Both the position numbers and the translations under genes were made by a program. From an uncultured Ectothiorhodospiraceae bacterium (GTDB lineage: Bacteria; Pseudomonadota; Gammaproteobacteria; UBA6429; Thiohalophilaceae), in assembly GCA_947260005.1 (NCBI GenBank), contig CAMYOL010000034.1, positions 1 to 64,000 of the forward strand: a stretch of 64,000 nt of DNA, given 5' to 3'. This document shows, one piece after another, positions 1 through 64,000 of this stretch (position 1 is its first letter; the number at the start of each line of letters is the position of its first letter). The notes below the pieces were generated by a model. It was not told the DNA's origin, made no database searches, and saw nothing but the letters and a program-made list of their open reading frames with translations.

Positions 1-483
1 TGCGGGTAATAAATGGTCTTCGATTTCTAAACAGGCACTGACATGAATCGTTGTCGGTATCACGTCATTCGAGCTTTGGCTCATGTTGACATGATCATTA
101 GGATGAACTTTCTCGCCGAGTTGTTGGCTGGCCAGGTTAGCGATCACCTCGTTGGCATTCATATTAGTGCTGGTACCCGAACCGGTTTGGAATACATCGA
201 TTGGAAAATGCTGATCATGTTCTCCACTGGCGACTTGCTCCGCAGCAAGTTGAATAGAGGATGCAATGTTTTCATCGAGTAAGGCCAGGCCATGATTAGC
301 GACTGCACAGCAAGATTTAACCAGGCCAAGGGCACGAATAAACGCGCGTGGCATGGTCAGGCCACTTATTGGAAAATTGTCAACGGCACGTTGGGTTTGA
401 GCGGCATATATAGCCTCAGCTGGGACTTGTAGTTCGCCCATGCTGTCTTTCTCTGTGCGATAGGATTTATCCTTGTTGCTCAT
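1..483 (-). CDS. fumC: Fumarate hydratase class II, N-terminal part (runs off window)
   Basis: Fumarase C interconverts fumarate and malate in the TCA cycle in the cytoplasm. Reading the minus strand from the ATG at 483 gives 161 residues with no stop before the window edge, about a third of the usual length of around 460. The segment carries the class II signatures [13 protein letters not shown] and [14 protein letters not shown], which hold substrate-binding and helix-capping residues of the fumarase/aspartase superfamily. An AGGGA ribosome site lies about 8 bases before the start. The catalytic GSSxMPxKxNP loop would be outside the window. The two signatures make confusion with aspartase or argininosuccinate lyase unlikely. 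Confidence 0.95.
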
Positions 484-607
484 TTATATTTTCCCTGTCG
501 TTATTATTATTTCGAATAAAAGACGAGCTGATATTATTTTTATCTAAACCGAGAGTATCGCACTCTATTGGACATGTTTAAATACTGGATTCTTCTATCC
601 AGGGGAA

Positions 608-657
608 AAGTGCCACGTGGGTAATGTGTCCCTTGGGGTAAAGTGCCCCTTGGGGTA
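608..657. repeat. Three tandem copies of a 16-17 bp unit
   Basis: Copies at 608-623, 624-640 and 641-657 follow the pattern AAGTGCCCCTTGGGGTA. The third copy is the most symmetrical (CCCC-TT-GGGG) and the first is the most diverged (CCACGTGG). They lie between the NTF2-like ORF and fumC, both on the minus strand, so they could be a regulatory or transcript-end element. No known binding protein is recognised. Confidence 0.6.
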
Positions 658-666
658 TGACAAACT

Positions 667-1089
667 TTAAAAGCTTGCCATGTCTAATTTTTTAACCCGC
701 CACGAATTTACTTTTTCTTCGATTACACGCCAGGTTTCATTGTCTTCAAATTCGAGCGTGATGTTTTTGTCTAATAAGACCATCTTTCCATCTTTACCCA
801 GCATGGTTTCCTGGGTATTAAAGCGCAGGCGCTTTGGGGTACTGCTGATCAAGCGAATCTCTTTAAAATTAATTGCCAGTAACGAGTCATTGCTAAATTC
901 ATTTTTGCGGCGTGACTTCCATTGCCGGTAATTAATGGTGTCCCTGGTCGGCATCCCATAAACCTGCACCCGTTTGGAAACCAGTTGCATATGCTTTTTT
1001 ATATCTTTTAGTTTGATACTTTGTGATATGTCGATGCACCAGGCGTGGATGGTTTGCTCGGCAATGAGGTGTTCGTTAACAGCGTTCAT
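667..1089 (-). CDS. Hypothetical protein, NTF2/SnoaL-like fold suspected
   Basis: A 140-residue soluble protein without signal peptide or membrane segment. The pattern of an N-terminal helix with HAWC, a middle YRQWKSRRKNEF segment, a strand-rich half and a final TWRVIEEKVNSW resembles the NTF2-like domains found at the C-terminus of some L,D-transpeptidase-type proteins. No catalytic residues can be named and the function is unknown. It sits alone between fumC and the divergent PDH operon, with the tandem 17-mer repeat just after its stop. The family assignment is by eye only. Confidence 0.55.
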   Translation of the reverse strand: MNAVNEHLIAEQTIHAWCIDISQSIKLKDIKKHMQLVSKRVQVYGMPTRDTINYRQWKSRRKNEFSNDSLLAINFKEIRLISSTPKRLRFNTQETMLGKDGKMVLLDKNITLEFEDNETWRVIEEKVNSWRVKKLDMASF

Positions 1090-1353
1090 ACCATATATAT
1101 ACTCTTTATTTGCACAAAGTATAAGTCGGCCATTACAATTTTCACTTTACGACTGAGACCATAAAAACGAATCTTTGTTGTAAGATAATGAAAAATAACA
1201 AGATTATGGGATATTCACTTGGCTATGTTAGGGGATTTCCTTGATTTTATAAGCGAAAAAGCCGATGATACGCGCCTTTCGGGCATAGGGCCGGTGAATA
1301 AATAATCAACAGCTCGCCCCTTATTTAAATACAAGCATTCTTAAGGATTTTCA

Positions 1354-2364
1354 ATGAACGACAGCGACAAAATACGTCTGTTACGCGACATGATTTTCTA
1401 CCGCCGTTTTGAAGATAGGTGTTTCGAAGCCTATGTTGAACGCAAGATTGGCGGCTTCTTACATTTGTACTCTGGTCAGGAAGCGGTAGCCACAGGCGTG
1501 TTGGAAATGGCCAACGTCGGCGTCGGAGAGAAAGGCGATTATGTGATCACAGGTTATCGTGATCATGTGCATGCATTAAAAGCAGGTGCTCCGGCAAGAG
1601 AAATTATGGCAGAGCTCTACGGTAAAGAAACGGGCTCGTCTCGAGGTCGTGGTGGATCCATGCATATCTTCGACCCAACCGCGAATTTCATGGGGGGGTA
1701 TGCGCTTGTTGGTCAACCCTTCCCATTGGCTGCCGGTTTAGCATTAGGTTGCAAGCATAAAAAAACCAACCAGATTGCGATTTGTTTCCTGGGTGATGGT
1801 GCAAATAATCAGGGTACCTTCCATGAAACTTTAAACATGGCCAGTGTCTGGAATCTTCCCGTCTTATTCGTTTGTGAAAACAATGGATATGCCATTGGTA
1901 CCCATATCGATCGATCTACTGCTCAAACCGATCAATACAAACGGGTTGATACGGCTTATAACATTAAATCAAGTCAGCATGATGGTATGGATATCGATAT
2001 CGTAATGGAAGAGGCCAAGAAGGCCGTTGATTATGTCCGCAATGAACAGAAGCCTTATTTTATCGAATTTATGACCTATCGTTATCGTGGTCACTCGATG
2101 TCGGACGCAAAAGGTTATCGTACCAAGGAAGAAGAGGCTGAGTGGGAAAAACGTGATCCCATTAAGATACTTTCTGATCGTTTGATTAAATCAGGTGCGC
2201 TTAAACAGGCCGATATCAAAAAAATGGAAAATGAAATCCACGATGAGATCGAAAATGATGTGATCAAGTTCGCTGAGGAAAGCCCTGAACCGGATGTGGC
2301 TGACCTGAACAAGTACGTATTGGATGACAATCCTGATCCTCGTTGGATCGGGCCCCTAAAATAA
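1354..2364 (+). CDS. pdhA: Pyruvate dehydrogenase E1 component, alpha subunit
   Basis: The thiamine-diphosphate-binding half of a heterotetrameric (alpha2beta2) E1 that decarboxylates pyruvate and passes the acetyl group to lipoyl-E2. The 336-residue length is typical. Visible signatures are YRDHVHALKAG, the SRGRGGSMHIFD segment, the ThDP motif starting GDGANNQG (about residue 147) and ending near ENNGYAIGT, and the phosphorylation-loop-like YRYRGHSMSD. It is the first gene of a PDH operon and is followed 32 bases later by the beta subunit. AcoA-type or branched-chain E1 alpha are alternatives, but the neighbouring E2/E3 and the sequence favour pyruvate. This is the split E1 type, not the homodimeric AceE usual in E. 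coli. Confidence 0.92.
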   Translation: MNDSDKIRLLRDMIFYRRFEDRCFEAYVERKIGGFLHLYSGQEAVATGVLEMANVGVGEKGDYVITGYRDHVHALKAGAPAREIMAELYGKETGSSRGRGGSMHIFDPTANFMGGYALVGQPFPLAAGLALGCKHKKTNQIAICFLGDGANNQGTFHETLNMASVWNLPVLFVCENNGYAIGTHIDRSTAQTDQYKRVDTAYNIKSSQHDGMDIDIVMEEAKKAVDYVRNEQKPYFIEFMTYRYRGHSMSDAKGYRTKEEEAEWEKRDPIKILSDRLIKSGALKQADIKKMENEIHDEIENDVIKFAEESPEPDVADLNKYVLDDNPDPRWIGPLK

Positions 2365-2396
2365 CACAGCAATAATATCCTAAGAAGAGAATTATT

Positions 2397-3377
2397 ATGG
2401 CAGAAACAGCATATTGGGAAGCGATTCAACGCGCCCACGATGAAGAAATGACTAACGATCCATTAGTGATTGCGATGGGTGAAGATATTGGTGTCGCGGG
2501 TGGTACTTATAAGGCGACAGCCGGTCTATATGATAAGTATGGCGCGGAGCGAATCATTGATTGTCCAATTTCTGAAAACTCTTACACCGGAATTGGTATT
2601 GGTGCCTCTATGATCGGCATGCGTCCGATTATTGAAATTATGTCGATAAACTTTGCATTATTAGCCCTGGATACATTGGTTAATGCGGCCGCTAAGATTC
2701 GTTACATGTCAGGAGGACGAGTGAGTTGTCCGATTGTGATGCGTACTCCAGGTGGTACCGCTCATCAATTAGCGGCACAACACTCGGCACGTTTAGCGCG
2801 TATGTTTATGAGTACTTCGGGCTTACGGGTGGTCACTCCACGTGGACCGTTAGATGCTTATGGCATGTTGAAATCAGCCGTGCGGTCTAATGATCCGGTG
2901 ATCATTATCGAACATGAACGTATGTATAATTTAAAAGAAGACATTCCCGAAGAAGAGTACTTCCGACCATTAGAGGGCGCCGAAGTGGTACGCCAGGGTG
3001 AAGATATTACTTTAATCGGTTATAACTTCTCGGTACATCTATGCCTGGAAGCTGCTAAAAAACTCGAGGCAGACGGAGTGAGCGCCGAGGTCGTTGATCT
3101 TCGTTCTTTAAAACCAATTGATCGTGAAACTATTCGTCGTTCAGTTGAAAAAACTCACCGTGTATTAGTAGCAGAAGAAGATGAGGCACCGGTTGGTGTT
3201 GGTTCAGAAATTATTACCGGCATTATGGAAGATTGTTTCTTTGCCTTAGACTCTCAACCTGTACGAATCCATGCGGCTGATGTGCCTGTCCCTTATAACC
3301 ATAAACTTGAACAAGCGGCGATCCCGGATGTGGATGACGTCTATCAAGGTGCGTTAAAGGCATTAGGTAAAATCTAA
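2397..3377 (+). CDS. pdhB: Pyruvate dehydrogenase E1 component, beta subunit
   Basis: The 326-residue beta partner of E1. It starts MAETAYWEAIQRAHDEEM and shows the acidic ThDP-activating region GEDIGVAGGTYKAT, the central GGTAHQLAAQHS segment and the C-terminal transketolase domain ending VPVPYNHKLEQAAIPDV. An AGAAGAGAA stretch precedes the ATG. It is co-directional with the alpha subunit and the downstream E2-E3 gene, so the three genes probably form one transcript. No inactivating change was noticed. The specificity for pyruvate over acetoin is inferred from context. Confidence 0.92.
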   Translation: MAETAYWEAIQRAHDEEMTNDPLVIAMGEDIGVAGGTYKATAGLYDKYGAERIIDCPISENSYTGIGIGASMIGMRPIIEIMSINFALLALDTLVNAAAKIRYMSGGRVSCPIVMRTPGGTAHQLAAQHSARLARMFMSTSGLRVVTPRGPLDAYGMLKSAVRSNDPVIIIEHERMYNLKEDIPEEEYFRPLEGAEVVRQGEDITLIGYNFSVHLCLEAAKKLEADGVSAEVVDLRSLKPIDRETIRRSVEKTHRVLVAEEDEAPVGVGSEIITGIMEDCFFALDSQPVRIHAADVPVPYNHKLEQAAIPDVDDVYQGALKALGKI

Positions 3378-3429
3378 CGATTGTTAATTAATAGGTACCT
3401 TCGCTCTTGTTGGGAGTGACTTTAGGTAA

Positions 3430-3466
3430 GGGGATTCATATTCCCTATTCCTCTCTTAGTAGAGAG
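3430..3466 (+). other. Two small hairpins between pdhB and the E2-E3 gene
   Basis: The 116-base gap contains an imperfect stem GGGGAT/ATTCCC and directly after it CTCTCT-TAGT-AGAGAG (3451-3466). Neither has a T tract, so they look like processing or stability elements, not terminators. They may set the ratio of E1 to E2-E3 transcript, but that is inference. Confidence 0.3.
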
Positions 3467-3493
3467 GAGAACTAAATTAAAAGAGAATTATAA

Positions 3494-6400
3494 ATGGCAG
3501 ACCCCTACATCATTAAAATGCCCCAACTTTCTGACACGATGACAGAAGGTACGGTGGTGACCTGGGAAAAAGAAGTCGGAGATTTCATTGAACGTGGCAG
3601 CATTGTCGCAACGGTTGAGACCGATAAGGCCATCATGGATGTGGAAGTATTTCGCGAAGGTTATCTTTCCGGTCCTTTAATCGAAGTTGATTCAGTGATT
3701 CCTGTTGGCGAAGCGATGGGTTATATCGTTGCAAGCGAAACGGAGGTTAATCAATCTGGTGATACAGCTGCCAGGGACTTATCTGGCGATGATGATCCAA
3801 CGGTGGAAATGCAACAACCGAAGATTGAAGCACCAGGCGATAGCTACATGATTAAAATGCCACAACTCTCGGATACCATGACCGAAGGTGTTGTGGTGAG
3901 CTGGGATAAAGAGATTGGCGATCAGGTCAGTCGTGGAGATGTGGTTGCTCAGGTCGAAACGGATAAAGCGATCATGGATGTCGAGATTTTTCGTGATGGA
4001 ATCTTGTCTGGACCGTTAGCGGATGTCGACAGTGTCGTTGCCGTGGGTGACTCGATTGGCTTCCTGGTACAAGATGCGTCGGCTGTCATCGATAGCAAGG
4101 CTAAATCAACGGTTGGTGCTAAGGTCGAATCATCTGTCTCAACGCCTAAACCAGAACCCGCTGGTACCGCGAAACCAAAAACAAGAATTGCTGCGATGCC
4201 TTCTGGTGCGACACCCTCACCGAGACCTAAGCAAGGTATGGCGACGCCTTATGCTCGCCAACTCGCCGGTGCACATGGTATCGATTTAAATGCGATTACC
4301 GGCAGTGGTGTGGGTGGGGCGATTGTTGCGTCAGATGTATTAAACGCTGAAGTACAAACCTCCGCACGTCGTGTCTTCCAGGTTCCTGGTCAGGGCCGTG
4401 CGATGAATGCAATGGAAAAAGCCGTTGCCCATAACATGGAATTCTCGCTGTCGATGCCGTTGTTCCGCGTTACAGTGAACATCGATCCCAGTGTATTAAA
4501 GACCAGCTCTAAAGGAAAAGGTGTGTCGTTAACAGTGGCCTTAGCCAAGGCGGCGGCATTAGCTATTAATGATTTCCCTATCGTCAATGCGGTATACCAG
4601 CACGAAGATCGCATTGTCGAGCGTGAACAAATTGATATCGGTCTGGCCGTAGAAACTGAAGGCATGGGCTTAGTGGTGCCAGTATTACGCGATGTCGCTA
4701 ATCGTGATATCACCAGCCTGGGTGAAGACTGGGTTGACCTGGTGCAACGAGCTCGAAATCGCCGCTTAAAACCGGATGAATATTCCAACCCTACTTTCAC
4801 AATTTCGAATATGGGGATGATGGGTGTCTCGATGTTTGATGCGATTCCTTCACCCGGTACGTCCGCTATCTTTGCGATTTCCACGCTGGGTCCTGAGGGT
4901 ATGCCCGTGACGGTGACGGCCGATCACCGAATTGTGAATGGTGCAGATGCGGCCAAATTCTTAAATGCGTTTAAAGAATATGTTCAGAATCCGACCTGGC
5001 TTGATGCCAGCGTTACGGCTGTTCAAAATCAGCCGGTGCCATCTGGTTTCACCCTGGAAAAAGGTCAATACGACTATGATGTTGTTGTTATCGGCGGCGG
5101 ACCAGGTGGTGAAGATGCGGCTCGGGATCTGGTCGAGCATGGCTACAAAGTGGCGATGGTTAACGATGCGCCGTTTCCCGGTGGAGAATGTCTGTGGCGT
5201 GGATGTATTCCTTCCAAGGCCTGGCGTGCGGCGGCAGATCGAATTCGTGATCGTGCTGAGGACAGTCATTTAGGAATCGAAGGGACCAAATCGGCCAAAC
5301 TAAACTGGAAAAAATTAGAAGCAACGCGCAAGAACGTGCTTGAAACGCGTGGCGAAATGGCGCTAAAAACAGATAAAGGCGTTAAAATTGACGTCATTCA
5401 AGGCTATGGGCGCTTTGAGGATTCTCATACCGTGTTTGTCGACACGGGGGGAAATAGTAAAGATCCTCATCAACGCGCAGAGACGGGTAATGGTAAAAAA
5501 GGTAAGAAAATCAGCTTTGCTGCGGCGATTATCGCGACGGGTGCACCCCCATTTGTGCCACCTATCGAGGGTGCCCATGAAGGATTGGAAACTGGAGGTA
5601 TTTTGACTTCAGATACCGTCTGGGGTCTAACCGAAGTGCCGAAACGTTTGGGTGTGATTGGCGGCGGTGCGATCGGCGTCGAAATGGCACAGATTTTCCA
5701 GGATTTCGGGACTAAAGTCGTGCTTTTCGAAGGACAGGATAGAATTCTGGCTGAAGTTGAAAAAGAAGTCGCGAGTCAGTTGACGGCCGTATTGAATACC
5801 GACAAACGCCTGACCATTGAAACCAGCGCAAAGATAAAGTCGATCAAAGGTGAGCCAGGCAATATGAAGCTTAGTTTTGAAGACAGTGAGGGTAAATCAC
5901 GCAACTTTGGTTGTGACTATGTGATTATGGCCACCGGCAAACGTCCTGTAACGGATGGTCTGGGTCTTGAAAAGGCCGGCGTTAAAACGGAAAAAGGTGT
6001 CATCGCAGCGGATAATCGTTGCCGGACTTCAGCGGATAACATCTTCGCAGTTGGCGATGTGATCGGTGGGTTAATGCTTGCTCACACGGCAGGCCAGCAG
6101 GGGCGCGTAGCCGCAATGAACATCTCTGGTGAGGCGGCTCAATATGATGAGGATAAAGACTGCGGCGTGATATTTACTCGCCCAGAAGCGGCCTTCGTTG
6201 GGCTGTCGACTGAACAAGCCAAGGCGAAAGGCATTGATGCGGTTGAGATCAAAGTCCCAATGAGTATCGACGCTAAGGCCATGATTAATAACGAAACTCA
6301 TGGTCTAATCAAACTAGTGGCTGACAAGGCCTCACATCGGATTGTCGGGGTCCATTTCCTCGCCGATCATGCCGATACGCTGATTGGTGAAGGAGTGATG

Positions 6401-6538
6401 ATGGTGGCTGGAAACATGACCTTAGAGCAGGTGGGTAATGCTATTCATCCTCATCCAACCCAAACAGAGCTTTTTGGCGATCTAGCTCGTCGGTTGGCAT
6501 CGCGTTTGCGTAGAAGTGAACGACGTAAAAAGAAATAG
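3494..6538 (+). CDS. Fused dihydrolipoamide acetyltransferase (E2) and dihydrolipoamide dehydrogenase (E3)
   Basis: One 1014-residue polypeptide covers both remaining PDH activities. In order it has lipoyl domain 1 (ETDKA, lipoyl Lys45), lipoyl domain 2 (Lys158), a Pro/Ala-rich linker, the peripheral-subunit-binding domain (about 249-286), the E2 acyltransferase core (about 297-515, His478 in DHRIVNG), then a full E3 from about residue 526. The E3 part has the FAD motif VVIGGGPGG, the redox pair Cys566/Cys571 in CLWRGC, the NAD site GVIGGGAIGVE, a second FAD motif and the HPHPTQTE end (His987, Glu992). E2 transfers acetyl to CoA and E3 reoxidises dihydrolipoyl groups with NAD+. The usual Asp of DHRxxDG is Asn482. 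No stop or frameshift separates the halves. A REP-like palindrome follows directly. Confidence 0.93.
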   Translation: MADPYIIKMPQLSDTMTEGTVVTWEKEVGDFIERGSIVATVETDKAIMDVEVFREGYLSGPLIEVDSVIPVGEAMGYIVASETEVNQSGDTAARDLSGDDDPTVEMQQPKIEAPGDSYMIKMPQLSDTMTEGVVVSWDKEIGDQVSRGDVVAQVETDKAIMDVEIFRDGILSGPLADVDSVVAVGDSIGFLVQDASAVIDSKAKSTVGAKVESSVSTPKPEPAGTAKPKTRIAAMPSGATPSPRPKQGMATPYARQLAGAHGIDLNAITGSGVGGAIVASDVLNAEVQTSARRVFQVPGQGRAMNAMEKAVAHNMEFSLSMPLFRVTVNIDPSVLKTSSKGKGVSLTVALAKAAALAINDFPIVNAVYQHEDRIVEREQIDIGLAVETEGMGLVVPVLRDVANRDITSLGEDWVDLVQRARNRRLKPDEYSNPTFTISNMGMMGVSMFDAIPSPGTSAIFAISTLGPEGMPVTVTADHRIVNGADAAKFLNAFKEYVQNPTWLDASVTAVQNQPVPSGFTLEKGQYDYDVVVIGGGPGGEDAARDLVEHGYKVAMVNDAPFPGGECLWRGCIPSKAWRAAADRIRDRAEDSHLGIEGTKSAKLNWKKLEATRKNVLETRGEMALKTDKGVKIDVIQGYGRFEDSHTVFVDTGGNSKDPHQRAETGNGKKGKKISFAAAIIATGAPPFVPPIEGAHEGLETGGILTSDTVWGLTEVPKRLGVIGGGAIGVEMAQIFQDFGTKVVLFEGQDRILAEVEKEVASQLTAVLNTDKRLTIETSAKIKSIKGEPGNMKLSFEDSEGKSRNFGCDYVIMATGKRPVTDGLGLEKAGVKTEKGVIAADNRCRTSADNIFAVGDVIGGLMLAHTAGQQGRVAAMNISGEAAQYDEDKDCGVIFTRPEAAFVGLSTEQAKAKGIDAVEIKVPMSIDAKAMINNETHGLIKLVADKASHRIVGVHFLADHADTLIGEGVMMVAGNMTLEQVGNAIHPHPTQTELFGDLARRLASRLRRSERRKKK

Positions 6539-6545
6539 ATTACTA

Positions 6546-6609
6546 GGGGTCAGAGACGTATTTTTGGATTCCCTTGGCGAAGGGCATTCAAAAATACGTC
6601 TCTGACCCC
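6546..6609. repeat. REP-like long palindrome, copy 1
   Basis: Perfect 21-base arms at 6546-6566 and 6589-6609 begin and end with GGGGTCAGAGACG and its complement. They enclose a 22-base loop that itself pairs as CCCTT-ggcg-AAGGG. It starts 7 bases after the E2-E3 stop, so it may also end transcription or protect the 3' end. The same GGGTCAGAGACGTATTTTT core recurs at 24893-25005. Such GGGGTCAGA palindromes are typical of REP elements mobilised by RAYT transposases, but no transposase is in the window. Confidence 0.85.
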
Positions 6610-6650
6610 AATTAACGCCAATCTGGCACAAAATCTGCTTTTAACCGGGT

Positions 6651-7925
6651 ATGATTTTAAGAATTGTACTTATCATGTCCCTGCTGGCGGCTATCGCGAC
6701 CGTGATGGCGGCACCTCCTCGATTCAGTGGTTACCAACTTGAAAGTCGTGAGCGAGCGAAAGCCGCTGCTAAGGCGGAAGCTGAGGCAAAGTCTGAAGCC
6801 GAAGCAAAAGGCAAGGCGGATTCGGCTTCAAATACGAAAACCAATGAAGCCGGTCAGGTGACCGCTGATGATAAGACAACCACTTCAAATAACGATCCGC
6901 AAACTAATAACGCTTCTACACAGGCGGATCAGTCCAAGTCCGTCACGAACACCGCAACCGCCAGTACTGAACAACCCGTTAATACTAAAAAACGTGAATC
7001 GTGGTTTAGTCGGATGTTGAGCAGAAACAAGAAGCCTGAACCGGTTAAAAAAACATTTAAGCAACCTGATGATTTAGTGATTACCGAAGATCATCATAAG
7101 GATCCGTCAGAATCATTAGGCATCGCTGGTTTACATCGCTATTCTGCTGGGCTACACGAATTTTGGAAAGTCGACTCATCCAGATCATTGTGTTCGATGA
7201 AGCAAAATATTAATAACTATGGACATGTTGAATTTCGTCAGGGCGTAGGCCAGCCACTTGAATTTGCGTTGTTTGTGGCTCATCCCCCCGCAGGTATTGG
7301 CCGTGCTCACCTTCGTACCGAGCCACCTGAGTGGCGGCACTTTAACAAGGCCAGAGATCTGGGTTTTATCGAGCTTGAGCCGGGTGAGCGTGCCGTGACT
7401 GCCTCCACGGAATGGTCACGTCGGCTGTTTCTTGAAATGAGTGAAGGCATGCAACCGGTAATGCGCTATTGGGATGCAGCCGATGCGGCGGATGACATGG
7501 AAGTGATGTTGTCGGCGTTAAACTTTCAGGAAAGTCTGGATCTGTTCCATCGTTGCATCGGGCAGTTATTGAAATATGATTACCGGAGCAGTAAACGTAC
7601 GATTGTCCATTTCCATGAAGACAGTTCAAAACTGCGTACCAAGGCGCAGCGACAACTGGACGAAGTGCTGGAAATTCTAAAGGCCGATGATGGTGTTAAA
7701 CAAATTGACCTTGAACTCTATACTCACAGCAAAGGACTGGTCCGATATAATTTCCGCTTAGCAACACGCAGAGCGCGAGCGGTGCGGGATTATTTGATTA
7801 AGCGTGGTATCGACGAAGACAGTTTGTTAATTAAGATTCACACTAAACGTAGTCAGGATCTGAAAAAGCTCGGCTACAAACCGACCGATGTGCACATCGT
7901 CCTACAACGCAAGGTGGCGAAGTAA
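6651..7925 (+). CDS. MotY-like OmpA-family envelope protein
   Basis: A 424-residue exported protein with an N-terminal signal peptide ending near VMAAPP. A charged low-complexity spacer follows (about 25-130, rich in Ala, Lys, Glu, Thr and Asn). The middle domain (about 165-320) resembles the MotY N-terminal domain (PPEWRH, LNFQESLDLFHRCIGQLL). The C-terminal OmpA/MotB-type peptidoglycan-binding domain runs from VHFHEDSSKL through RLATRRARAVRDYLIKRGI. MotY proteins form the T ring of Na+-type flagellar motors, but no flagellar gene is nearby, so a general wall-anchoring role is possible. It stands alone between the PDH operon and convergent argG. Confidence 0.7.
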   Translation: MILRIVLIMSLLAAIATVMAAPPRFSGYQLESRERAKAAAKAEAEAKSEAEAKGKADSASNTKTNEAGQVTADDKTTTSNNDPQTNNASTQADQSKSVTNTATASTEQPVNTKKRESWFSRMLSRNKKPEPVKKTFKQPDDLVITEDHHKDPSESLGIAGLHRYSAGLHEFWKVDSSRSLCSMKQNINNYGHVEFRQGVGQPLEFALFVAHPPAGIGRAHLRTEPPEWRHFNKARDLGFIELEPGERAVTASTEWSRRLFLEMSEGMQPVMRYWDAADAADDMEVMLSALNFQESLDLFHRCIGQLLKYDYRSSKRTIVHFHEDSSKLRTKAQRQLDEVLEILKADDGVKQIDLELYTHSKGLVRYNFRLATRRARAVRDYLIKRGIDEDSLLIKIHTKRSQDLKKLGYKPTDVHIVLQRKVAK

Positions 7926-7959
7926 AAGCAATCGTTATTTAAATTGAGTTGTGACTACT

Positions 7960-9174
7960 TTATTTGGATTGTCGCATCGCCGCGATACGCATACGTAAGG
8001 CATTGAGTTTAATAAAACCGTGGGCATCGGATTGATCGTAGGCACCCGCATCATCTTCAAAAGTAGCAATGGCTTCGTCAAACAGACTGTCGGTATCTGA
8101 TTTACGACCTTCGACAATCACATTACCTTTGTATAATTTTACGCGCACAAATCCGTTTACGGTTTTTTGTGAGGCATCGATCATCTCTTGCATCATTTGT
8201 CGTTCAGGCGCCCACCAGTAACCGTTATAGATCATGCTGGCGTATTTTGGCATTAACTCATCTTTAAGATGCGCGACTTCACGATCAAGAGTTAACGATT
8301 CCATTGCACGATGGGCCTTTAACATGACGGTGCCGGCAGGCGTTTCATAACAGCCGCGTGATTTCATGCCGACATAACGGTTTTCAACGATGTCATCACG
8401 TCCAACGCCATTGGCTCCGGCCACTTTATTTAGATATTCCATCACTTTTGCCGGTGACATGGCCTGACCATCAATCGCAACAATGTCACCTTGTTGGTAT
8501 TCGAGTTCGAGTATAGTTGCCTGATCGGGGGCCGCTTCGGGAGCCACACTCCAGCGCCACATCTCTTCTTCCGGACCAGACCATGGGTCTTCGAGCACCC
8601 CACCTTCATAAGAAATGTGCAATAAATTGGCATCCATTGAATAAGGTGATTTTTTACCTTTATTAAAATCCACCGGAATATCATGTTGCTTGGCATAGTC
8701 CATTAATTTTTCACGTGAGTTCAGATCCCATTCGCGCCAGGGAGCGATGACCTGGACATTTGGGCTTAATGCATAGGCCCCTAATTCAAATCGGACCTGA
8801 TCATTACCTTTACCCGTTGCACCGTGAGAGATGGCATCCGCCCCGGTTTGGGTGGCGATGTCGACCAGTCGTTTCGCGATCAGTGGACGGGCAATTGAGG
8901 TGCCGAGCAGATATTCACCTTCATAGATGGTGTTGGCGCGGAACATCGGGAATACATAATCACGGGCATATTCTTCGCGTAGGTCTTCAATAAAAATCTC
9001 TTTCACACCCATGGCTTCCGCCTTGGCGCGAGCGGGTTCAACCTCTTCACCCTGGCCAATATCGGCGGTAAAGGTCACCACCTCACACTGATAGGTGTCC
9101 TGCAACCATTTTAGAATGATCGAGGTATCCAGGCCGCCAGAGTAGGCGAGAACCACTTTTTTTACATCCGACAT
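7960..9174 (-). CDS. argG: Argininosuccinate synthase
   Basis: Joins citrulline and aspartate with ATP to make argininosuccinate, the penultimate step of arginine synthesis. The 404-residue protein starts at [18 protein letters not shown], which carries the N-type ATP pyrophosphatase loop SGGLDTS. Further signatures are [13 protein letters not shown] and [15 protein letters not shown]. The open frame extends 12 codons upstream to 9210, but GGGAG lies about 7 bases before the ATG at 9174, and family members begin there. It is transcribed alone. A strong terminator of the buf operon lies upstream, so it needs its own promoter in about 9175-9280. Confidence 0.97.
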
Positions 9175-9281
9175 GACATGCTCCCAAGAAATCGAGGGGG
9201 GATTATACATGAAATAACGGGATTTCGACCTCCCTTCTTGGCTAATACCTGATTTGGTTTGTGAATGAAATTACAGGTATT

Positions 9282-9307
9282 AAAAAAGCCGGCTACTGCC
9301 GGCTTTT
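9282..9307 (-). terminator. Rho-independent terminator of the buf operon
   Basis: A perfect 10-bp stem (AAAAGCCGGC with GCCGGCTTTT, loop 9294-9297) lies just after the DoxX stop codon on the minus strand. It is followed by a run of six T on that strand. The A run on the other side gives some bidirectional potential. Confidence 0.9.
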
Positions 9308-9326
9308 GAAGGGATTTCATAAATAT

Positions 9327-9932
9327 TTATTCAGGATCGAATCGTTGTTTGATCCAGTAATCGATACTCGCATATCGACCTGCTCCAACAAAGAACAGCA
9401 CGAGTAGCATTAAGAAATAGGTGGCCGCAAATTCGATGCCGTTTTTGAGAATCGTAACGCTGCCATGCTCAGTTATATAGTCGTAGTTGCTATGTTCTTT
9501 TAAGATTTCGCGCGCCTTGCTTTTGCGTTCAGCTGCACCTTCTATCTTATCCATGCGCCATTCCCAGGGTACCGTTAAAGTTTGTTCAGGCAGGGCATGC
9601 CAGCCATTTTGCCAGTGGGCGGTACCAGCTGCGACGATCATGGTAAACATTAATGGGATGGCAAACCAACGCGTGGCCAATCCAATTAAGATAGCTATTC
9701 CACCCACAAATTCAGTTAGACCAGCAAGTGTGGCCATGAGCAGAGGTGCAGGCATGCCAAGTCCCCAATCGGGGTTGCCAAAGTAGGCTGCTGTGTCTTC
9801 AAGGCCGGTCAGTTTTCCATAACCGGCGACGATTAAAATGGGGGCAAGAAAAATTCTAAGCAGTAATGGGGCTAAAAAATCAATTTGCCGGGTCTTATCG
9901 AGTAGACCTTGCAGTTGTATTAGGACATTCAT
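9327..9932 (-). CDS. DoxX-family membrane protein, last gene of the buf operon
   Basis: A 201-residue inner-membrane protein with four hydrophobic segments, among them LLLRIFLAPILIVAGYGKL, LLMATLAGLTEFVGGIAILIGLA, FAIPLMFTMIVAAGTA and a late FLMLLVLFFVGAG. The GYGKL and EFVGG-type signatures fit DoxX. GGAGAG precedes the ATG. DoxX proteins regularly accompany DUF692/DUF2063 RiPP clusters, including HvfD of the oxazolin system. A role in redox chemistry or copper handling at the membrane is proposed there but unproven. It follows bufC by 42 bases and ends at a strong terminator. Confidence 0.85.
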   Translation of the reverse strand: MNVLIQLQGLLDKTRQIDFLAPLLLRIFLAPILIVAGYGKLTGLEDTAAYFGNPDWGLGMPAPLLMATLAGLTEFVGGIAILIGLATRWFAIPLMFTMIVAAGTAHWQNGWHALPEQTLTVPWEWRMDKIEGAAERKSKAREILKEHSNYDYITEHGSVTILKNGIEFAATYFLMLLVLFFVGAGRYASIDYWIKQRFDPE

Positions 9933-9974
9933 GGCACTCTCCTGTTAATTATTATGTTTTGTTAGACAGGCTTT

Positions 9975-10751
9975 TCAGGTTTTGTTCACACCAATAACTA
10001 CATCACGAGTTTTTAAATCATGAAGTATTTGCAAGCCACCCTGGATCACCACATCCGGATTCGGATGGTTAAGTTGTTCGGCGATACTGGTTAGCATTTG
10101 TTTGGAAGTGATATTCGAATCTTCAGAAAGGTACTGCAATAACTGAGCGGTAACCGGATTAATATCTAAGAAATGCACTTCGTCATCGGCATCACGATAG
10201 ACCACAAGATAAGTTGGTTGCTCGCCCGGTTGTTCAGGTATAAAGTCGGGACTGATTTCGTGTACGGGGTAATTATAATTCAGTGGCCAGGCCGTATTCG
10301 ATAAGACCGGAACACCTTCAAGCAAATCGCCGTCCACATCCACATTTGACAAATCATTCTCTATATCGGTAACGCTTAATGCCAGTTCTACCCATTCATA
10401 ATGAGCGAGTTCGAGCATAAATGGGTAATCGTCCTGTTCAGCTTCACGTTCAGTTTCCAGATATTTTAAAAACTCGCGCGGCATTTCCTGAAATAATGGC
10501 GTGGAGGCATGATGTTTTTCAAAGTAGTCACGGATCATACGATGCCATTTTTCATCATCGGTTAATGTTCGTAATACTGGATAGGCATTCGACATAAAAC
10601 CTTCAACGTTGTTATAAAATAACTCATTGTAGATTTTCATACGTCGCGCTTCGATGTCATTTGGGCGTGGGTATTTCGCCGGATTACGCACATGTTGAGC
10701 GAAGGCGTATTGGACTTGCTGAAAGTCGGGTGCTTTAGCCTCGTTGGACAT
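9975..10751 (-). CDS. bufC: DUF2063 RiPP partner protein (BufC/HvfC-like)
   Basis: A 258-residue soluble protein with the DUF2063 putative DNA-binding-like N-terminal domain (QQVQYAFAQHVRNP, RRMKIYNELFYNNVEGFMSNAYPVL). The C-terminal half ends in a winged-helix-like region (AQLLQYLSED, QMLTSIAEQL). In characterised MNIO systems this protein binds the precursor leader and escorts it to the DUF692 enzyme. Its start overlaps the end of bufB by 17 bases, which indicates translational coupling. No nucleic-acid role is implied by the old domain name. Family assignment is firm; the exact function is taken from homologous systems. Confidence 0.85.
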   Translation of the reverse strand: MSNEAKAPDFQQVQYAFAQHVRNPAKYPRPNDIEARRMKIYNELFYNNVEGFMSNAYPVLRTLTDDEKWHRMIRDYFEKHHASTPLFQEMPREFLKYLETEREAEQDDYPFMLELAHYEWVELALSVTDIENDLSNVDVDGDLLEGVPVLSNTAWPLNYNYPVHEISPDFIPEQPGEQPTYLVVYRDADDEVHFLDINPVTAQLLQYLSEDSNITSKQMLTSIAEQLNHPNPDVVIQGGLQILHDLKTRDVVIGVNKT

Positions 10752-11604
10752 GAGTGTGGTTCGCGTGCTCGCCGGCTTGTTCCCAACGTTGCTGGATTTC
10801 GTGGATGGTGTCGACCTCTTTAACTAACTCTGAAATCGGCGGTATATTAAAGTCACGTTCCAGTAGGGTAGGTATTACGCCATAAAATTCGTAACTTTTA
10901 TCGAGTAGCGCCCAGACCGGATCAATGACATCGGCGCCATGGGTATCCACTCTCAGATCTTCGGCTTCATTAAAATGGCCGGCAACGTGGATATAAGAAA
11001 TACGATCACCTGGTATCGCACTTAAGAATTCATAAGGGTCGTAACCGTGATTGATACTATTAACATAAATATTATTAACATCGAGCAATAATTTACAGTC
11101 AGCTTCATCGAGCACGGCATTTAAAAATTCAATTTCTTCCATCTGTTTGCCCGGTGCGGCATAGTAAGAAACATTTTCCATTGCGATAGGTTGTTCGAGA
11201 ATGTCCTGGACCCGTTTAATTCGGTCAGCAACATGAGACACGGCTTCTTCGGTAAAAGGAATGGGCATCAGATCATATAGATGGCCATCATCACTACAAT
11301 AACTTAAATGTTCACTGTAACAACGTATATTATGCAGTTTCAGAAAAGATTTAAGTTTATGCAAAAAGGCTTCATCGAGTGGGGCAGGCGAGCCAATCGA
11401 TAACGACAGCCCGTGGCAAACAAAGTCATGCTGTTCGGTGTAGGAACGAAATTGCTTTCCATAGCGACCACCGACACCAATCCAGTTTTCCGGGGCGACT
11501 TCGAGAAAATTCACTTGCGAAGGAAAGGGGTCTGCGAGGGAGTTCATAATCTCCCGTCGCAGACCGAGTCCTGCGCCATGAACAGGGTATGTTTTCTGTT
11601 TCAT
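10735..11604 (-). CDS. bufB: MNIO (DUF692) multinuclear iron oxidative enzyme
   Basis: A 289-residue TIM-barrel-type enzyme of the DUF692 family. MNIO enzymes use two or three irons and oxygen to modify cysteines of ribosomal peptides; in oxazolin/bufferin systems they make thiooxazole-type rings in EGKCG motifs. Metal-ligand regions can be seen: CHGLSLSIGS, CYSEHLSYC, MENVSYY, LLLDVNNIYVNS, HVAGHF with DTHG, and the LLERDFNIPP end. It starts 22 bases after the precursor stop and overlaps bufC. The substrate is very likely the adjacent EGKCG-repeat precursor. Confidence 0.9.
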   Translation of the reverse strand: MKQKTYPVHGAGLGLRREIMNSLADPFPSQVNFLEVAPENWIGVGGRYGKQFRSYTEQHDFVCHGLSLSIGSPAPLDEAFLHKLKSFLKLHNIRCYSEHLSYCSDDGHLYDLMPIPFTEEAVSHVADRIKRVQDILEQPIAMENVSYYAAPGKQMEEIEFLNAVLDEADCKLLLDVNNIYVNSINHGYDPYEFLSAIPGDRISYIHVAGHFNEAEDLRVDTHGADVIDPVWALLDKSYEFYGVIPTLLERDFNIPPISELVKEVDTIHEIQQRWEQAGEHANHTHVQRG

Positions 11605-11625
11605 GGTTTGACCTGGACCGCGTGC

Positions 11626-11964
11626 TTAACTACCGCCACACTTGCCTTCGCCACATTTACCTTCTTTCTTACCTTCTTTTTTCTTACCTTCGCCGCATTT
11701 TCCTTCGCCGCATTTTCCTTCTTTCTTACTTTCGCCGCATTTACCTTCTTTGCTTTTGCCATCGGCTTTTTTGCCTTCGCCACATTTGCCTTCGCCGCAC
11801 TTGCCTTCTTTACCAGCAACTTGCATATAACCGCTTTCAAGTTCGCTCATAGCAAATGGGTTATCACCAGCAGGAGCGGCAGTAGCGATATTGCTAGCTG
11901 CCATAGAAACAGCAAAAGTCGCACCTAAGGCGATAGAAAGAGGCTTAAGAATTTGTTTAGACAT
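11626..11964 (-). CDS. bufA: Bufferin/oxazolin-type RiPP precursor with seven EGKCG repeats
   Basis: A 112-residue exported precursor. It has a signal peptide (MSKQILKPLSIALGATFAVS, cleavage likely near ATAAPAG), the conserved NPFAMSELESGYMQVA segment that marks this precursor family, and a core of seven EGKCG modules spaced by Lys-rich linkers. All seven cysteines are in these modules, none elsewhere. GGAGAG lies upstream of the ATG. It is the first gene of the bufABC-DoxX operon. By analogy with characterised MNIO systems the modified protein goes to the periplasm and binds copper. The low-complexity DNA also gives long spurious frames on the plus strand. Confidence 0.9.
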   Translation of the reverse strand: MSKQILKPLSIALGATFAVSMAASNIATAAPAGDNPFAMSELESGYMQVAGKEGKCGEGKCGEGKKADGKSKEGKCGESKKEGKCGEGKCGEGKKKEGKKEGKCGEGKCGGS

Positions 11965-12208
11965 GATAGTTCTCTCCGTAGTTAAAATGAGTTGGCATCC
12001 CGATTATTAGCACCTGTTGCGTGTCCGGGATTGCCAATAATACGCTACAGGTCATTTTTCAGATTCAACTTGAATCATTATGTTGAACTTACAAGCTTTG
12101 AATGTTGATTTTAGGCAAAGTTCAAACAAAATGCTGTCTCCAGTAGCAGATTTTAAACTTTTGTGAGATTTTAAATAATTTAAGCGTCGCCTTAGTCCAA
12201 TTTAGCGA
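11965..12208. other. Intergenic region upstream of bufA
   Basis: These 244 bases separate nth (ends 12209) from bufA and must hold the buf promoter on the minus strand. TATTATT and TAATAAT boxes are present on that strand around 12015-12050, but I could not pair either with a convincing -35 at 16-18 bases. An extracytoplasmic sigma factor or a copper regulator is therefore possible, without direct evidence. Confidence 0.3.
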
Positions 12209-12844
12209 CTAATCGATGGTTTTTTCTTCGTAAGGACAGAGATCTTCTAACAGACAACTGCTGCATCTTGGCTTTCGTGCCAGACAGGTATAGCGGCCAT
12301 GCAGGATTAGCCAGTGATGGGCATCCTGCTTGTATTGATTGGGGACATTTTTTAAAAGGTTTTGTTCCACCTCAACCACGGTTTTGCCTGGAGCAATGCC
12401 GAGTCGATTACTGACTCTAAATATATGAGTATCCACCGCTATCGTTGGTTGTCCAAAGGCCGTATTGAGGACCACATTGGCGGTTTTGCGACCAACTCCT
12501 GGCAAGGCTTCAAGTGCTTCACGGGTTTGGGGGACTTTGCCTTTATGTTCCTCAATCAGTATTTTGCAGGTCTTTATAATATTTTTAGCCTTGGTGTTAA
12601 ACAGGCCAATGGTTTTAATATATTTTTTCAGCCCGGTTTCTTTTAGATCCAGCATTTTTTGCGGTGTCCCGGCAACCTTAAATAATTCCTTCGTGGCCGC
12701 GTTGACACTTTTATCCGTTGCCTGCGCGGATAAGATGACTGCGATCAAGAGCTGAAAGACACTTCGATATGCCAATTCGGTGGTGGGTTCAGGATTGCTG
12801 TCTTTTAAACGGGAAAATATCGTTTTTATTTTTGCCGGGGTCAT
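12209..12844 (-). CDS. nth: Endonuclease III
   Basis: A base-excision DNA glycosylase/AP lyase that removes oxidised pyrimidines. The 211-residue protein has the helix-hairpin-helix EALPGVGRKTANVVLNTAFG including the catalytic Lys of GRKTA, the VDTHIFRVSNRLG segment with the catalytic Asp, and the C-terminal 4Fe-4S motif C-x6-C-x2-C-x5-C (CLARKPRCSSCLLEDLC). Its position at the end of the Rnf gene block is the classical gammaproteobacterial arrangement. Here one extra membrane-protein gene is inserted between rnfE and nth. Confidence 0.97.
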   Translation of the reverse strand: MTPAKIKTIFSRLKDSNPEPTTELAYRSVFQLLIAVILSAQATDKSVNAATKELFKVAGTPQKMLDLKETGLKKYIKTIGLFNTKAKNIIKTCKILIEEHKGKVPQTREALEALPGVGRKTANVVLNTAFGQPTIAVDTHIFRVSNRLGIAPGKTVVEVEQNLLKNVPNQYKQDAHHWLILHGRYTCLARKPRCSSCLLEDLCPYEEKTID

Positions 12845-12931
12845 GCCAGTGAGGGTTCGTTTTGCTTTAGAGATAGTTAGCCAAAGCGGAGCATAACCAG
12901 AAAAGAGAAAATATTAAAGGCTTAACTTTTC

Positions 12932-14368
12932 TCAGACAGCGTTCGAGAAGACGGGATGTTGTTCAATCATGGCGTTAAACATAGCGATATCGCTTTGGCT
13001 AAAATCTGCACCGTCTTGTTTGCGTTTGGCTTTAATCCAGCGCTCTAATCCAGACAGCTTGAGGACTTCACATTGTAGTTTTTCACTACCCATTGTTAAA
13101 TTAAGCTCCACATTATCCTTGCTGTAGACCACCAGGCTAATCACCGGCCAGCGTGTCAGGTTATAGGTGGCTAACAGGTTTCCTAATGAACTACGGGCCA
13201 GACGAGCTTGCATGCACGGGTTTTTCAGTTCAACTGTACGATCACCAATATATTGGTGCCAGGTTGAATCACCGCTATAAGTAATCGTGCCCTGTTCCTG
13301 TTTTTCTACGATCGCCAGTATTCCTATCCCTTTGACAAGCACGACCGCGTCCAGCGCTATTTTTTGATCGGAAATAGGGAGTTTGGAACGAGGATAAAAA
13401 GCATCAATCTTGCTGTATACAAGTTGTTCTAATGTGCGAGTTAACGGCGTCGTGTAAAGAGAAGCGCCGGGAGCCATGATCTCCGACACTTCAATTCCAT
13501 CGGTGACGTGGTGTCGCGAAGTTGTTTTTGATAACTGTTTTAACCACTTTTTCATTTCATACAAGTTGTGTTTAGCAATGTTCTCACTTCGATTTTGTTT
13601 GGTTTTAGTACTCTGGGTCGTTAAAAATCGTAGTTCGATTTGTTGTTTGGTTAGATGTTGGGATTCCGTTCCAGTCAGAAAGGCGGCGATGTAATTAGGG
13701 TGACGATGCGCGGTATGTAATTTCACACTGTCTTTTTTAATTTTGCATAAGGCGTGATGGGAATGATAAGACCACACCTCTATATGTTCTGCGCAGTCAT
13801 GGAACAAAACCGGTGAATTCATCTTTAGGTTACTGGCGATCAGCCCGGATGCATAACGAACCTGGTTAAAGATCCGACCAATATGACCAGAAGCTAAAAC
13901 AGATTTAATAAAATAATACGGTACTGAATAAGCTTGAGTCAGCGTAACCACCTCATCAATCCAGGTTAAGGCATAATTGTGGTAATCGTATAAAAAAGAA
14001 AATTTCTTAATAACGTGTTTTTTATAGCTTCGAGATCCATTTTTAACCCGATAATCGAGTGCCGCCCTATAAAACTCCGCGGACAGATTTCGATTGGTAT
14101 CTAAAGTATGTGAATCGAGTGTTAGGTAATGTTTGTAGAGTTTATTGGGTGAGGGGCTGAGCAATTGCCAAAATAACAAAATGAAAAGTAAACTCAGGCT
14201 GATAACCGCAAAATAAAAGTCATATGGATAGTTATGGCTTAAATAAGTTATGTAGTCTGGTATTGTTGTCTGAGTTAGGTCTGGCTGTTTTACTAACAAT
14301 CCAATGTTAGCTAGACCAGCTAGCGAAACACAGAGTAACAATAATTTTATTATTGTGGTTACTCGCAT
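12932..14368 (-). CDS. Membrane protein with degenerate NERD-like domain
   Basis: A 478-residue protein with two N-terminal transmembrane segments (about 5-26 and 50-70), a large cytoplasmic part and a C-terminal region around 335-430 that looks like a NERD (nuclease-related) domain: ALDAVVLVKGIGILAIVEKQEQGTI, then a W, then NPCMQARLARSSLGNLL and WPVISLVVYS. In active-looking NERD domains the core is D...E-x-K (EVK). Here the Glu position reads Val (VEK), so nuclease activity is doubtful. Middle part not recognised. It lies between rnfE and nth on the same strand, probably in the Rnf transcript. Function unknown. Confidence 0.55.
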   Translation of the reverse strand: MRVTTIIKLLLLCVSLAGLANIGLLVKQPDLTQTTIPDYITYLSHNYPYDFYFAVISLSLLFILLFWQLLSPSPNKLYKHYLTLDSHTLDTNRNLSAEFYRAALDYRVKNGSRSYKKHVIKKFSFLYDYHNYALTWIDEVVTLTQAYSVPYYFIKSVLASGHIGRIFNQVRYASGLIASNLKMNSPVLFHDCAEHIEVWSYHSHHALCKIKKDSVKLHTAHRHPNYIAAFLTGTESQHLTKQQIELRFLTTQSTKTKQNRSENIAKHNLYEMKKWLKQLSKTTSRHHVTDGIEVSEIMAPGASLYTTPLTRTLEQLVYSKIDAFYPRSKLPISDQKIALDAVVLVKGIGILAIVEKQEQGTITYSGDSTWHQYIGDRTVELKNPCMQARLARSSLGNLLATYNLTRWPVISLVVYSKDNVELNLTMGSEKLQCEVLKLSGLERWIKAKRKQDGADFSQSDIAMFNAMIEQHPVFSNAV

Positions 14369-14457
14369 GACACAAGTCCATCCTCGCTTGCGTTTATTTT
14401 TGTAAAACTATCTTATGCGAGGATTCTATGACCTATGTCACGAATATGAAATAGATT

Positions 14458-15129
14458 TTATGTTGCAGTTTGTTGCAGATTGACCGTGGCCGCTTTTGTT
14501 TGGCGGTTGTCAATAATATTTTTCAGGGCAATGATAAAGCCAAGACCAAGGAATGCGCCGGGAGGCAATATCGTTAATAAAAAGCCATCGTAGTTTTCGA
14601 TTAAGGTGATCTTCAACCAGCTCGCCCCTTCACCGAACAACAGGTGCATCTGTTGGAACAAGGTTCCATAACTAATGATTTCACGTAGAGCACCTAACAC
14701 CACTAAGATGATGGTAAATCCAAGTCCCATAAAAAAGCCGTCGGCCATCGAGTTCAAAACATTATTTTTGGACGCAAAGGCTTCGGCGCGAGCAATGATC
14801 ACACAGTTTGTAGTAATTAAAGCCACGAACAAACCAATAATTAAATACAGATCATAAAAATAGGCCTGCATCAGAATCTTAATCAGGGTCACGGAGACGG
14901 CAATAATCACGACGAATACCGGGATTCGGATTTCATTACGGACGTAATCACGTATGAGTGAGACCACCAGGTTTGAGGTGATTAATACCAACATGGTGGC
15001 GATACCCAGCCCCAGGGCATTGGCGACAGTGCCAGAGACCGCCAATAAAGGGCACAAACCCAAAAGCTGAACGGTGGCGGGGTTATTCTTCCATAGGCCA
15101 TTGTTGATGATGTCTTTAAGCATATTCAT
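14458..15129 (-). CDS. rnfE: Rnf electron transport complex subunit E
   Basis: A 223-residue inner-membrane subunit with six predicted membrane segments, homologous to RnfA and NqrD. It starts [32 protein letters not shown], and [11 protein letters not shown] is the family signature with the cysteine that helps coordinate the intramembrane Fe-S centre. It is the last Rnf subunit in the order A-B-C-D-G-E and follows rnfG by 37 bases. The complex couples ferredoxin/NADH electron exchange to ion transport; direction and ion cannot be read here. Confidence 0.95.
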
Positions 15130-15166
15130 AATCTAACTTATTCAAGATATAACTTGGAGTGTATAC

Positions 15167-15802
15167 CTATTTAAATAGAAGTTGTCGGTTTAATTTAAAA
15201 TATTGCAATGCCTTGTAGGTGGCTTTTACCACCGCCCGTGAGGTAATGGTAGCACTGGTGATTTGATCAAATTCTCCACCATCACGTTTGACCTTCCATT
15301 TTTCAGGTAATGGTTGCTGTAACGATTTACCGTTAAAGATATTTATCCAGTCGGACTTTTGGCTTTCAATGGCATCACCCAGACCGGGTGTTTCAAGGTG
15401 ATCGGTGACGCGTACACCGGCAAGCGAACCATCATAATTGATGGCAACCAACAATCGTATTTTACCACTATAGCCATCGCGGGCGACACACTGAATGATG
15501 GCCGCAATCGGTTTGTTGTCTTTACGGGCACGGTATACGAGCATTTTACCACTCCCCAGTAATCGATCTTTTACTTCAGTGGTGTCTTGTTCGATATCAT
15601 TGTCATGAGTTTTGGGATCAACTAACTCATGTAATTTTTTCAAAGTATGCTGGCGTTTATTTTCATCGACCTGATCCCTGGTTGAATCATTTACGTAAGC
15701 AACCAGTGCGGTTCCAATGATCGCAAACAAACCAAGTACAAACGCATTGACTAGCATATTTTTACTAAGAGAGTTTGGGGTTTTATTTTTTTCAGCAGTC
15801 AT
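15167..15802 (-). CDS. rnfG: Rnf electron transport complex subunit G (covalent FMN)
   Basis: A 211-residue protein with one N-terminal membrane anchor (MLVNAFVLGLFAIIGTALVAY) and a periplasmic FMN-binding domain. The flavinylation motif near the C-terminus is DQITSATITS, with Thr185 the expected ApbE-modified residue. A Ser replaces the Gly of the more common SGAT/TGAT form. The ETPGLGDAIES motif is present. It starts 2 bases after rnfD and is followed by rnfE. An ApbE flavin transferase must be encoded elsewhere. Confidence 0.95.
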   Translation of the reverse strand: MTAEKNKTPNSLSKNMLVNAFVLGLFAIIGTALVAYVNDSTRDQVDENKRQHTLKKLHELVDPKTHDNDIEQDTTEVKDRLLGSGKMLVYRARKDNKPIAAIIQCVARDGYSGKIRLLVAINYDGSLAGVRVTDHLETPGLGDAIESQKSDWINIFNGKSLQQPLPEKWKVKRDGGEFDQITSATITSRAVVKATYKALQYFKLNRQLLFK

Positions 15803-15804
15803 GG

Positions 15805-16848
15805 TTAATCCATATCTTTGTTAGCATGTCCAAAGACCTTAGGTTGACTGTAATAGTCGATGGTCGGCACGGCAATATTCATCAGTAATACACCGAAGGC
15901 GACTCCGTCCGGATAGTTACCCCAGGTTCGAATTACATAGGTAATCACGCCTATTCCAATTCCATAGTAGATTCTTCCCCTTGGTGTGGTGCTGGCGGTG
16001 ATTGGGTCTGTGGCAATAAAAAAAGCCCCGATCATAGTGGCCCCACCGAGTACATGAAAGAGGGGATCAGGATTGGTTTGTTGATCCAGCAGATAAGCGA
16101 TTGAGGACAAAACGGCCAGGGTAGCAATCATTGCCACCGGGATTTGCCAGGTGATCACACGTTTAGATATCAGGAACAAACCACCGAGTAGAAACATCAA
16201 ACTCACCCAATCCCAACCGACACCAAAGTATCCACTAAACTGAGTGAAGCTGGATTCAATTTGTTCGATACTTAAGCCAAGCCCCGTTTGTACTTCGACC
16301 ACATCGAGTGGCGTTGCCTGGGTAAGCAAGTCATAACTGGTATTACTCGGTAGCTCACCAAAAAAATTGTAGCGTAAATTCTCAGTAAAAGTCATGGTGA
16401 AAGGTTGGTTGCTGTTCGCGGGCAACCAGGCGGTCATTTGTTTTGGAAAAGCAATTAGTAACACGACATAACCGGCCATCGCAGGATTGAATGGGTTATA
16501 ACCCAGGCCGCCATATAAATGTTTGGCAATAATGATCGCAAAACTCGTTGCCAGCACCGGTAACCACCAAGGTAAAATTGGCGGCAGTGCAAAAGCGATT
16601 AATAATGCAGTCACTAAGGCACTAAAGTCAGTAATAAAAGGCATTACAGGTCGATGACGTAACTTTAGCATTGCGATCTCACAGCTAAGCGCCGTGGCTA
16701 TACACAAAACGGCATTGATTAAAATACCCCAGCCAAAAAACCAGACGTAAGCGATCATTGCCGGAATCATGGCGGCGATCACCAATAACATCATGCGTGT
16801 GACGCTATTGGTAAAATTAGTATGAGGCGACGTGTGTAATGTATTCAC
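15805..16848 (-). CDS. rnfD: Rnf electron transport complex subunit D
   Basis: A 347-residue multi-spanning subunit related to NqrB, with about ten hydrophobic segments. The flavinylation site is LLTQATPLDVVEV, whose Thr should carry covalent FMN. GLGYNPFNPAMAGYV and the HVLGGATMIGAFFIATDP region are typical. The start is GTG at 16848, overlapping the rnfC stop as GTGA, so translation is coupled. Confidence 0.95.
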   Translation of the reverse strand: MNTLHTSPHTNFTNSVTRMMLLVIAAMIPAMIAYVWFFGWGILINAVLCIATALSCEIAMLKLRHRPVMPFITDFSALVTALLIAFALPPILPWWLPVLATSFAIIIAKHLYGGLGYNPFNPAMAGYVVLLIAFPKQMTAWLPANSNQPFTMTFTENLRYNFFGELPSNTSYDLLTQATPLDVVEVQTGLGLSIEQIESSFTQFSGYFGVGWDWVSLMFLLGGLFLISKRVITWQIPVAMIATLAVLSSIAYLLDQQTNPDPLFHVLGGATMIGAFFIATDPITASTTPRGRIYYGIGIGVITYVIRTWGNYPDGVAFGVLLMNIAVPTIDYYSQPKVFGHANKDMD

Positions 16849-18377
16849 TCGCGGTTATCCTTTTCTTCTGCTTGGGCTTTTTTTGAGTTCACGCGTGCCA
16901 ATGCCGCCGCGACTTCATCTTTCTGGGAATTTTTGAGCTGTTCCTGTTTTTTACGTCTTGCTTGTTCTTTTTCCAGTTTTTTACGCTCGGTACGATACAA
17001 ATTAAATTCATGTCTTTCACGGGCATGATCTGATTTTTTCTTATCCAGTTCCTGTGCCCAAATTTCAGTCTTGGCAAAGCGATAATATTGCACTAAAGGG
17101 ATGTGACTTGGACAGACGTAAGTACAACACCCGCATTCGATGCAATCAAACAGGTTATAGCTTTGTGTTTTTTCAAGATCGCGTGCGCGGGCATGCCAGT
17201 AAAGTTGTTGCGGGAGTAAGTTAGCCGGGCAAACATGATTACATTCACCACAACGAATACACGGCATGGCGTGGGTGTTTTGAGGTAATTGCTCTTCGGT
17301 AATCGTTAACAGGCAATTCGTGGTTTTGAGTACCGGAGAATCAGTGTCATTTATTTCAAATCCCATCATCGGACCGCCCATGACCAGTCGTTCCATTTTA
17401 TAGGATTGTAATTCAGCCTGGTGTAATAAATTGATCATGGGTGTGCCAAGCCGAACATCATAATTGCCGGGTCGGTCGACCGCGTCACCAGTAACGGTGA
17501 CGATTCGAGAAATGAGCGGCCGTTTTTTACGAATGGCATGACCGACGGCAGCGGCAGTACCGACGTTATGACAAACAATACCATGGTGGATTGGCAATTG
17601 TTTGGCTGCCAGAGAAATCCCGGTTAAGGTTTTAATTAATTGTTTCTCGCTACCCGCTGGATATAAAGTGGGTATCGTGATCACTTCGATGATGGTTTTT
17701 TCCTGCGAGGTTAAGGCGGCTTCAAATGCTTTAATGGATTCGGGTTTATTATCTTCGATGCCGACCAGGCATTGTTTCGCCTGTAAGGCATGGCGCATGA
17801 TTAATAGTCCGTCGATAATGTCACGGGCTCCATCAATCAATAAGGCCGCATCACAGCTAATATAGGGTTCGCATTCAGCGCCGTTGAGAATGAGCGTATC
17901 GATCGACGAACGGGCTCCTGGGTTTAATTTTATAAATGAAGGGAAGCCGGCGCCGCCCAGACCGACAATTCCTGCATCTCGAACGAGGTTTCGAAGATAC
18001 GATGGATCCATGCGTTTGTAGTCTTCAATTTCGTCACTGATTTCAATCCACTGATCTTTGCCATCCGTTTCGATGACGATGCAAAGGCCTTGCATACCTG
18101 ACGGATGAGCAATGGATCGTTCCTCAATGGCCACCACTGTACCCGAGCTACCCGCATGAACAGGCGCACTGATATAGCCTTCTGCTTGCGCAATCATTTG
18201 ACCGGTTAAAATGGTGTCGCCGACTTCAACGATGGGATAGGCCGGCTCACCAATGTGTTGGTGCACGGCATGGACTAATTGTTCTGGGATGTCAGCGGTG
18301 ATGATCGGTTCTTGTAAGGACATGCGCTTATGTCCATCCAGAACGATTCCACCATGGAAACTAAACAATTTACGCAT
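16845..18377 (-). CDS. rnfC: Rnf electron transport complex subunit C
   Basis: The 510-residue NADH- and FMN-binding subunit. It begins [17 protein letters not shown], contains [13 protein letters not shown] (nucleotide site) and two 4Fe-4S motifs, [12 protein letters not shown] and [13 protein letters not shown] short Lys/Glu/Ala-rich C-terminal tail replaces the long repeats seen in E. coli RsxC. The frame is open upstream to 18509, but [10 protein letters not shown] is the conserved family start, and its ATG overlaps the rnfB stop by 8 bases. Located at the cytoplasmic face of the complex. Confidence 0.95.
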
Positions 18378-18933
18378 GCTGGGGATCCTCATCTTCTTCT
18401 TGCTGAGGATAGGGCCAGGTCCAGCTGTCCAATGTTTCTTCAAGCGGCACGACATAAATACAATCGACAGGACAGGGTGGGATGCATAAGTCGCAGCCGG
18501 TACATTCATCTTTAATCACGGTATGCATCATCTTGGCGGCACCCAATATGGCGTCAACCGGGCAGGCCTGGATGCACAATGTGCAGCCAATACAAACTTG
18601 TTCATCGATGATGACCACGGTTTTGGTTTCTTTTTCTACGCCGTGCTCTTCACTTAATGGCTTAGGCTCGCGGTCGAGTAAATCGGCCAGGGCAATGATG
18701 ACCTGTTCGCCGCCTGGCGGGCATTGGTTAATGTCGGCCTCGCCATCGGCAATGGCCTGTGCGTAAGGACGACAACCCGCATAAGTACATTGACCGCATT
18801 GTGTTTGTGGCAGGATCGAGTCGATTTGATCGACCACCGGATCGCCCTCGACTTTGAATTTGATCGCGGCAAAGCCGAGCAATAGACCGAACACGGTAGC
18901 CAGCGCGGCTAAGACAAGGATGGCTTCTAACAT
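18370..18933 (-). CDS. rnfB: Rnf electron transport complex subunit B (ferredoxin-like)
   Basis: A 187-residue Fe-S subunit. It has an N-terminal membrane anchor (about 1-26), the four-cysteine DUF-type cluster region CGQCTYAGC...CPPGG (about 48-75), then two 4Fe-4S ferredoxin motifs, [14 protein letters not shown] and [15 protein letters not shown]. It relays electrons between ferredoxin/RnfC and the membrane flavins. It follows rnfA closely (6 bases) and overlaps rnfC. The C-terminal tail after the last cluster is short. Confidence 0.96.
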
Positions 18934-18939
18934 ATTGGT

Positions 18940-19521
18940 TTATCCTTGTACGAGGCCGGAAAAACCCATAAAGGCCATCGACATCAGACCAGCGGTGATC
19001 ATCGCGATGGCGGCGCCTTTAAAGGGCGCGGGGACATCAGCCACATTGATCCGTTCGCGCATCGCCGCAAATAAGATCAAGACCAGTGAAAATCCAATCG
19101 AGGCACCAAAGCCGTATAAAAACGATTCGATGAAGCCATTATTTTTTTGCACATTTAATAAAGCGACACCGAGTACGGCACAATTGGTGGTGATTAACGG
19201 CAAAAAGATGCCCAGTACCTGATACAGCAGTGGGCTGACTTTATGCACGATCATTTCGGTCAGTTGTACCACGCCGGCGATGACCAGGATGAAGGCAATG
19301 ATGTCGAGGTATTCGAGCCCATAAGGAACCAACATATAGGTATTGATCAGATAGCTAAATACGGAAGACAAGGTCAGCACAAAAGTCGTGGCCATCGCCA
19401 TCCCGGTAGCAGTCTCAAGCTTGCGCGACACGCCCATGAAGGGACACAAACCAAGAAATTTCACCAGCACGAAGTTATTGACCAGGATAGTACCGACCAG
19501 GATTAGGGCATACTCTTTCAT
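18940..19521 (-). CDS. rnfA: Rnf electron transport complex subunit A
   Basis: A 193-residue membrane subunit with six hydrophobic segments and the signature [21 protein letters not shown], whose Cys joins that of RnfE to bind the intramembrane cluster. The second signature [15 protein letters not shown] is also present. It opens the rnfABCDGE operon; the promoter should be in the 185 bases upstream, where I see no clear boxes or regulator site. Confidence 0.96.
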
Positions 19522-19766
19522 ATATATAGAGTAAGGCGCTTGAGGGGGATATACAACGGGTAATTTATACGGTTTTGCTTTATTTATCAGGATGCTGCGT
19601 AGGTGAATAACCGTGTGAAGTTTTCTTTTTCATCACATTAATCGGCAGCTTCTTATGTTTTGGAGAAATTGAAGAATTTAATATTATGGCTAAGCATCAA
19701 ATTGATGGTTAATTAGATATAAAAATTATTGGCCGGTATTTACCGGCCAATAATACCAACAATAAC

Positions 19767-20336
19767 TTAGTAATGTTTGTTGCGCGCAGTCGTACGACAG
19801 GCTGAAGAATGGCGTCCACTTTGCGCACCAATTGTCGCGGTAGCAGAGTCATAGGCAGCCGTGGTCCGTACATTTCCGACATCAAGTGTCAATACGGGCT
19901 CATCTGCAGACCAGTCAATAACGGTTTGCAATGGACGGTTTAAACGGCCTTGCATCGGAATGAGATCCTGAATGCGCAAATTTGCAGTTTGACGTGGCTC
20001 AATAGAGTTATCGACAGGGGTGATGGTGTTATTTCGTGATGCTGGAATACCCGATACATCAGAATCAAACAGTGAGACGCCTTTTGCGTTAAATACACGT
20101 ACTCGGTCGATATAAATTGAACCGACATCGGAGACGTTACGCATAATATAGGTACTGCGTTGAATTTCGATACCACCATTTCCAACAAAATAATTACCAC
20201 CACAGGATACTGACGCGGTCACCGCTTTTTTGCCTCGATCAGAAGCCGCCGCTAAGGCTGTAGATTGAAAAGACATTCCCGCGATTAAACTCCCCAGAAC
20301 AACACCGATTACCGCTTTTTTAGATTTATTTGACAT
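19767..20336 (-). CDS. Secreted hypothetical protein
   Basis: A 189-residue exported protein starting at MSNKSKKAVIGVVLGSLIAG, with a signal peptide likely cut after TALAA. GGGAG precedes the ATG at 20336; the frame continues 18 codons upstream to 20390 but without a good ribosome site. The mature part is strand-rich with repeats of the kind IEIQRSTYIMRNVSDVGSIYIDRVRVFNAKG, resembling a small beta-sandwich. It ends in an Arg/Thr-rich tail with an isolated Cys. No family is recognised. Confidence 0.7.
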   Translation of the reverse strand: MSNKSKKAVIGVVLGSLIAGMSFQSTALAAASDRGKKAVTASVSCGGNYFVGNGGIEIQRSTYIMRNVSDVGSIYIDRVRVFNAKGVSLFDSDVSGIPASRNNTITPVDNSIEPRQTANLRIQDLIPMQGRLNRPLQTVIDWSADEPVLTLDVGNVRTTAAYDSATATIGAQSGRHSSACRTTARNKHY

Positions 20337-20383
20337 GTATAACTCCCATCTATTTAACACATTAAAAGTACGTTTTAACACAA

Positions 20384-20400
20384 AAAACAATCATTGTTTT
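20384..20400. promoter_or_regulatory. 17-bp palindrome, candidate operator
   Basis: AAAACAA at 20384-20390 and TTGTTTT at 20394-20400 pair perfectly around TCA. It lies about 48-64 bases before the start of the secreted-protein gene, where an operator would be expected. The regulator is unknown. Confidence 0.35.
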
Positions 20401-20549
20401 ATGATTGCATCGATTGAATGGGGAAACGCCCCAACCTGCCAAGTGGGTCTATCTAGTTCACGATTTTTTATTGTGTTCGATCAGCTTTTGGATATTATGT
20501 AATTCCCGAGTATGCTTGCATGTAGTTAACTTATTGATATATAAAGGGT

Positions 20550-20579
20550 TTGACATAGTTTATTGTAAGAGACTATTAT
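20550..20579 (+). promoter_or_regulatory. Sigma-70 type promoter of the PEP-CTERM gene
   Basis: TTGACA (20550-20555), an 18-base spacer and TATTAT (20574-20579). Transcription would start about 50 bases before the ATG at 20638. Confidence 0.65.
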
Positions 20580-20637
20580 GCCGGTCTATGAATAATTTAG
20601 AATTAAAATAAGTGCAAACATTCGGGGGATACGGCAG

Positions 20638-21288
20638 ATGAAAATTATACGCTATTTTCTTATTATTTCTGTTTTGCAATTCATGTGGACTAGCAGTGTT
20701 ACAGCGACCTTGATATCGGTCGACTTGTACAGTAGTCATGATGGTTTGATTACCCGGGATACTGATACCGGGTTGGAATGGCTGGATCTCACTAGCACAG
20801 TCAATTATTCCTATAACGATATGTTAACGGAGTTAGGTTCAGGCGGGGCTTTTGAGGGATTCCGTTATGCAACCGTTGCGGATATAGATAATCTACAGTT
20901 GTCCGCTGGTTTGCCAAGTGGTCTGTTTAGTTCAGCGTCAACTTATTTCTACCGGACAGAGTTCGCTACATTGATGGACCTAGTAGGCATTACCAATTCT
21001 ACTTCTACTTATGAATACTCTTACGGTCTGACGGGTGATCCCTTTGAACCTTCTACACTCACTGATGACCGCATAATGCGGGGGTTCGCCATGTCAGCAT
21101 TTGCAGTGCGGGCACAACAAGGTGTAGTCGGTGATTCAATAGCATCAGCTTCGATTGGTAGTTGGCTAATCCGGGACACGGTATCGGTACCAGAGCCTAC
21201 TAGTTTGGTTTTATTGTTATTTGGTTTGATGGGACTTGGTTTAGTTAAGCGGGGTAACTGGAAAAGTGCCAACCGGGTCAGCTTTTAA
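20638..21288 (+). CDS. PEP-CTERM sorted secreted protein
   Basis: A 216-residue protein with a signal peptide (MKIIRYFLIISVLQFMWTSS, cut near SVTA) and a C-terminal PEP-CTERM signal: VPEPTSLVLLLFGLMGLGLV followed by KRGNWK. Such proteins are cut by an exosortase and exported with exopolysaccharide or anchored outside; the exosortase is not in this window. The body contains DTGLEWLDLTSTVNYSYNDM and GGAFEGFRYATVADI, a pattern common to a widespread PEP-CTERM group of unknown function. A GGGGGA stretch precedes the ATG. Confidence 0.85.
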   Translation: MKIIRYFLIISVLQFMWTSSVTATLISVDLYSSHDGLITRDTDTGLEWLDLTSTVNYSYNDMLTELGSGGAFEGFRYATVADIDNLQLSAGLPSGLFSSASTYFYRTEFATLMDLVGITNSTSTYEYSYGLTGDPFEPSTLTDDRIMRGFAMSAFAVRAQQGVVGDSIASASIGSWLIRDTVSVPEPTSLVLLLFGLMGLGLVKRGNWKSANRVSF

Positions 21289-21444
21289 TTTGGGATCCGT
21301 CATGCAGGTGATATAAAAAGTATTTAGTCTGGAAATATAACGTTCTACATTAAACAATTTTTTGCGCAAGTAAAATTCAAGAACTACCAAGGGAATATTA
21401 GCGAAAAAATAAATTTTTATTATCACCCGAAATAAATTTCCTTT

Positions 21445-21477
21445 TTCAATCCAAGTTCAATCCAGGTTCAATCCAAC
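21445..21477. repeat. Three tandem copies of an 11-bp unit
   Basis: TTCAATCCAAG, TTCAATCCAGG and TTCAATCCAAC follow each other at 21445-21455, 21456-21466 and 21467-21477. They overlap the 3' end of the small membrane ORF on the minus strand. Confidence 0.75.
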
Positions 21478-21587
21478 CTATCTTTATTATTTCTCCTGGA
21501 TTTTTTAAATTTGTCAACGACCCACATTCCTAATGAAAACAAAAGAATAAAAATCACAGCTTGAATTAAAATTTGAATCCATGACAT
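21468..21587 (-). CDS. Possible small single-span membrane protein
   Basis: A 39-residue frame, MSWIQILIQAVIFILLFSLG... then a Lys/Arg/Asn-rich tail (KFKKSRRNNKDRLD). One clear transmembrane helix with a positive cytoplasmic end is the classical layout of small bacterial membrane proteins. It lies 30 bases after metG on the same strand. The ribosome site is weak (AGGG about 9 bases before the ATG). No family is recognised, so this is only a candidate. Confidence 0.4.
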   Translation of the reverse strand: MSWIQILIQAVIFILLFSLGMWVVDKFKKSRRNNKDRLD

Positions 21588-21617
21588 ATTCAGAGCCCTT
21601 TTTTATTTAAACAGGGT

Positions 21618-23663
21618 TTATTTAACTTTCATTCCTGGCTTGGCTCCCTCATCTGGGGACAGGATCCATAAATCTTTCCCACCGGGTCCGGCCGCGAGCA
21701 CCATACCTTCGGATAAGCCAAAACGCATTTTACGCGGTTTGAGGTTGGCGACCATCACCGTGAGTTTGCCTTCGAGGTCTTCCGGTTGATAGGCGCTTTT
21801 GATGCCGGCAAAAACATTTTTGGTTTGATCGCCGATGTCTAAGGTCAGTTGTAAGAGTTTATCCGCACCTTCGACGTGTTCGGCCTTGACGATTTTGGCG
21901 ATGCGTAAATCCACCTTGGCAAAATCTTCGAATTCGATTTCAGCAGCGATCTCATCCGAAACACGTTGTTCTGATTTCGGTGGTTGGCCTTTATGTTTAG
22001 TGGTTTCGGCAAGCGAGTCTTTTGAATCTTCTACCATGGCATCGACCTTTTCTTGTTCTATGCGGGTCATTAAAGGTTTAAATTTATTGATCGTATGATC
22101 GAGTAAGGGGGTGTTAATGCTTTCCCAGTTCATCGGCTCAATATTTAAAAACGTTTCCGATTGTTCAGTGAGTGTTGGGATCACGGGTTTTAAATAACAA
22201 ACTAATATTCTGAACAAGTTAAGTCCAACACTACAGACATCCTGTACTAATTGTTCATTGCCTTCTTGTTTGACGATCACCCACGGTTTTTGTGCATCGA
22301 TATACTGGTTGGCTTGATCGGCCAGCGCCATGATCTGGCGTATCGCGGTCGAGAACTCACGTTGTTCGTATAACTCAGCAATCGATTTACCGGCTTTAAC
22401 AAAATCATCGTATTTAGCCTGTTCGGTGCAGGTGGCCGATAACTTACCGGCGTATTTCTTTTTAATAAAACCGGCACAACGACTGGCGATATTCACCACC
22501 TTGCCGACCAAATCCGAATTTACGCGTGCGCTAAAGTCTTCGAGATTTAAATCGAGATCTTCAACACCACTACTGAGCTTTGCTGCGTAGTAGTAGCGTA
22601 AATACTCCGGATTAAGTTGTTTCAAATAGGTTCGCGCATTGATAAACGTACCGCGTGATTTGGACATCTTAGTGCCATTCACAGTGAGATAACCATGCAC
22701 ATTGACGGCGGTTGGTTTGCGGAATTGGGCGGCCTCTAACATCGCGGGCCAGAACAGGGTGTGGTGATTAACGATGTCCTTACCAATGAAATGATAAACT
22801 TCATAGTCACTGTCTTCATTCCAGTAGGTTTCGAAATCGAGATCATCACGCTTCTCGCAAAGATTTTTAAAACTGGCGAGGTAACCAATCGGCGCATCAA
22901 ACCAGACGTAGAAATATTTTTTTGGTGCATTTGGGATCTCAAAACCAAAGTAGGGTGCATCACGACTGATGTCCCAGTCTTTTAAACCATCCTTAAACCA
23001 TTCGGTGACTTTCTTGGCGATGCCACTTTGCAAGGTGCCGCTCTGGGTCCACTTTTCTAACATCGGTTGGGCTTTGGAGAGCTTAAAGAAATAATGTTCA
23101 GACGGTTTGAGTACCGGTTTCTCTCCAGAGATCACCGAATAAGGATTTTTTAGTTCGGTGGCATCATAAGTCGCACCACAGACCTCGCAGTTATCGCCAT
23201 ATTGATCCGGACTTTTGCATTTTGGACAGTCGCCTTTGATAAAACGGTCCGGCAGGAACATATCTTCTTTTTCGTCGAAGAATTGCTCGACCTCTTTGGT
23301 GTCGATAAAACCGTTTTCAACATTACGGTTATAAATCAGTTCGGCCAACTCACGATTTTCGTCCGAATGAGTCGAATGGAAATTATCGAAGCCAATATTA
23401 AACTCGGCAAAATCGGCGCGATGCTCTTTATCGGTATTGGCGATCAATTGTTCAGGTGTAATGCCGAGTTTGCGCGCATTCAACATAATCGGCGTACCAT
23501 GCGCGTCATCAGCGCAGACATAGACGCACTGATGACCTTGCATTTTCATGAATCGCACCCATATATCGGTCTGGATGTATTCCACCAGGTGGCCTAGATG
23601 GATAGAACCATTGGCGTAAGGCAGGGCGCTGGTAACGAGAATATGTCGTTGTTTATTAGGCAT
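21618..23663 (-). CDS. metG: Methionyl-tRNA synthetase
   Basis: A 681-residue class I aminoacyl-tRNA synthetase that charges tRNA-Met. It shows the HIGH-type motif [10 protein letters not shown], the zinc knuckle [17 protein letters not shown], the KMSKS loop [11 protein letters not shown], and a C-terminal EMAP-II/Trbp111-type dimerisation and tRNA-binding domain (from about residue 580, [22 protein letters not shown]). Length matches the E. coli enzyme. It is divergent from mrp, as in many proteobacteria. Confidence 0.98.
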
Positions 23664-23812
23664 AAAATGGTAAGGATTTGCTATTCTTAGCTTCGCTGAA
23701 AAACCGCGTACACTAGCAGGAAAGCCTGTTTTAAGCCAGCAGAACGCTCATTTGAGGCTATTTACATCGTTTTTAGTCCAATCGAAGCGTATATTAGAAA
23801 AATCTTAAAGAA

Positions 23813-24892
23813 TTGTGTAGAATCGCGTTCCCGAGAAAAAAAACTTATATCGACCCGTATCTCGAATCTGATCTGGTCAGCGCCAAAAGCATCAAAGACA
23901 TCAAAGTCGAGGGTGGTAAGGTCACCGTTGATGTGCAATTAGGCTTCCCTGCGGAAGGCTACAAAGCCGAACTGACCAGTAAGCTACAGGAAATGATTAG
24001 TAGTGTGGACGGTGCTGGCGATGTGAGTGTTAACATCAGTCATAAGATTGATTCTCATACCGCACAAAAGGGTGTGAAGAGTATTCCCGGTGTGAAAAAC
24101 ATCATTGCCGTGGCCTCAGGTAAAGGTGGTGTAGGTAAATCAACCACCTCCGTCAATTTGGCGCTAGCATTATCAAAAGAAGGCGCAACCGTGGGCATCC
24201 TCGATGCTGATATCTACGGTCCAAGCCAACCGCGCATGCTCGGTGTGAACCAACAACCGGATTCAAGCGATGGCAAAACACTGGAGCCATTAAACAGCTA
24301 CCACCTGCAGGCGATGTCGATTGGTTTCCTGATCGATGAAGAAACACCGATGATCTGGCGTGGCCCAATGGTGACTCAGGCACTGGAACAGCTATTAAAC
24401 GATACCCAATGGAAAGACGTTGATTATTTAATCATCGACCTGCCACCGGGTACCGGTGATACACAATTAACACTTGCGCAAAAGGTCCCTGTGACTGGCG
24501 CGGTGATTGTGACCACACCTCAGGATATTGCTCTATTGGATGCCAAGAAAGGTCTGAAGATGTTTGAGAAGGTCGAGGTGCCGGTGTTGGGGATTATCGA
24601 AAACATGAGCACTCATATCTGTTCTGAATGTGGTCATGAAGAGCATATCTTTGGCAGCGGTGGTGGTCAAAGCATGGCCGACCAGTACGATGTCGACATG
24701 TTGGGTTCATTGCCATTAGATATGAGCATTCGCGTTTCAACCGATGAAGGTAAACCTTCGGTGGTGGCGGATCCAGATAGCCGTATCACCGAAATCTACT
24801 GTGAGATTGCCCGTCGTGTTGCGGCCAAATTGTCGAAACAGGCAAAAGATTTCTCAGCTGCGTTTCCGAAGATCGTTATTCAAAATAACTAA
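23813..24892 (+). CDS. apbC: Mrp/ApbC iron-sulfur cluster carrier ATPase
   Basis: A 359-residue P-loop protein that binds and transfers Fe-S clusters. An N-terminal MIP18-like domain (SDLVSAKSIKDIKVEGGKVTVDVQLG) precedes the Walker A deviant motif SGKGGVGKSTT. The cluster-binding CxxC is in MSTHICSECGHEEH. Divergent from metG. The start is doubtful: the frame has no ATG or GTG before residue 60, the only available start is TTG at 23813, and the N-terminal 10 residues do not resemble the family. The usual first helix is missing, so either initiation is non-canonical or an upstream frameshift (an A8 run lies at about 23836) removed it. Confidence 0.9.
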   Translation: MCRIAFPRKKTYIDPYLESDLVSAKSIKDIKVEGGKVTVDVQLGFPAEGYKAELTSKLQEMISSVDGAGDVSVNISHKIDSHTAQKGVKSIPGVKNIIAVASGKGGVGKSTTSVNLALALSKEGATVGILDADIYGPSQPRMLGVNQQPDSSDGKTLEPLNSYHLQAMSIGFLIDEETPMIWRGPMVTQALEQLLNDTQWKDVDYLIIDLPPGTGDTQLTLAQKVPVTGAVIVTTPQDIALLDAKKGLKMFEKVEVPVLGIIENMSTHICSECGHEEHIFGSGGGQSMADQYDVDMLGSLPLDMSIRVSTDEGKPSVVADPDSRITEIYCEIARRVAAKLSKQAKDFSAAFPKIVIQNN

Positions 24893-25005
24893 AAAAATAG
24901 GGGTCAGAGACGTAAAATTAATTAGGGTCAGAGACGTATTTTTTTATTTAGGTTTTTTGACTAAAAATACGTCTCTGACCCTAATTAATTTCTGACCCCT
25001 ATTTT
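24893..25005. repeat. REP-like nested palindrome, copy 2
   Basis: Inner arms of 27 perfect bases (24917-24943 and 24963-24989) share the GGGTCAGAGACGTATTTTT core with the copy at 6546-6609. Outer arms with GGGGTCAGA (24893-24907 and 24991-25005) nest around them, separated by a second partial core on the left. The element starts directly after the mrp stop. The duplicated core suggests one unit inserted into or grew from another. No transposase gene is present here. Confidence 0.85.
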
Positions 25006-25254
25006 ATTAATTGACGTCATACCCGCAGGGCACTTTTCCCGCGAAGGCGGGAATCCACATATATTTAGATTCCCTTCTCCAAGGGAATGACGGATAAGGG
25101 AATTCACCTCTACCTCTATTTTTTTAACCCTTTTTAATTTTAAGGCTTGTTGAGTTAAGTCTCCGGTGTGTAAAAATTCTTTTTGCCAGCGGGAGGAGAG
25201 TGAGATATATTTTTATCACTCCCCCCACATTTGCATCTCAAAAGGATTTTACAT
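25006..25254. other. Intergenic region with further short palindromes
   Basis: After the nested palindrome come a CCCGCGAAGGCGGG hairpin (about 25038-25051) and ATTCCC-N8-GGGAAT at 25069-25088, the same architecture as the dRS3-type repeat known from Neisseria. The rhodanese promoter should lie in the last 100 bases, but no clear boxes were seen. The SD is AAAAGGA at about 25240. Confidence 0.5.
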
Positions 25255-26067
25255 ATGCACAAGTATAAAAATATTCTGGTTATTTTCGTTTGCATGCTCG
25301 TCAGTGGCTTTGTTGTTGCTAAAGACACTGAAGAGTTCCCGGCGCGCAAGTTTTTTCCAACGATACCGTACATAAGTCTGGACGATCTCTACAAGGATAA
25401 AGATAAATACATCATTGTCGATGTTCGTTCGAGATATGAGTTTGAAACTTTACGGATAAAGGGCGCCAGAAATATTCCTCTGTCATCCAGTGATTTCATT
25501 TTAGATATGCAGGCTCTCAGAAATAGCGTTCCCAATTCAACCATCGTTGTATATTGCAACGGTAAAACCTGTAAAAAATCCTACCAGGCCGTAAAAAAAT
25601 GTCGAGCTAAAAAGATTTCAGATGTCATCGCCTATGATGCAGGTGTCATGGATTGGGCAAAAAAATATCCACAAGACTCGACCTTGCTTGGTAACAGTCC
25701 AGTCGATACAACAAAACTGATTCCGAAAACCGAGTTCAGGAAACATCTGATTGGCAGCAAGAAATTTGGTGAATTGCTGGCGGGTAAGAATATTATTGTG
25801 CTGGATGTCAGGGATCAATTTCAACGCGAAGGCGTTGGTTTATTTCCAGGTGTCGATAAACGAGTCTATCTTGATGATCACGATTCGATCATCCGCTATG
25901 TTAAAAAGGCAAAAAATGAAAATAAGACTTTATTAGTCTACGATGCGGCTGGCAAGCAAGTACGCTGGTTAATGTACACCCTTGAGAGTATGAAATTAAA
26001 GAACTATTATTTTATGAATGGCGGGGCGGATGCCTATTTTGCGGATATGCGCAATACTCTACCGTAA
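25255..26067 (+). CDS. Exported tandem rhodanese-domain protein
   Basis: A 270-residue protein with a signal peptide (HKYKNILVIFVCMLVSGFVV, cut near VVAKD). Two rhodanese modules follow. The first (about 40-130) has IIVDVRSRYEFETLRIKGARNIP and an active loop YCNGKTCKKS with Cys; the second (about 150-265) has VLDVRDQFQREGVGLFPG but reads VYDAAGKQVR where the Cys should be. So module 1 may transfer sulfane sulfur in the periplasm and module 2 is probably structural. The ATG at 25255 is chosen for its AAGGA site; an ATG 24 bases upstream lacks one. Confidence 0.82.
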   Translation: MHKYKNILVIFVCMLVSGFVVAKDTEEFPARKFFPTIPYISLDDLYKDKDKYIIVDVRSRYEFETLRIKGARNIPLSSSDFILDMQALRNSVPNSTIVVYCNGKTCKKSYQAVKKCRAKKISDVIAYDAGVMDWAKKYPQDSTLLGNSPVDTTKLIPKTEFRKHLIGSKKFGELLAGKNIIVLDVRDQFQREGVGLFPGVDKRVYLDDHDSIIRYVKKAKNENKTLLVYDAAGKQVRWLMYTLESMKLKNYYFMNGGADAYFADMRNTLP

Positions 26068-26083
26068 TTACGAAACGATCAAC

Positions 26084-26119
26084 AATCCAGTATGGGGCTA
26101 ACCCGGCCCCCTGGATTTT
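26084..26119 (+). terminator. Rho-independent terminator after the rhodanese gene
   Basis: AATCCAG (26084-26090) pairs with CTGGATT (26111-26117), with an inner GGGG/CCCC stem and a short T run. It lies 17 bases after the stop. Confidence 0.65.
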
Positions 26120-26312
26120 GCATTTCTATCTCAAAATATTCCCATGTTTGTCAATAATCCAAAAAGCCTGCAGTACATTAAGGTGGGATTAATTCCGTTG
26201 AAATCAATCGCCCGCTAAGTGTGTTTCGTTAAATACCCGGTCTATTTTTTATAAGGACGCATCTCAAGTGGTGTTTTTTGGTTTATACTGCGTCCTGGTT
26301 TTGGGAGGTACT

Positions 26313-26879
26313 ATGAGTATTAAGTCTGATAAATGGATCCGCCGTGCGGTGGATGAACAAAAAATGATTGAGCCTTTTGAATCCGGGCAGGTGCGTGAAA
26401 ATGGCTCAGGCCGAATCATTTCATTTGGCACTTCTAGCTATGGCTATGATGTGCGTTGTGCGGATGAGTTTAAGATATTTACCAACATCAATTCGGCCAT
26501 TGTCGATCCAAAAGACTTTTCAGAGCATAGCTTTGTTGATTTTAAAGGCGATGTCTGCATTATCCCCCCAAATTCATTTGCACTGGCCAGAACCGTCGAA
26601 TATTTCCGCATCCCTCGAAATATCCTAACCGTCTGCCTGGGCAAATCGACCTATGCACGCTGTGGCATCATCGTCAATGTCACCCCATTGGAACCCGAGT
26701 GGGAAGGGCATGTGACCCTCGAATTCTCTAACACCACTCCCTTACCTGCAAAGATCTACGCAAACGAAGGCGTTGCGCAGATGTTGTTTTTTGAATCCGA
26801 TGAAGTGTGTGAGACCTCATACAAAGACCGTGGTGGTAAATATCAGGGTCAGGAAGGCGTGACCCTGCCTAAAACTTAG
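26313..26879 (+). CDS. dcd: dCTP deaminase
   Basis: A 188-residue enzyme converting dCTP to dUTP for dTMP synthesis. It starts [22 protein letters not shown] and contains [42 protein letters not shown] with the catalytic Glu and Arg, and the C-terminal [17 protein letters not shown] precedes the ATG at 26313; 15 upstream open codons (from 26268) are not conserved. Stands alone. Confidence 0.97.
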
Positions 26880-26920
26880 CTTTCAGGTAAAGTCTGATAT
26901 CGGCTGAACAGTCTTTCATA

Positions 26921-27451
26921 CTAATTTGATTTCGTTACTTCTTCTAGTTTTATAATCATTTCTGATATTTTGCCGGAAAACATCCCTGCGTCGGTGGCGA
27001 CAAAGTAGACTACCGAGCCATGTCGAAATCCTTTTTTTAGACTGCATGACTTTGAATACCAACTGTCGGTTTTAAATTTGTATGGACGTGTGAGTTGCTT
27101 TAAACGTTTTTCAGCCATTGTTTCTGATTCGAATTCTTCTTTGATTTTCGTAAAACGATAATAGGTATGTGGTTCTCCTTTTATCGGGTTGAGTGATTTA
27201 ATTCCCTGGTAGTGCTTGTTGGCCGGCAGATTTCCTTCATAGCGATCACAACGGTCACCATTGTATTTAAAGGTTTTTGTTTCTTTGTATCCAATTTTAT
27301 CCAGGGTTGGTGCGTTGAATATACTTTTACTGAGTTCATTGGCAGAAATTTGATCGCTGAACATTAATAATAATATAAATACAGTGTAGGTTGACAAGTA
27401 GATATCTAATTGCATGATGAGCTTAGAATTTAGTATGTAAGTTTTTTTCAT
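26921..27451 (-). CDS. Hypothetical exported protein
   Basis: A 176-residue protein with a hydrophobic N-terminal segment (about 13-36, YLSTYTVFILLLMFS) then a polar, Lys-rich body with Cys at CDRYEG and SKSCSLKKG, which could form a disulfide. No domain was recognised. The ribosome site is poor both at this ATG and at an internal ATG at 27415. It lies just downstream of a decayed GGDEF gene, in a lower-GC stretch unlike the flanking housekeeping genes, so recent acquisition is possible. Confidence 0.5.
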   Translation of the reverse strand: MKKTYILNSKLIMQLDIYLSTYTVFILLLMFSDQISANELSKSIFNAPTLDKIGYKETKTFKYNGDRCDRYEGNLPANKHYQGIKSLNPIKGEPHTYYRFTKIKEEFESETMAEKRLKQLTRPYKFKTDSWYSKSCSLKKGFRHGSVVYFVATDAGMFSGKISEMIIKLEEVTKSN

Positions 27452-27470
27452 GATATTTATTTTTGACTAT

Positions 27471-27665
27471 TTAAACTTTATAACTGACCACTCGATTCCG
27501 ACCGCCTTCTTTTGCCTGATAAAGGGCCGTATCGGCCTGTTTGAAAAGCTCAACAGGGTCTACTGCTTCTGCTGTTAATGTTGCAATACCGAATCTACAG
27601 TCTTCAATAATATTAGTTGGGTATTGAAAGGTAATCAGTGGGTGGTAGCGGTAAATAAGGATTGT
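27471..27665 (-). pseudogene. C-terminal remnant of a GGDEF diguanylate cyclase gene
   Basis: The minus strand reads 64 codons to a stop with clear GGDEF-domain C-terminal sequence: CRFGIATLTAEA, DPVELFKQADTALYQAKEGG and RNRVVSYKV. The catalytic GGDEF loop and everything upstream are gone, so it is a remnant. It begins in frame directly after the DUF3108 stop codon (27666-27668), so the deletion junction is near that stop. No start codon or ribosome site serves it. Confidence 0.8.
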
Positions 27666-28400
27666 TTAGAAGGAGACGGTTTTAAGGTTAAGTTCAGTTG
27701 TATCGCCATCATCATCGACTTTTAATATTCGCACAGGAAGATAATTTAGCTCAGGCGCACACCAGATTATGAATTGCATTTTATTGCGTATTCTATTGCT
27801 GATGAGTTTTATCGTATCTAAAGTTTTAAAAGGCGTTTCTAATTTAGCTTTGTTTACCACTTTCAGGGAGTAAGAATCGACTCGCTTTTTATCAGAAATA
27901 ATATACGTGACCGCTTGTTTGTTATTTTGTAAGTCACGCATGAGCTGGATCTGAAAGCTTAGCAGGTCATGTGTTCCTGCTTTTAGAGGATATTGTTTAT
28001 TGGTGTAATCGTTGTTGATCTGGCCGTTAGTCCAGTCGAAATGGATGTTGAATTTTTTTTCTTTTTTACCACCGTGCTGGTGGTAACGATAGGAAAGTGG
28101 TTGATAGTTGTTGGCAACTTGTTTGATTTGACTGGCTTCGTTAACGGTGTCCTTTAGGAACATGCGGGCAAAGCCTTTTGCGTGAGTGTTTGAAAGATAC
28201 TCCCACCGACCGTCTTTTTTTGATTTGAAAGATCGCACCGCATCTCCGAGGACGATATCGTTGTGAGTGACTTCATAGGTGATGGAGAACCCGGTGTTTA
28301 GTATTCCTGCATGACTATAGGTCATCGCCAAACTGAGCAGGCCGATCACGATTCCCCGGGGAAACATTCTTTTTAATCCGCTTTTTAGACCATTTTGCAT
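27666..28400 (-). CDS. DUF3108 exported protein
   Basis: A 244-residue periplasmic protein with a signal peptide (IVIGLLSLAMTYSHA) and the DUF3108 fold: FSITYEVTHNDIVLGDAVRSF, then strands, ending with LPVRILKVDDDGDTTELNL. The family commonly follows purN in gammaproteobacteria, and it does here. A cell-envelope role is likely; no enzyme activity is known. It is followed in frame by the GGDEF remnant. Confidence 0.85.
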   Translation of the reverse strand: MQNGLKSGLKRMFPRGIVIGLLSLAMTYSHAGILNTGFSITYEVTHNDIVLGDAVRSFKSKKDGRWEYLSNTHAKGFARMFLKDTVNEASQIKQVANNYQPLSYRYHQHGGKKEKKFNIHFDWTNGQINNDYTNKQYPLKAGTHDLLSFQIQLMRDLQNNKQAVTYIISDKKRVDSYSLKVVNKAKLETPFKTLDTIKLISNRIRNKMQFIIWCAPELNYLPVRILKVDDDGDTTELNLKTVSF

Positions 28401-28423
28401 ATTAGCTTAGAGCTCCAGGCTTT

Positions 28424-29080
28424 TTATTGGTTCCATTTATATTGCTGTTGCCCAAAAGATATGGGTTGTTCATTGAAGTAAACCACCCCTTTGCTGAACA
28501 CAACCTGACTGGCGGCGATACGCCGAATCGATTCCGGGTATATTTTATGCTCGAGCTCATGAACCCGGGCTGCGAGCTTCGTTGCATCGTCGTCAGAATG
28601 AACAGGGATGCGGGCCTGCAATATTATCGGGCCGCTATCTAATTCGGGGATGACATAATGTACTGTCGCACCATGTTCGGATTCACCCGCATCGAGCACT
28701 CGTTGATGGGTATTGAGACCCTGATACTTGGGTAGTAACGAAGGGTGAATATTGATCATTCTACCGATGTAATGTTTAACAAACGGGTCACTCAAGATGC
28801 GCATAAACCCGGCGAGCACTATCAGCTCAGGTTTTATCTGATCGATGGTTTCCATTAAGGCCTGATCGAAGGCCTCGCGTGAATTATAGTCCTGGTGGTC
28901 AACGATCTGTGTTTTGATGTTCGCTTTGGCGGCGCGTTGTAAGCCAGGGGCATTGGGGCGATTACTGATTACGCATTCGATGGTCGCGTTTAGTTGTCCG
29001 CTTTCAATCTCATCGATGATCGCTTGTAGGTTGCTACCATTGCCAGAAATAAGCACAACGAGTTTAATCGGCGAGGTCAT
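28424..29080 (-). CDS. purN: Phosphoribosylglycinamide formyltransferase
   Basis: The 218-residue GAR transformylase, third step of purine synthesis, using 10-formyl-THF. GNGSNLQAIIDEI binds phosphate, and NIHPSLLPKYQGLNTHQRVL holds the catalytic Asn-His pair; HGATVHYV and D of ELDSGPI complete the site. It begins 5 bases after purM and is coupled to it. Confidence 0.96.
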   Translation of the reverse strand: MTSPIKLVVLISGNGSNLQAIIDEIESGQLNATIECVISNRPNAPGLQRAAKANIKTQIVDHQDYNSREAFDQALMETIDQIKPELIVLAGFMRILSDPFVKHYIGRMINIHPSLLPKYQGLNTHQRVLDAGESEHGATVHYVIPELDSGPIILQARIPVHSDDDATKLAARVHELEHKIYPESIRRIAASQVVFSKGVVYFNEQPISFGQQQYKWNQ

Positions 29081-29085
29081 TATGT

Positions 29086-30135
29086 TTATTTAATAATGAC
29101 CTGGGGCGCACCATCATGAGTTTCGATCTGACCGATTAAGGTCGCGCTAAATTCATCATTATCGAAATGAGCGAGAGTGGTCTCGACATCGTTTTGATCA
29201 ACAATTAACGTCATGCCAATGCCGCAGTTAAACGTGCGATACATTTCTTCTTCTGCCACCTGACCGTTTTCCTGTAACCAGTTAAACACCGCCGGCATTT
29301 GCCAGGCGTCTTTATTAATGATGGCCTGGGTCTGGTCGGGTAATACGCGAGGGATGTTTTCCAGCAAACCACCACCCGTAATGTGCGCCAGGGCATGGAC
29401 TTTTATTTTTTCGAATAAAGACAACAGGGGTTTGACGTAAATCTGGGTTGGGGTCAATAAGGCCTCGCCTAAGGGCCGGCCATGGAAGTCCTGATTTACA
29501 TCGGCATTGGCGTGTTCAATGATTTTTCGTACCAGCGAGTAGCCATTAGAATGCGGACCATTGGAGCTTAGACCGATAATGGCCTGACCGGCGTGAACAC
29601 TTTGGCCATCGATGACCTTGGGTTTGTCCACCGCACCGACACAAAAGCCCGCCAGATCGTAATCACCTTCAGAATACATACCGGGCATCTCAGCCGTTTC
29701 CCCGCCAATCAGCGCCGCCCCAGAGATTTCACAGCCCTTGGCAATTCCAGCAATCACATCGGCTGCGACATCAATGCTGAGCTTACCGGTTGCGTAATAA
29801 TCAAGAAAAAAGAGCGGCTCGGCACCTTGTACGATGAGGTCATTCACACACATGGCGACCAGATCGATACCAACCGTGTCATGAATACCCAGCTGCAAGG
29901 CTAATTTGAGCTTAGTGCCAACCCCATCGGTGCCGGCGACCAGCACCGGTGTCTGGTATTTGCTGAGATCTAGCTCAAAAAGGGCGCCAAATCCTCCTAA
30001 ATTGCCCATAACTTCAGGGCGTAGGGTTTTCTTAGTGAGGGGCTTGATTCGTTCTATTAATGCATTTCCTGCATCGATATCAACGCCAGCATCGCGATAG
30101 CTTAAGCCGGCGGTTTCATTTTTTTGGTGCGACAC
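29086..30135 (-). CDS. purM: Phosphoribosylformylglycinamidine cyclo-ligase
   Basis: The 349-residue AIR synthetase, fifth purine step. It begins with [19 protein letters not shown] and contains the glycine-rich [24 protein letters not shown], the [11 protein letters not shown] loop and [13 protein letters not shown]. First gene of purM-purN-DUF3108, divergent from the DUF2066 gene. No PurR-like box was evident in the 93-base divergent gap. Confidence 0.97.
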
Positions 30136-30228
30136 TCACAACTCCTCAAATTAGCACCTTTTTTGTGCTTCGACAGTAGGTAATAATAGGGTAGTTTAAC
30201 AATTTGCCGTCAAGCAGGGAATCCGCAG

Positions 30229-31389
30229 GTGCACAATAGTAAAAATAACCATTATTACCTTATCGCTCAATTTATGAGCCTATTTATTCTGTGCTGCAGT
30301 ATTGCAGTCAGTTCAGTGGCTCAAGCCGATGCCATTAAGGACCTTTATGAAACCCGGGTCTGGGTAACCAGTCAGGACAAGAAAGAACGCAGTGAAGCAT
30401 TGCAGCAAGCGTTTATGGAAATTCTGGTGCGCGTTTCAGGTCGAGTGGATATCGCCCAGTCGACTGATTACCCGGAAATCCAAACGGCTATCGAAATGGC
30501 GACTCGCTATGCCCAACAATATCGTTATTTAAAGTATAAACCCAAGTCTGGTGCGAAAAAGAATAAAAAACTGATCCTGTGGGTTCGCTTTGATGAGGCG
30601 GCGGTAACCAACTTATTACGAAAAAATAATATTCCGGTTTGGGGGAGTACCCGTCCATCCACTTTGGTTTGGCTGGTAATAGATAATCGTGGTGAGCGTG
30701 AACTAATTGGAAATAATTCTCAGCACAAAGCACGAACCACATTAATAAGGCAGGCAAGACATCGCGGGGTGCCTTTGCGTTTACCGTTATTAGATTTAAA
30801 AGATCGTTCGGCGTTACGTACCAGCGATGTCTGGGGAAATTTTGAATCAACCATTATGAAGGCCTCATCACGCTACCAGACTGAAGCAGTGCTGGTTGGA
30901 CGAGTTTTTCAAAGTTATGGTGGTCATTGGAATGCGCGCTGGTCTTTGTATGCCGATAGTCGTCGTACCGACTATTCTTTGTCTGGTTCAAGTATTGAAG
31001 AGGTTGTGCGACCGGGAATTGATTCTACTGCAGAAGCATTGGCTTCACGTTATGCTTCTGTTGGATTATCTGATACGAGCACCGTGTTAATTCAGGTTAA
31101 GGACATTAAAAATTTTAGTGATTTTAACCGTGTGACTAAATACCTGAAAAAACTTTCCAACGTAAATTCTGTGCAACCGTTCGAGGTAGCGGCCAATACC
31201 GCAATCTTTCAATTGACAACACCTGCGGGTCGTTTAGGCGTAGCACGTGCGGTGGCATTGGGACATACCCTGGTGACAGAACCGGTTAGTACGGTACCGA
31301 TTCCCAAACTGCCTGGTGAAGAAACGGCAGAAGATGCGGATAAACCTGATCCAATTGTCCCGGACCTTATATACAGATTAATCCCGTGA
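30229..31389 (+). CDS. DUF2066 exported protein
   Basis: A 386-residue protein with a signal peptide (FMSLFILCCSIAVSSVAQA) and a DUF2066 domain (KDLYETRVWVTSQDKKERSEALQQAFMEILVRVSG). Start is GTG at 30229 with AGGGA about 8 bases before; an internal ATG at FMSLF is possible. Often found upstream of the CDP-alcohol transferase-PerM-hda genes, as here. Periplasmic or membrane-associated; function unknown. Confidence 0.85.
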   Translation: MHNSKNNHYYLIAQFMSLFILCCSIAVSSVAQADAIKDLYETRVWVTSQDKKERSEALQQAFMEILVRVSGRVDIAQSTDYPEIQTAIEMATRYAQQYRYLKYKPKSGAKKNKKLILWVRFDEAAVTNLLRKNNIPVWGSTRPSTLVWLVIDNRGERELIGNNSQHKARTTLIRQARHRGVPLRLPLLDLKDRSALRTSDVWGNFESTIMKASSRYQTEAVLVGRVFQSYGGHWNARWSLYADSRRTDYSLSGSSIEEVVRPGIDSTAEALASRYASVGLSDTSTVLIQVKDIKNFSDFNRVTKYLKKLSNVNSVQPFEVAANTAIFQLTTPAGRLGVARAVALGHTLVTEPVSTVPIPKLPGEETAEDADKPDPIVPDLIYRLIP

Positions 31390-31949
31390 GATTTATCCCA
31401 AATTTAATTAGCTTTTTACGAATATTGTTAGTGGTGCCAACCGTCTATTTATTGGCGGATCACCAATATAACCATGCCTTATTGATTTTCTTTATTGCCG
31501 GTTTCTCGGATGGGCTGGATGGTTTTTTGGCACGCCGCTATGGTTGGACATCAAAATTAGGCAGTTTTTTAGATCCGATGGGCGACAAACTGTTAATGAC
31601 GGCAAGCTATTTTATGCTGGGCTGGCTTGGGCATTTACCGGTTTGGTTGGTGGTAGTTGTAATCGGTCGAGATGTGGTCATTGTCCTTGGCGCATTGGCT
31701 TATCGTTTATTTGTGCAGGATATTACTATGAGCCCATTATTTATTAGCAAGCTCAATACAGGTGTACAAATATTTTTAGTGTTATTAATGTTGTTCAATC
31801 TGTCCGGTTGGCCGCTGTCCGAAACTATTCCACATTGGTTAACGACGGGAACTATTTATATCGTGCTAACGACATCATTGTTAAGTGGTTTGTCGTACAT
31901 TTTTATCTGGTCACACCGTGCTATGCACGCCGTTGAAGACAACGAGTAG
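31386..31949 (+). CDS. CDP-alcohol phosphatidyltransferase family protein
   Basis: A 187-residue membrane enzyme with the complete CDP-alcohol motif D-G-x2-D-G-x-LARR...G-x3-D-x3-D (SDGLDGFLARRYGW, LGSFLDPMGDK). Likely PgsA-like, making a phosphatidylglycerol-phosphate or related lipid from CDP-diacylglycerol; the exact alcohol is not determined. It starts with GTG overlapping the DUF2066 stop as GTGA, so it is coupled. Confidence 0.88.
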   Translation: MRFIPNLISFLRILLVVPTVYLLADHQYNHALLIFFIAGFSDGLDGFLARRYGWTSKLGSFLDPMGDKLLMTASYFMLGWLGHLPVWLVVVVIGRDVVIVLGALAYRLFVQDITMSPLFISKLNTGVQIFLVLLMLFNLSGWPLSETIPHWLTTGTIYIVLTTSLLSGLSYIFIWSHRAMHAVEDNE

Positions 31950-31952
31950 TCG

Positions 31953-33002
31953 ATGACGGATTCAAACCGATGGTATTGGCTAACACTCATCATAATAACC
32001 GGTGTATTAGTTTATTTACTGGCCCCGGTATTGACGCCATTTATGATCGCCGCAATTCTGGCGTATATCGGTGATCCCTTAGTTGATCGACTAGAGACCT
32101 ATAAGCTACCGCGTTTGGCTGCGGTGGCGATTGTATTTGTTGGATTAACCCTGATTGCCTCGATTGTGCTTATTATTTTAATTCCGCTGTTAGAAAAACA
32201 AATCTTTACCCTCGGCCAAAAAGTCCCTGCGTATGTCAATGTGATCCAACAACAGTTTGTACCCTGGCTAAATACAAAGTTTGGTTTGGGGGTAAGCATT
32301 GATCCGGAACAATTAAAGCAGAGTTTGACGACAAACTGGCAACAGGCGGGCGGTTTTGCCAGCAAGATTGTCGCTTACCTGACACACTCTGGATTTGTGA
32401 TATTGGAAGTCGCGGCAAACCTGGTGTTAATCCCGGTGGTGGCCTTTTATTTATTGCGCGACTGGGATGGTCTGGTAGCACGTGTTCGTGAACTGCTACC
32501 AAGGAAAACAGAACCGGTTGTTAGTCTACTAGCGAAACAAACCGACGAAGTGCTGGGATCATTTTTAAGAGGGCAGTTACTGGTAATGCTGTCTTTGAGT
32601 TTAATCTACAGCGTCGGTCTCGGCATCGTTGGATTGGATGTCGCTTTACTGGTTGGTTTGATTGCGGGCCTGGTCAGTTTTGTTCCTTATCTAGGTTTCA
32701 TCGTAGGTATATTTATCGCTTCGATCGCTGCAGTAATGCAGTTTGGTGATATCACACACCTGTTTTATGTCGGCCTTGTATTTATGATTGGTCAGACTTT
32801 AGAAGGTATGGTGTTGACGCCTTATCTGGTTGGTGATCGAATTGGTTTACATCCGGTTGCGGTTATTTTTGCTGTATTAGCAGGTGGACAGTTATTTGGT
32901 TTTCTTGGGATTTTGTTAGCGTTACCGGTCGCAGCGATCATCGCGGTCATCTTGCGTTACTTACACGAACAATATAAATCCAGCAGCATGTATTCAGGAT
33001 AA
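31953..33002 (+). CDS. AI-2E/PerM family permease
   Basis: A 349-residue inner-membrane protein with about seven membrane segments. VAFYLLRDWDG and the C-terminal PYLVGDRIGLHPVAVIFAVLAGG are the family signatures. Located 3 bases after the CDP-alcohol transferase gene and before hda, a conserved order. Substrate unknown; autoinducer-2 export is shown only for some relatives. Confidence 0.9.
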   Translation: MTDSNRWYWLTLIIITGVLVYLLAPVLTPFMIAAILAYIGDPLVDRLETYKLPRLAAVAIVFVGLTLIASIVLIILIPLLEKQIFTLGQKVPAYVNVIQQQFVPWLNTKFGLGVSIDPEQLKQSLTTNWQQAGGFASKIVAYLTHSGFVILEVAANLVLIPVVAFYLLRDWDGLVARVRELLPRKTEPVVSLLAKQTDEVLGSFLRGQLLVMLSLSLIYSVGLGIVGLDVALLVGLIAGLVSFVPYLGFIVGIFIASIAAVMQFGDITHLFYVGLVFMIGQTLEGMVLTPYLVGDRIGLHPVAVIFAVLAGGQLFGFLGILLALPVAAIIAVILRYLHEQYKSSSMYSG

Positions 33003-33009
33003 TGAACTT

Positions 33010-33675
33010 TTGGCTTACCAGATACCGTTAGACATAAAATTAAATGCCACGGCGACGTTTGATAACTTTGTTGCTAATCAGAATGAACAACTCGTCGATT
33101 TAATGCAAAGTGAAGAACCCTTTGTATATCTTTGGGCGACAAAGGCGGTGGGAAAATCTCATTTGTTACAGGCCTTATGTCAAACGCATAACAATGCCAT
33201 TTATCTACCGTTGCAAGAAATTGATTTATGGCAGCCGCAAATTTTCGCCGGTTTAGAAAGTTTTGATCTTATTTGCCTGGACGATGTCGAAAAAATAGCG
33301 GGTCTGCCTGATTGGGAACAGGCTTTGTTTAACATGTTTAACCGTGTCAGAGATAATCATAAAAAATTGCGAATCAGTGGAAATGTATCTGCGACTCAGT
33401 TAGCCATTAAACTAAAAGATCTGTTATCACGATTGAGCTGGGGTGTCAGTGTGCAGGTTCATGGCCTCGATGATAACGAAAAAGTGATTGCGCTTTCAAA
33501 ACGGGCCGAGCAAAAAGGATTTAAATTATCAGACGATGCAAGTCATTTTTTATTAAAAAACTGCCCACGTGACATGCAATCATTATTTAATATCTTAGAG
33601 AAATTAGATGATGCCAGTCTGCAAGCGCAACGAAGAATAACCATTCCGTTTATTAAAAAGCAGCTCGGTATTTAG
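33010..33675 (+). CDS. hda: DnaA regulatory inactivator Hda
   Basis: A 221-residue AAA+ protein that, with the DNA clamp, stimulates DnaA-ATP hydrolysis to prevent over-initiation. It begins AYQIPLDIKLNATATFDNF, has the clamp-binding QIPLDI-type N-terminus, Walker B LICLDDVEKI and the sensor region SRLSWGVSVQV. The Walker A loop reads ATKAVGKSH: two glycines of the GxxGxGKS pattern are Ala. Start is TTG at 33010; the ATG at 33002 is out of frame. Confidence 0.9.
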   Translation: MAYQIPLDIKLNATATFDNFVANQNEQLVDLMQSEEPFVYLWATKAVGKSHLLQALCQTHNNAIYLPLQEIDLWQPQIFAGLESFDLICLDDVEKIAGLPDWEQALFNMFNRVRDNHKKLRISGNVSATQLAIKLKDLLSRLSWGVSVQVHGLDDNEKVIALSKRAEQKGFKLSDDASHFLLKNCPRDMQSLFNILEKLDDASLQAQRRITIPFIKKQLGI

Positions 33676-33720
33676 CGCACCGTGTAGTCATTTAAGCTGG
33701 ACGAAATTCGCTGGATATGG

Positions 33721-34181
33721 TTATTTGCTGGTAGTTTCAATTCGATACATCGCATGGCAGCTAGTACAATTGTTCATTAAATTTGATAGCTGTGATAAGG
33801 CATGATTACCATCACCCAGGTCGTCAGCATCCAAAGCCAGCTGGTCAAATCTGGTATGCGTATCAAACCCTAATTGTTTAAATTGCCTGGGAAGTTTAGC
33901 CGTTAATGTTGTTGGAACATCGCCTTGTGTTGCGCGACCAACTTTTCGAGCATAATCTGTTACCAGTTCCATATTGTTTTCAGAAATTCCTTTCGTTATC
34001 TGCTGAACACTGGTTAAAAATGCTCTCATTTCTGCCTGTATTAAGTCTCTTTCATCATGGCTTAGCTGTATTGTCGTACGGCCGTCTGTGATATTCAAAG
34101 CACTACCCTGGAACATCGACTTATAAATACTGGCTGCAATAACAAGTAATAAAAGAATGATTATTGTCAAACATTTTTTAT

Positions 34182-34185
<4 letters not shown>
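33721..34185 (-). CDS. Cytochrome c, c'-like
   Basis: A 154-residue protein with an N-terminal membrane anchor or signal (CLTIIILLLLVIAASIY) and a single C-terminal heme motif CTSCH. A helical body followed by a C-terminal CxxCH, and a length near 130 mature residues, fits the four-helix cytochrome c' class. It overlaps the DUF2069 gene by 4 bases at its start. Partner unknown. Confidence 0.8.
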
Positions 34186-35496
<1,311 letters not shown>

Positions 35497-35684
35497 CGGG
35501 TCACTCCTGGTAAAAATTTTACTTATTAGGTCGTAATTCTCAAAATCAAAAATCGGGCCAGATGGGCAAATTTTGAGGATAATATTGTACCCGTAAAGTC
35601 TTGTGGGGTCTGCTTGACAGTCAATATTGGCAGTGATAGTTTGGCCGAAATCACCTGACATTAGAGGGTTTGCAGAGCATATTT

Positions 35685-35996
35685 ATGTCAGTACAACCTA
35701 TCCAGAATCGAGCTTTATTTTTCCTTTTGTACGTACTGGCCTTTTTGACCAGTTCCTGTGCGTTGACCCCACCTGTTCAGGAAATGAGCAATGCGAGGCA
35801 GACGATTTCTGCGGCTCATGAAGCGCAAGCAGAGGTCTATGCTCCAAAGCATCTCACAGAAGCGGAGCGGTTCATGACACTGGCCAGTGAGGCGATGGAG
35901 TCGGGTGATTATCTGTCTGCACGTGACTATGCCGTCGAGGCACAGCAACATGCCATTAAGGCCAGGCAGCAGGCAGTCAGCAAGCAAAATAACTAA
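35685..35996 (+). CDS. DUF4398-like lipoprotein
   Basis: A 103-residue outer-membrane or periplasmic lipoprotein. The signal FFLLYVLAFLTSSC ends in a lipobox with Cys. The mature part is helical, with EAQAEVYAPKHLTEAERFMTLA and SGDYLSARDYAVEAQQHAIKA, a TPR-like pattern typical of DUF4398. A TTG start 15 bases upstream is possible. It pairs with the LysM lipoprotein gene downstream, which has a similar helical part. Confidence 0.75.
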   Translation: MSVQPIQNRALFFLLYVLAFLTSSCALTPPVQEMSNARQTISAAHEAQAEVYAPKHLTEAERFMTLASEAMESGDYLSARDYAVEAQQHAIKARQQAVSKQNN

Positions 35997-36164
35997 TATT
36001 AAAAAGGTTTATTATTGGGCAATTTGATGCCTTCTATGTTGGGTATCTCCTTGACACTGAACAGCGTGATTGATAGTTTGAGGCAGATAATAATACTAAA
36101 TTTAACGGCCATATTTTCATCATACGATATCGGCTAACAAGAGACTTTTTAGGAGCAGAGCAAA

Positions 36165-36791
36165 ATGAGAATAATGAATACGCTTAAATTAACCAGCCTT
36201 TTGGCGCTAATCTTTGCCGTGGCGATTGGTTGTTCAAGCACCAGCACAGATGGTAGTTCACTTGAACAACAAGCCAAAGATGCAATCGCAGCCGCTAAAA
36301 AGGCTAATAAAGAAGCTAAGGCCGTCGGGTACGAATGGCGTGATACGGGCAAACTGATTAAAAACGCTGAAAAGGCTCTTGGCGATGAGGAATTTGAAAA
36401 GGCCATTAAGCTTGCTAACCAGGCGCAACGTCAGGCTGAAAATGCGGTTAGACAAGAACGTTCAGAAAGCAACCGACTCTCTGCAGAGTTAGGGGCCGCA
36501 GCGACACCGGTGTCCAGCACAGGCCAATATTCTGTTGTCAGAGGTGACAATCTGTGGAATATATCAGCTAAACCTGATGTATATAATAATCCTTATCAGT
36601 GGCCATTAATCTTCAAAGCGAACAGCGATAAGATTAAAGATGCTGATTTGATCTTCCCTGGGCAGCAATTTGCTCTGAATACCAATCCTACATCAGCAGA
36701 GTCCAGTGCCGCCGTTGCTCATGCTAAAAGTCGTGGTGCATGGTCTTTAGGTGTTGTAGAGGATTCTGATAAGGCTTTTCTGGCTCAATAA
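36165..36791 (+). CDS. LysM-domain lipoprotein
   Basis: A 208-residue lipoprotein. The lipobox is AIGC after a hydrophobic signal. A helical region (QAKDAIAAAKKANKEAKAVG, KAIKLANQAQRQAENAVRQ) like that of DUF4398 proteins precedes a LysM domain (YSVVRGDNLWNISAKPDVY, ending LIFPGQQFAL) that binds peptidoglycan. GGAG lies 9 bases before the ATG. Probably links the outer membrane to the wall. Confidence 0.88.
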   Translation: MRIMNTLKLTSLLALIFAVAIGCSSTSTDGSSLEQQAKDAIAAAKKANKEAKAVGYEWRDTGKLIKNAEKALGDEEFEKAIKLANQAQRQAENAVRQERSESNRLSAELGAAATPVSSTGQYSVVRGDNLWNISAKPDVYNNPYQWPLIFKANSDKIKDADLIFPGQQFALNTNPTSAESSAAVAHAKSRGAWSLGVVEDSDKAFLAQ

Positions 36792-36817
36792 TTTCTAGTC
36801 GTTATATACTGATTAGT

Positions 36818-36848
36818 AAAAAAAGGGACCGTATGGTCCCTTTTTTTT
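36818..36848 (+). terminator. Strong Rho-independent terminator after the LysM gene
   Basis: GGGACC (36825-36830) and GGTCCC (36835-36840) form a perfect stem flanked by A7 and T8, so it may work in both directions. Confidence 0.92.
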
Positions 36849-36905
36849 GAATTCTTGAAACATTCGGTGGTCTTATCTTTACTCTGAAACAGCTTAGGAT
36901 AACGA

Positions 36906-37388
36906 ATGATTGCTAGAATTCATGTGATATTGTTGATTTGTCTGGTTCCGATTATGGTGCTGGCGGAGGAAATCCAGTTTACCGCGAGTGATGTCGCTGG
37001 TAAACAATACAAGCTAAGTGATTACAACGGTAAATGGGTCATAATTAACTATTGGGCTACCTGGTGTCCACCTTGTCTGGATGAAATTCCTGAATTAATA
37101 GAGTTTCATGAGCAGTATAAAAAAGATAAGGCAGTGGTGCTGGGAGTAAATTATGAAGAAGTCGATGATGATGATTTAAAATCATTTATTGACGAATATT
37201 TTATTTCGTATCCGATATTAAAAGGGGATCTATCTCGTCCCCCTCCATTTGGGCGTTTGATAGGATTACCGACGACCTATGTCGTCTCACCGCAAGGAAA
37301 GTTAGTTTATACCCAAGTCGGTGGTGTGACTAAAGACTGGTTAGAGCAGGCGACAAAACTAAAAACTGAACGCGCGAGTTTAAATTAA
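36906..37388 (+). CDS. TlpA/ResA-like periplasmic thioredoxin
   Basis: A 160-residue exported thiol-disulfide protein. A signal peptide (HVILLICLVPIMVLAE) leads into a thioredoxin fold with WCPPC in NYWATWCPPCLDEIP and the cis-Pro at LPTTYVV. Likely a reductant for periplasmic cysteines. It overlaps the next thioredoxin-like gene by one base (TAATG). Confidence 0.88.
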   Translation: MIARIHVILLICLVPIMVLAEEIQFTASDVAGKQYKLSDYNGKWVIINYWATWCPPCLDEIPELIEFHEQYKKDKAVVLGVNYEEVDDDDLKSFIDEYFISYPILKGDLSRPPPFGRLIGLPTTYVVSPQGKLVYTQVGGVTKDWLEQATKLKTERASLN

Positions 37389-37966
37389 TGTTATCAATAA
37401 AAATGCAATCGAAAAATATCCGATCGAAAAAAATCCTAGCAGCTTCACTCTTACTATCTTTGTTAGTAATGCAATTTCCGCTAGTGGCTAATGCCAGTAC
37501 GCCTCGGGATCCTTATAAATATTTTTTTAACGAAACCTGGGGCGATTTGCCAGAGGAAATAGCGAAAGCGAAAGAGGAAGGTAAATCGGGAGTATTAATT
37601 TTCTTTGAAATGGATGAATGCCCATTTTGTCACTACATGAAAAATAACGTCATTAATCAGTCAGAAGTTCAGGATTATTATCGTAAACACTTCTTGAATA
37701 TTGTTGTCGATATTGAAGGGGATATAGAGATGACGAATTTTAAAGGGGAAACATTAAAACAAAAAGACTTCGCTTTTAAAGAGCATCGAGTTCGTGCAAC
37801 GCCGGTGATTGCTTTTTTTGATCTTAATGGCAAACGTATTCATCGACATATCGGTAAGACTAATGGCGTACAGGAATTTTTATGGATGGGAGAATACATC
37901 GTTAGTGGTGCCTATAAGGAAACCCCCTTTATTCGTTATAAACGTGAAAAACGTAATAAAAATTAA
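37388..37966 (+). CDS. SoxW-like thioredoxin-family protein
   Basis: A 192-residue exported protein with an N-terminal signal/anchor (KKILAASLLLSLLVMQFPLV, cut near ANAS) and a thioredoxin fold with CPFC in FFEMDECPFCHYMKNNVI and VRATPVIAFFDLNGKRIHRHIG. This pattern resembles SoxW-like and other thioredoxin-like proteins of sulfur-oxidising bacteria. Second gene of the trx-trx-TolC-HlyD-acyP run. Redox partner unknown. Confidence 0.8.
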   Translation: MLSIKMQSKNIRSKKILAASLLLSLLVMQFPLVANASTPRDPYKYFFNETWGDLPEEIAKAKEEGKSGVLIFFEMDECPFCHYMKNNVINQSEVQDYYRKHFLNIVVDIEGDIEMTNFKGETLKQKDFAFKEHRVRATPVIAFFDLNGKRIHRHIGKTNGVQEFLWMGEYIVSGAYKETPFIRYKREKRNKN

Positions 37967-37991
37967 ACCATTATAATACTGTCGAGTTGGT

Positions 37992-39323
37992 ATGGGTTGG
38001 TTCACTCAAATAATTATCATTACCTACTATTTAGTAGTTGGCATTAGCATTGTTAATGCAGCCGATTTAAACAAAAAAAATTTACCCGATCCCTTAACCC
38101 TTGAGTATGCTTTGTCGCTGGCCGATGAGGGCCACCCTGATTTATTAATACAGGATGCGAAGATTCTGGATGCTCAAGCTAATAAAAACTCGATTGATTC
38201 GAGTACGGGTTTCGATGTTACCCTGGACTTAGGGTTGTATGTAACTGATGAAGATCGCTTTCAAAGCTTTAAAAATCGCGATCACGCTCGTGCCGGGGTT
38301 ATCGTATCAAAGACGCTCTATGACTTTGGACATACCAATGATCGTGTTGATGCAGCAGGACAATTAGTTGATTCTGAACAATGGAAATATCAGCAAATTC
38401 GTGGTTATCGGCGCTTAGCTATTTCAGAAGCTTATTTCAATGTGTTATTAGCAGACCTGCAATTTAGCCAGTACAATGAAGCAATGTCAGTAGGGTTTGT
38501 TAATTTTGATAAAGCAAAAGACCGTAGAGAGTTGGGCAAAAGAACGGATCTAGATGTTTTAAAACGTGAATCTGAATACCAGCGATTACGAGTATTGAGG
38601 TATCAAAGTGAAAATTTGCAACGTAGTTCACGTGCAAAATTAGCTGAGGTGTTAAACCGCCCAAACCAGCTTCCTGCTAGTTTAGCAATACCAAAACTTC
38701 CCGCATTGAACAGGAAGTTACCTGAAATTGAATTGTTACAGGAGCAGGCTTTAAAAAACAACTTTGATGTAAAGGCTTATAAATATGCAGTAAAGGCGGC
38801 TGAAACAGCAGTCGTTGCTGCGCGCAATCGCAACAATCCTAAAATCGATGCCATTGTAACAGCGCATGGATATGAAACTGATTTTGGCAGTGTCGATGAA
38901 GCGACCGCCGCTTTAAACTTTACCTATAACCTGTATCAACCTGACCAGGATTCAGTTATTGCCTCCGAACTGGCTGGTTTGTATTCAGCTCGTGCACAGT
39001 TAAATAAAGTTGAGTCCGATCTTCGACAAACAGTGTTACAACTGTGGCATGAAATTGAGGAGTTAAGTGTGAAACGTGAATCATTGAACGTCTTACTCGA
39101 ACTTAGAGAACTAAAACTTGAGCAGAGTCGGGCACTTTATGAAATGGAGGTAAAAGCTGATTTAGGATTTTCTATGGTCGAGTTGACAGAGGCTCAATAT
39201 TCACAGGCTCAAAATGATTATCGGCTTGCCTTGGCATGGGCTAAACTTGATTTAATCACAGGTAATCTTGAATTAAGTAAATTACCATCCAATTCAGGAG
39301 AAGTTAATGAGGGTCAAAATTAA
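37992..39323 (+). CDS. TolC-family outer membrane channel protein
   Basis: A 443-residue outer-membrane efflux protein. A signal (LVVGISIVNAAD) is followed by two TolC-type repeats with long coiled helices (PLTLEYALSLADEGHPDLLIQDAK; ELLQEQALKNNFDVKAYKYAVKAAE). Strand residues for the barrel are in VTLDLGLYVT and IDAIVTAHGY. Forms a trimeric channel with the adjacent adaptor. No inner-membrane pump is encoded here. Confidence 0.9.
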   Translation: MGWFTQIIIITYYLVVGISIVNAADLNKKNLPDPLTLEYALSLADEGHPDLLIQDAKILDAQANKNSIDSSTGFDVTLDLGLYVTDEDRFQSFKNRDHARAGVIVSKTLYDFGHTNDRVDAAGQLVDSEQWKYQQIRGYRRLAISEAYFNVLLADLQFSQYNEAMSVGFVNFDKAKDRRELGKRTDLDVLKRESEYQRLRVLRYQSENLQRSSRAKLAEVLNRPNQLPASLAIPKLPALNRKLPEIELLQEQALKNNFDVKAYKYAVKAAETAVVAARNRNNPKIDAIVTAHGYETDFGSVDEATAALNFTYNLYQPDQDSVIASELAGLYSARAQLNKVESDLRQTVLQLWHEIEELSVKRESLNVLLELRELKLEQSRALYEMEVKADLGFSMVELTEAQYSQAQNDYRLALAWAKLDLITGNLELSKLPSNSGEVNEGQN

Positions 39324-40101
39324 AATGATTCACTATAAATTTCTAATGACTTTTTTGTGCTTGTTAATTACTTCGTTCGGCTATGCACAGGATTTTAGTG
39401 CCCGATTACATTGGTCGCAACGCGTGGAATTAGGTTCTCCTGTTAGTGGTGTCGTCGAAAATGTATCGGTAAATGTCGGAGATAAAGTACAAAATGGCCG
39501 AGCACTTATTCAACTGGACAATACCGTGTTTAAGGCGCATGTTGATGAATTCAAAGCACAACTGATTAGCTCCCAGGAAGACCTAAAAGAGGCCGAACGA
39601 GAGCGAGATCGTGCGCTTGAGTTATATGACCGAACAGTATTGTCAGATCATGATTTACAGATCGCAAAAAACAACTTCAAAGCCGCAAGAGCTCAACTCG
39701 AACATATCCGGGCAAAATTGATTACCAGCCAGTTTAACCTGAAACACAGCACTATCAGTGCACCATTTGATGCGGTCGTATTACAGCGCGATGCTCAGCC
39801 GGGACAGGTGATTGCAACAAAATTTCGCCAGGATCCACTCATTGTATTAGCTGCGAGCGATAAAATGATAGCAAGATTTTATGTTGCAGAAGACAAACTC
39901 AAATGGCTTAGAATCAATAAAAATGCAAAAATTGTTGTAGACGGAGAAGGCTATCGCGGGAAAATAACTTCAATTGGACTAGAATTAATAACTGGCGACA
40001 CTTCGTTGACCGGCTCAGAAAAGGGCTACCCGGTCGAAGTGGAATTTTTGGTCGATAAATTATTACGCGCAGGTCGAACTGCAAAGGTTGAAATCGAGTG
40101 A
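39307..40101 (+). CDS. HlyD/RND-type periplasmic adaptor protein, short
   Basis: A 264-residue adaptor. A signal (FLMTFLCLLITSFGYAQ), a lipoyl-like domain (LGSPVSGVVENVSVNVGDKVQNGRALIQLD), a helical hairpin and the second lipoyl half (LKHSTISAPFDAVVLQRDAQPGQVI) are present. It is shorter than usual because the membrane-proximal domain is reduced. AGGAG lies 6 bases before the ATG at 39307, so this start overlaps the tolC gene by 17 bases. A pump would be needed elsewhere. Confidence 0.88.
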   Translation: MRVKIKMIHYKFLMTFLCLLITSFGYAQDFSARLHWSQRVELGSPVSGVVENVSVNVGDKVQNGRALIQLDNTVFKAHVDEFKAQLISSQEDLKEAERERDRALELYDRTVLSDHDLQIAKNNFKAARAQLEHIRAKLITSQFNLKHSTISAPFDAVVLQRDAQPGQVIATKFRQDPLIVLAASDKMIARFYVAEDKLKWLRINKNAKIVVDGEGYRGKITSIGLELITGDTSLTGSEKGYPVEVEFLVDKLLRAGRTAKVEIE

Positions 40102-40370
40102 GTTTTTGCGAAAAGTGTATTGTAACAGGGTTGGTGCAAGGCGTTTTCTTCAGGGCGGTCACTAAGGAGCATGCTGAAAAGTTAGGAGTTACTGGTTATG
40201 TTAAAAATATACCTGAAGGTCATGTTGAAGTTTTGATTTGTGGGCAAGCCGAACCCGTAGGTCATCTAAAAGCATGGCTCTGGGATGGTCCAGAGCATGC
40301 TCATGTTAGTAATGTGAAGTGTGAACTGGTCGATAATATTGACGTGCCGGATTTATTTGAAATTAAGTAA
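40098..40370 (+). CDS. acyP: Acylphosphatase
   Basis: A 90-residue enzyme hydrolysing acyl phosphates. VTGLVQGVFFRAVTKEHA carries the phosphate-binding Arg, and GYVKNIPEGHVEVLICG carries the catalytic Asn. GTG start overlaps the adaptor stop as GTGA. Ends 8 bases from the convergent transglycosylase gene. Its placement in an efflux operon is probably historical. Confidence 0.93.
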   Translation: MSFCEKCIVTGLVQGVFFRAVTKEHAEKLGVTGYVKNIPEGHVEVLICGQAEPVGHLKAWLWDGPEHAHVSNVKCELVDNIDVPDLFEIK

Positions 40371-40378
40371 ATAATTAA

Positions 40379-40960
40379 TCAACAGTTGACGCAACGCCAG
40401 CGTCTATCCAGAGCTTTGAAAACTTTGTTCGTGTAGCGATAACTATACAAACTGCCATTGTAACGGGCAAGTGCGTGGGTTAAGTCTCCTTTTTCTTTAT
40501 CCAGGTAATGGCGTAATATAGTGCAACCCATTCTTAGATTCGTTTTCATATCAAACAGGTTGTCTTCTGGTCGTCCAATCTCTTTTAACCAAAAAGGCAT
40601 AACCTGCATGAGTCCGCGTGCACCGGCACTTGAAATAGCAAATTTATCGAAGCGGCTTTCTACTTCAATTACGGCGAGGACTAATTCGGGGCGTAACTTT
40701 GCCCTGGTAGATTCGTAATGGATCTGCTTGAGTAAATCGAGTCGTTTATTGTCATTTTTAACAAACGGTTTTAGTCGATTAGACATATCTAACAACCAGA
40801 CTTCTGCTTCAAAGCGATCAGCAAAGCTTTTATTGTCAGCTATGGCATGGGTTAACAGTTCACGTAATTCTACACTGGGTGCCTGGCGTTGACTGGCACT
40901 GGCTGTCGAAATAGTCAGAAACAGGACTATGGTTGATATAAATGTCGTGAGTACTTTCAT
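40379..40960 (-). CDS. Lytic transglycosylase, SLT domain
   Basis: A 193-residue exported muramidase-like enzyme. Signal LTTFISTIVLFLTISTASAS; SLT motifs LAVIEVESRFDKFAIS (Glu of ESRF catalytic), SAGARGLMQVMPFW, and ALARYNGSLYSYRYTNKV. It cleaves peptidoglycan to anhydromuropeptides in the periplasm. It is the downstream neighbour of proS on the same strand. Confidence 0.93.
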   Translation of the reverse strand: MKVLTTFISTIVLFLTISTASASQRQAPSVELRELLTHAIADNKSFADRFEAEVWLLDMSNRLKPFVKNDNKRLDLLKQIHYESTRAKLRPELVLAVIEVESRFDKFAISSAGARGLMQVMPFWLKEIGRPEDNLFDMKTNLRMGCTILRHYLDKEKGDLTHALARYNGSLYSYRYTNKVFKALDRRWRCVNC

Positions 40961-40963
40961 TTG

Positions 40964-42670
40964 TTAATTAAATTTTGAGTTTAAAAAATCAATGACCGTA
41001 TCGATTGCTATGTCCTCAGAGTCGCTATTGTGACGGGACTTATACTCATAAACCCCCTTGTCCAGACTTTTGTCGCCGACCACAAGCCGGTGAGGAATGC
41101 CAATCAGTTCCATATCAGCGAACATGATTCCAGGGCGTTCTCCACGGTCGTCAAGTAGCACATCAATGCCTACTGCTTTTAATTTAGCATATAAGTCTTC
41201 ACTTGCCTTGCGAACCCGGTTTGATTTTTTGATATTCATGGCCAATATCACAACCTGGAAGGGGGCGATGGCATCAGGCCAGATTATGCCTTTATCGTCG
41301 TGGTTTTGCTCGATCGCCGAAGCCACAACTCTGGAAACACCAATACCATAGCAACCCATCGTCATTATTGTTGATTTACCGTTAGCATCCAGTACATTGG
41401 CCTTCATCGTTTCTGAGTATTTGGTACCCAACTGAAATATATGACCGACTTCGATACCACGTTTAATCTGCAAGTGGCCTTGACCGTCTGGGCTAGAATC
41501 GCCTTCGACGACATTGCGGATATCAACACTTTCGATTGCAGGTAAGTCACGACCCCAGTTCACTCCGGTTAAATGCTTACCGTTCTCGTTGGCGCCACAC
41601 ACAAAATTAGTTAACGCAGCCGCACTATGATCGACAATTAATGGTACGTTTAGTCCGACAGGGCCAATCGAACCAGGCTCACAGGAGGCAAATTGTTTTA
41701 CTTTTTCTTCACTGGCTAAGGTCAGGGGTACGGCCACACCCGCTAACTTTTCAGCTTTGATTGTATTCAGTTCATGATCACCACGGACTAATAATGCGAC
41801 CACAGCGGATTCTTCTCCGTCGACCAGCAAGGTTTTAATGGTTTGAGCAGCCTCTATTTTTAACAATTCACAAACCTGATCGATACTTTTTTGATTTGGC
41901 GTATCGACCGTTAGCATGGGTTGTTCATCACTAATCGTTGAGGATGCAGGTTTGATGGCTTCAGCAAGCTCTACATTCGCTGCGTAATCACCAGTATCAC
42001 TAAATGCGATCGCATCTTCTCCTGAGTCTGCGAGCACATGGAATTCATGTGAGGCATTACCACCAATGGATCCTGTGTCTGCCAGTACAGGACGATAGTC
42101 CAGACCGATTCGATCAAAAATCCGGCAATAGGTCTTATGCATAATTTCATAGGTTTCCTGCAATGAGGCCTGATCCAGATGAAATGAGTAGGCATCTTTC
42201 ATCAAAAACTCACGTGCCCGCATGATGCCAAATCGAGGACGGCGCTCATCTCGAAACTTGGTTTGAATCTGGTAGAAATTACTGGGTAGTTGTTTATAAC
42301 TACGGATCTCGTTTCGTATCAGATCGGTTATGACCTCTTCATGAGTCGGACCAAAACAAAATTCACGATCATGACGATCCTTTAAACGCAGTAACTCTGG
42401 ACCGTATTGTTCCCAGCGTTTAGATTCATGCCATAGTTCAGCAGGCTGTATTGCGGGCATCAGCACTTCCTGGGCACCGGCATTGTTCATTTCATTACGT
42501 ACAATGGCTTCCACTTTGCGCAGTACCTTAAGGCCAAGTGGTAACCAGGTATAAAGACCTGCGGCCAATTTTCGGACCATTCCTGCCCGCAGCATGAGTT
42601 GATGACTAATAACCTCGGCGTCAGCCGGTGTTTCTTTTACAGTAGCGATGAGTAGTTTTGATGCGCGCAT
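40964..42670 (-). CDS. proS: Prolyl-tRNA synthetase, bacterial type with editing domain
   Basis: A 568-residue class II synthetase (close to E. coli, 572). Motif 2 region [26 protein letters not shown], an inserted YbaK-like editing domain (about 240-390), motif 3 [20 protein letters not shown] and a C-terminal anticodon-binding domain ending [27 protein letters not shown]. Charges tRNA-Pro and edits Ala-tRNA-Pro. Confidence 0.98.
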
Positions 42671-42748
42671 ATAGATTTTTCTGTTTATGAGTTAAGCAGC
42701 AGTTTAATAGCAGATTAGTATCAGGTACAGCTTTGAACGATATTAGCT

Positions 42749-43024
42749 CTATTTCTTTTTTCCTGTCAGTCTTTCGGTTGGGATGATATTGGTGTTTTTG
42801 TGGTATTCAACGACTTCATAAGGAATCCCTTTGACGGGAGGTTGATCACTCAATTGCCATTGGCCATGTTTATCTTGCCAGCGATAGGCTTTCATTTGGG
42901 TGATGGCGGTTGGCATGATCTCATCAGTGTGTTTTTGAAAATAGGCACGCAGTTTAGGATCCTGATAGGCAAAATACCCACCAACAATAACGACCCCAAG
43001 TAAAATGATGAGCCATTTTTTCAT
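42749..43024 (-). CDS. DUF4124 protein with N-terminal membrane anchor
   Basis: A 91-residue protein starting MKKWLIILLGVVIVGGYFAY, with one membrane helix and a DUF4124 motif YRWQDKHGQWQLSDQPPVKG (Y-W-x-D-x-x-G...D.PP). It starts 3 bases after the MIF-like stop, so coupling is likely. The frame extends 10 codons upstream to 43054, which would overlap the MIF gene. Function unknown; DUF4124 proteins are envelope-linked. Confidence 0.75.
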   Translation of the reverse strand: MKKWLIILLGVVIVGGYFAYQDPKLRAYFQKHTDEIMPTAITQMKAYRWQDKHGQWQLSDQPPVKGIPYEVVEYHKNTNIIPTERLTGKKK

Positions 43025-43026
43025 TT

Positions 43027-43371
43027 TTAAAATGTGGAACCGTTCCAACCCCACATTTTGCGAGGTGCGTCTGCAAATTCAATATAGACCCGTTCAGGGT
43101 CGATACCTAATGTCTGCTGGATAAGCTCGCATAATACACGAGATAGTTCGGGTGTTTGGGATTCAGATAGTCCGATACTTTTTAGTTCGATAAAAACAGT
43201 AGGATCATCATTTCCAGAGAATAGCATTGGGACGGGAGGCTCGAGAGAGACCATCACATAACGTTCCGGCTTACCAAGCAGGTCAGCGACTGCGCTAGAG
43301 GCCTTAGCTAGGAGTTCTTTTGCCGAATCATTTGCTAGCGGGTGATTGCTCTGGATTTTGAGATAAGGCAT
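43027..43371 (-). CDS. MIF/phenylpyruvate tautomerase family protein
   Basis: A 114-residue trimeric beta-alpha-beta protein. The catalytic Pro follows the initiator Met (MPYLKI), and PERVYIEFADAPRKMWGWNGSTF is the family C-terminus. Catalyses keto-enol tautomerisation in known members; the natural substrate in bacteria is unclear. It sits between two DUF4124 genes, which may form one operon. Confidence 0.9.
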   Translation of the reverse strand: MPYLKIQSNHPLANDSAKELLAKASSAVADLLGKPERYVMVSLEPPVPMLFSGNDDPTVFIELKSIGLSESQTPELSRVLCELIQQTLGIDPERVYIEFADAPRKMWGWNGSTF

Positions 43372-43829
43372 TAATCACAGAACTCTCTAATACCTTCTTC
43401 AGCTAGCTTCTTCGCTTCAGCGCGTTCTTTATCGGTAATAACACGTACCATACCATCGGGATCTTTGATGCGACGATAGACACTGTATGCGTTTAGATTG
43501 TGTTTAGCACTTTCACAATTCTTTTTACGTACCTCGGCGTTATTGGCTCTCTCTTTCTTCAATACATCTGAGCCATCATTATATTCATCGATGCCTTTAT
43601 CTGCATTACTGTCAGATGAGCTTGGTGAGGGTGTGGGTGAACTTGGTGACCGATGTTTTGGGGTTTTAATCTTTTCATAAGATTTCCCTTTGGGGGGGTG
43701 TTGCGAATAATGCACGTTCCCCTTTGAATCAGTCCATTTGTAGGACGACGCAGCAACGGAGAAAGCTGAAAAAGTAAATCCGAGCAGGCTGAGCCAAAAA
43801 ATAAGGTGTAACCGGAGAAAGTGTTTCAT
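43371..43829 (-). CDS. DUF4124 exported protein
   Basis: A 152-residue periplasmic protein with a signal (LHLIFWLSLLGFTFSAFS) and the DUF4124 motif SYKWTDSKGNVHYSQHPPKGK. A Ser/Pro-rich linker and a charged helical tail follow. The ATG at 43829 is chosen over one 12 bases upstream; neither has a strong site. It overlaps the MIF gene by 1 base. Confidence 0.8.
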   Translation of the reverse strand: MKHFLRLHLIFWLSLLGFTFSAFSVAASSYKWTDSKGNVHYSQHPPKGKSYEKIKTPKHRSPSSPTPSPSSSDSNADKGIDEYNDGSDVLKKERANNAEVRKKNCESAKHNLNAYSVYRRIKDPDGMVRVITDKERAEAKKLAEEGIREFCD

Positions 43830-43866
43830 ATGTCCATCCATATACGTCCAGAATATTAAGTTTAGT

Positions 43867-44004
43867 ATGCAATGTTCTGATATCTATGTAAATTATGGTG
43901 TATCAGAGCAATTACACAAGCGATCCGATCACGGTTTGGTCACGTTCAGGAAAATAGCGCAGGTAAGGGTGATTTGGCTCAATTATCTATCCAATAAGGG
44001 CTAA
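43867..44004 (+). CDS. Candidate leader ORF upstream of ilvB
   Basis: A 45-codon frame that starts ATGCAATGT and ends AAGGGCTAA. Its stop lies inside the strong hairpin at 43999-44031. It is not very rich in Ile, Val or Leu overall, but its end reads VRVIWLNYLSNKG. No clear ribosome site was found. It may be a regulatory leader peptide or just chance. Confidence 0.25.
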   Translation: MQCSDIYVNYGVSEQLHKRSDHGLVTFRKIAQVRVIWLNYLSNKG

Positions 44005-44031
44005 TTCGGACAGTTTAAGCCGAGATTAGCC
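43999..44031 (+). promoter_or_regulatory. Stable hairpin in the ilvB leader
   Basis: GGCTAAT (43999-44005) pairs with ATTAGCC (44025-44031), and TCGG with CCGA inside, with one bulged base. The loop is 10 bases. It lies before the terminator-like hairpin of the same leader. Confidence 0.6.
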
Positions 44032-44097
44032 TAAGTGTTCTTGACCTTACCTGAGAAAATAAGTAGTTTCTTATCCTTTTCACGTGATGTCTATATG

Positions 44098-44119
44098 GCC
44101 CGTTTTACGGGCATTTTTT
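44098..44119 (+). terminator. Attenuator-like terminator just before ilvB
   Basis: GCCCG (44098-44102) and CGGGC (44108-44112) form a stem followed by a T6 run, only 18 bases before the ilvB start codon. Ending transcription here would only make sense as regulated attenuation, since no gene ends upstream on this strand. Confidence 0.7.
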
Positions 44120-44137
44120 GTCTTTGGGAGAGCTAAA

Positions 44138-45852
44138 GTGGAATTAAATGGCGCTGATATCGTCGTCCAGTCATTAAAGGACGAGGGCGTTGAATATGTA
44201 TTCGGTTATCCGGGTGGGGCTGTACTCCATATATATGATGCTCTATTCAAGCAGGATGCTGTACGCCATATCCTGGTTCGCCATGAGCAAGGCGCGACTC
44301 ATGCGGCTGATGGTTATGCGCGCGCCACAGGAAAAGCGGGTGTGTGTCTGGTGACCTCCGGTCCTGGCGCGACGAACGCGGTGACGGGGATTGCCACAGC
44401 GCATCTGGATTCAATACCAATGGTGGTTATCACAGGGCAGGTTCAGACAGCCTATATTGGTTCCGATGCCTTTCAAGAAGTCGATTCTGTCGGCATTACG
44501 CGTCCCTGTGTGAAACATAACTTCCTGGTTAAAGACGTGAATGATATCGCAAGTACCTTGAAAAAGGCCTTTTATATTGCGACAACCGGACGCCCGGGCC
44601 CAGTTGTGGTCGACATCCCGAAAGATGTTACGGATCCAAATATCAAGGTGCATTATGAGTATCCCAGCTCGGTTGATATGCGCTCATACAGCCCGACGAC
44701 GAAAGGCAATAATCGCCAGATTAAAAAAGCGCTTGAGTTAATTTCGAGTGCGCGGCGTCCGATGATATACAGCGGTGGTGGCGTCATCTTGAGTGGTGCA
44801 CATAAAGAGCTGACAGAATTCACCCAAAAGTTGGGCTATCCAATTACCAATACATTAATGGGTTTGGGTGGTTACCCGGGTACGGATGAGCTATTTGTTG
44901 GTATGTTGGGTATGCACGGTACCTACGAAGCCAATATGGCGATGCATGATTGTGATGTGCTCATTGCCATAGGTGCGCGATTTGATGATCGTGTTACCGG
45001 TGACGTAAAGCATTTTTGCCCGGAAGCTAAAATTATTCATATTGATATTGATCCGTCATCAATATCGAAAAATGTCCGTGTTGATATACCAATTGTAGGT
45101 GATATTAAGCACGTATTGACTGAAATGAATAATGAGCTGGGTTCATATTCAAATGCAGATAATAATGATTTGGCCAACTGGTGGAATCAAATCAATCTTT
45201 GGCGCAGTAAAGATTGTCTTGGTTACGATCGTAAAAGTGAGCTAATCAAGCCTCAATATGTTATTGAAACTTTATATAACGTCACTAATGGCGAGGCCTT
45301 CGTTACTTCGGATGTTGGTCAGCATCAGATGTGGGCCGCTCAGTTTTATAAGTTTAAGAGCCCCTATCACTGGATTAATTCAGGTGGCCTCGGCACGATG
45401 GGGTTTGGTTTACCCGCCGCAATTGGGGCTCAACTTGCCCATCCAAAGGCGGAGGTTGCTTGTGTAACGGGTGAAGCGAGTATACAGATGTGTATTCAGG
45501 AGCTGGGTACCGCGATGCAGTATATGTTACCACTCAAGGTCGTTACCCTGAATAATCGTTATATGGGTATGGTGCGTCAGTGGCAGGAATTTTTCTATGA
45601 GAGTCGTTATTCACATTCTTATATGGAGGCATTACCCGATTTTGTAAAGCTGGCTGAAAGCTACGGACATGTCGGTATGCGGATCGAAAAACCGGCTGAT
45701 GTGGAAGGCGCTCTAAAAGAAGCGTTTGCAATGAAAGAACGTCTGGTCTTCATGGATTTTATTACGGATAAAACAGAAAATGTTTATCCTATGATTGCTG
45801 CGGGTAAAGCGCACAACGAGATGCATATGTCATCGGATCGGGAGCTAGCCTG

Positions 45853-45853
<1 letters not shown>
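44138..45853 (+). CDS. ilvB: Acetolactate synthase large subunit
   Basis: The 571-residue ThDP and FAD enzyme that makes acetolactate or acetohydroxybutyrate, first committed step of Val/Leu/Ile synthesis. It has GYPGGAVLHIYDAL (catalytic Glu region RHEQGATHAADGYAR), FQEVDSVGITRP and the ThDP motif GEASIQMCIQELGTAM-NNRYMGMVRQWQ. GGGAG precedes the GTG at 44138; an upstream ATG frame from 44084 crosses the attenuator hairpin and is not conserved. In the ThDP motif the usual GDGS is GEAS. Confidence 0.96.
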
Positions 45854-47408
<1,555 letters not shown>

Positions 47409-47421
47409 AAAATGGATATAT

Positions 47422-47473
47422 AGCCGCTATATTCTAACTGCGTTTTCGTAGCATAGAATTAGCGGCTTCTTTT
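47422..47473 (+). terminator. Terminator after ilvC
   Basis: AGCCGCTA...ATTCTA pairs with TAGAAT...TAGCGGCT around a 20-base loop, then a T-rich stretch. The spacing from ilvC (13 bases) is typical. Some read-through into the psd-like gene is possible. Confidence 0.65.
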
Positions 47474-47497
47474 CTCTCGATAAGGGAATTTAGCTAT

Positions 47498-48112
47498 ATG
47501 ATCGCGCAAGAAGGCCGAAACATTGTAGGTCTGCTATCAGCTGCAATGATAGTGACCCATCTTGTTGTTGGCGCTTATGTTTGGCCAGTTTGGGGTGTTG
47601 TACTGGTTGTTATGTATCTTTATCGTGATCCTGAACGCAGCATTCCTTCAGTTCCTCTTGGTCTTGTTAGTCCGGCAGACGGCATTGTCAAAAGTATCCA
47701 GAATCAGCTTGATCCCTTTTTAAAACGCGAATCGATCTGTGTGAGCTTGCAGATGAACTGGTATGGCGTTTTTGTTTTGCGTGGGGTAACCGAGGGCAAA
47801 ATAATGCAACATTGGGTACATGAATCCAGCAAAAAACATGAAGCGGCTTTTGATGGTCCCCTGCAACATGCAATCTGGATTCAAACCGATGAACAGGATG
47901 ATGTGGTGATCGCAATTCATGCTGGTGGACGATATCGCAAGATGCACTGTCAAACAGCCGCAGGAGAGCGAATTGGTCAGGGCAAACGCTGTGGATTTAT
48001 TCCTTTTGGGACTCGTATTGATATCTTGCTGCCGACCAAAGTACGTATCTCGATTAAAGAGGGCGATCATGTAAAAGCCGGCCATGATCTCATTGGTGAA
48101 CTTGTTCACTAG
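47498..48112 (+). CDS. Phosphatidylserine decarboxylase-like protein, probable altered processing site
   Basis: A 204-residue protein of the short (archaeal-type) PSD family. It starts with two hydrophobic segments and has YRDPERSIP, SPADGIV and a C-terminal GFIPFGTRIDILLP. In active members this site is FGS, with the Ser becoming the pyruvoyl group; here it is Thr. It is next to pssA, so a role in making phosphatidylethanolamine is expected by context, but activity cannot be assumed. Confidence 0.85.
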   Translation: MIAQEGRNIVGLLSAAMIVTHLVVGAYVWPVWGVVLVVMYLYRDPERSIPSVPLGLVSPADGIVKSIQNQLDPFLKRESICVSLQMNWYGVFVLRGVTEGKIMQHWVHESSKKHEAAFDGPLQHAIWIQTDEQDDVVIAIHAGGRYRKMHCQTAAGERIGQGKRCGFIPFGTRIDILLPTKVRISIKEGDHVKAGHDLIGELVH

Positions 48113-48191
48113 TTTACGGTATTTAAGTCAATTTTCGATATTGAGGCGAATTTTACTGGCGCTCATAGTTAGCCGGGCATACACTTAATCC

Positions 48192-48968
48192 ATGGGACAA
48201 CGAAGTAAAGAAATTCGTCGGCGCGGCATTTATCTTTTGCCAAATTTACTGACCTTATCAGCCCTTTTTTGTGGGTTTTTCGCCATTGTTGCGGCGACCA
48301 AAGGCTGGTTTGACTGGGCGGCCTATGCCATTTTTATTGCCATGATTTTGGATGGTGCTGACGGCCGGGTTGCTCGCTGGACGAATACCCAAAGTGATTT
48401 TGGGGCTGAGTTCGACAGCCTTGCAGACATGGTTTCGTTTGGTGTGGCGCCTGCCCTGATCATTTTCGAATATGCCTTAGGCAGTACGAGTCAGCTTGGT
48501 AAGATCGGATGGGTCGCGGCCTTTATCTATACTGCGGCGGCGGCACTACGTCTGGCGCGCTTTAATACACAGGTTGATACAGCGGACAAGGCCTATTTTC
48601 AAGGTCTTGCCAGCCCTTCAGCGGCTGGGATAGTCGCAGGATACGTATGGGTGTGTCATATTTACATCGATCCTCATCCAGTTGTAAATATCACGGCTGT
48701 ATTTCTTACGATCAGTGCGGGTGTGTTGATGGTCAGTAATATCCGCTATCACAGCTTCAAAGGCATTGATTTCCGTTCAAAAGTACCCTTTGTTGGTTTG
48801 GTGGCCATCGTTATGGTCATCGCCGTGGTGGTCTCGGATCCCCCTATCGTCTTATTCAGTATCTTCCTGTTATATGCTGCTTCTGGACCCGTATTAACTT
48901 TGTATGAGTTGCAAAAGCGGCGCAAGCAACGTCGTCGAGATGAAAAAAAAACTGAGTCAATCACGTAA
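48192..48968 (+). CDS. pssA: CDP-diacylglycerol-serine O-phosphatidyltransferase
   Basis: A 258-residue membrane enzyme that makes phosphatidylserine. The CDP-alcohol motif is DGADGRVARWTNTQSDFGAEFDSLADM. Several membrane helices follow, then a basic C-terminus (KRRKQRRRDEKK). It starts 79 bases after the psd-like gene and is convergent with the OmpA-like gene. Confidence 0.95.
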   Translation: MGQRSKEIRRRGIYLLPNLLTLSALFCGFFAIVAATKGWFDWAAYAIFIAMILDGADGRVARWTNTQSDFGAEFDSLADMVSFGVAPALIIFEYALGSTSQLGKIGWVAAFIYTAAAALRLARFNTQVDTADKAYFQGLASPSAAGIVAGYVWVCHIYIDPHPVVNITAVFLTISAGVLMVSNIRYHSFKGIDFRSKVPFVGLVAIVMVIAVVVSDPPIVLFSIFLLYAASGPVLTLYELQKRRKQRRRDEKKTESIT

Positions 48969-48998
48969 ATGGCCGTTAACCTTAGGCTAATGTAAGTA

Positions 48999-49499
48999 TT
49001 AAAAATGCAAGCTTAAACTCGCTGAGTACATTTCCACATCGCCACCATCGACTTCGGTAAAAATCTGGTATTCCCCTCGTACTGACAATTTTGGATTCAT
49101 TTGCACATTCAAACCAAAGCCAAATGTCGGTTCAGTCCCAGTTAGGGAGTTAAATTCATCTGAGACTTCCCAATCATAAAACCCGGCTCGTCCAAATAAA
49201 TCGATATTCGAGTCGAGAGGGAGATAGCCAATCACTTCGTAAGCCACCCCATCCTGTGACAGTTGGCCATTGGCAAACGTCCCCAGATCGACGTAGGACA
49301 GTTCAAGGCCAATATGCTCGGTCAGGTTGATCCCGCCGAAGAATTTATAGGCAGATTCCGTTTCATGTAAAATTTCATCATCAGATTGACCGATACCCGC
49401 TCCAACATAGGGGCCTGGCTGAGCCGCCTGAGCAATTGAGATACTGAGACTGAGACTGGTGGCAATGAGAATAGCCTTAACATATTTTTTTTGTTGCAT
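48999..49499 (-). CDS. Outer-membrane beta-barrel protein
   Basis: A 166-residue exported protein. Signal AILIATSLSLSISIAQA; mature part with alternating strands such as GPYVGAGIGQSDDEI, IGLELSYVDLGTF and a C-terminal Phe (SASLSLHF), as in opacity/OmpA-like small barrels. Function unknown. Transcribed alone. Confidence 0.85.
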   Translation of the reverse strand: MQQKKYVKAILIATSLSLSISIAQAAQPGPYVGAGIGQSDDEILHETESAYKFFGGINLTEHIGLELSYVDLGTFANGQLSQDGVAYEVIGYLPLDSNIDLFGRAGFYDWEVSDEFNSLTGTEPTFGFGLNVQMNPKLSVRGEYQIFTEVDGGDVEMYSASLSLHF

Positions 49500-49632
49500 T
49501 TTCCACTCCTGACAATCGTCATATTGATAGTTCAGGGCGAAGCATAATGAGGAGTAGCTGAACTCCGTCTGAATTTAAATAATAATTCTCACTCGGCTTG
49601 GCATTTTTCAAATGAGCATGTATAGTTAATCT

Positions 49633-49719
49633 ATGCAACCTCTATTCAACACAGCTCGTTTCAATCCTGTTCAGGCCTATTTTGGTCTGGAACTCCTCCT
49701 GCCCAGTGGGGCAGCATAA
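49633..49719 (+). CDS. Candidate leuA leader peptide
   Basis: A 28-codon frame, MQPLFNTARFNPVQAYFGLELLLPSGAA, has four Leu in five codons (L-E-L-L-L) near its end. Its last Leu codons form the left arm of the hairpin at 49699-49714. This arrangement is that of a leucine attenuator, but no ribosome site is evident and there is no T run after the hairpin. Confidence 0.3.
   Translation: MQPLFNTARFNPVQAYFGLELLLPSGAA
49699..49714 (+). promoter_or_regulatory. Hairpin over the Leu codons of the leuA leader
   Basis: CTGCCC (49699-49704) pairs with GGGCAG (49709-49714), loop AGTG. It overlaps the CTC CTG codons of the candidate peptide. Confidence 0.4.
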
Positions 49720-49824
49720 TTTAATACCAGCGCGCGAGCGCACCCCGGCAAATTTAGGACTAATTCAATCAAACGAATTCAGTAGAACGAATCCACATCC
49801 AGTTGGATGATGAGGAGTAATGTG

Positions 49825-51372
49825 ATGAGCGATCCATTAATAATATTTGATACCACCTTGCGTGACGGCGAGCAAAGCCCTGGCGCTTCAATGACGAAGG
49901 AAGAAAAGGTGCGTATTGCCAAAAGTCTTGAGCGCATGCATGTTGATGTGATTGAGGCGGGATTTCCGATTGCCAGCCATGGTGACTTTGAGTCAGTGCA
50001 TGCGGTGGCGAGTGTGATTAAAGACAGCACCGTGTGTGGGCTTGCCCGGGCCCTGGATAAAGATATTGAGCGTGCCGGTGAGGCAATTAAACCTGCTAAT
50101 TCGGGTCGCATTCATACCTTTATCGCCACATCTCCAATCCATATGAAAATGAAGTTACGTATGGAGCCGGATCAAGTGGTCGAACAGGCGGTGGCCGCAG
50201 TCAAAAAGGCACGCCAATATACCGATAACGTTGAGTTTTCACCGGAAGACGCGGGACGTTCTGACCCGGATTTTTTATGTCGAATCCTGGAAGCGGTGAT
50301 TGATGCCGGTGCGGGGACCTTAAATATCCCAGATACGGTCGGTTATAACGTACCGGAACAATTCGGTGCGTTGATAAAGGACTTGCGAGAGCGAATACCG
50401 AATTCAGATAAGGCCATTTTTTCGGTGCACTGTCACAATGATCTGGGATTAGCCGTCGCGAATTCATTGTCCGCAGTGATGAATGGTGCCCGCCAGGTCG
50501 AATGTACCATTAATGGTTTAGGTGAACGCGCCGGTAATGCATCGTTGGAAGAGATCGTGATGGCGGTAAAAACGCGCAAAGATATCTTCCCCTGTAATGT
50601 CGATCATTTGGATACTACTCATATCGTCGCCAGTTCTCGATTGGTTTCCGGGATTACCGGTTTTGCGGTGCAACCCAATAAAGCGATCGTTGGAGCAAAT
50701 GCCTTTGCCCATGAATCGGGTATTCATCAGGATGGTGTTTTAAAAAATCGCGAGACTTACGAAATCATGCGAGCCCAGGACGTTGGTTGGAGTGACAATC
50801 GAATGGTATTGGGTAAACACTCGGGTCGAAATGCATTTAAAACTCGCTTAAAAGAATTAGGTGTTGAGTTCGACTCGGAAACCGAACTGAATGAAACCTT
50901 CGCGCGATTTAAAGACCTGGCCGATAAAAAACATGAGATCTATGATGACGATCTTCAAGCCTTAGTGACCGAAGTTAACTTAGAAGCAGAGAATGAAAAT
51001 ATTCGCCTGGTTTCCTTACGAGTGTGTTCTGAAACCGGAGAGACACCACAGGCTGAAATTACGGTAGAAGCAAAAGACCAGGAATATTCTGCTACGGCGA
51101 CAGGTGGAGGCCCGGTTGATGCTGCGTTTAAAGCTTTAGAATCTATATTCCATAGTGGCAGTGAGTTGTTACTGTATTCGGTAAATAATATAACCAGTGG
51201 CACTGACTCTCAGGGCGAAGTAACCGCGCGACTTAAAAAAGAGGGTCGGATTGTAAATGGTCAGGGTGCGGATACTGATATTGTTATTGCCTCAGCGAAA
51301 GCCTATATCAATGCGCTTAATAAGATACAGGCGGATGTCGAACGTGCCCATCCTCAAACAGGTGACGTATAG
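49825..51372 (+). CDS. leuA: 2-Isopropylmalate synthase
   Basis: A 515-residue enzyme that condenses acetyl-CoA with 2-oxoisovalerate, first step of leucine synthesis. It begins [24 protein letters not shown] with the metal Asp; [15 protein letters not shown] holds metal His; a C-terminal LeuA regulatory domain for leucine feedback follows (about 390-515). GAGGAG is 7 bases before the ATG at 49825; the upstream ATG is not conserved. Confidence 0.97.
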
Positions 51373-51385
51373 TCACCTGTTTTTT
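51358..51385 (+). terminator. Terminator overlapping the end of leuA
   Basis: ACAGGTGAC (51358-51366) pairs with GTCACCTGT (51372-51380) and is followed by a T run. The leuA stop codon is inside the loop region, so translation can reach its end while the hairpin forms. Confidence 0.8.
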
Positions 51386-51574
51386 CAACAAATTATAATT
51401 TTATTGATGACTTGAATTTTCCAGTTTAATTAAACTGGGATTTTCTTTTTAAAATTTAATTTAAATCTTAAAATCTTATATTCTAAAGTTATTTAGTCGT
51501 GATCCGTTACAAAAAGTGATTATAAGACTATTGTTAGATCAGGTTTAACAAAGTGATCATTATTGGAGGATGCT

Positions 51575-52309
51575 ATGTCAGATATACAGGTCGGTGAATT
51601 ACATCTGGATATTCGGCCAGATGGCCAGCTAAACAATGTTGGTGATTGGAGCATTGACGTTGCGCGAGCGTTAGCTGAGCGTGAGCATTTATCATTGACC
51701 GATGCGCATATCGAAATCATCGATGTAATGCGATCGTACTATAATAAATACAACATCTCGCCGATTAAAAAATTACTCAAAAAAGAACTTACAGAACGCT
51801 TTGATGAAAGCAAGGCAAATGATGATTACTTAAATAACCTGTTTCCCCATGATGTTATGTATCAGGGTATTCGCCTGGCCGGATTACCTGCTCCAATGTT
51901 AGATGCTGAGCTGGAACCGGCTAATCATATTCAAAAAGCTAAAAACCCGTCTTCGACCTCACATTTTTTATCTGAATTTGAATTTAGTGGAAAAACATAT
52001 AAGGTTTATCCAAAAGGAAATCTTGTCAACCCGTCTGAATGGACTGAAGAGCTGGGTGTGCATATGGCACAAAAAGAAGGTCTTTCCTTAAACAACGATC
52101 ATTGGGAAGTGATCCATTATTTACGCGATTTTTATTTTAAATATGGCATCACACCGATGGTTAAATTACTGATGAAAAATATGCGTCAGCAGCTGGGTAA
52201 ACATAAAAGTAGCGAGGCATACTTATATGATCTTTTCCCGGGGGGGCCTGCACGTCAAGGTTCACGCATCGCCGGTTTGCCAGCCCCGCAAGGTTGTATT
52301 GACCCTTAA
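51575..52309 (+). CDS. Tandem two-domain TusE/DsrC-like sulfur relay protein
   Basis: A 244-residue protein made of two DsrC/TusE modules. Module 1 (about 1-110) has LTDAHIEIIDVMRSYYNKYNISPIKKLL and ends QGIRLAGLPAPML without Cys. Module 2 (about 130-244) has LNNDHWEVIHYLRDFYFKYGITP, LFPGGPARQGSRIAGLPAPQ and the C-terminal Cys241. The second Cys found in DsrC of sulfur oxidisers is Ser230 here, so module 2 is of the one-cysteine TusE/RspA type. GGAGG precedes the ATG at 51575. Stands alone, with no tus or dsr gene in the window. Probably carries persulfide sulfur. Confidence 0.87.
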   Translation: MSDIQVGELHLDIRPDGQLNNVGDWSIDVARALAEREHLSLTDAHIEIIDVMRSYYNKYNISPIKKLLKKELTERFDESKANDDYLNNLFPHDVMYQGIRLAGLPAPMLDAELEPANHIQKAKNPSSTSHFLSEFEFSGKTYKVYPKGNLVNPSEWTEELGVHMAQKEGLSLNNDHWEVIHYLRDFYFKYGITPMVKLLMKNMRQQLGKHKSSEAYLYDLFPGGPARQGSRIAGLPAPQGCIDP

Positions 52310-52539
52310 TTTAAATTGGCAACTTAATTTTTTATGTTATTAGATCAAGACGTGTAAGCTTATTTTCCTGAAAGTGACGGGGTTAATATCTTATTGAGCC
52401 ATTGCGATTTATTAAACCCATGATTAATAATTGACCATATTATTTTCCCAAAATAGTTAATATGGGTTATCTTGTGTGATATTTCCAAATAGATGAAATC
52501 AGGTACAATATTACTAAGCAAAGCTTAGGAGTTGCCGTT

Positions 52540-53259
52540 TTGGCCCTAAATGCACAACAACAGGCCTATTTAGGTACCATGGGGATTAGCTTATATCAGT
52601 CCCAGGCTGCCATCGATCCTGCTATGGCTGATCGGGCGAACAGTAATGAATCAATCAGCAGACAATCCCCTGGAAGTCAGCCTGTCGATCTACACTCATT
52701 AGGTTGGGCTGATTTAGCTGATCAAGTTAGCACCTGTGTTGCATGTGAGTTACATCAGGGGCGTAAACAAACAGTCTTCGGAGTGGGTAGTCAACAGGCC
52801 GATTTGTTGGTTATTGGTGAAGCGCCGGGTGCTGAAGAGGATCGCCAGGGAGAACCATTTGTTGGTCGTGCCGGACAGTTGCTGAATGAAATGTTAAAGG
52901 CCATTGGTTTTAACCGGAGCCAGATATATATAGCAAACATTTTAAAGTGTCGTCCACCCAATAACCGAGATCCTAAACCAGAAGAAGCGGAGCTTTGTGT
53001 ACAATACTTATACCGTCAGATTGATTTACTTCAGCCAAAATTGATACTGGCCGTCGGTCGAATTGCCGCGCAACGATTGTTAAACACGAATATGACCCTG
53101 GCAAAACTGCGTTCGAAGGTACACGAGTTGAAAGAAACGCAGACCCCGTTTATTGTTACTTATCACCCGGCCTATTTATTACGTGCCCCAACAGAAAAAC
53201 GAAAAGCCTGGGAAGATTTATTATTTGCGAAACATGCACTGGAAAATTCGGGCGTATAA
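52540..53259 (+). CDS. Type-4 uracil-DNA glycosylase (Fe-S)
   Basis: A 239-residue DNA repair enzyme removing uracil. [18 protein letters not shown], the catalytic [27 protein letters not shown], the second cysteine pair region [18 protein letters not shown] and HPAYLLR are all present. The Cys set binds one 4Fe-4S cluster. Start is TTG at 52540 with AGGAG 9 bases before. First of a udg-rimI-IMPase run. Confidence 0.93.
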
Positions 53260-53273
53260 TACAAACTAAAATT

Positions 53274-53762
53274 ATGAGTGCAGTAATAACGCCAAGAAAC
53301 GGCTTACGCCAAATGACTGAGGACGATTTAGAGGCCGTCGCTGCGATTGAGTCGGCATCGTATCCTTTTCCATGGACACTTGGGATTTTTCGTGACTGTT
53401 TACAGGTTGGTTATAGCTGTCGTGTATACGAAATCGATAATGATGTTGTAGCCTATGCTGTAATGTCGATAGGTGCAGGGGAAGCGCATATCCTAACATT
53501 GGTAGTGCGTGAAGATTGTCGCAACAGTGGTCTTGGCAGTATGTTTATGCAACATATGCTAAATATCGCTAAGCAACATCGTGTAGAAACTATGTTACTC
53601 GAAGTTCGTCCTTCAAACCCGAGTGCCATACGGTTGTACCGTAAACTGGGCTTTAATGAACTTGGTGTCCGTCCTGATTACTACCCAGCTGAAAATGGCC
53701 GTGAAGATGCGATTATTATGGCGTTACAATTTGATATACCTTCCAATCTACGTTCTATTTAA
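53274..53762 (+). CDS. rimI: Ribosomal protein S18 alanine N-acetyltransferase
   Basis: A 162-residue GNAT enzyme. YPFPWTLGIFRDCLQVGY, VREDCRNSGLGSMFMQHML (acetyl-CoA loop) and LEVRPSNPSAIRLYRKLGFNELGVRPDYY are characteristic. Starts 14 bases after the udg stop and overlaps the next gene by one base. Confidence 0.92.
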   Translation: MSAVITPRNGLRQMTEDDLEAVAAIESASYPFPWTLGIFRDCLQVGYSCRVYEIDNDVVAYAVMSIGAGEAHILTLVVREDCRNSGLGSMFMQHMLNIAKQHRVETMLLEVRPSNPSAIRLYRKLGFNELGVRPDYYPAENGREDAIIMALQFDIPSNLRSI

Positions 53763-54568
53763 TGCATCAGCTTCCTAATTTGAAACAACTTATCGAGATA
53801 GTTCGTGCTGCGGCGATGCATGAGTTATTGCCGCGTTTTCATAGCCATGCTAAACGCATCGCCAGTGATGAAAAAAGCGATAGCAGTATCATTACTGAAG
53901 CTGATTTAGCGATGCAGAAAACGTTGCATGAAAGATTCAGTATCCATTGGCCTGAGATTACCTTTTTAGGTGAAGAAATGCCTAAACAGCAGCAACAGGC
54001 AATTCTAAGGGACAATACCAACGGAGTGTGGGTTGTTGATCCCATTGATGGTACCTCAAACTATAGTCTGGGTATTCCGTACTATTCTGTATCTGTTGCT
54101 CTGGTCAAAGAAGCTAAAATCCAGTTAGCGGTTGTTTATGATCCCAGTCGGGATGAATGCTTTTCAGCACAATTTGGTAAGGGGGCATTTTTAAATGATA
54201 CTCGCCTGACCTTATCTGATGTCAAGGATGTTAGCGACATTCAGACTGGGCTGGTCGATTTTAAACGTTTGTCCCCTGAATTAGCACAAAAAATTGTCGC
54301 TAATCCGCCGTATCGCTCTCAACGTAGTTTTGGTTCCGTGGCGCTGGATTGGTGTTGGATTGCTGCGGCCAGAGGCGATGTCTATGTTCATGGAAAACAG
54401 AATCTTTGGGACTATTGTGCCGGCGCATTAATATTATCAGAAGCAGGCGGTTATGATTCAACATTGGACGGCGACCCTGTATTTAATTGCTCTCTCAATC
54501 CTCGTTCGGCCGTGCTTGCGATAAATGAATCAATTTATCGACAGTGGTTTGACTTTTTATCCTCTTAA
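53762..54568 (+). CDS. Inositol monophosphatase-family protein
   Basis: A 268-residue Mg-dependent phosphatase. Signatures FLGEEMP, WVVDPIDGTSNYSLGIPYYSVSVAL and LWDYCAGALILSEAGG bind the metals and phosphate. It could be inositol, histidinol-phosphate or 3'-phosphoadenosine phosphatase; sequence does not decide. Coupled to rimI. Confidence 0.88.
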   Translation: MHQLPNLKQLIEIVRAAAMHELLPRFHSHAKRIASDEKSDSSIITEADLAMQKTLHERFSIHWPEITFLGEEMPKQQQQAILRDNTNGVWVVDPIDGTSNYSLGIPYYSVSVALVKEAKIQLAVVYDPSRDECFSAQFGKGAFLNDTRLTLSDVKDVSDIQTGLVDFKRLSPELAQKIVANPPYRSQRSFGSVALDWCWIAAARGDVYVHGKQNLWDYCAGALILSEAGGYDSTLDGDPVFNCSLNPRSAVLAINESIYRQWFDFLSS

Positions 54569-54637
54569 CCTGCTCTAATCTCTGGTACAATCCGGCCAGA
54601 AAATTTGAACGACCTAAGTAATCTAGCGAGATTGAGC

Positions 54638-56218
54638 ATGGCAGTATATCAACAGGAAATGGCGCGGCGTCGTACCTTTGCGATCATTTCTCACCCTGAT
54701 GCGGGTAAAACTACCTTAACTGAAAAGTTATTACTCTATGGTGGTGCTATTCAGATGGCAGGAACCGTTAAAGGCCGTAAGGCGGATCGTCATGCAACGT
54801 CTGACTGGATGGAACTGGAAAAAGAACGGGGAATTTCTGTGACTTCAGCGGTAATGCAATTTCCCTATGGCGATAACATTGTTAACCTGCTTGATACACC
54901 AGGCCATGAAGATTTTTCAGAAGACACTTATCGCACCTTAACGGCCGTTGACTCTGCATTGATGGTAATAGACTGTGCGAAAGGTGTAGAAGACCGTACC
55001 ATCAAACTGATGGATGTATGTCGTTTGCGTGATACGCCGATTATGACCTTCATCAACAAGCTCGATCGTGAAGGCCGCGATCCGATGGAGCTGCTTGATG
55101 AAGTTGAAGACATCCTAAAAATTAAATGTGCCCCCATTACCTGGCCGATCGGTATGGGTAAATCATTAAAGGGTGTTTACCATATATTACAGAACAAGAT
55201 TCATCTATTTAGTGCCACACATGGCGGTAAAATCCAGAGCGGAGAGACTATTGAAGGTCTGGATGATCCTCGTCTGGATGAGTTACTGGGTGCGAATGCA
55301 CAGGAGTTTCGCGATGAAATCGAACTTGTGCAGGGTGCCAGCCATGAATTCGATCTCGATGCGTATCTTGTCGGAGAATTAACGCCGGTATTCTTCGGTT
55401 CGGCGATTAATAATTTTGGGATTAATGAGTTGCTTGATTATTTTGTGGAGATTGCCCCTCAGCCGCAACCCAGGCAAACCGATCAACGAATGGTTGATTC
55501 CAGTGAAGAAAAATTTTCAGGCTTTGTATTTAAAATCCAGGCGAATATGGATCCACAGCATCGTGATCGTGTGGCTTTTTTACGTGTGTGTTCAGGTACC
55601 TATAACAAGGGTATGAAGGTTCATCAGGTGCGCCTGGGTAAAGATGTAAAAATTGCCAATGCGACCACCTTCATGGCGAGTGAAAGAGAAAATATTGAGC
55701 TTGCCTATGCCGGTGATATTATTGGTTTGCATAATCACGGTACGATTCAGATTGGTGATACCTTTACTGAGGGCGAATCATTAAAGTTCACCGGTATTCC
55801 TAACTTTGCCCCGGAATTATTTCGCCGCGTGCAATTAAAAGATCCTCTACGCATGAAAGCGTTACAAAAAGGTCTCGACCAGTTAAGTGAAGAGGGTGCC
55901 TCACAAGTCTTTCGACCAATAAATAATAACCAGATTGTCGTGGGGGCGGTGGGTATCCTGCAATTTGATGTCGTGGCCTTTCGTTTAAAAGCAGAGTATA
56001 ACGTTGAATGTATGTTTGAAGCGGTAAATGTGAATACCGCACGTTGGGTAACTTGTGACGATGAAAAAAAACTCGAAGAGTTTAAACGCAAGGCAAGTGA
56101 CAATTTAGCTATTGATGCTGGCGGTAGCTTAACTTATCTGGCACCGACACGAGTCAATCTTGATTTAACCATAGAACGTTGGCCTGAAATCGAATTTCAT
56201 GCCACTCGTGAGCACTAA
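54638..56218 (+). CDS. prfC: Peptide chain release factor 3
   Basis: A 526-residue GTPase that recycles RF1/RF2. G1 [16 protein letters not shown]2/G3 with [12 protein letters not shown] and [16 protein letters not shown], and G4 [10 protein letters not shown] are visible. Start ATG 54638 ([14 protein letters not shown]) matches family; the frame is open to a TTG at 54605. The ribosome site is weak. Confidence 0.96.
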
Positions 56219-56354
56219 AAAATTTTGTACCCTTCGCGAAGCAAAGGGTGACAGCAAGAGAGCGAGTTAAGGCGGCCATGGGTTGAGAGTTTTTCTTAAC
56301 AATTACTGATTTTATTAATTTTGAGTTAATAATTCTGGAGTATATGATTTTACT

Positions 56355-57116
56355 GTGGAAGTCGTAATTGGAAATATTATGGAAGCGCTTTTTATGCCGC
56401 CTGGGTTGATGCTAATTTTAGTCTTCACTGGTTGGTTGGTAAAAAAGCGTTATTCTAAAACGGGACGGAGCTTGATCGTGATTGGTTTGGCTCAATTGAT
56501 ATTATTAAGTATGCCCCTTGTTTCAAATTCTTTGATTCAACAATATGAAACACAGTCGGCCTTGACGACTGAACAAATCGAAAATACCACAGCCGAAGCA
56601 ATTGTGATTCTTGGTGGTGGACATTATTTTAATGCCCCTGAATATTTGCAAGACAGTGTTTCAACCCGCGCACTTGAACGCCTGCGCTATGGTGTTCACT
56701 TATACCGCATCACTCAACTACCTGTGTTGGTCGCTGGGGGAAGTGTATATTCATCGCGTATAGCAGAATCTGAGACGATGAAAAACTTTCTGGAGACAGA
56801 TTGTAAGGTTAAGGTAAGGTGGACAGAAACTAAAAGTCGCACAACGTATGAAAATGCGTTTGAGACCGAAAAGATACTGCGCGAGGAAAAAATCAGTGAC
56901 ATATTACTGGTCACTCAAGCCTGGCATATGCCTCGTGCTAAAGAGGCATTTGAACAACATGGCTTTACTGTTACCGCTGCACCCGTCGGATTTCATACTG
57001 AGTCTGATCAACCCTTTATCTTGGGCCTGATCCCAAGTACCTCCGGGCTTCACACTACAGGCCTGCTGTGGCGCGAGTATATTGCTCGATTTTGGTATCG
57101 GTTAGTTAAGTATTAA
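56355..57116 (+). CDS. YdcF/ElyC-like DUF218 membrane protein
   Basis: A 253-residue protein with two N-terminal membrane helices and a DUF218 domain (AIVILGGGHYFNA, VLVAGGSVYS, ESRTTYENA-type SRTTYENAFETEKIL, LLVTQAWHMPRAKEAF). ElyC/SanA-type members act in envelope maintenance. GTG at 56355 or ATG at 56379 may start; neither has a good site. Confidence 0.88.
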   Translation: MEVVIGNIMEALFMPPGLMLILVFTGWLVKKRYSKTGRSLIVIGLAQLILLSMPLVSNSLIQQYETQSALTTEQIENTTAEAIVILGGGHYFNAPEYLQDSVSTRALERLRYGVHLYRITQLPVLVAGGSVYSSRIAESETMKNFLETDCKVKVRWTETKSRTTYENAFETEKILREEKISDILLVTQAWHMPRAKEAFEQHGFTVTAAPVGFHTESDQPFILGLIPSTSGLHTTGLLWREYIARFWYRLVKY

Positions 57117-57206
57117 ATTACGTTTCTGCAGAGATGCCTGTGATGCTCCTAAAACGCAGAAATAAACAAGATCAGCCATTTCTTACAAGATTTTTCTAAA
57201 TAAACC

Positions 57207-57235
57207 TTGCATTAATGAACAGTGTTCACTATTCT
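57207..57235 (+). promoter_or_regulatory. Promoter of the TetR-aas-MFS operon
   Basis: TTGCAT (57207-57212), a 17-base spacer and TATTCT (57230-57235). The spacer holds the palindrome at 57216-57228. Confidence 0.65.
57216..57228. promoter_or_regulatory. TetR operator candidate 1
   Basis: TGAACAGTGTTCA is a 13-base palindrome with one central base, lying between the -35 and -10 boxes. Bound regulator would block the promoter. Confidence 0.7.
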
Positions 57236-57247
57236 TGGTCTTAATTA

Positions 57248-57258
57248 AACACTGTTCA
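57248..57258. promoter_or_regulatory. TetR operator candidate 2
   Basis: AACACTGTTCA is the reverse complement of the core of operator 1 (one mismatch in the full 13 bases). It lies about 20 bases before the TetR start codon, downstream of the -10 box. Confidence 0.65.
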
Positions 57259-57278
57259 GAATATTAGAGGAAGTTGAT

Positions 57279-57881
57279 ATGGCGCGTCGAAGTGATCACA
57301 GTCGTGAAGAGATACAGCATATGGCAGTGGCGGCGGCGATTACGATTTTGAACGAGCAAGGCGTGACTGGGCTATCCGCCCGTAAGGTGGCCAAATCCAT
57401 TGGCTACACCGTTGGCACGCTCTATTTAGTCTTTAAGAACCTCGACGAGCTGCTTTTATATGTAAATGCTGCCACACTCGATGAGCTGCATCAGGCCATC
57501 ACGGAGGAGGCAAAAATCCATACAGATCCAACTCTTTCATTAAAATCAATGGCATTAGCATATCTCCACTACGCACAACAGAACTCGGCCCGCTGGTCAT
57601 TGTTATTTTCACATCAGCTGCCTGACGGACAATTATTGCCTGACTGGTTCGAACAAAAAATCATCACAGTCTTTGATGGCGTTATGAAGCCTCTGCAACA
57701 AATACAGCCGGATGTAAATGAACAAGCCGTGCTGCAGGCAACACGGGAGTTATGGAGCGGGGTGCACGGAGCCTGTGATTTAGGATTGAGTAATAAACTC
57801 AATATGGGGGCTGAATTTGAGATTGAGGCATTAATCGAGTCATTTGTTGAAAATTATTTATTTGGCTTTGCAAAGGTTTAA
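57279..57881 (+). CDS. TetR/AcrR-family regulator
   Basis: A 200-residue repressor. N-terminal helix-turn-helix (AAITILNEQGVTGLSARKVA, SIGYTVGTLYLVFKNLDELL), C-terminal ligand domain of the WHG type (ATRELWSGVHGACDLGL). It is the first gene of an operon with aas and an MFS gene, and two matching palindromes lie in its promoter, so it should repress itself and these genes. The likely ligand is an acyl compound, by context only. Confidence 0.9.
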   Translation: MARRSDHSREEIQHMAVAAAITILNEQGVTGLSARKVAKSIGYTVGTLYLVFKNLDELLLYVNAATLDELHQAITEEAKIHTDPTLSLKSMALAYLHYAQQNSARWSLLFSHQLPDGQLLPDWFEQKIITVFDGVMKPLQQIQPDVNEQAVLQATRELWSGVHGACDLGLSNKLNMGAEFEIEALIESFVENYLFGFAKV

Positions 57882-57890
57882 GAGGCAGAC

Positions 57891-60050
57891 ATGATTAAGT
57901 TGATTGTAAAATTTTTATTGCAACTTTTTTATCGGGTTAAAATAGAAGGTTTAGAGCATTTTGAAACGGCGGGAAATCGTGTCTTGATTGTCGCCAATCA
58001 CACTTCATTTTTAGACGGTCTTTTGTTAGCTGCTTTTCTTCCGCAACGTCTTAGCTTTGCAATCAATACACAAATATCACAACGTTGGTATTCTCGACTG
58101 ATCAAGCCGCTAGTGAATTTGTTTATTATGGATCCAACCAACCCTTTATCACTGAAATCATTAATTCGGTATATGCAAACCGATCAACGCGTGGTGATCT
58201 TTCCTGAAGGGCGTATTACGGTAACGGGTGCATTAATGAAAATTTACAACGGTCCGGGTTTAGTCGCTGATCGATCTGGTGCGATGGTATTACCGGTTCG
58301 CATTGATGGTGCACAATACACACCATTCTCACGGTTACGTGGCCGGGTACGTTTACGCTGGTTTCCAAAAATCACAATGAAAATCCTGGCGCCTCAAGTA
58401 ATTCGTGCTCCAGAAGACGTACGCGGGCGTGCACGACGTAAATTTGCCGGTAAAGTATTAACCGACATTATGACGGACATGATGTATATGACCGGAAATT
58501 ATGAACGTACCATCATGCAAGCTGTGCTGGATGCAATGGGTACGCATGGTCGTAAACATAAGGTGGTTGAGGATATTGAACGACGGCCACTATCCTATCG
58601 TCAGTTATTAACTCGTGCATTCATTGTTGGTAATAAGACTAAAAACGATCATCAGCATGGTGAGTACGTTGGTATATTGTTACCGAGTTCAGTTGGTACG
58701 GTTTCGGTTTTCCTGGGTTTACAAATTTATGGACGTGTACCTGCCATGTTAAATTTTTCCGCTGGTGCCAAAGGTATGATTGCGGCCTGTGAGACTGCCC
58801 AGATCAAAACAGTGTATAGCTCGCGCCGTTTCGTCAAAATGGGTCGTCTCGAAGAAAGTGTTGAGGCCTTAGAAAAAATAGTAAACATTATTTATCTGGA
58901 TGATTTAGTTCCTACAATAACCTTATGGGATAAATTACATGGCGCGATGAACGCACGTTTTGCTAAGACGGCTTATCTCAATAAAGCGAAGTTTGCGAAA
59001 CCAGATGATCCTGCCGTGGTGTTATTTACTTCAGGTTCTGAGGGGGTTCCAAAGGGTGTGGTGTTATCACATCGAAATATATTAGCCAATGGTGTGCAAA
59101 TGTCGACGCGCATTGATTTTAATGCGCAGGATATAATTTTTAATGCCTTACCGATGTTTCATTCCTTTGGTTTATCGGCCGGTACCTTATTGCCATTATT
59201 ATCGGGTATGCGAGCCTTTTTTTACCCCACACCATTACATTACCGCATTGTCCCTGAAATGGTTTATGAAGTGAATGCAACTATTATGTTTGGAACCAAT
59301 ACTTTTTTAAAAGGTTACGCTCGATTTGCCCATCCATATGATTTTTATAGTTTACGTTATGTATTTGCTGGTGCTGAGAAGCTACACGAGGATACCCGCC
59401 GTACCTGGAGTGAACGTTATGGCGTACGAATTTTCGAGGGCTATGGGGCGACAGAAACGGCACCGGGTTTGACTACCAATACCGCAATGGATAACAAAAA
59501 TGGCACGGTTGGACGATTGTTACCAGGTATTGAATATAAATTGTTGCCTGTGCCGGGCGTTGAAGAGGGTGGCCGTTTAGTAGTGAAAGGCGACAATGTG
59601 ATGAAAGGTTATTTATTGCATGACACCCCGGGCGTCATCAAGTCCCCCCATACAGAGCAAGGTACTGGTTGGTACGATACTGGCGATATTGTTACGGTGG
59701 ATGCTGATGGGTTTATCACTATTAATGGCCGCGCCAAACGCTTTGCTAAGATAGGTGGTGAAATGATCTCACTGACTGCCGTTGAGGAACTGGCCAGTCA
59801 GGCCTGGCCAGATAAAATTCATGCGGTGGTGAGTATTGCTGATGATATTAAGGGTGAGCAACTTGTATTAATGACCGATCAGAAAGACCCGGATCGGAAA
59901 ACATTATTGAGTTATGCTCGTGAGCAGGGGATTGGTGAATTAAATATACCTAAAAAAATACTCTATCAGAAGACAGTACCTTTGTTAGGCACGGGTAAGA
60001 CCGATTATCCAGGGGTCTCACAGATCATAGCAAAAGAGTTTTCTATATAA
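57891..60050 (+). CDS. aas: Bifunctional acyltransferase/acyl-ACP synthetase
   Basis: A 719-residue protein (same length as E. coli Aas). The PlsC domain has NHTSFLDGLL and FPEGRITVTGALM; the AMP-binding domain has LFTSGSEGVPKGVVLSHRN, GYGATETAP and WYDTGDIVTVDADGF. It re-acylates lyso-phospholipids at the membrane using activated fatty acid. Starts 9 bases after the TetR gene, before an MFS gene. Confidence 0.95.
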   Translation: MIKLIVKFLLQLFYRVKIEGLEHFETAGNRVLIVANHTSFLDGLLLAAFLPQRLSFAINTQISQRWYSRLIKPLVNLFIMDPTNPLSLKSLIRYMQTDQRVVIFPEGRITVTGALMKIYNGPGLVADRSGAMVLPVRIDGAQYTPFSRLRGRVRLRWFPKITMKILAPQVIRAPEDVRGRARRKFAGKVLTDIMTDMMYMTGNYERTIMQAVLDAMGTHGRKHKVVEDIERRPLSYRQLLTRAFIVGNKTKNDHQHGEYVGILLPSSVGTVSVFLGLQIYGRVPAMLNFSAGAKGMIAACETAQIKTVYSSRRFVKMGRLEESVEALEKIVNIIYLDDLVPTITLWDKLHGAMNARFAKTAYLNKAKFAKPDDPAVVLFTSGSEGVPKGVVLSHRNILANGVQMSTRIDFNAQDIIFNALPMFHSFGLSAGTLLPLLSGMRAFFYPTPLHYRIVPEMVYEVNATIMFGTNTFLKGYARFAHPYDFYSLRYVFAGAEKLHEDTRRTWSERYGVRIFEGYGATETAPGLTTNTAMDNKNGTVGRLLPGIEYKLLPVPGVEEGGRLVVKGDNVMKGYLLHDTPGVIKSPHTEQGTGWYDTGDIVTVDADGFITINGRAKRFAKIGGEMISLTAVEELASQAWPDKIHAVVSIADDIKGEQLVLMTDQKDPDRKTLLSYAREQGIGELNIPKKILYQKTVPLLGTGKTDYPGVSQIIAKEFSI

Positions 60051-60068
60051 ACACTAAACTAAAATGGA

Positions 60069-61355
60069 ATGCGAATGAACTCGATTTTTAATAAACGTAC
60101 GATGTCCTGGGCTTTTTATGATTGGGCGAATTCCGCATTCTCGACCATCGTGATTACGGCCTTCTTTCCTATTTTATTTGGAAGTTACTGGTTTAATGGC
60201 ACAGGTAGTGAAAATACCACGACCCCTTTGGGTATTGCCAATGCAGTAGCCAGTCTGATCGTGGTGATATTAGCACCGATTTTAGGTGCAATTGCCGATA
60301 GAGGGGGGCTGAAAAAGCGCTTCCTTGTGATGTTTTTAATCATTGGTGTCTTTTTTGTCTCTTTACTCTCATTTATCAATCAAGGTCAATGGCAGCTGGC
60401 TTTAGTTGTCTATGTGTTGAGTTTTGTTGGCTTTGCCAGTGCAAATGTCTTTTATGATTCTATGCTGGTGGATGTGTCATCGGATGAAAAGCTGGATATC
60501 ACTTCTGCATTGGGTTTTTCCCTTGGTTACCTTGGTGGTGGTATCGCATTGTTAGGTTGTGTTGTGTTTGCATCGCCTGAGAAATTTGGGATTGAGCGTG
60601 TTACCAGTGTCGATGAAATTGTCATGGTATTTGTCTTCGTCGGTCTGTGGTGGGCCTGTTTTTCTATACCTTTAATGCTGGGTGTAAAAGAATCCAGGCC
60701 AGAACAAAAAATACCGCTCGGTCAAGCCATTAGCCAGGGTATGAAACAGCTGACTCATACATTTAATGAAATACGTAAACTACGTGTTGTATTCATGTTT
60801 TTACTGGCGTATTGGTTATATATCGATGGGGTCGATACCATCATCGCGATGGCAGCGGACTATGGTTTTCGAATAGGTTTTGATCAAGGTGATTTATTTA
60901 TGGCTTTTTTGGTGACTCAATTTGTTGGGTTTCCTGCGGCCATCTTATACGGAAAATTAGGAGAGAAATTAGGCGCGAAGTCAGGTTTAATTATTGCCAT
61001 AGCCGTTTATGTTGGTGTGACTATTTATGCTTACTTTATGGATGAAGTGAAAGACTTTTATGTGCTTGCGATCATTGTTGGACTTGTGATGGGCGGGATT
61101 CAGTCATTAAGTCGATCGTTTTACGCCAGGATCATACCCAAGAATAAAGCCGCTGAATTTTTTGGTTTTTATAACATGTTGGGTAAATTAGCTGCTGTGT
61201 TGGGCCCTTTACTGATGGCCGTGATCAGCCAGGCCACTGGCAGCCCGCGATTATCAATACTGTCTATTATCGTCTTGTTTATTGCAGGTGGAACCTTACT
61301 GTATTTTGTCGATGAAAAAGAAGGCATCAAAATGGCAAAAGAATTAGAGAAATAA
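60069..61355 (+). CDS. MFS transporter, UMF1 (Atg22-like) type
   Basis: A 428-residue, 12-helix transporter. SWAFYDWANSAFSTIVITAFFP and AAILYGKLGEKLGAKSGL are typical of the UMF1 group. It follows aas by 18 bases. In E. coli the neighbour of aas is LplT, an MFS flippase for lysophospholipids; this is a different MFS group in the same place. Function inferred only from context. Confidence 0.85.
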   Translation: MRMNSIFNKRTMSWAFYDWANSAFSTIVITAFFPILFGSYWFNGTGSENTTTPLGIANAVASLIVVILAPILGAIADRGGLKKRFLVMFLIIGVFFVSLLSFINQGQWQLALVVYVLSFVGFASANVFYDSMLVDVSSDEKLDITSALGFSLGYLGGGIALLGCVVFASPEKFGIERVTSVDEIVMVFVFVGLWWACFSIPLMLGVKESRPEQKIPLGQAISQGMKQLTHTFNEIRKLRVVFMFLLAYWLYIDGVDTIIAMAADYGFRIGFDQGDLFMAFLVTQFVGFPAAILYGKLGEKLGAKSGLIIAIAVYVGVTIYAYFMDEVKDFYVLAIIVGLVMGGIQSLSRSFYARIIPKNKAAEFFGFYNMLGKLAAVLGPLLMAVISQATGSPRLSILSIIVLFIAGGTLLYFVDEKEGIKMAKELEK

Positions 61356-61368
61356 AAATGAGGGAATT

Positions 61369-62613
61369 ATGAAACGACGTACATTTATAAAATTAGTAAG
61401 CCTGGGGGCGGTTGCAGGAACGGGTTTTTATTTTTATCCAGATGAAGGAATTTTAAATCCGTGTATGGATACGGCTCTACCAAAAAGGTTACTTGAGCAT
61501 GATGTGGTTAAGCAGGCCTGGGAAGGTATTGATGCGGCTCTTTATCGTGATGTACATACACATTTAATAGGCACAGGAGACAGCAATAGTGGTATCTATT
61601 TACACCCTTCAATGCAAGACGTGCTGAGCCCACTTCAGTATGTTCGCTATAAATTTTATATGAATGCGGGTTGCGCGGACAATGCTGAAGGGATAGATCA
61701 GGCTTATGTTAATACCCTGAAGCGACTGATGAACGATTTTCCGAATGGTGCCAAAAGTATGTTATTGGCCTTTGAATTTCACCATAACGCAGATGGCCTG
61801 CGTGTAAAAGAGAAAAGTCCTTTTTATACACCGAATACGTATGCTCAGACTGTAGCCGAAACTAATTCAGGTCTTTTTGACTGGGTAGCTTCTATACACC
61901 CTTATCGGCAAGATGCTGTCAGCGCATTGGAGTCGGCGATACAACATGGTGCTAAAGCCGTTAAATGGTTACCGCCCGTAATGGGGATGGACCCCCTATC
62001 TGAAAAATGTGATCCGTTTTATGTGGCGATGGCGAAATACAAAATGCCATTAATTACCCACGCAGGTGACGAACATGCCTTTGATAATGTAGATGCGCAA
62101 CATAAGGGGAATCCGCTACGGCTTCGTCGCGCTTTGGATCATGGGGTTCGTGTTATTGTGGCTCATTGTGCGAGCGAAGGAACGGGCGTCGATCTGGATA
62201 AAGGGGAAAATGGTCCTCAGGTTTCTAACTTCGAATTGTTTGCACGCATGATGGATGAAAAAAAGTATGAAAAACTGTTATTTGGTGAAATTTCAGCAAT
62301 CACCCAACTCAATCGAGTAGGTCCAGCATTACAAGCGGTCTTAACACGTGAAGACTGGCAACCTCGTTTGCTGAATGGATCTGATTATCCATTGCCGGGT
62401 GTGATGCCCTTATTTTCTACGCAAGAGATGCATTTGTTAGGCTATTTGCAACGCGATGCTGTTGAACCTTTAGAAGAAATACGGCGGTATAACCCGATGT
62501 TATATGACTTTATTTTAAAGCGTCATCTGCATTGGCAAGGTAAAAAGTTTTCCAGTTCAATATTCGAATCTAAAAACTTTTTTGATGAAAATAAAAAAAT
62601 CATGATCGGTTAA
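61369..62613 (+). CDS. Tat-exported amidohydrolase-family protein
   Basis: A 414-residue TIM-barrel hydrolase. MKRRTFIKLVSLGAVAGTG is a twin-arginine signal. Metal motifs RDVHTHLIGTG, LITHAGDEHAF, VIVAHCASEGTG and LLNGSDYPLPGV fit amidohydrolase-2. Substrate unknown. Starts 13 bases after the MFS gene and may share its transcript. Confidence 0.85.
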   Translation: MKRRTFIKLVSLGAVAGTGFYFYPDEGILNPCMDTALPKRLLEHDVVKQAWEGIDAALYRDVHTHLIGTGDSNSGIYLHPSMQDVLSPLQYVRYKFYMNAGCADNAEGIDQAYVNTLKRLMNDFPNGAKSMLLAFEFHHNADGLRVKEKSPFYTPNTYAQTVAETNSGLFDWVASIHPYRQDAVSALESAIQHGAKAVKWLPPVMGMDPLSEKCDPFYVAMAKYKMPLITHAGDEHAFDNVDAQHKGNPLRLRRALDHGVRVIVAHCASEGTGVDLDKGENGPQVSNFELFARMMDEKKYEKLLFGEISAITQLNRVGPALQAVLTREDWQPRLLNGSDYPLPGVMPLFSTQEMHLLGYLQRDAVEPLEEIRRYNPMLYDFILKRHLHWQGKKFSSSIFESKNFFDENKKIMIG

Positions 62614-62630
62614 GAATAGAGGGGGAGGGT

Positions 62631-64000
62631 ATGTCAGTTATTGGGATCGTATTGGCGTTTGTCGTAGGTATATTCGGTGCATTTTCTGGGAATGGATTTG
62701 TTGGGTTTGTTTTAGGGGCCATTGTAGGTTATTGCTTAGGCGCGGTTTTTACCCTTGCTGGAAGAATTAATGAGTTGGGACGGCAGTTATTAAAATTAGA
62801 TCGTTTATTTTATGACTTTAAAGAAGAATTTAAAAACGTTGATAGTAAACAAGTTCCACAAGTACCGGCTGAAAATAAATCGGTTTTTTCGAATGAAGTG
62901 AACAAACAGGAGCCAGTCATTACTGAGCCAGTTACTCCTGTCATAACCCCTGAAGCGCAAATACCTGAACAGACATTGCCAACGACCCAGCCTGAAATTA
63001 AAAAACCGGCAGCGACTCAAAAACAAACGACTGCACGGCCGACACAGGCTCGACCACATCAGGCACCTCCAAGGTTTGAAGAAAATATCATTGATAAAGC
63101 GATGGCTTATATCCATAAATTTTTCACTGATGGCAACGTGGTCGTTAAAGTCGGGATGTTATTTTTAATCATTGGCGTTGGTTTTTTATTAAAATATGCT
63201 TATGACGAGGCATTGTTCACTGTCTCTATGCCGATGAGATTTACTGGCTCCGGGTTATTGGGATTAGTGTTGGTCATATTTGGATGGCGCTTCCGCGACT
63301 CAAAACGATTATATGCACTGGTCTTGCAAGGTGGTGGTATTGGGGTAATGTATCTTACCGTATTTGGTGCGACGAAATTCTTTAGCATGATACCGATTAC
63401 CATGGCATTCGTCATTATGGTTGGTTTAGTCGTGTTCTCTGCCATCCTGGCGATATTACAGAATGCTAAATCACTTGCTTTTTTTGGCGCTGTTGGCGGA
63501 TTCTTAGCCCCGGTATTACTTTCAACAGGAGAAGGCAATCACGTTATATTATTTAGCTTCTATACGTTGTTGAACATCGGCATCCTCACGATTGCCTGGT
63601 ATAAAAGTTGGCGAGAATTAAACCTGCTTGGTTTTATTTTTACCTTTGGTATTGCCGGTATTTGGGGTGTCAGTCGTTATACCGCGGCCGATTTTTATAC
63701 GACTGAACCCTTCCTGATTATTTATTTCTTAATGTATGTAGCGATTGCGATCTTATATGCATTCCGGCAGCCACCTAATCTTAAAGGTTATATTGATAGT
63801 ACTCTGGTATTCGGTGTTCCCGTCATTAGTTTTGGTTACCAGGCCACAATTGTTTACGATACATTTCAGACAGGTTTGTCCGTTGCTTTTAGTGCATTAG
63901 CCATCGGTGGTTTTTATATTGGTTTGGCCTCGAGTTTATGGCGACGTGGTCCGGCCGGGATGCGTTTGCTTACGGAATCGTTTTTAGCGCTGGGTGTGGT
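62631..64000 (+). CDS. DUF2339 membrane protein, N-terminal part (runs off window)
   Basis: At least 456 residues with no stop before the edge. Two N-terminal helices (IGIVLAFVVGIFGAFSG, GFVLGAIVGYCLGAVF), a Pro/Thr/Gln-rich cytoplasmic linker (about 75-140), then a run of many membrane helices beginning VVVKVGMLFLIIGVGFLLKYA and LQGGGIGVMYLTVFGA. DUF2339 proteins are large and polytopic with unknown function. GGGAGGG precedes the ATG. The frame continues past 64000. Confidence 0.88.
   Translation, partial: MSVIGIVLAFVVGIFGAFSGNGFVGFVLGAIVGYCLGAVFTLAGRINELGRQLLKLDRLFYDFKEEFKNVDSKQVPQVPAENKSVFSNEVNKQEPVITEPVTPVITPEAQIPEQTLPTTQPEIKKPAATQKQTTARPTQARPHQAPPRFEENIIDKAMAYIHKFFTDGNVVVKVGMLFLIIGVGFLLKYAYDEALFTVSMPMRFTGSGLLGLVLVIFGWRFRDSKRLYALVLQGGGIGVMYLTVFGATKFFSMIPITMAFVIMVGLVVFSAILAILQNAKSLAFFGAVGGFLAPVLLSTGEGNHVILFSFYTLLNIGILTIAWYKSWRELNLLGFIFTFGIAGIWGVSRYTAADFYTTEPFLIIYFLMYVAIAILYAFRQPPNLKGYIDSTLVFGVPVISFGYQATIVYDTFQTGLSVAFSALAIGGFYIGLASSLWRRGPAGMRLLTESFLALGV

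Follow-up and report, generated by a model that had tools for sequence, protein, structure and literature searches.

The window analysed here is a stretch of 64,000 nucleotides from an uncultured Ectothiorhodospiraceae bacterium. It carries the two E1 genes of pyruvate dehydrogenase (PDH) and, downstream on the same strand, a single gene whose product combines E2 with E3. The features of the locus, in window positions, are as follows:

1354..2364, + strand: E1 alpha of pyruvate dehydrogenase (TIGR03182, 415 bits against a cut-off of 393.85; PF00676)
2397..3377, + strand: E1 beta of pyruvate dehydrogenase (NF006667, a subfamily model, 369.1 bits against a cut-off of 321)
3494..6538, + strand: E2-E3 fusion, 1014 aa, 108 kDa (open reading frame from ATG to stop; Pfam; motif positions)
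3512..3724, + strand: lipoyl domain 1 (PF00364)
3851..4057, + strand: lipoyl domain 2 (PF00364)
4241..4342, + strand: subunit-binding domain (E3_binding), residues 250-283 (PF02817; alignment column counts)
4400..4996, + strand: E2 catalytic domain (2-oxoacid_dh), residues 303-501 (PF00198)
4922..4942, + strand: E2 active-site motif DHRIVNG; Asn stands in place of the Asp of the compared stand-alone E2s
4997..5068, + strand: E2-E3 junction, residues 502-525 (low model pLDDT; junction lengths)
5069..6493, + strand: E3, dihydrolipoamide dehydrogenase (PF07992, PF02852; best solved relatives are Lpd)
5180..5218, + strand: E3 redox motif GGECLWRGCIPSK, residues 563-575, with Cys566/Cys571 (in 80/80 loci)
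6446..6469, + strand: E3 C-terminal motif HPHPTQTE, residues 985-992
6470..6535, + strand: basic C-terminal helix LFGDLARRLASRLRRSERRKKK (helix in both models; net charge)

The fusion gene is an uninterrupted open reading frame of 1014 codons. Its E2-type domain set is complete by Pfam (two lipoyl domains, subunit-binding domain and 2-oxoacid_dh), with the lipoyl lysines lying within ETDKA at residues 42-46 and 155-159. All hallmarks of an E3 are found as well, namely the FAD/NAD fold, the CxxxxC pair and the C-terminal His-Glu, with Pfam placing Pyr_redox_2 at residues 528-870 and Pyr_redox_dim at 891-995. The motif HPHPTQTE bears what we take to be the His-Glu of the partner active site. An earlier note on this DNA had placed a pair of lipoyl domains together with the subunit-binding domain, E2 core and a full E3 in one frame, with a redox pair at Cys566/Cys571 and an HPHPTQTE end; the domains share the frame as described, and both motifs lie at the positions it gave. 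A MotY/OmpA-type gene (Pfam), taken as unrelated, lies downstream of the fusion. A search for RNA elements across window positions 1-8000 returned no matches.

A scan of species genomes yielded 144 relatives of the fusion, and the best 80 of these were retained for reading. Among these best 80 of 144, the redox motif GGECLWRGCIPSK is in frame in every case, and DHRxxNG is present in 79, the exception (L081) reading DHRVVTG, with Thr for Asn. The C-terminus is reached in 75 of the 80 and ends in HPHPTQTE in 74 and HAHPTQTE in one. Two lipoyl motifs are found in 69 of the 80, one in 10 and none in 1; of the 11 with fewer than two, 5 are open at the 5' end. E1 alpha and E1 beta lie upstream on the same strand in all 67 relatives with at least 2.3 kb of upstream sequence, the upstream DNA of the other 13 of 80 being too short to judge. 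The E1 alpha and E1 beta matches are separated by 3-58 bases, and the E1 beta and fusion matches by 7-819 bases (median 120). In a 59-row alignment the E2 His, the Ser-Asn, the redox cysteines and the His-Glu are invariant; a larger alignment holds 93 fusion rows, 92 of them distinct. Most carrier records among the best 80 of 144 are gammaproteobacterial MAGs, and the named carriers are Thiohalophilus thiocyanatoxydans, Thiohalobacter thiocyanaticus and a MAG labelled Thiohalomonas denitrificans. Carrier records labelled Desulfobacteraceae or Halobacteria are probably misbinned. Six fusion genes appeared to be split by internal stops. In five (L181-L185) the alignment had overrun the true end of an intact fusion, and the sixth (L186, genome G364) is a contig-edge piece.

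In a set of 370 gammaproteobacterial genomes, the matches listed place the fusion, or contig-edge pieces of it, in at least 80 genomes from 39 families, which match the E2 core-E3 region at 50 to 100% identity. Below them, among the matches listed, stand the partial matches G291 (70%), an E3 piece at a contig edge, and G208 (54%); all others reach 37% or less, and the three of them that were inspected, L213-L215, have E2 and E3 in separate genes. Many families of Gammaproteobacteria carry the fusion as a conserved form, which the earlier note did not foresee. In a phylum-wide draw of 150 genomes, which came without class names and was left out of the taxonomic picture, the fusion was found at E <= 1e-100 only in the source genome. 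Plasmid-borne fusions were considered and rejected: eight of the ten plasmid matches listed are annotated with E2 and lpdA as separate features, and the two unannotated ones (L179, L180) likewise hold separate E2 and E3 frames. In trees built with small comparison sets, the fused E3 halves form one clade (88/88, support 0.94), which two unusual stand-alone E3-like proteins adjoin, and the fused E2 halves form one clade (93/93) with a node support of only 0.20. Since the E3 halves and the E2 halves each cluster, we read the fusions as products of a single old event. G208 encodes an E2 of the fusion's family that stops directly after the E2 core and is adjoined by E1-type frames; in the tree it nests within the fusions, with L038 as its sister (support 0.996), and the same genome encodes a canonical Lpd that scores 539 bits. 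Judged by its sequence, G208 is a secondary loss of the E3 half; without that half, it indicates that the fusion is not obligatory.

We consider it likely that E2 and E3 of the PDH complex are made here as one 108-kDa chain that works in the following way. By homology, E1 from the two upstream genes would load acetyl groups onto the lipoyl arms, the E2 core would hand the acetyl group to CoA, and the attached E3 would reoxidise the arm with NAD+. With E3 covalently attached, no recruitment would be needed, and the subunit-binding domain might be left for E1. Gene content suggests that the glycine cleavage H-protein would be reoxidised by the fused E3 as well. Normally E2 forms trimers and E3 dimers; here E3 dimers, in place of knobs, would link the E2 trimers into a hexamer or closed cage. 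From sequence and models, the fusion probably changes how the PDH complex is built, and the E2:E3 ratio would be fixed at 1:1 unless the chain is cut in vivo.

The end of the E2 half bears directly on this assembly. The compared stand-alone E2s end in LLL, ILLEI or similar, and a C-terminal 3-10 helix of E2 joins E2 trimers, according to the accessible part of PMC10415282. This knob motif is absent from the fusions, which have Pro-x-(x)-Trp-hydrophobic in its place, with Pro and Trp invariant in the 59 rows, and then continue into E3. In 44 of the 74 fusion rows (of 93) that could be measured, E3 starts at a distance of exactly 33 residues from the E2 motif, while the window's own clade (L003-L020) has a longer, Ala-rich junction and distances of 41 to 59 residues. 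A single-chain AlphaFold2 model of the window's E2 core-E3 reached a pLDDT of 85.1 and a pTM of 0.66, with pLDDT below 50 at core residues 217-225, which are protein residues 506-514 in the junction. The corresponding model of a short-junction relative (L021) reached a pLDDT of 88.1 and a pTM of 0.80, with about 87 across the junction, and suggests a fixed arrangement of E2 and E3 in that protein. A rigid link to E3 is less likely in the window's clade, because its junction is longer and Ala-rich and the window's model (pTM 0.66) is unconfident across it.

As the E2 knob is replaced by the junction to E3, E3 dimers are the likeliest link between E2 trimers. Sequence, models and analogy together make E2 trimers joined through E3 dimers, in a hexamer or closed cage and not the usual 24- or 60-mer core, the likeliest assembly, one that we would put roughly in balance between right and wrong. 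A clearly less probable arrangement, and still the strongest competitor, is an active fusion whose E2 part still assembles into the usual 24- or 60-mer, with the E3 dimers as appendages of that core. The E2 catalytic domain is complete, and the invariant Trp close to the former site of the knob might serve as one; against this, the knob itself has given way to the Pro-Trp stretch and the junction. The long junction of the window's clade could let E3 swing clear, but the 33-residue distance that prevails elsewhere is short for a free E3. The comparable fusion OdhA, moreover, is a hexamer (PMC10415282, in the part accessible).

The 2-oxoacid dehydrogenase complexes were long held to share one architecture, from which actinobacteria were shown to depart, as set out in the accessible text of PMC10415282. 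In OdhA, the closest precedent with a measured assembly, an E2 trimer domain, a 17-residue linker and a dimeric E1 give an 800-kDa hexamer (same source, same part). Assembly through E3 dimers resembles that of actinobacterial OdhA/KGD (E2o-E1o) in that the E2 trimer domain continues at its C-terminus into another enzyme of the complex, one that forms dimers; OdhA has lost the canonical contact between E2 trimers, as that part of PMC10415282 describes, and the knob motif is likewise absent from the fusion's sequence. Unlike the fusion, OdhA carries E1 and not E3, uses 2-oxoglutarate and borrows lipoyl arms from another protein, whereas the fusion has lipoyl arms on its own chain and an E3 as its C-terminal half, with no E1o domain by Pfam. 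The fusion is not an OdhA, and would work analogously to one at most. With the PDH of Geobacillus and mitochondria (E1 alpha/beta, separate E2, Lpd) it shares the same activities by homology, the E2 domain order and the E1 type; it differs in joining E2 and E3 in one chain, in lacking the knob and in its less basic subunit-binding domain. As in lipoyl-E3, an Lpd with an N-terminal lipoyl domain, E3 is covalently tied to a lipoyl domain, but lipoyl-E3 proteins carry that domain only, whereas the fusion carries a whole E2. Conserved across many gammaproteobacterial families, the E2-E3 fusion would be a second departure from the shared architecture, with a different enzyme, E3, built into the core. 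The PDH operon of Thiobacillus ferrooxidans was reportedly published in the 1990s. In the titles and abstract openings that were searched, a coverage outside which most subscription journals fall, we found no description of a PDH E2-E3 fusion.

The proposal that the subunit-binding domain serves E1 only, which the earlier note had put forward as a possibility, is weakly supported. Three basic positions are lost in the fusions: the GR arginine and the lysine three residues after it are found in 0/93 fusion rows against 12/12 stand-alone E2 rows, and the basic residue three before the arginine in 2/93 against 12/12, where the 12 rows include two from one gene and nine of non-AceF type, and four other stand-alone E2s failed to align. 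Within these alignments, the loss is a clean marker of the fusion family. Against E1-only use, 92 of the 93 fusions retain the arginine of helix 1 (7 Arg and 2 Lys in the 12 stand-alone rows), and published accounts, as far as their accessible text goes, locate E3 binding by this domain mainly in helix 1. The E2-only gene of G208 also lacks the GR arginine and the lysine. G208 must use free E3 with the same residues missing, and the loss is therefore a weak sign of lost E3 binding; the domain might no longer bind E3.

The two catalytic halves depart from their reference families in small ways. The E2 motif does not conform to the canonical HxxxDG, His being kept and Asp replaced by Asn (DHRIVNG), while the compared stand-alone E2s have DG. 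The E3 half scores 380.4 against TIGR01350 (Lpd), short of the curated cut-off of 408.8, and this is still its best-scoring model. Given the Asn and the sub-threshold Lpd score, the E2 and E3 activities are predicted and not to be assumed. Further peculiarities common to the relatives (best 80 of 144) are CLWRGC and PTQTE of the E3 half. The C-terminal tail, helical in both models (window and L021), is basic in 87 fusion rows, its net charge ranging from +3 to +9 with a median of +7, compared with -2 to +4 in stand-alone E3 rows. The Asn of the E2 motif, CLWRGC and PTQTE could mean that one half has changed its job, the E2 acting on another acyl group or the E3 being another disulphide reductase, and that this is no plain PDH; the fusion also reaches no curated cut-off among the 25 best of 82 NCBIfam models. 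We regard such a change as improbable. The adjacent E1 alpha and beta pass PDH model cut-offs and lie upstream in 67/67 relatives, and the fold of the E3 half in the window model is that of Lpd, with a target TM-score of 0.90 to 6uzi in Foldseek, where lipoamide dehydrogenases fill 49 of the best 50 PDB rows and a mercuric reductase the other. Residue 746 of the E3 half points the same way: it is a Glu invariant in the 59 rows, of the type that we take to be linked to NAD use.

Cells might also cleave the chain into an E2 and an E3, leaving the fusion a genetic one only. In favour, the window's junction is predicted to be loose, but 44 of the 74 rows measured share a single, short junction length, and the junction is confidently folded in L021, the sole short-junction member modelled, so that we hold this to be very unlikely. 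An assembly or sequencing artefact is practically excluded, as a check for a stop or frameshift between residues 515 and 526 found none and the same frame recurs in 80/80 loci read, from other assemblies.

The source genome points to a wider role for E3 in the one-chain PDH. In its assembly, 3.71 Mb in 81 contigs and 99.47% complete, Pyr_redox_dim matches two proteins: the fusion, and on contig C14 a frame of 452 aa that was considered as a second Lpd but is a glutathione reductase (670 bits against a cut-off of 480). No free lipoamide dehydrogenase was found in this 81-contig, 99.47% complete draft, and in a profile search the fusion was its only E2 match. The earlier note's central claim, a whole E2-E3 fusion of the PDH complex, agrees with these results: one chain, adjacent PDH E1 genes and, in answer to the note's question about a separate lpd, no other Lpd found. 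The possibility of an inactive E3 half beside a normal lpd elsewhere is not borne out, the predicted active-site residues being invariant in the 59 rows and the assembly showing no second Lpd. A second E1_dh match (26.7 bits, cut-off 22), examined as another E1, is a transketolase. Outside the fusion, the lipoyl/biotinyl domains over the cut-off belong to BCCP and to a frame best matching urea carboxylase, and a match below the cut-off lies at window positions 39424-39516, inside an RND adaptor protein.

Glycine cleavage requires an L-protein, which is a lipoamide dehydrogenase. Contig C63 has matches to GCV_H and GDC-P, and its open reading frames were read as lipA, gcvT, gcvH, gcvPA and gcvPB, names without a Pfam match being recognised by eye. 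The fused E3 is the only candidate L-protein found for glycine cleavage, which the earlier note had not foreseen either. As the genome yielded no other lipoamide dehydrogenase, the fused E3 may also reoxidise the H-protein, a role that rests on the absence of another candidate in the 81-contig draft. By sequence, the fused E3 may have been made to serve a second pathway. If so, pyruvate oxidation and glycine cleavage would be tied to one immobilised E3. The joint proposal, in which the fusion is rigid in much of the family and the E3 dimer acts as two-fold connector of a hexamer or closed cage at a 1:1 ratio and is also the cell's only lipoamide dehydrogenase, serving the H-protein from the PDH particle, is offered tentatively, and we lean slightly against all its parts holding together.

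A search of the order returned 24 genomes, all of one family. The fusion is present in 17 of them, counting G002, where it is cut at a contig end, and G015, where it is split over two contig ends. GDC-P is found in all 17 (23 of the 24 genomes overall). Eight of the 17 (G003, G012, G013, G014, G017, G018, G022 and G023) have, together with a stand-alone E2 (397 to 455 aa) that presumably belongs to 2-oxoglutarate dehydrogenase, a canonical Lpd, which in G018 is in two contig-end pieces. The other nine fusion genomes lack this pair. Two of them, G002 and G015, each encode a stand-alone E3-like protein of unusual type, and a second E2-type match of G002 lies in a frame reminiscent of an OdhA-like chain (recognised by eye). 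In the remaining seven (G000, G001, G004, G005, G016, G019 and G020), the strong matches listed beside the fusion are only glutathione reductase- or MerA-type proteins, typed in three cases by NCBIfam and otherwise by redox motif, except that the 452-aa protein of G020 was typed by length and score only. Four of the order's 24 genomes encode stand-alone Lpds of 593 to 620 aa, and in a fifth genome (L212) a lipoyl motif stands ahead of the E3 motif.

The E2-E3 fusion carries two features that lie within the following stretches.

Window 4922-4942, + strand: E2 active-site motif with an Asp to Asn change
Window 6470-6535, + strand: conserved basic C-terminal helix of the ARRLLSRLRRS type

Of the 80 fusions compared, which are the best 80 of the 144 relatives found, 79 have Asn in place of Asp in the active-site motif of E2, and fusion L081 has Thr at this position. 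The basic C-terminal helix is absent from the stand-alone E3s read for comparison. The fusions seem to differ in how many lipoyl domains they have, since six with a complete 5' end (L020, L064, L072, L077, L078, and L081) show a single lipoyl motif.

Relatives of the separate halves, and a possible second type of E2 chain, were found at four further loci.

L219 1587-2900, - strand: natural E2-only member of the family, the gene ending directly after the E2 core
L217 6927-8348, + strand: unusual stand-alone E3-like protein, GGTCLFEGCIPSK
L218 6389-7861, - strand: unusual stand-alone E3-like protein, GGTCLFEGCIPSK
L216 6187-7674, + strand: frame resembling an actinobacterial-type OdhA/KGD chain, genome G002

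The E2-only gene is placed inside the fusion clade, and its genome also encodes a canonical Lpd. Within the set compared, the outgroup nearest to the fused E3 consists of the L217 and L218 proteins; the former is flanked by what we take to be phosphoketolase and phosphotransacetylase genes, and the latter adjoins a presumed P-type ATPase gene. The L216 frame resembles OdhA/KGD in that its E2 domain continues into E1-like sequence. This frame, which is open at a contig end, could be a contaminant of the G002 assembly.

Two gene groups beyond the fusion were also read.

L115 9095-9586, + strand: presumed thiol peroxidase-like gene between gcvPA and gcvPB of the glycine cleavage cluster
Window 9327-11964, - strand: operon encoding one DoxX and one DUF2063 protein, together with an MbnB/TglH/ChrH enzyme and a 112-aa peptide

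The three protein labels in the operon are computed matches. The 112-aa peptide, which we take to be a RiPP precursor, is secreted-looking and rich in EGKCGEGKCG repeats, and this candidate precursor has no Pfam match. The operon looks like a peptide-modifying RiPP cluster, and its putative product is possibly copper-binding.
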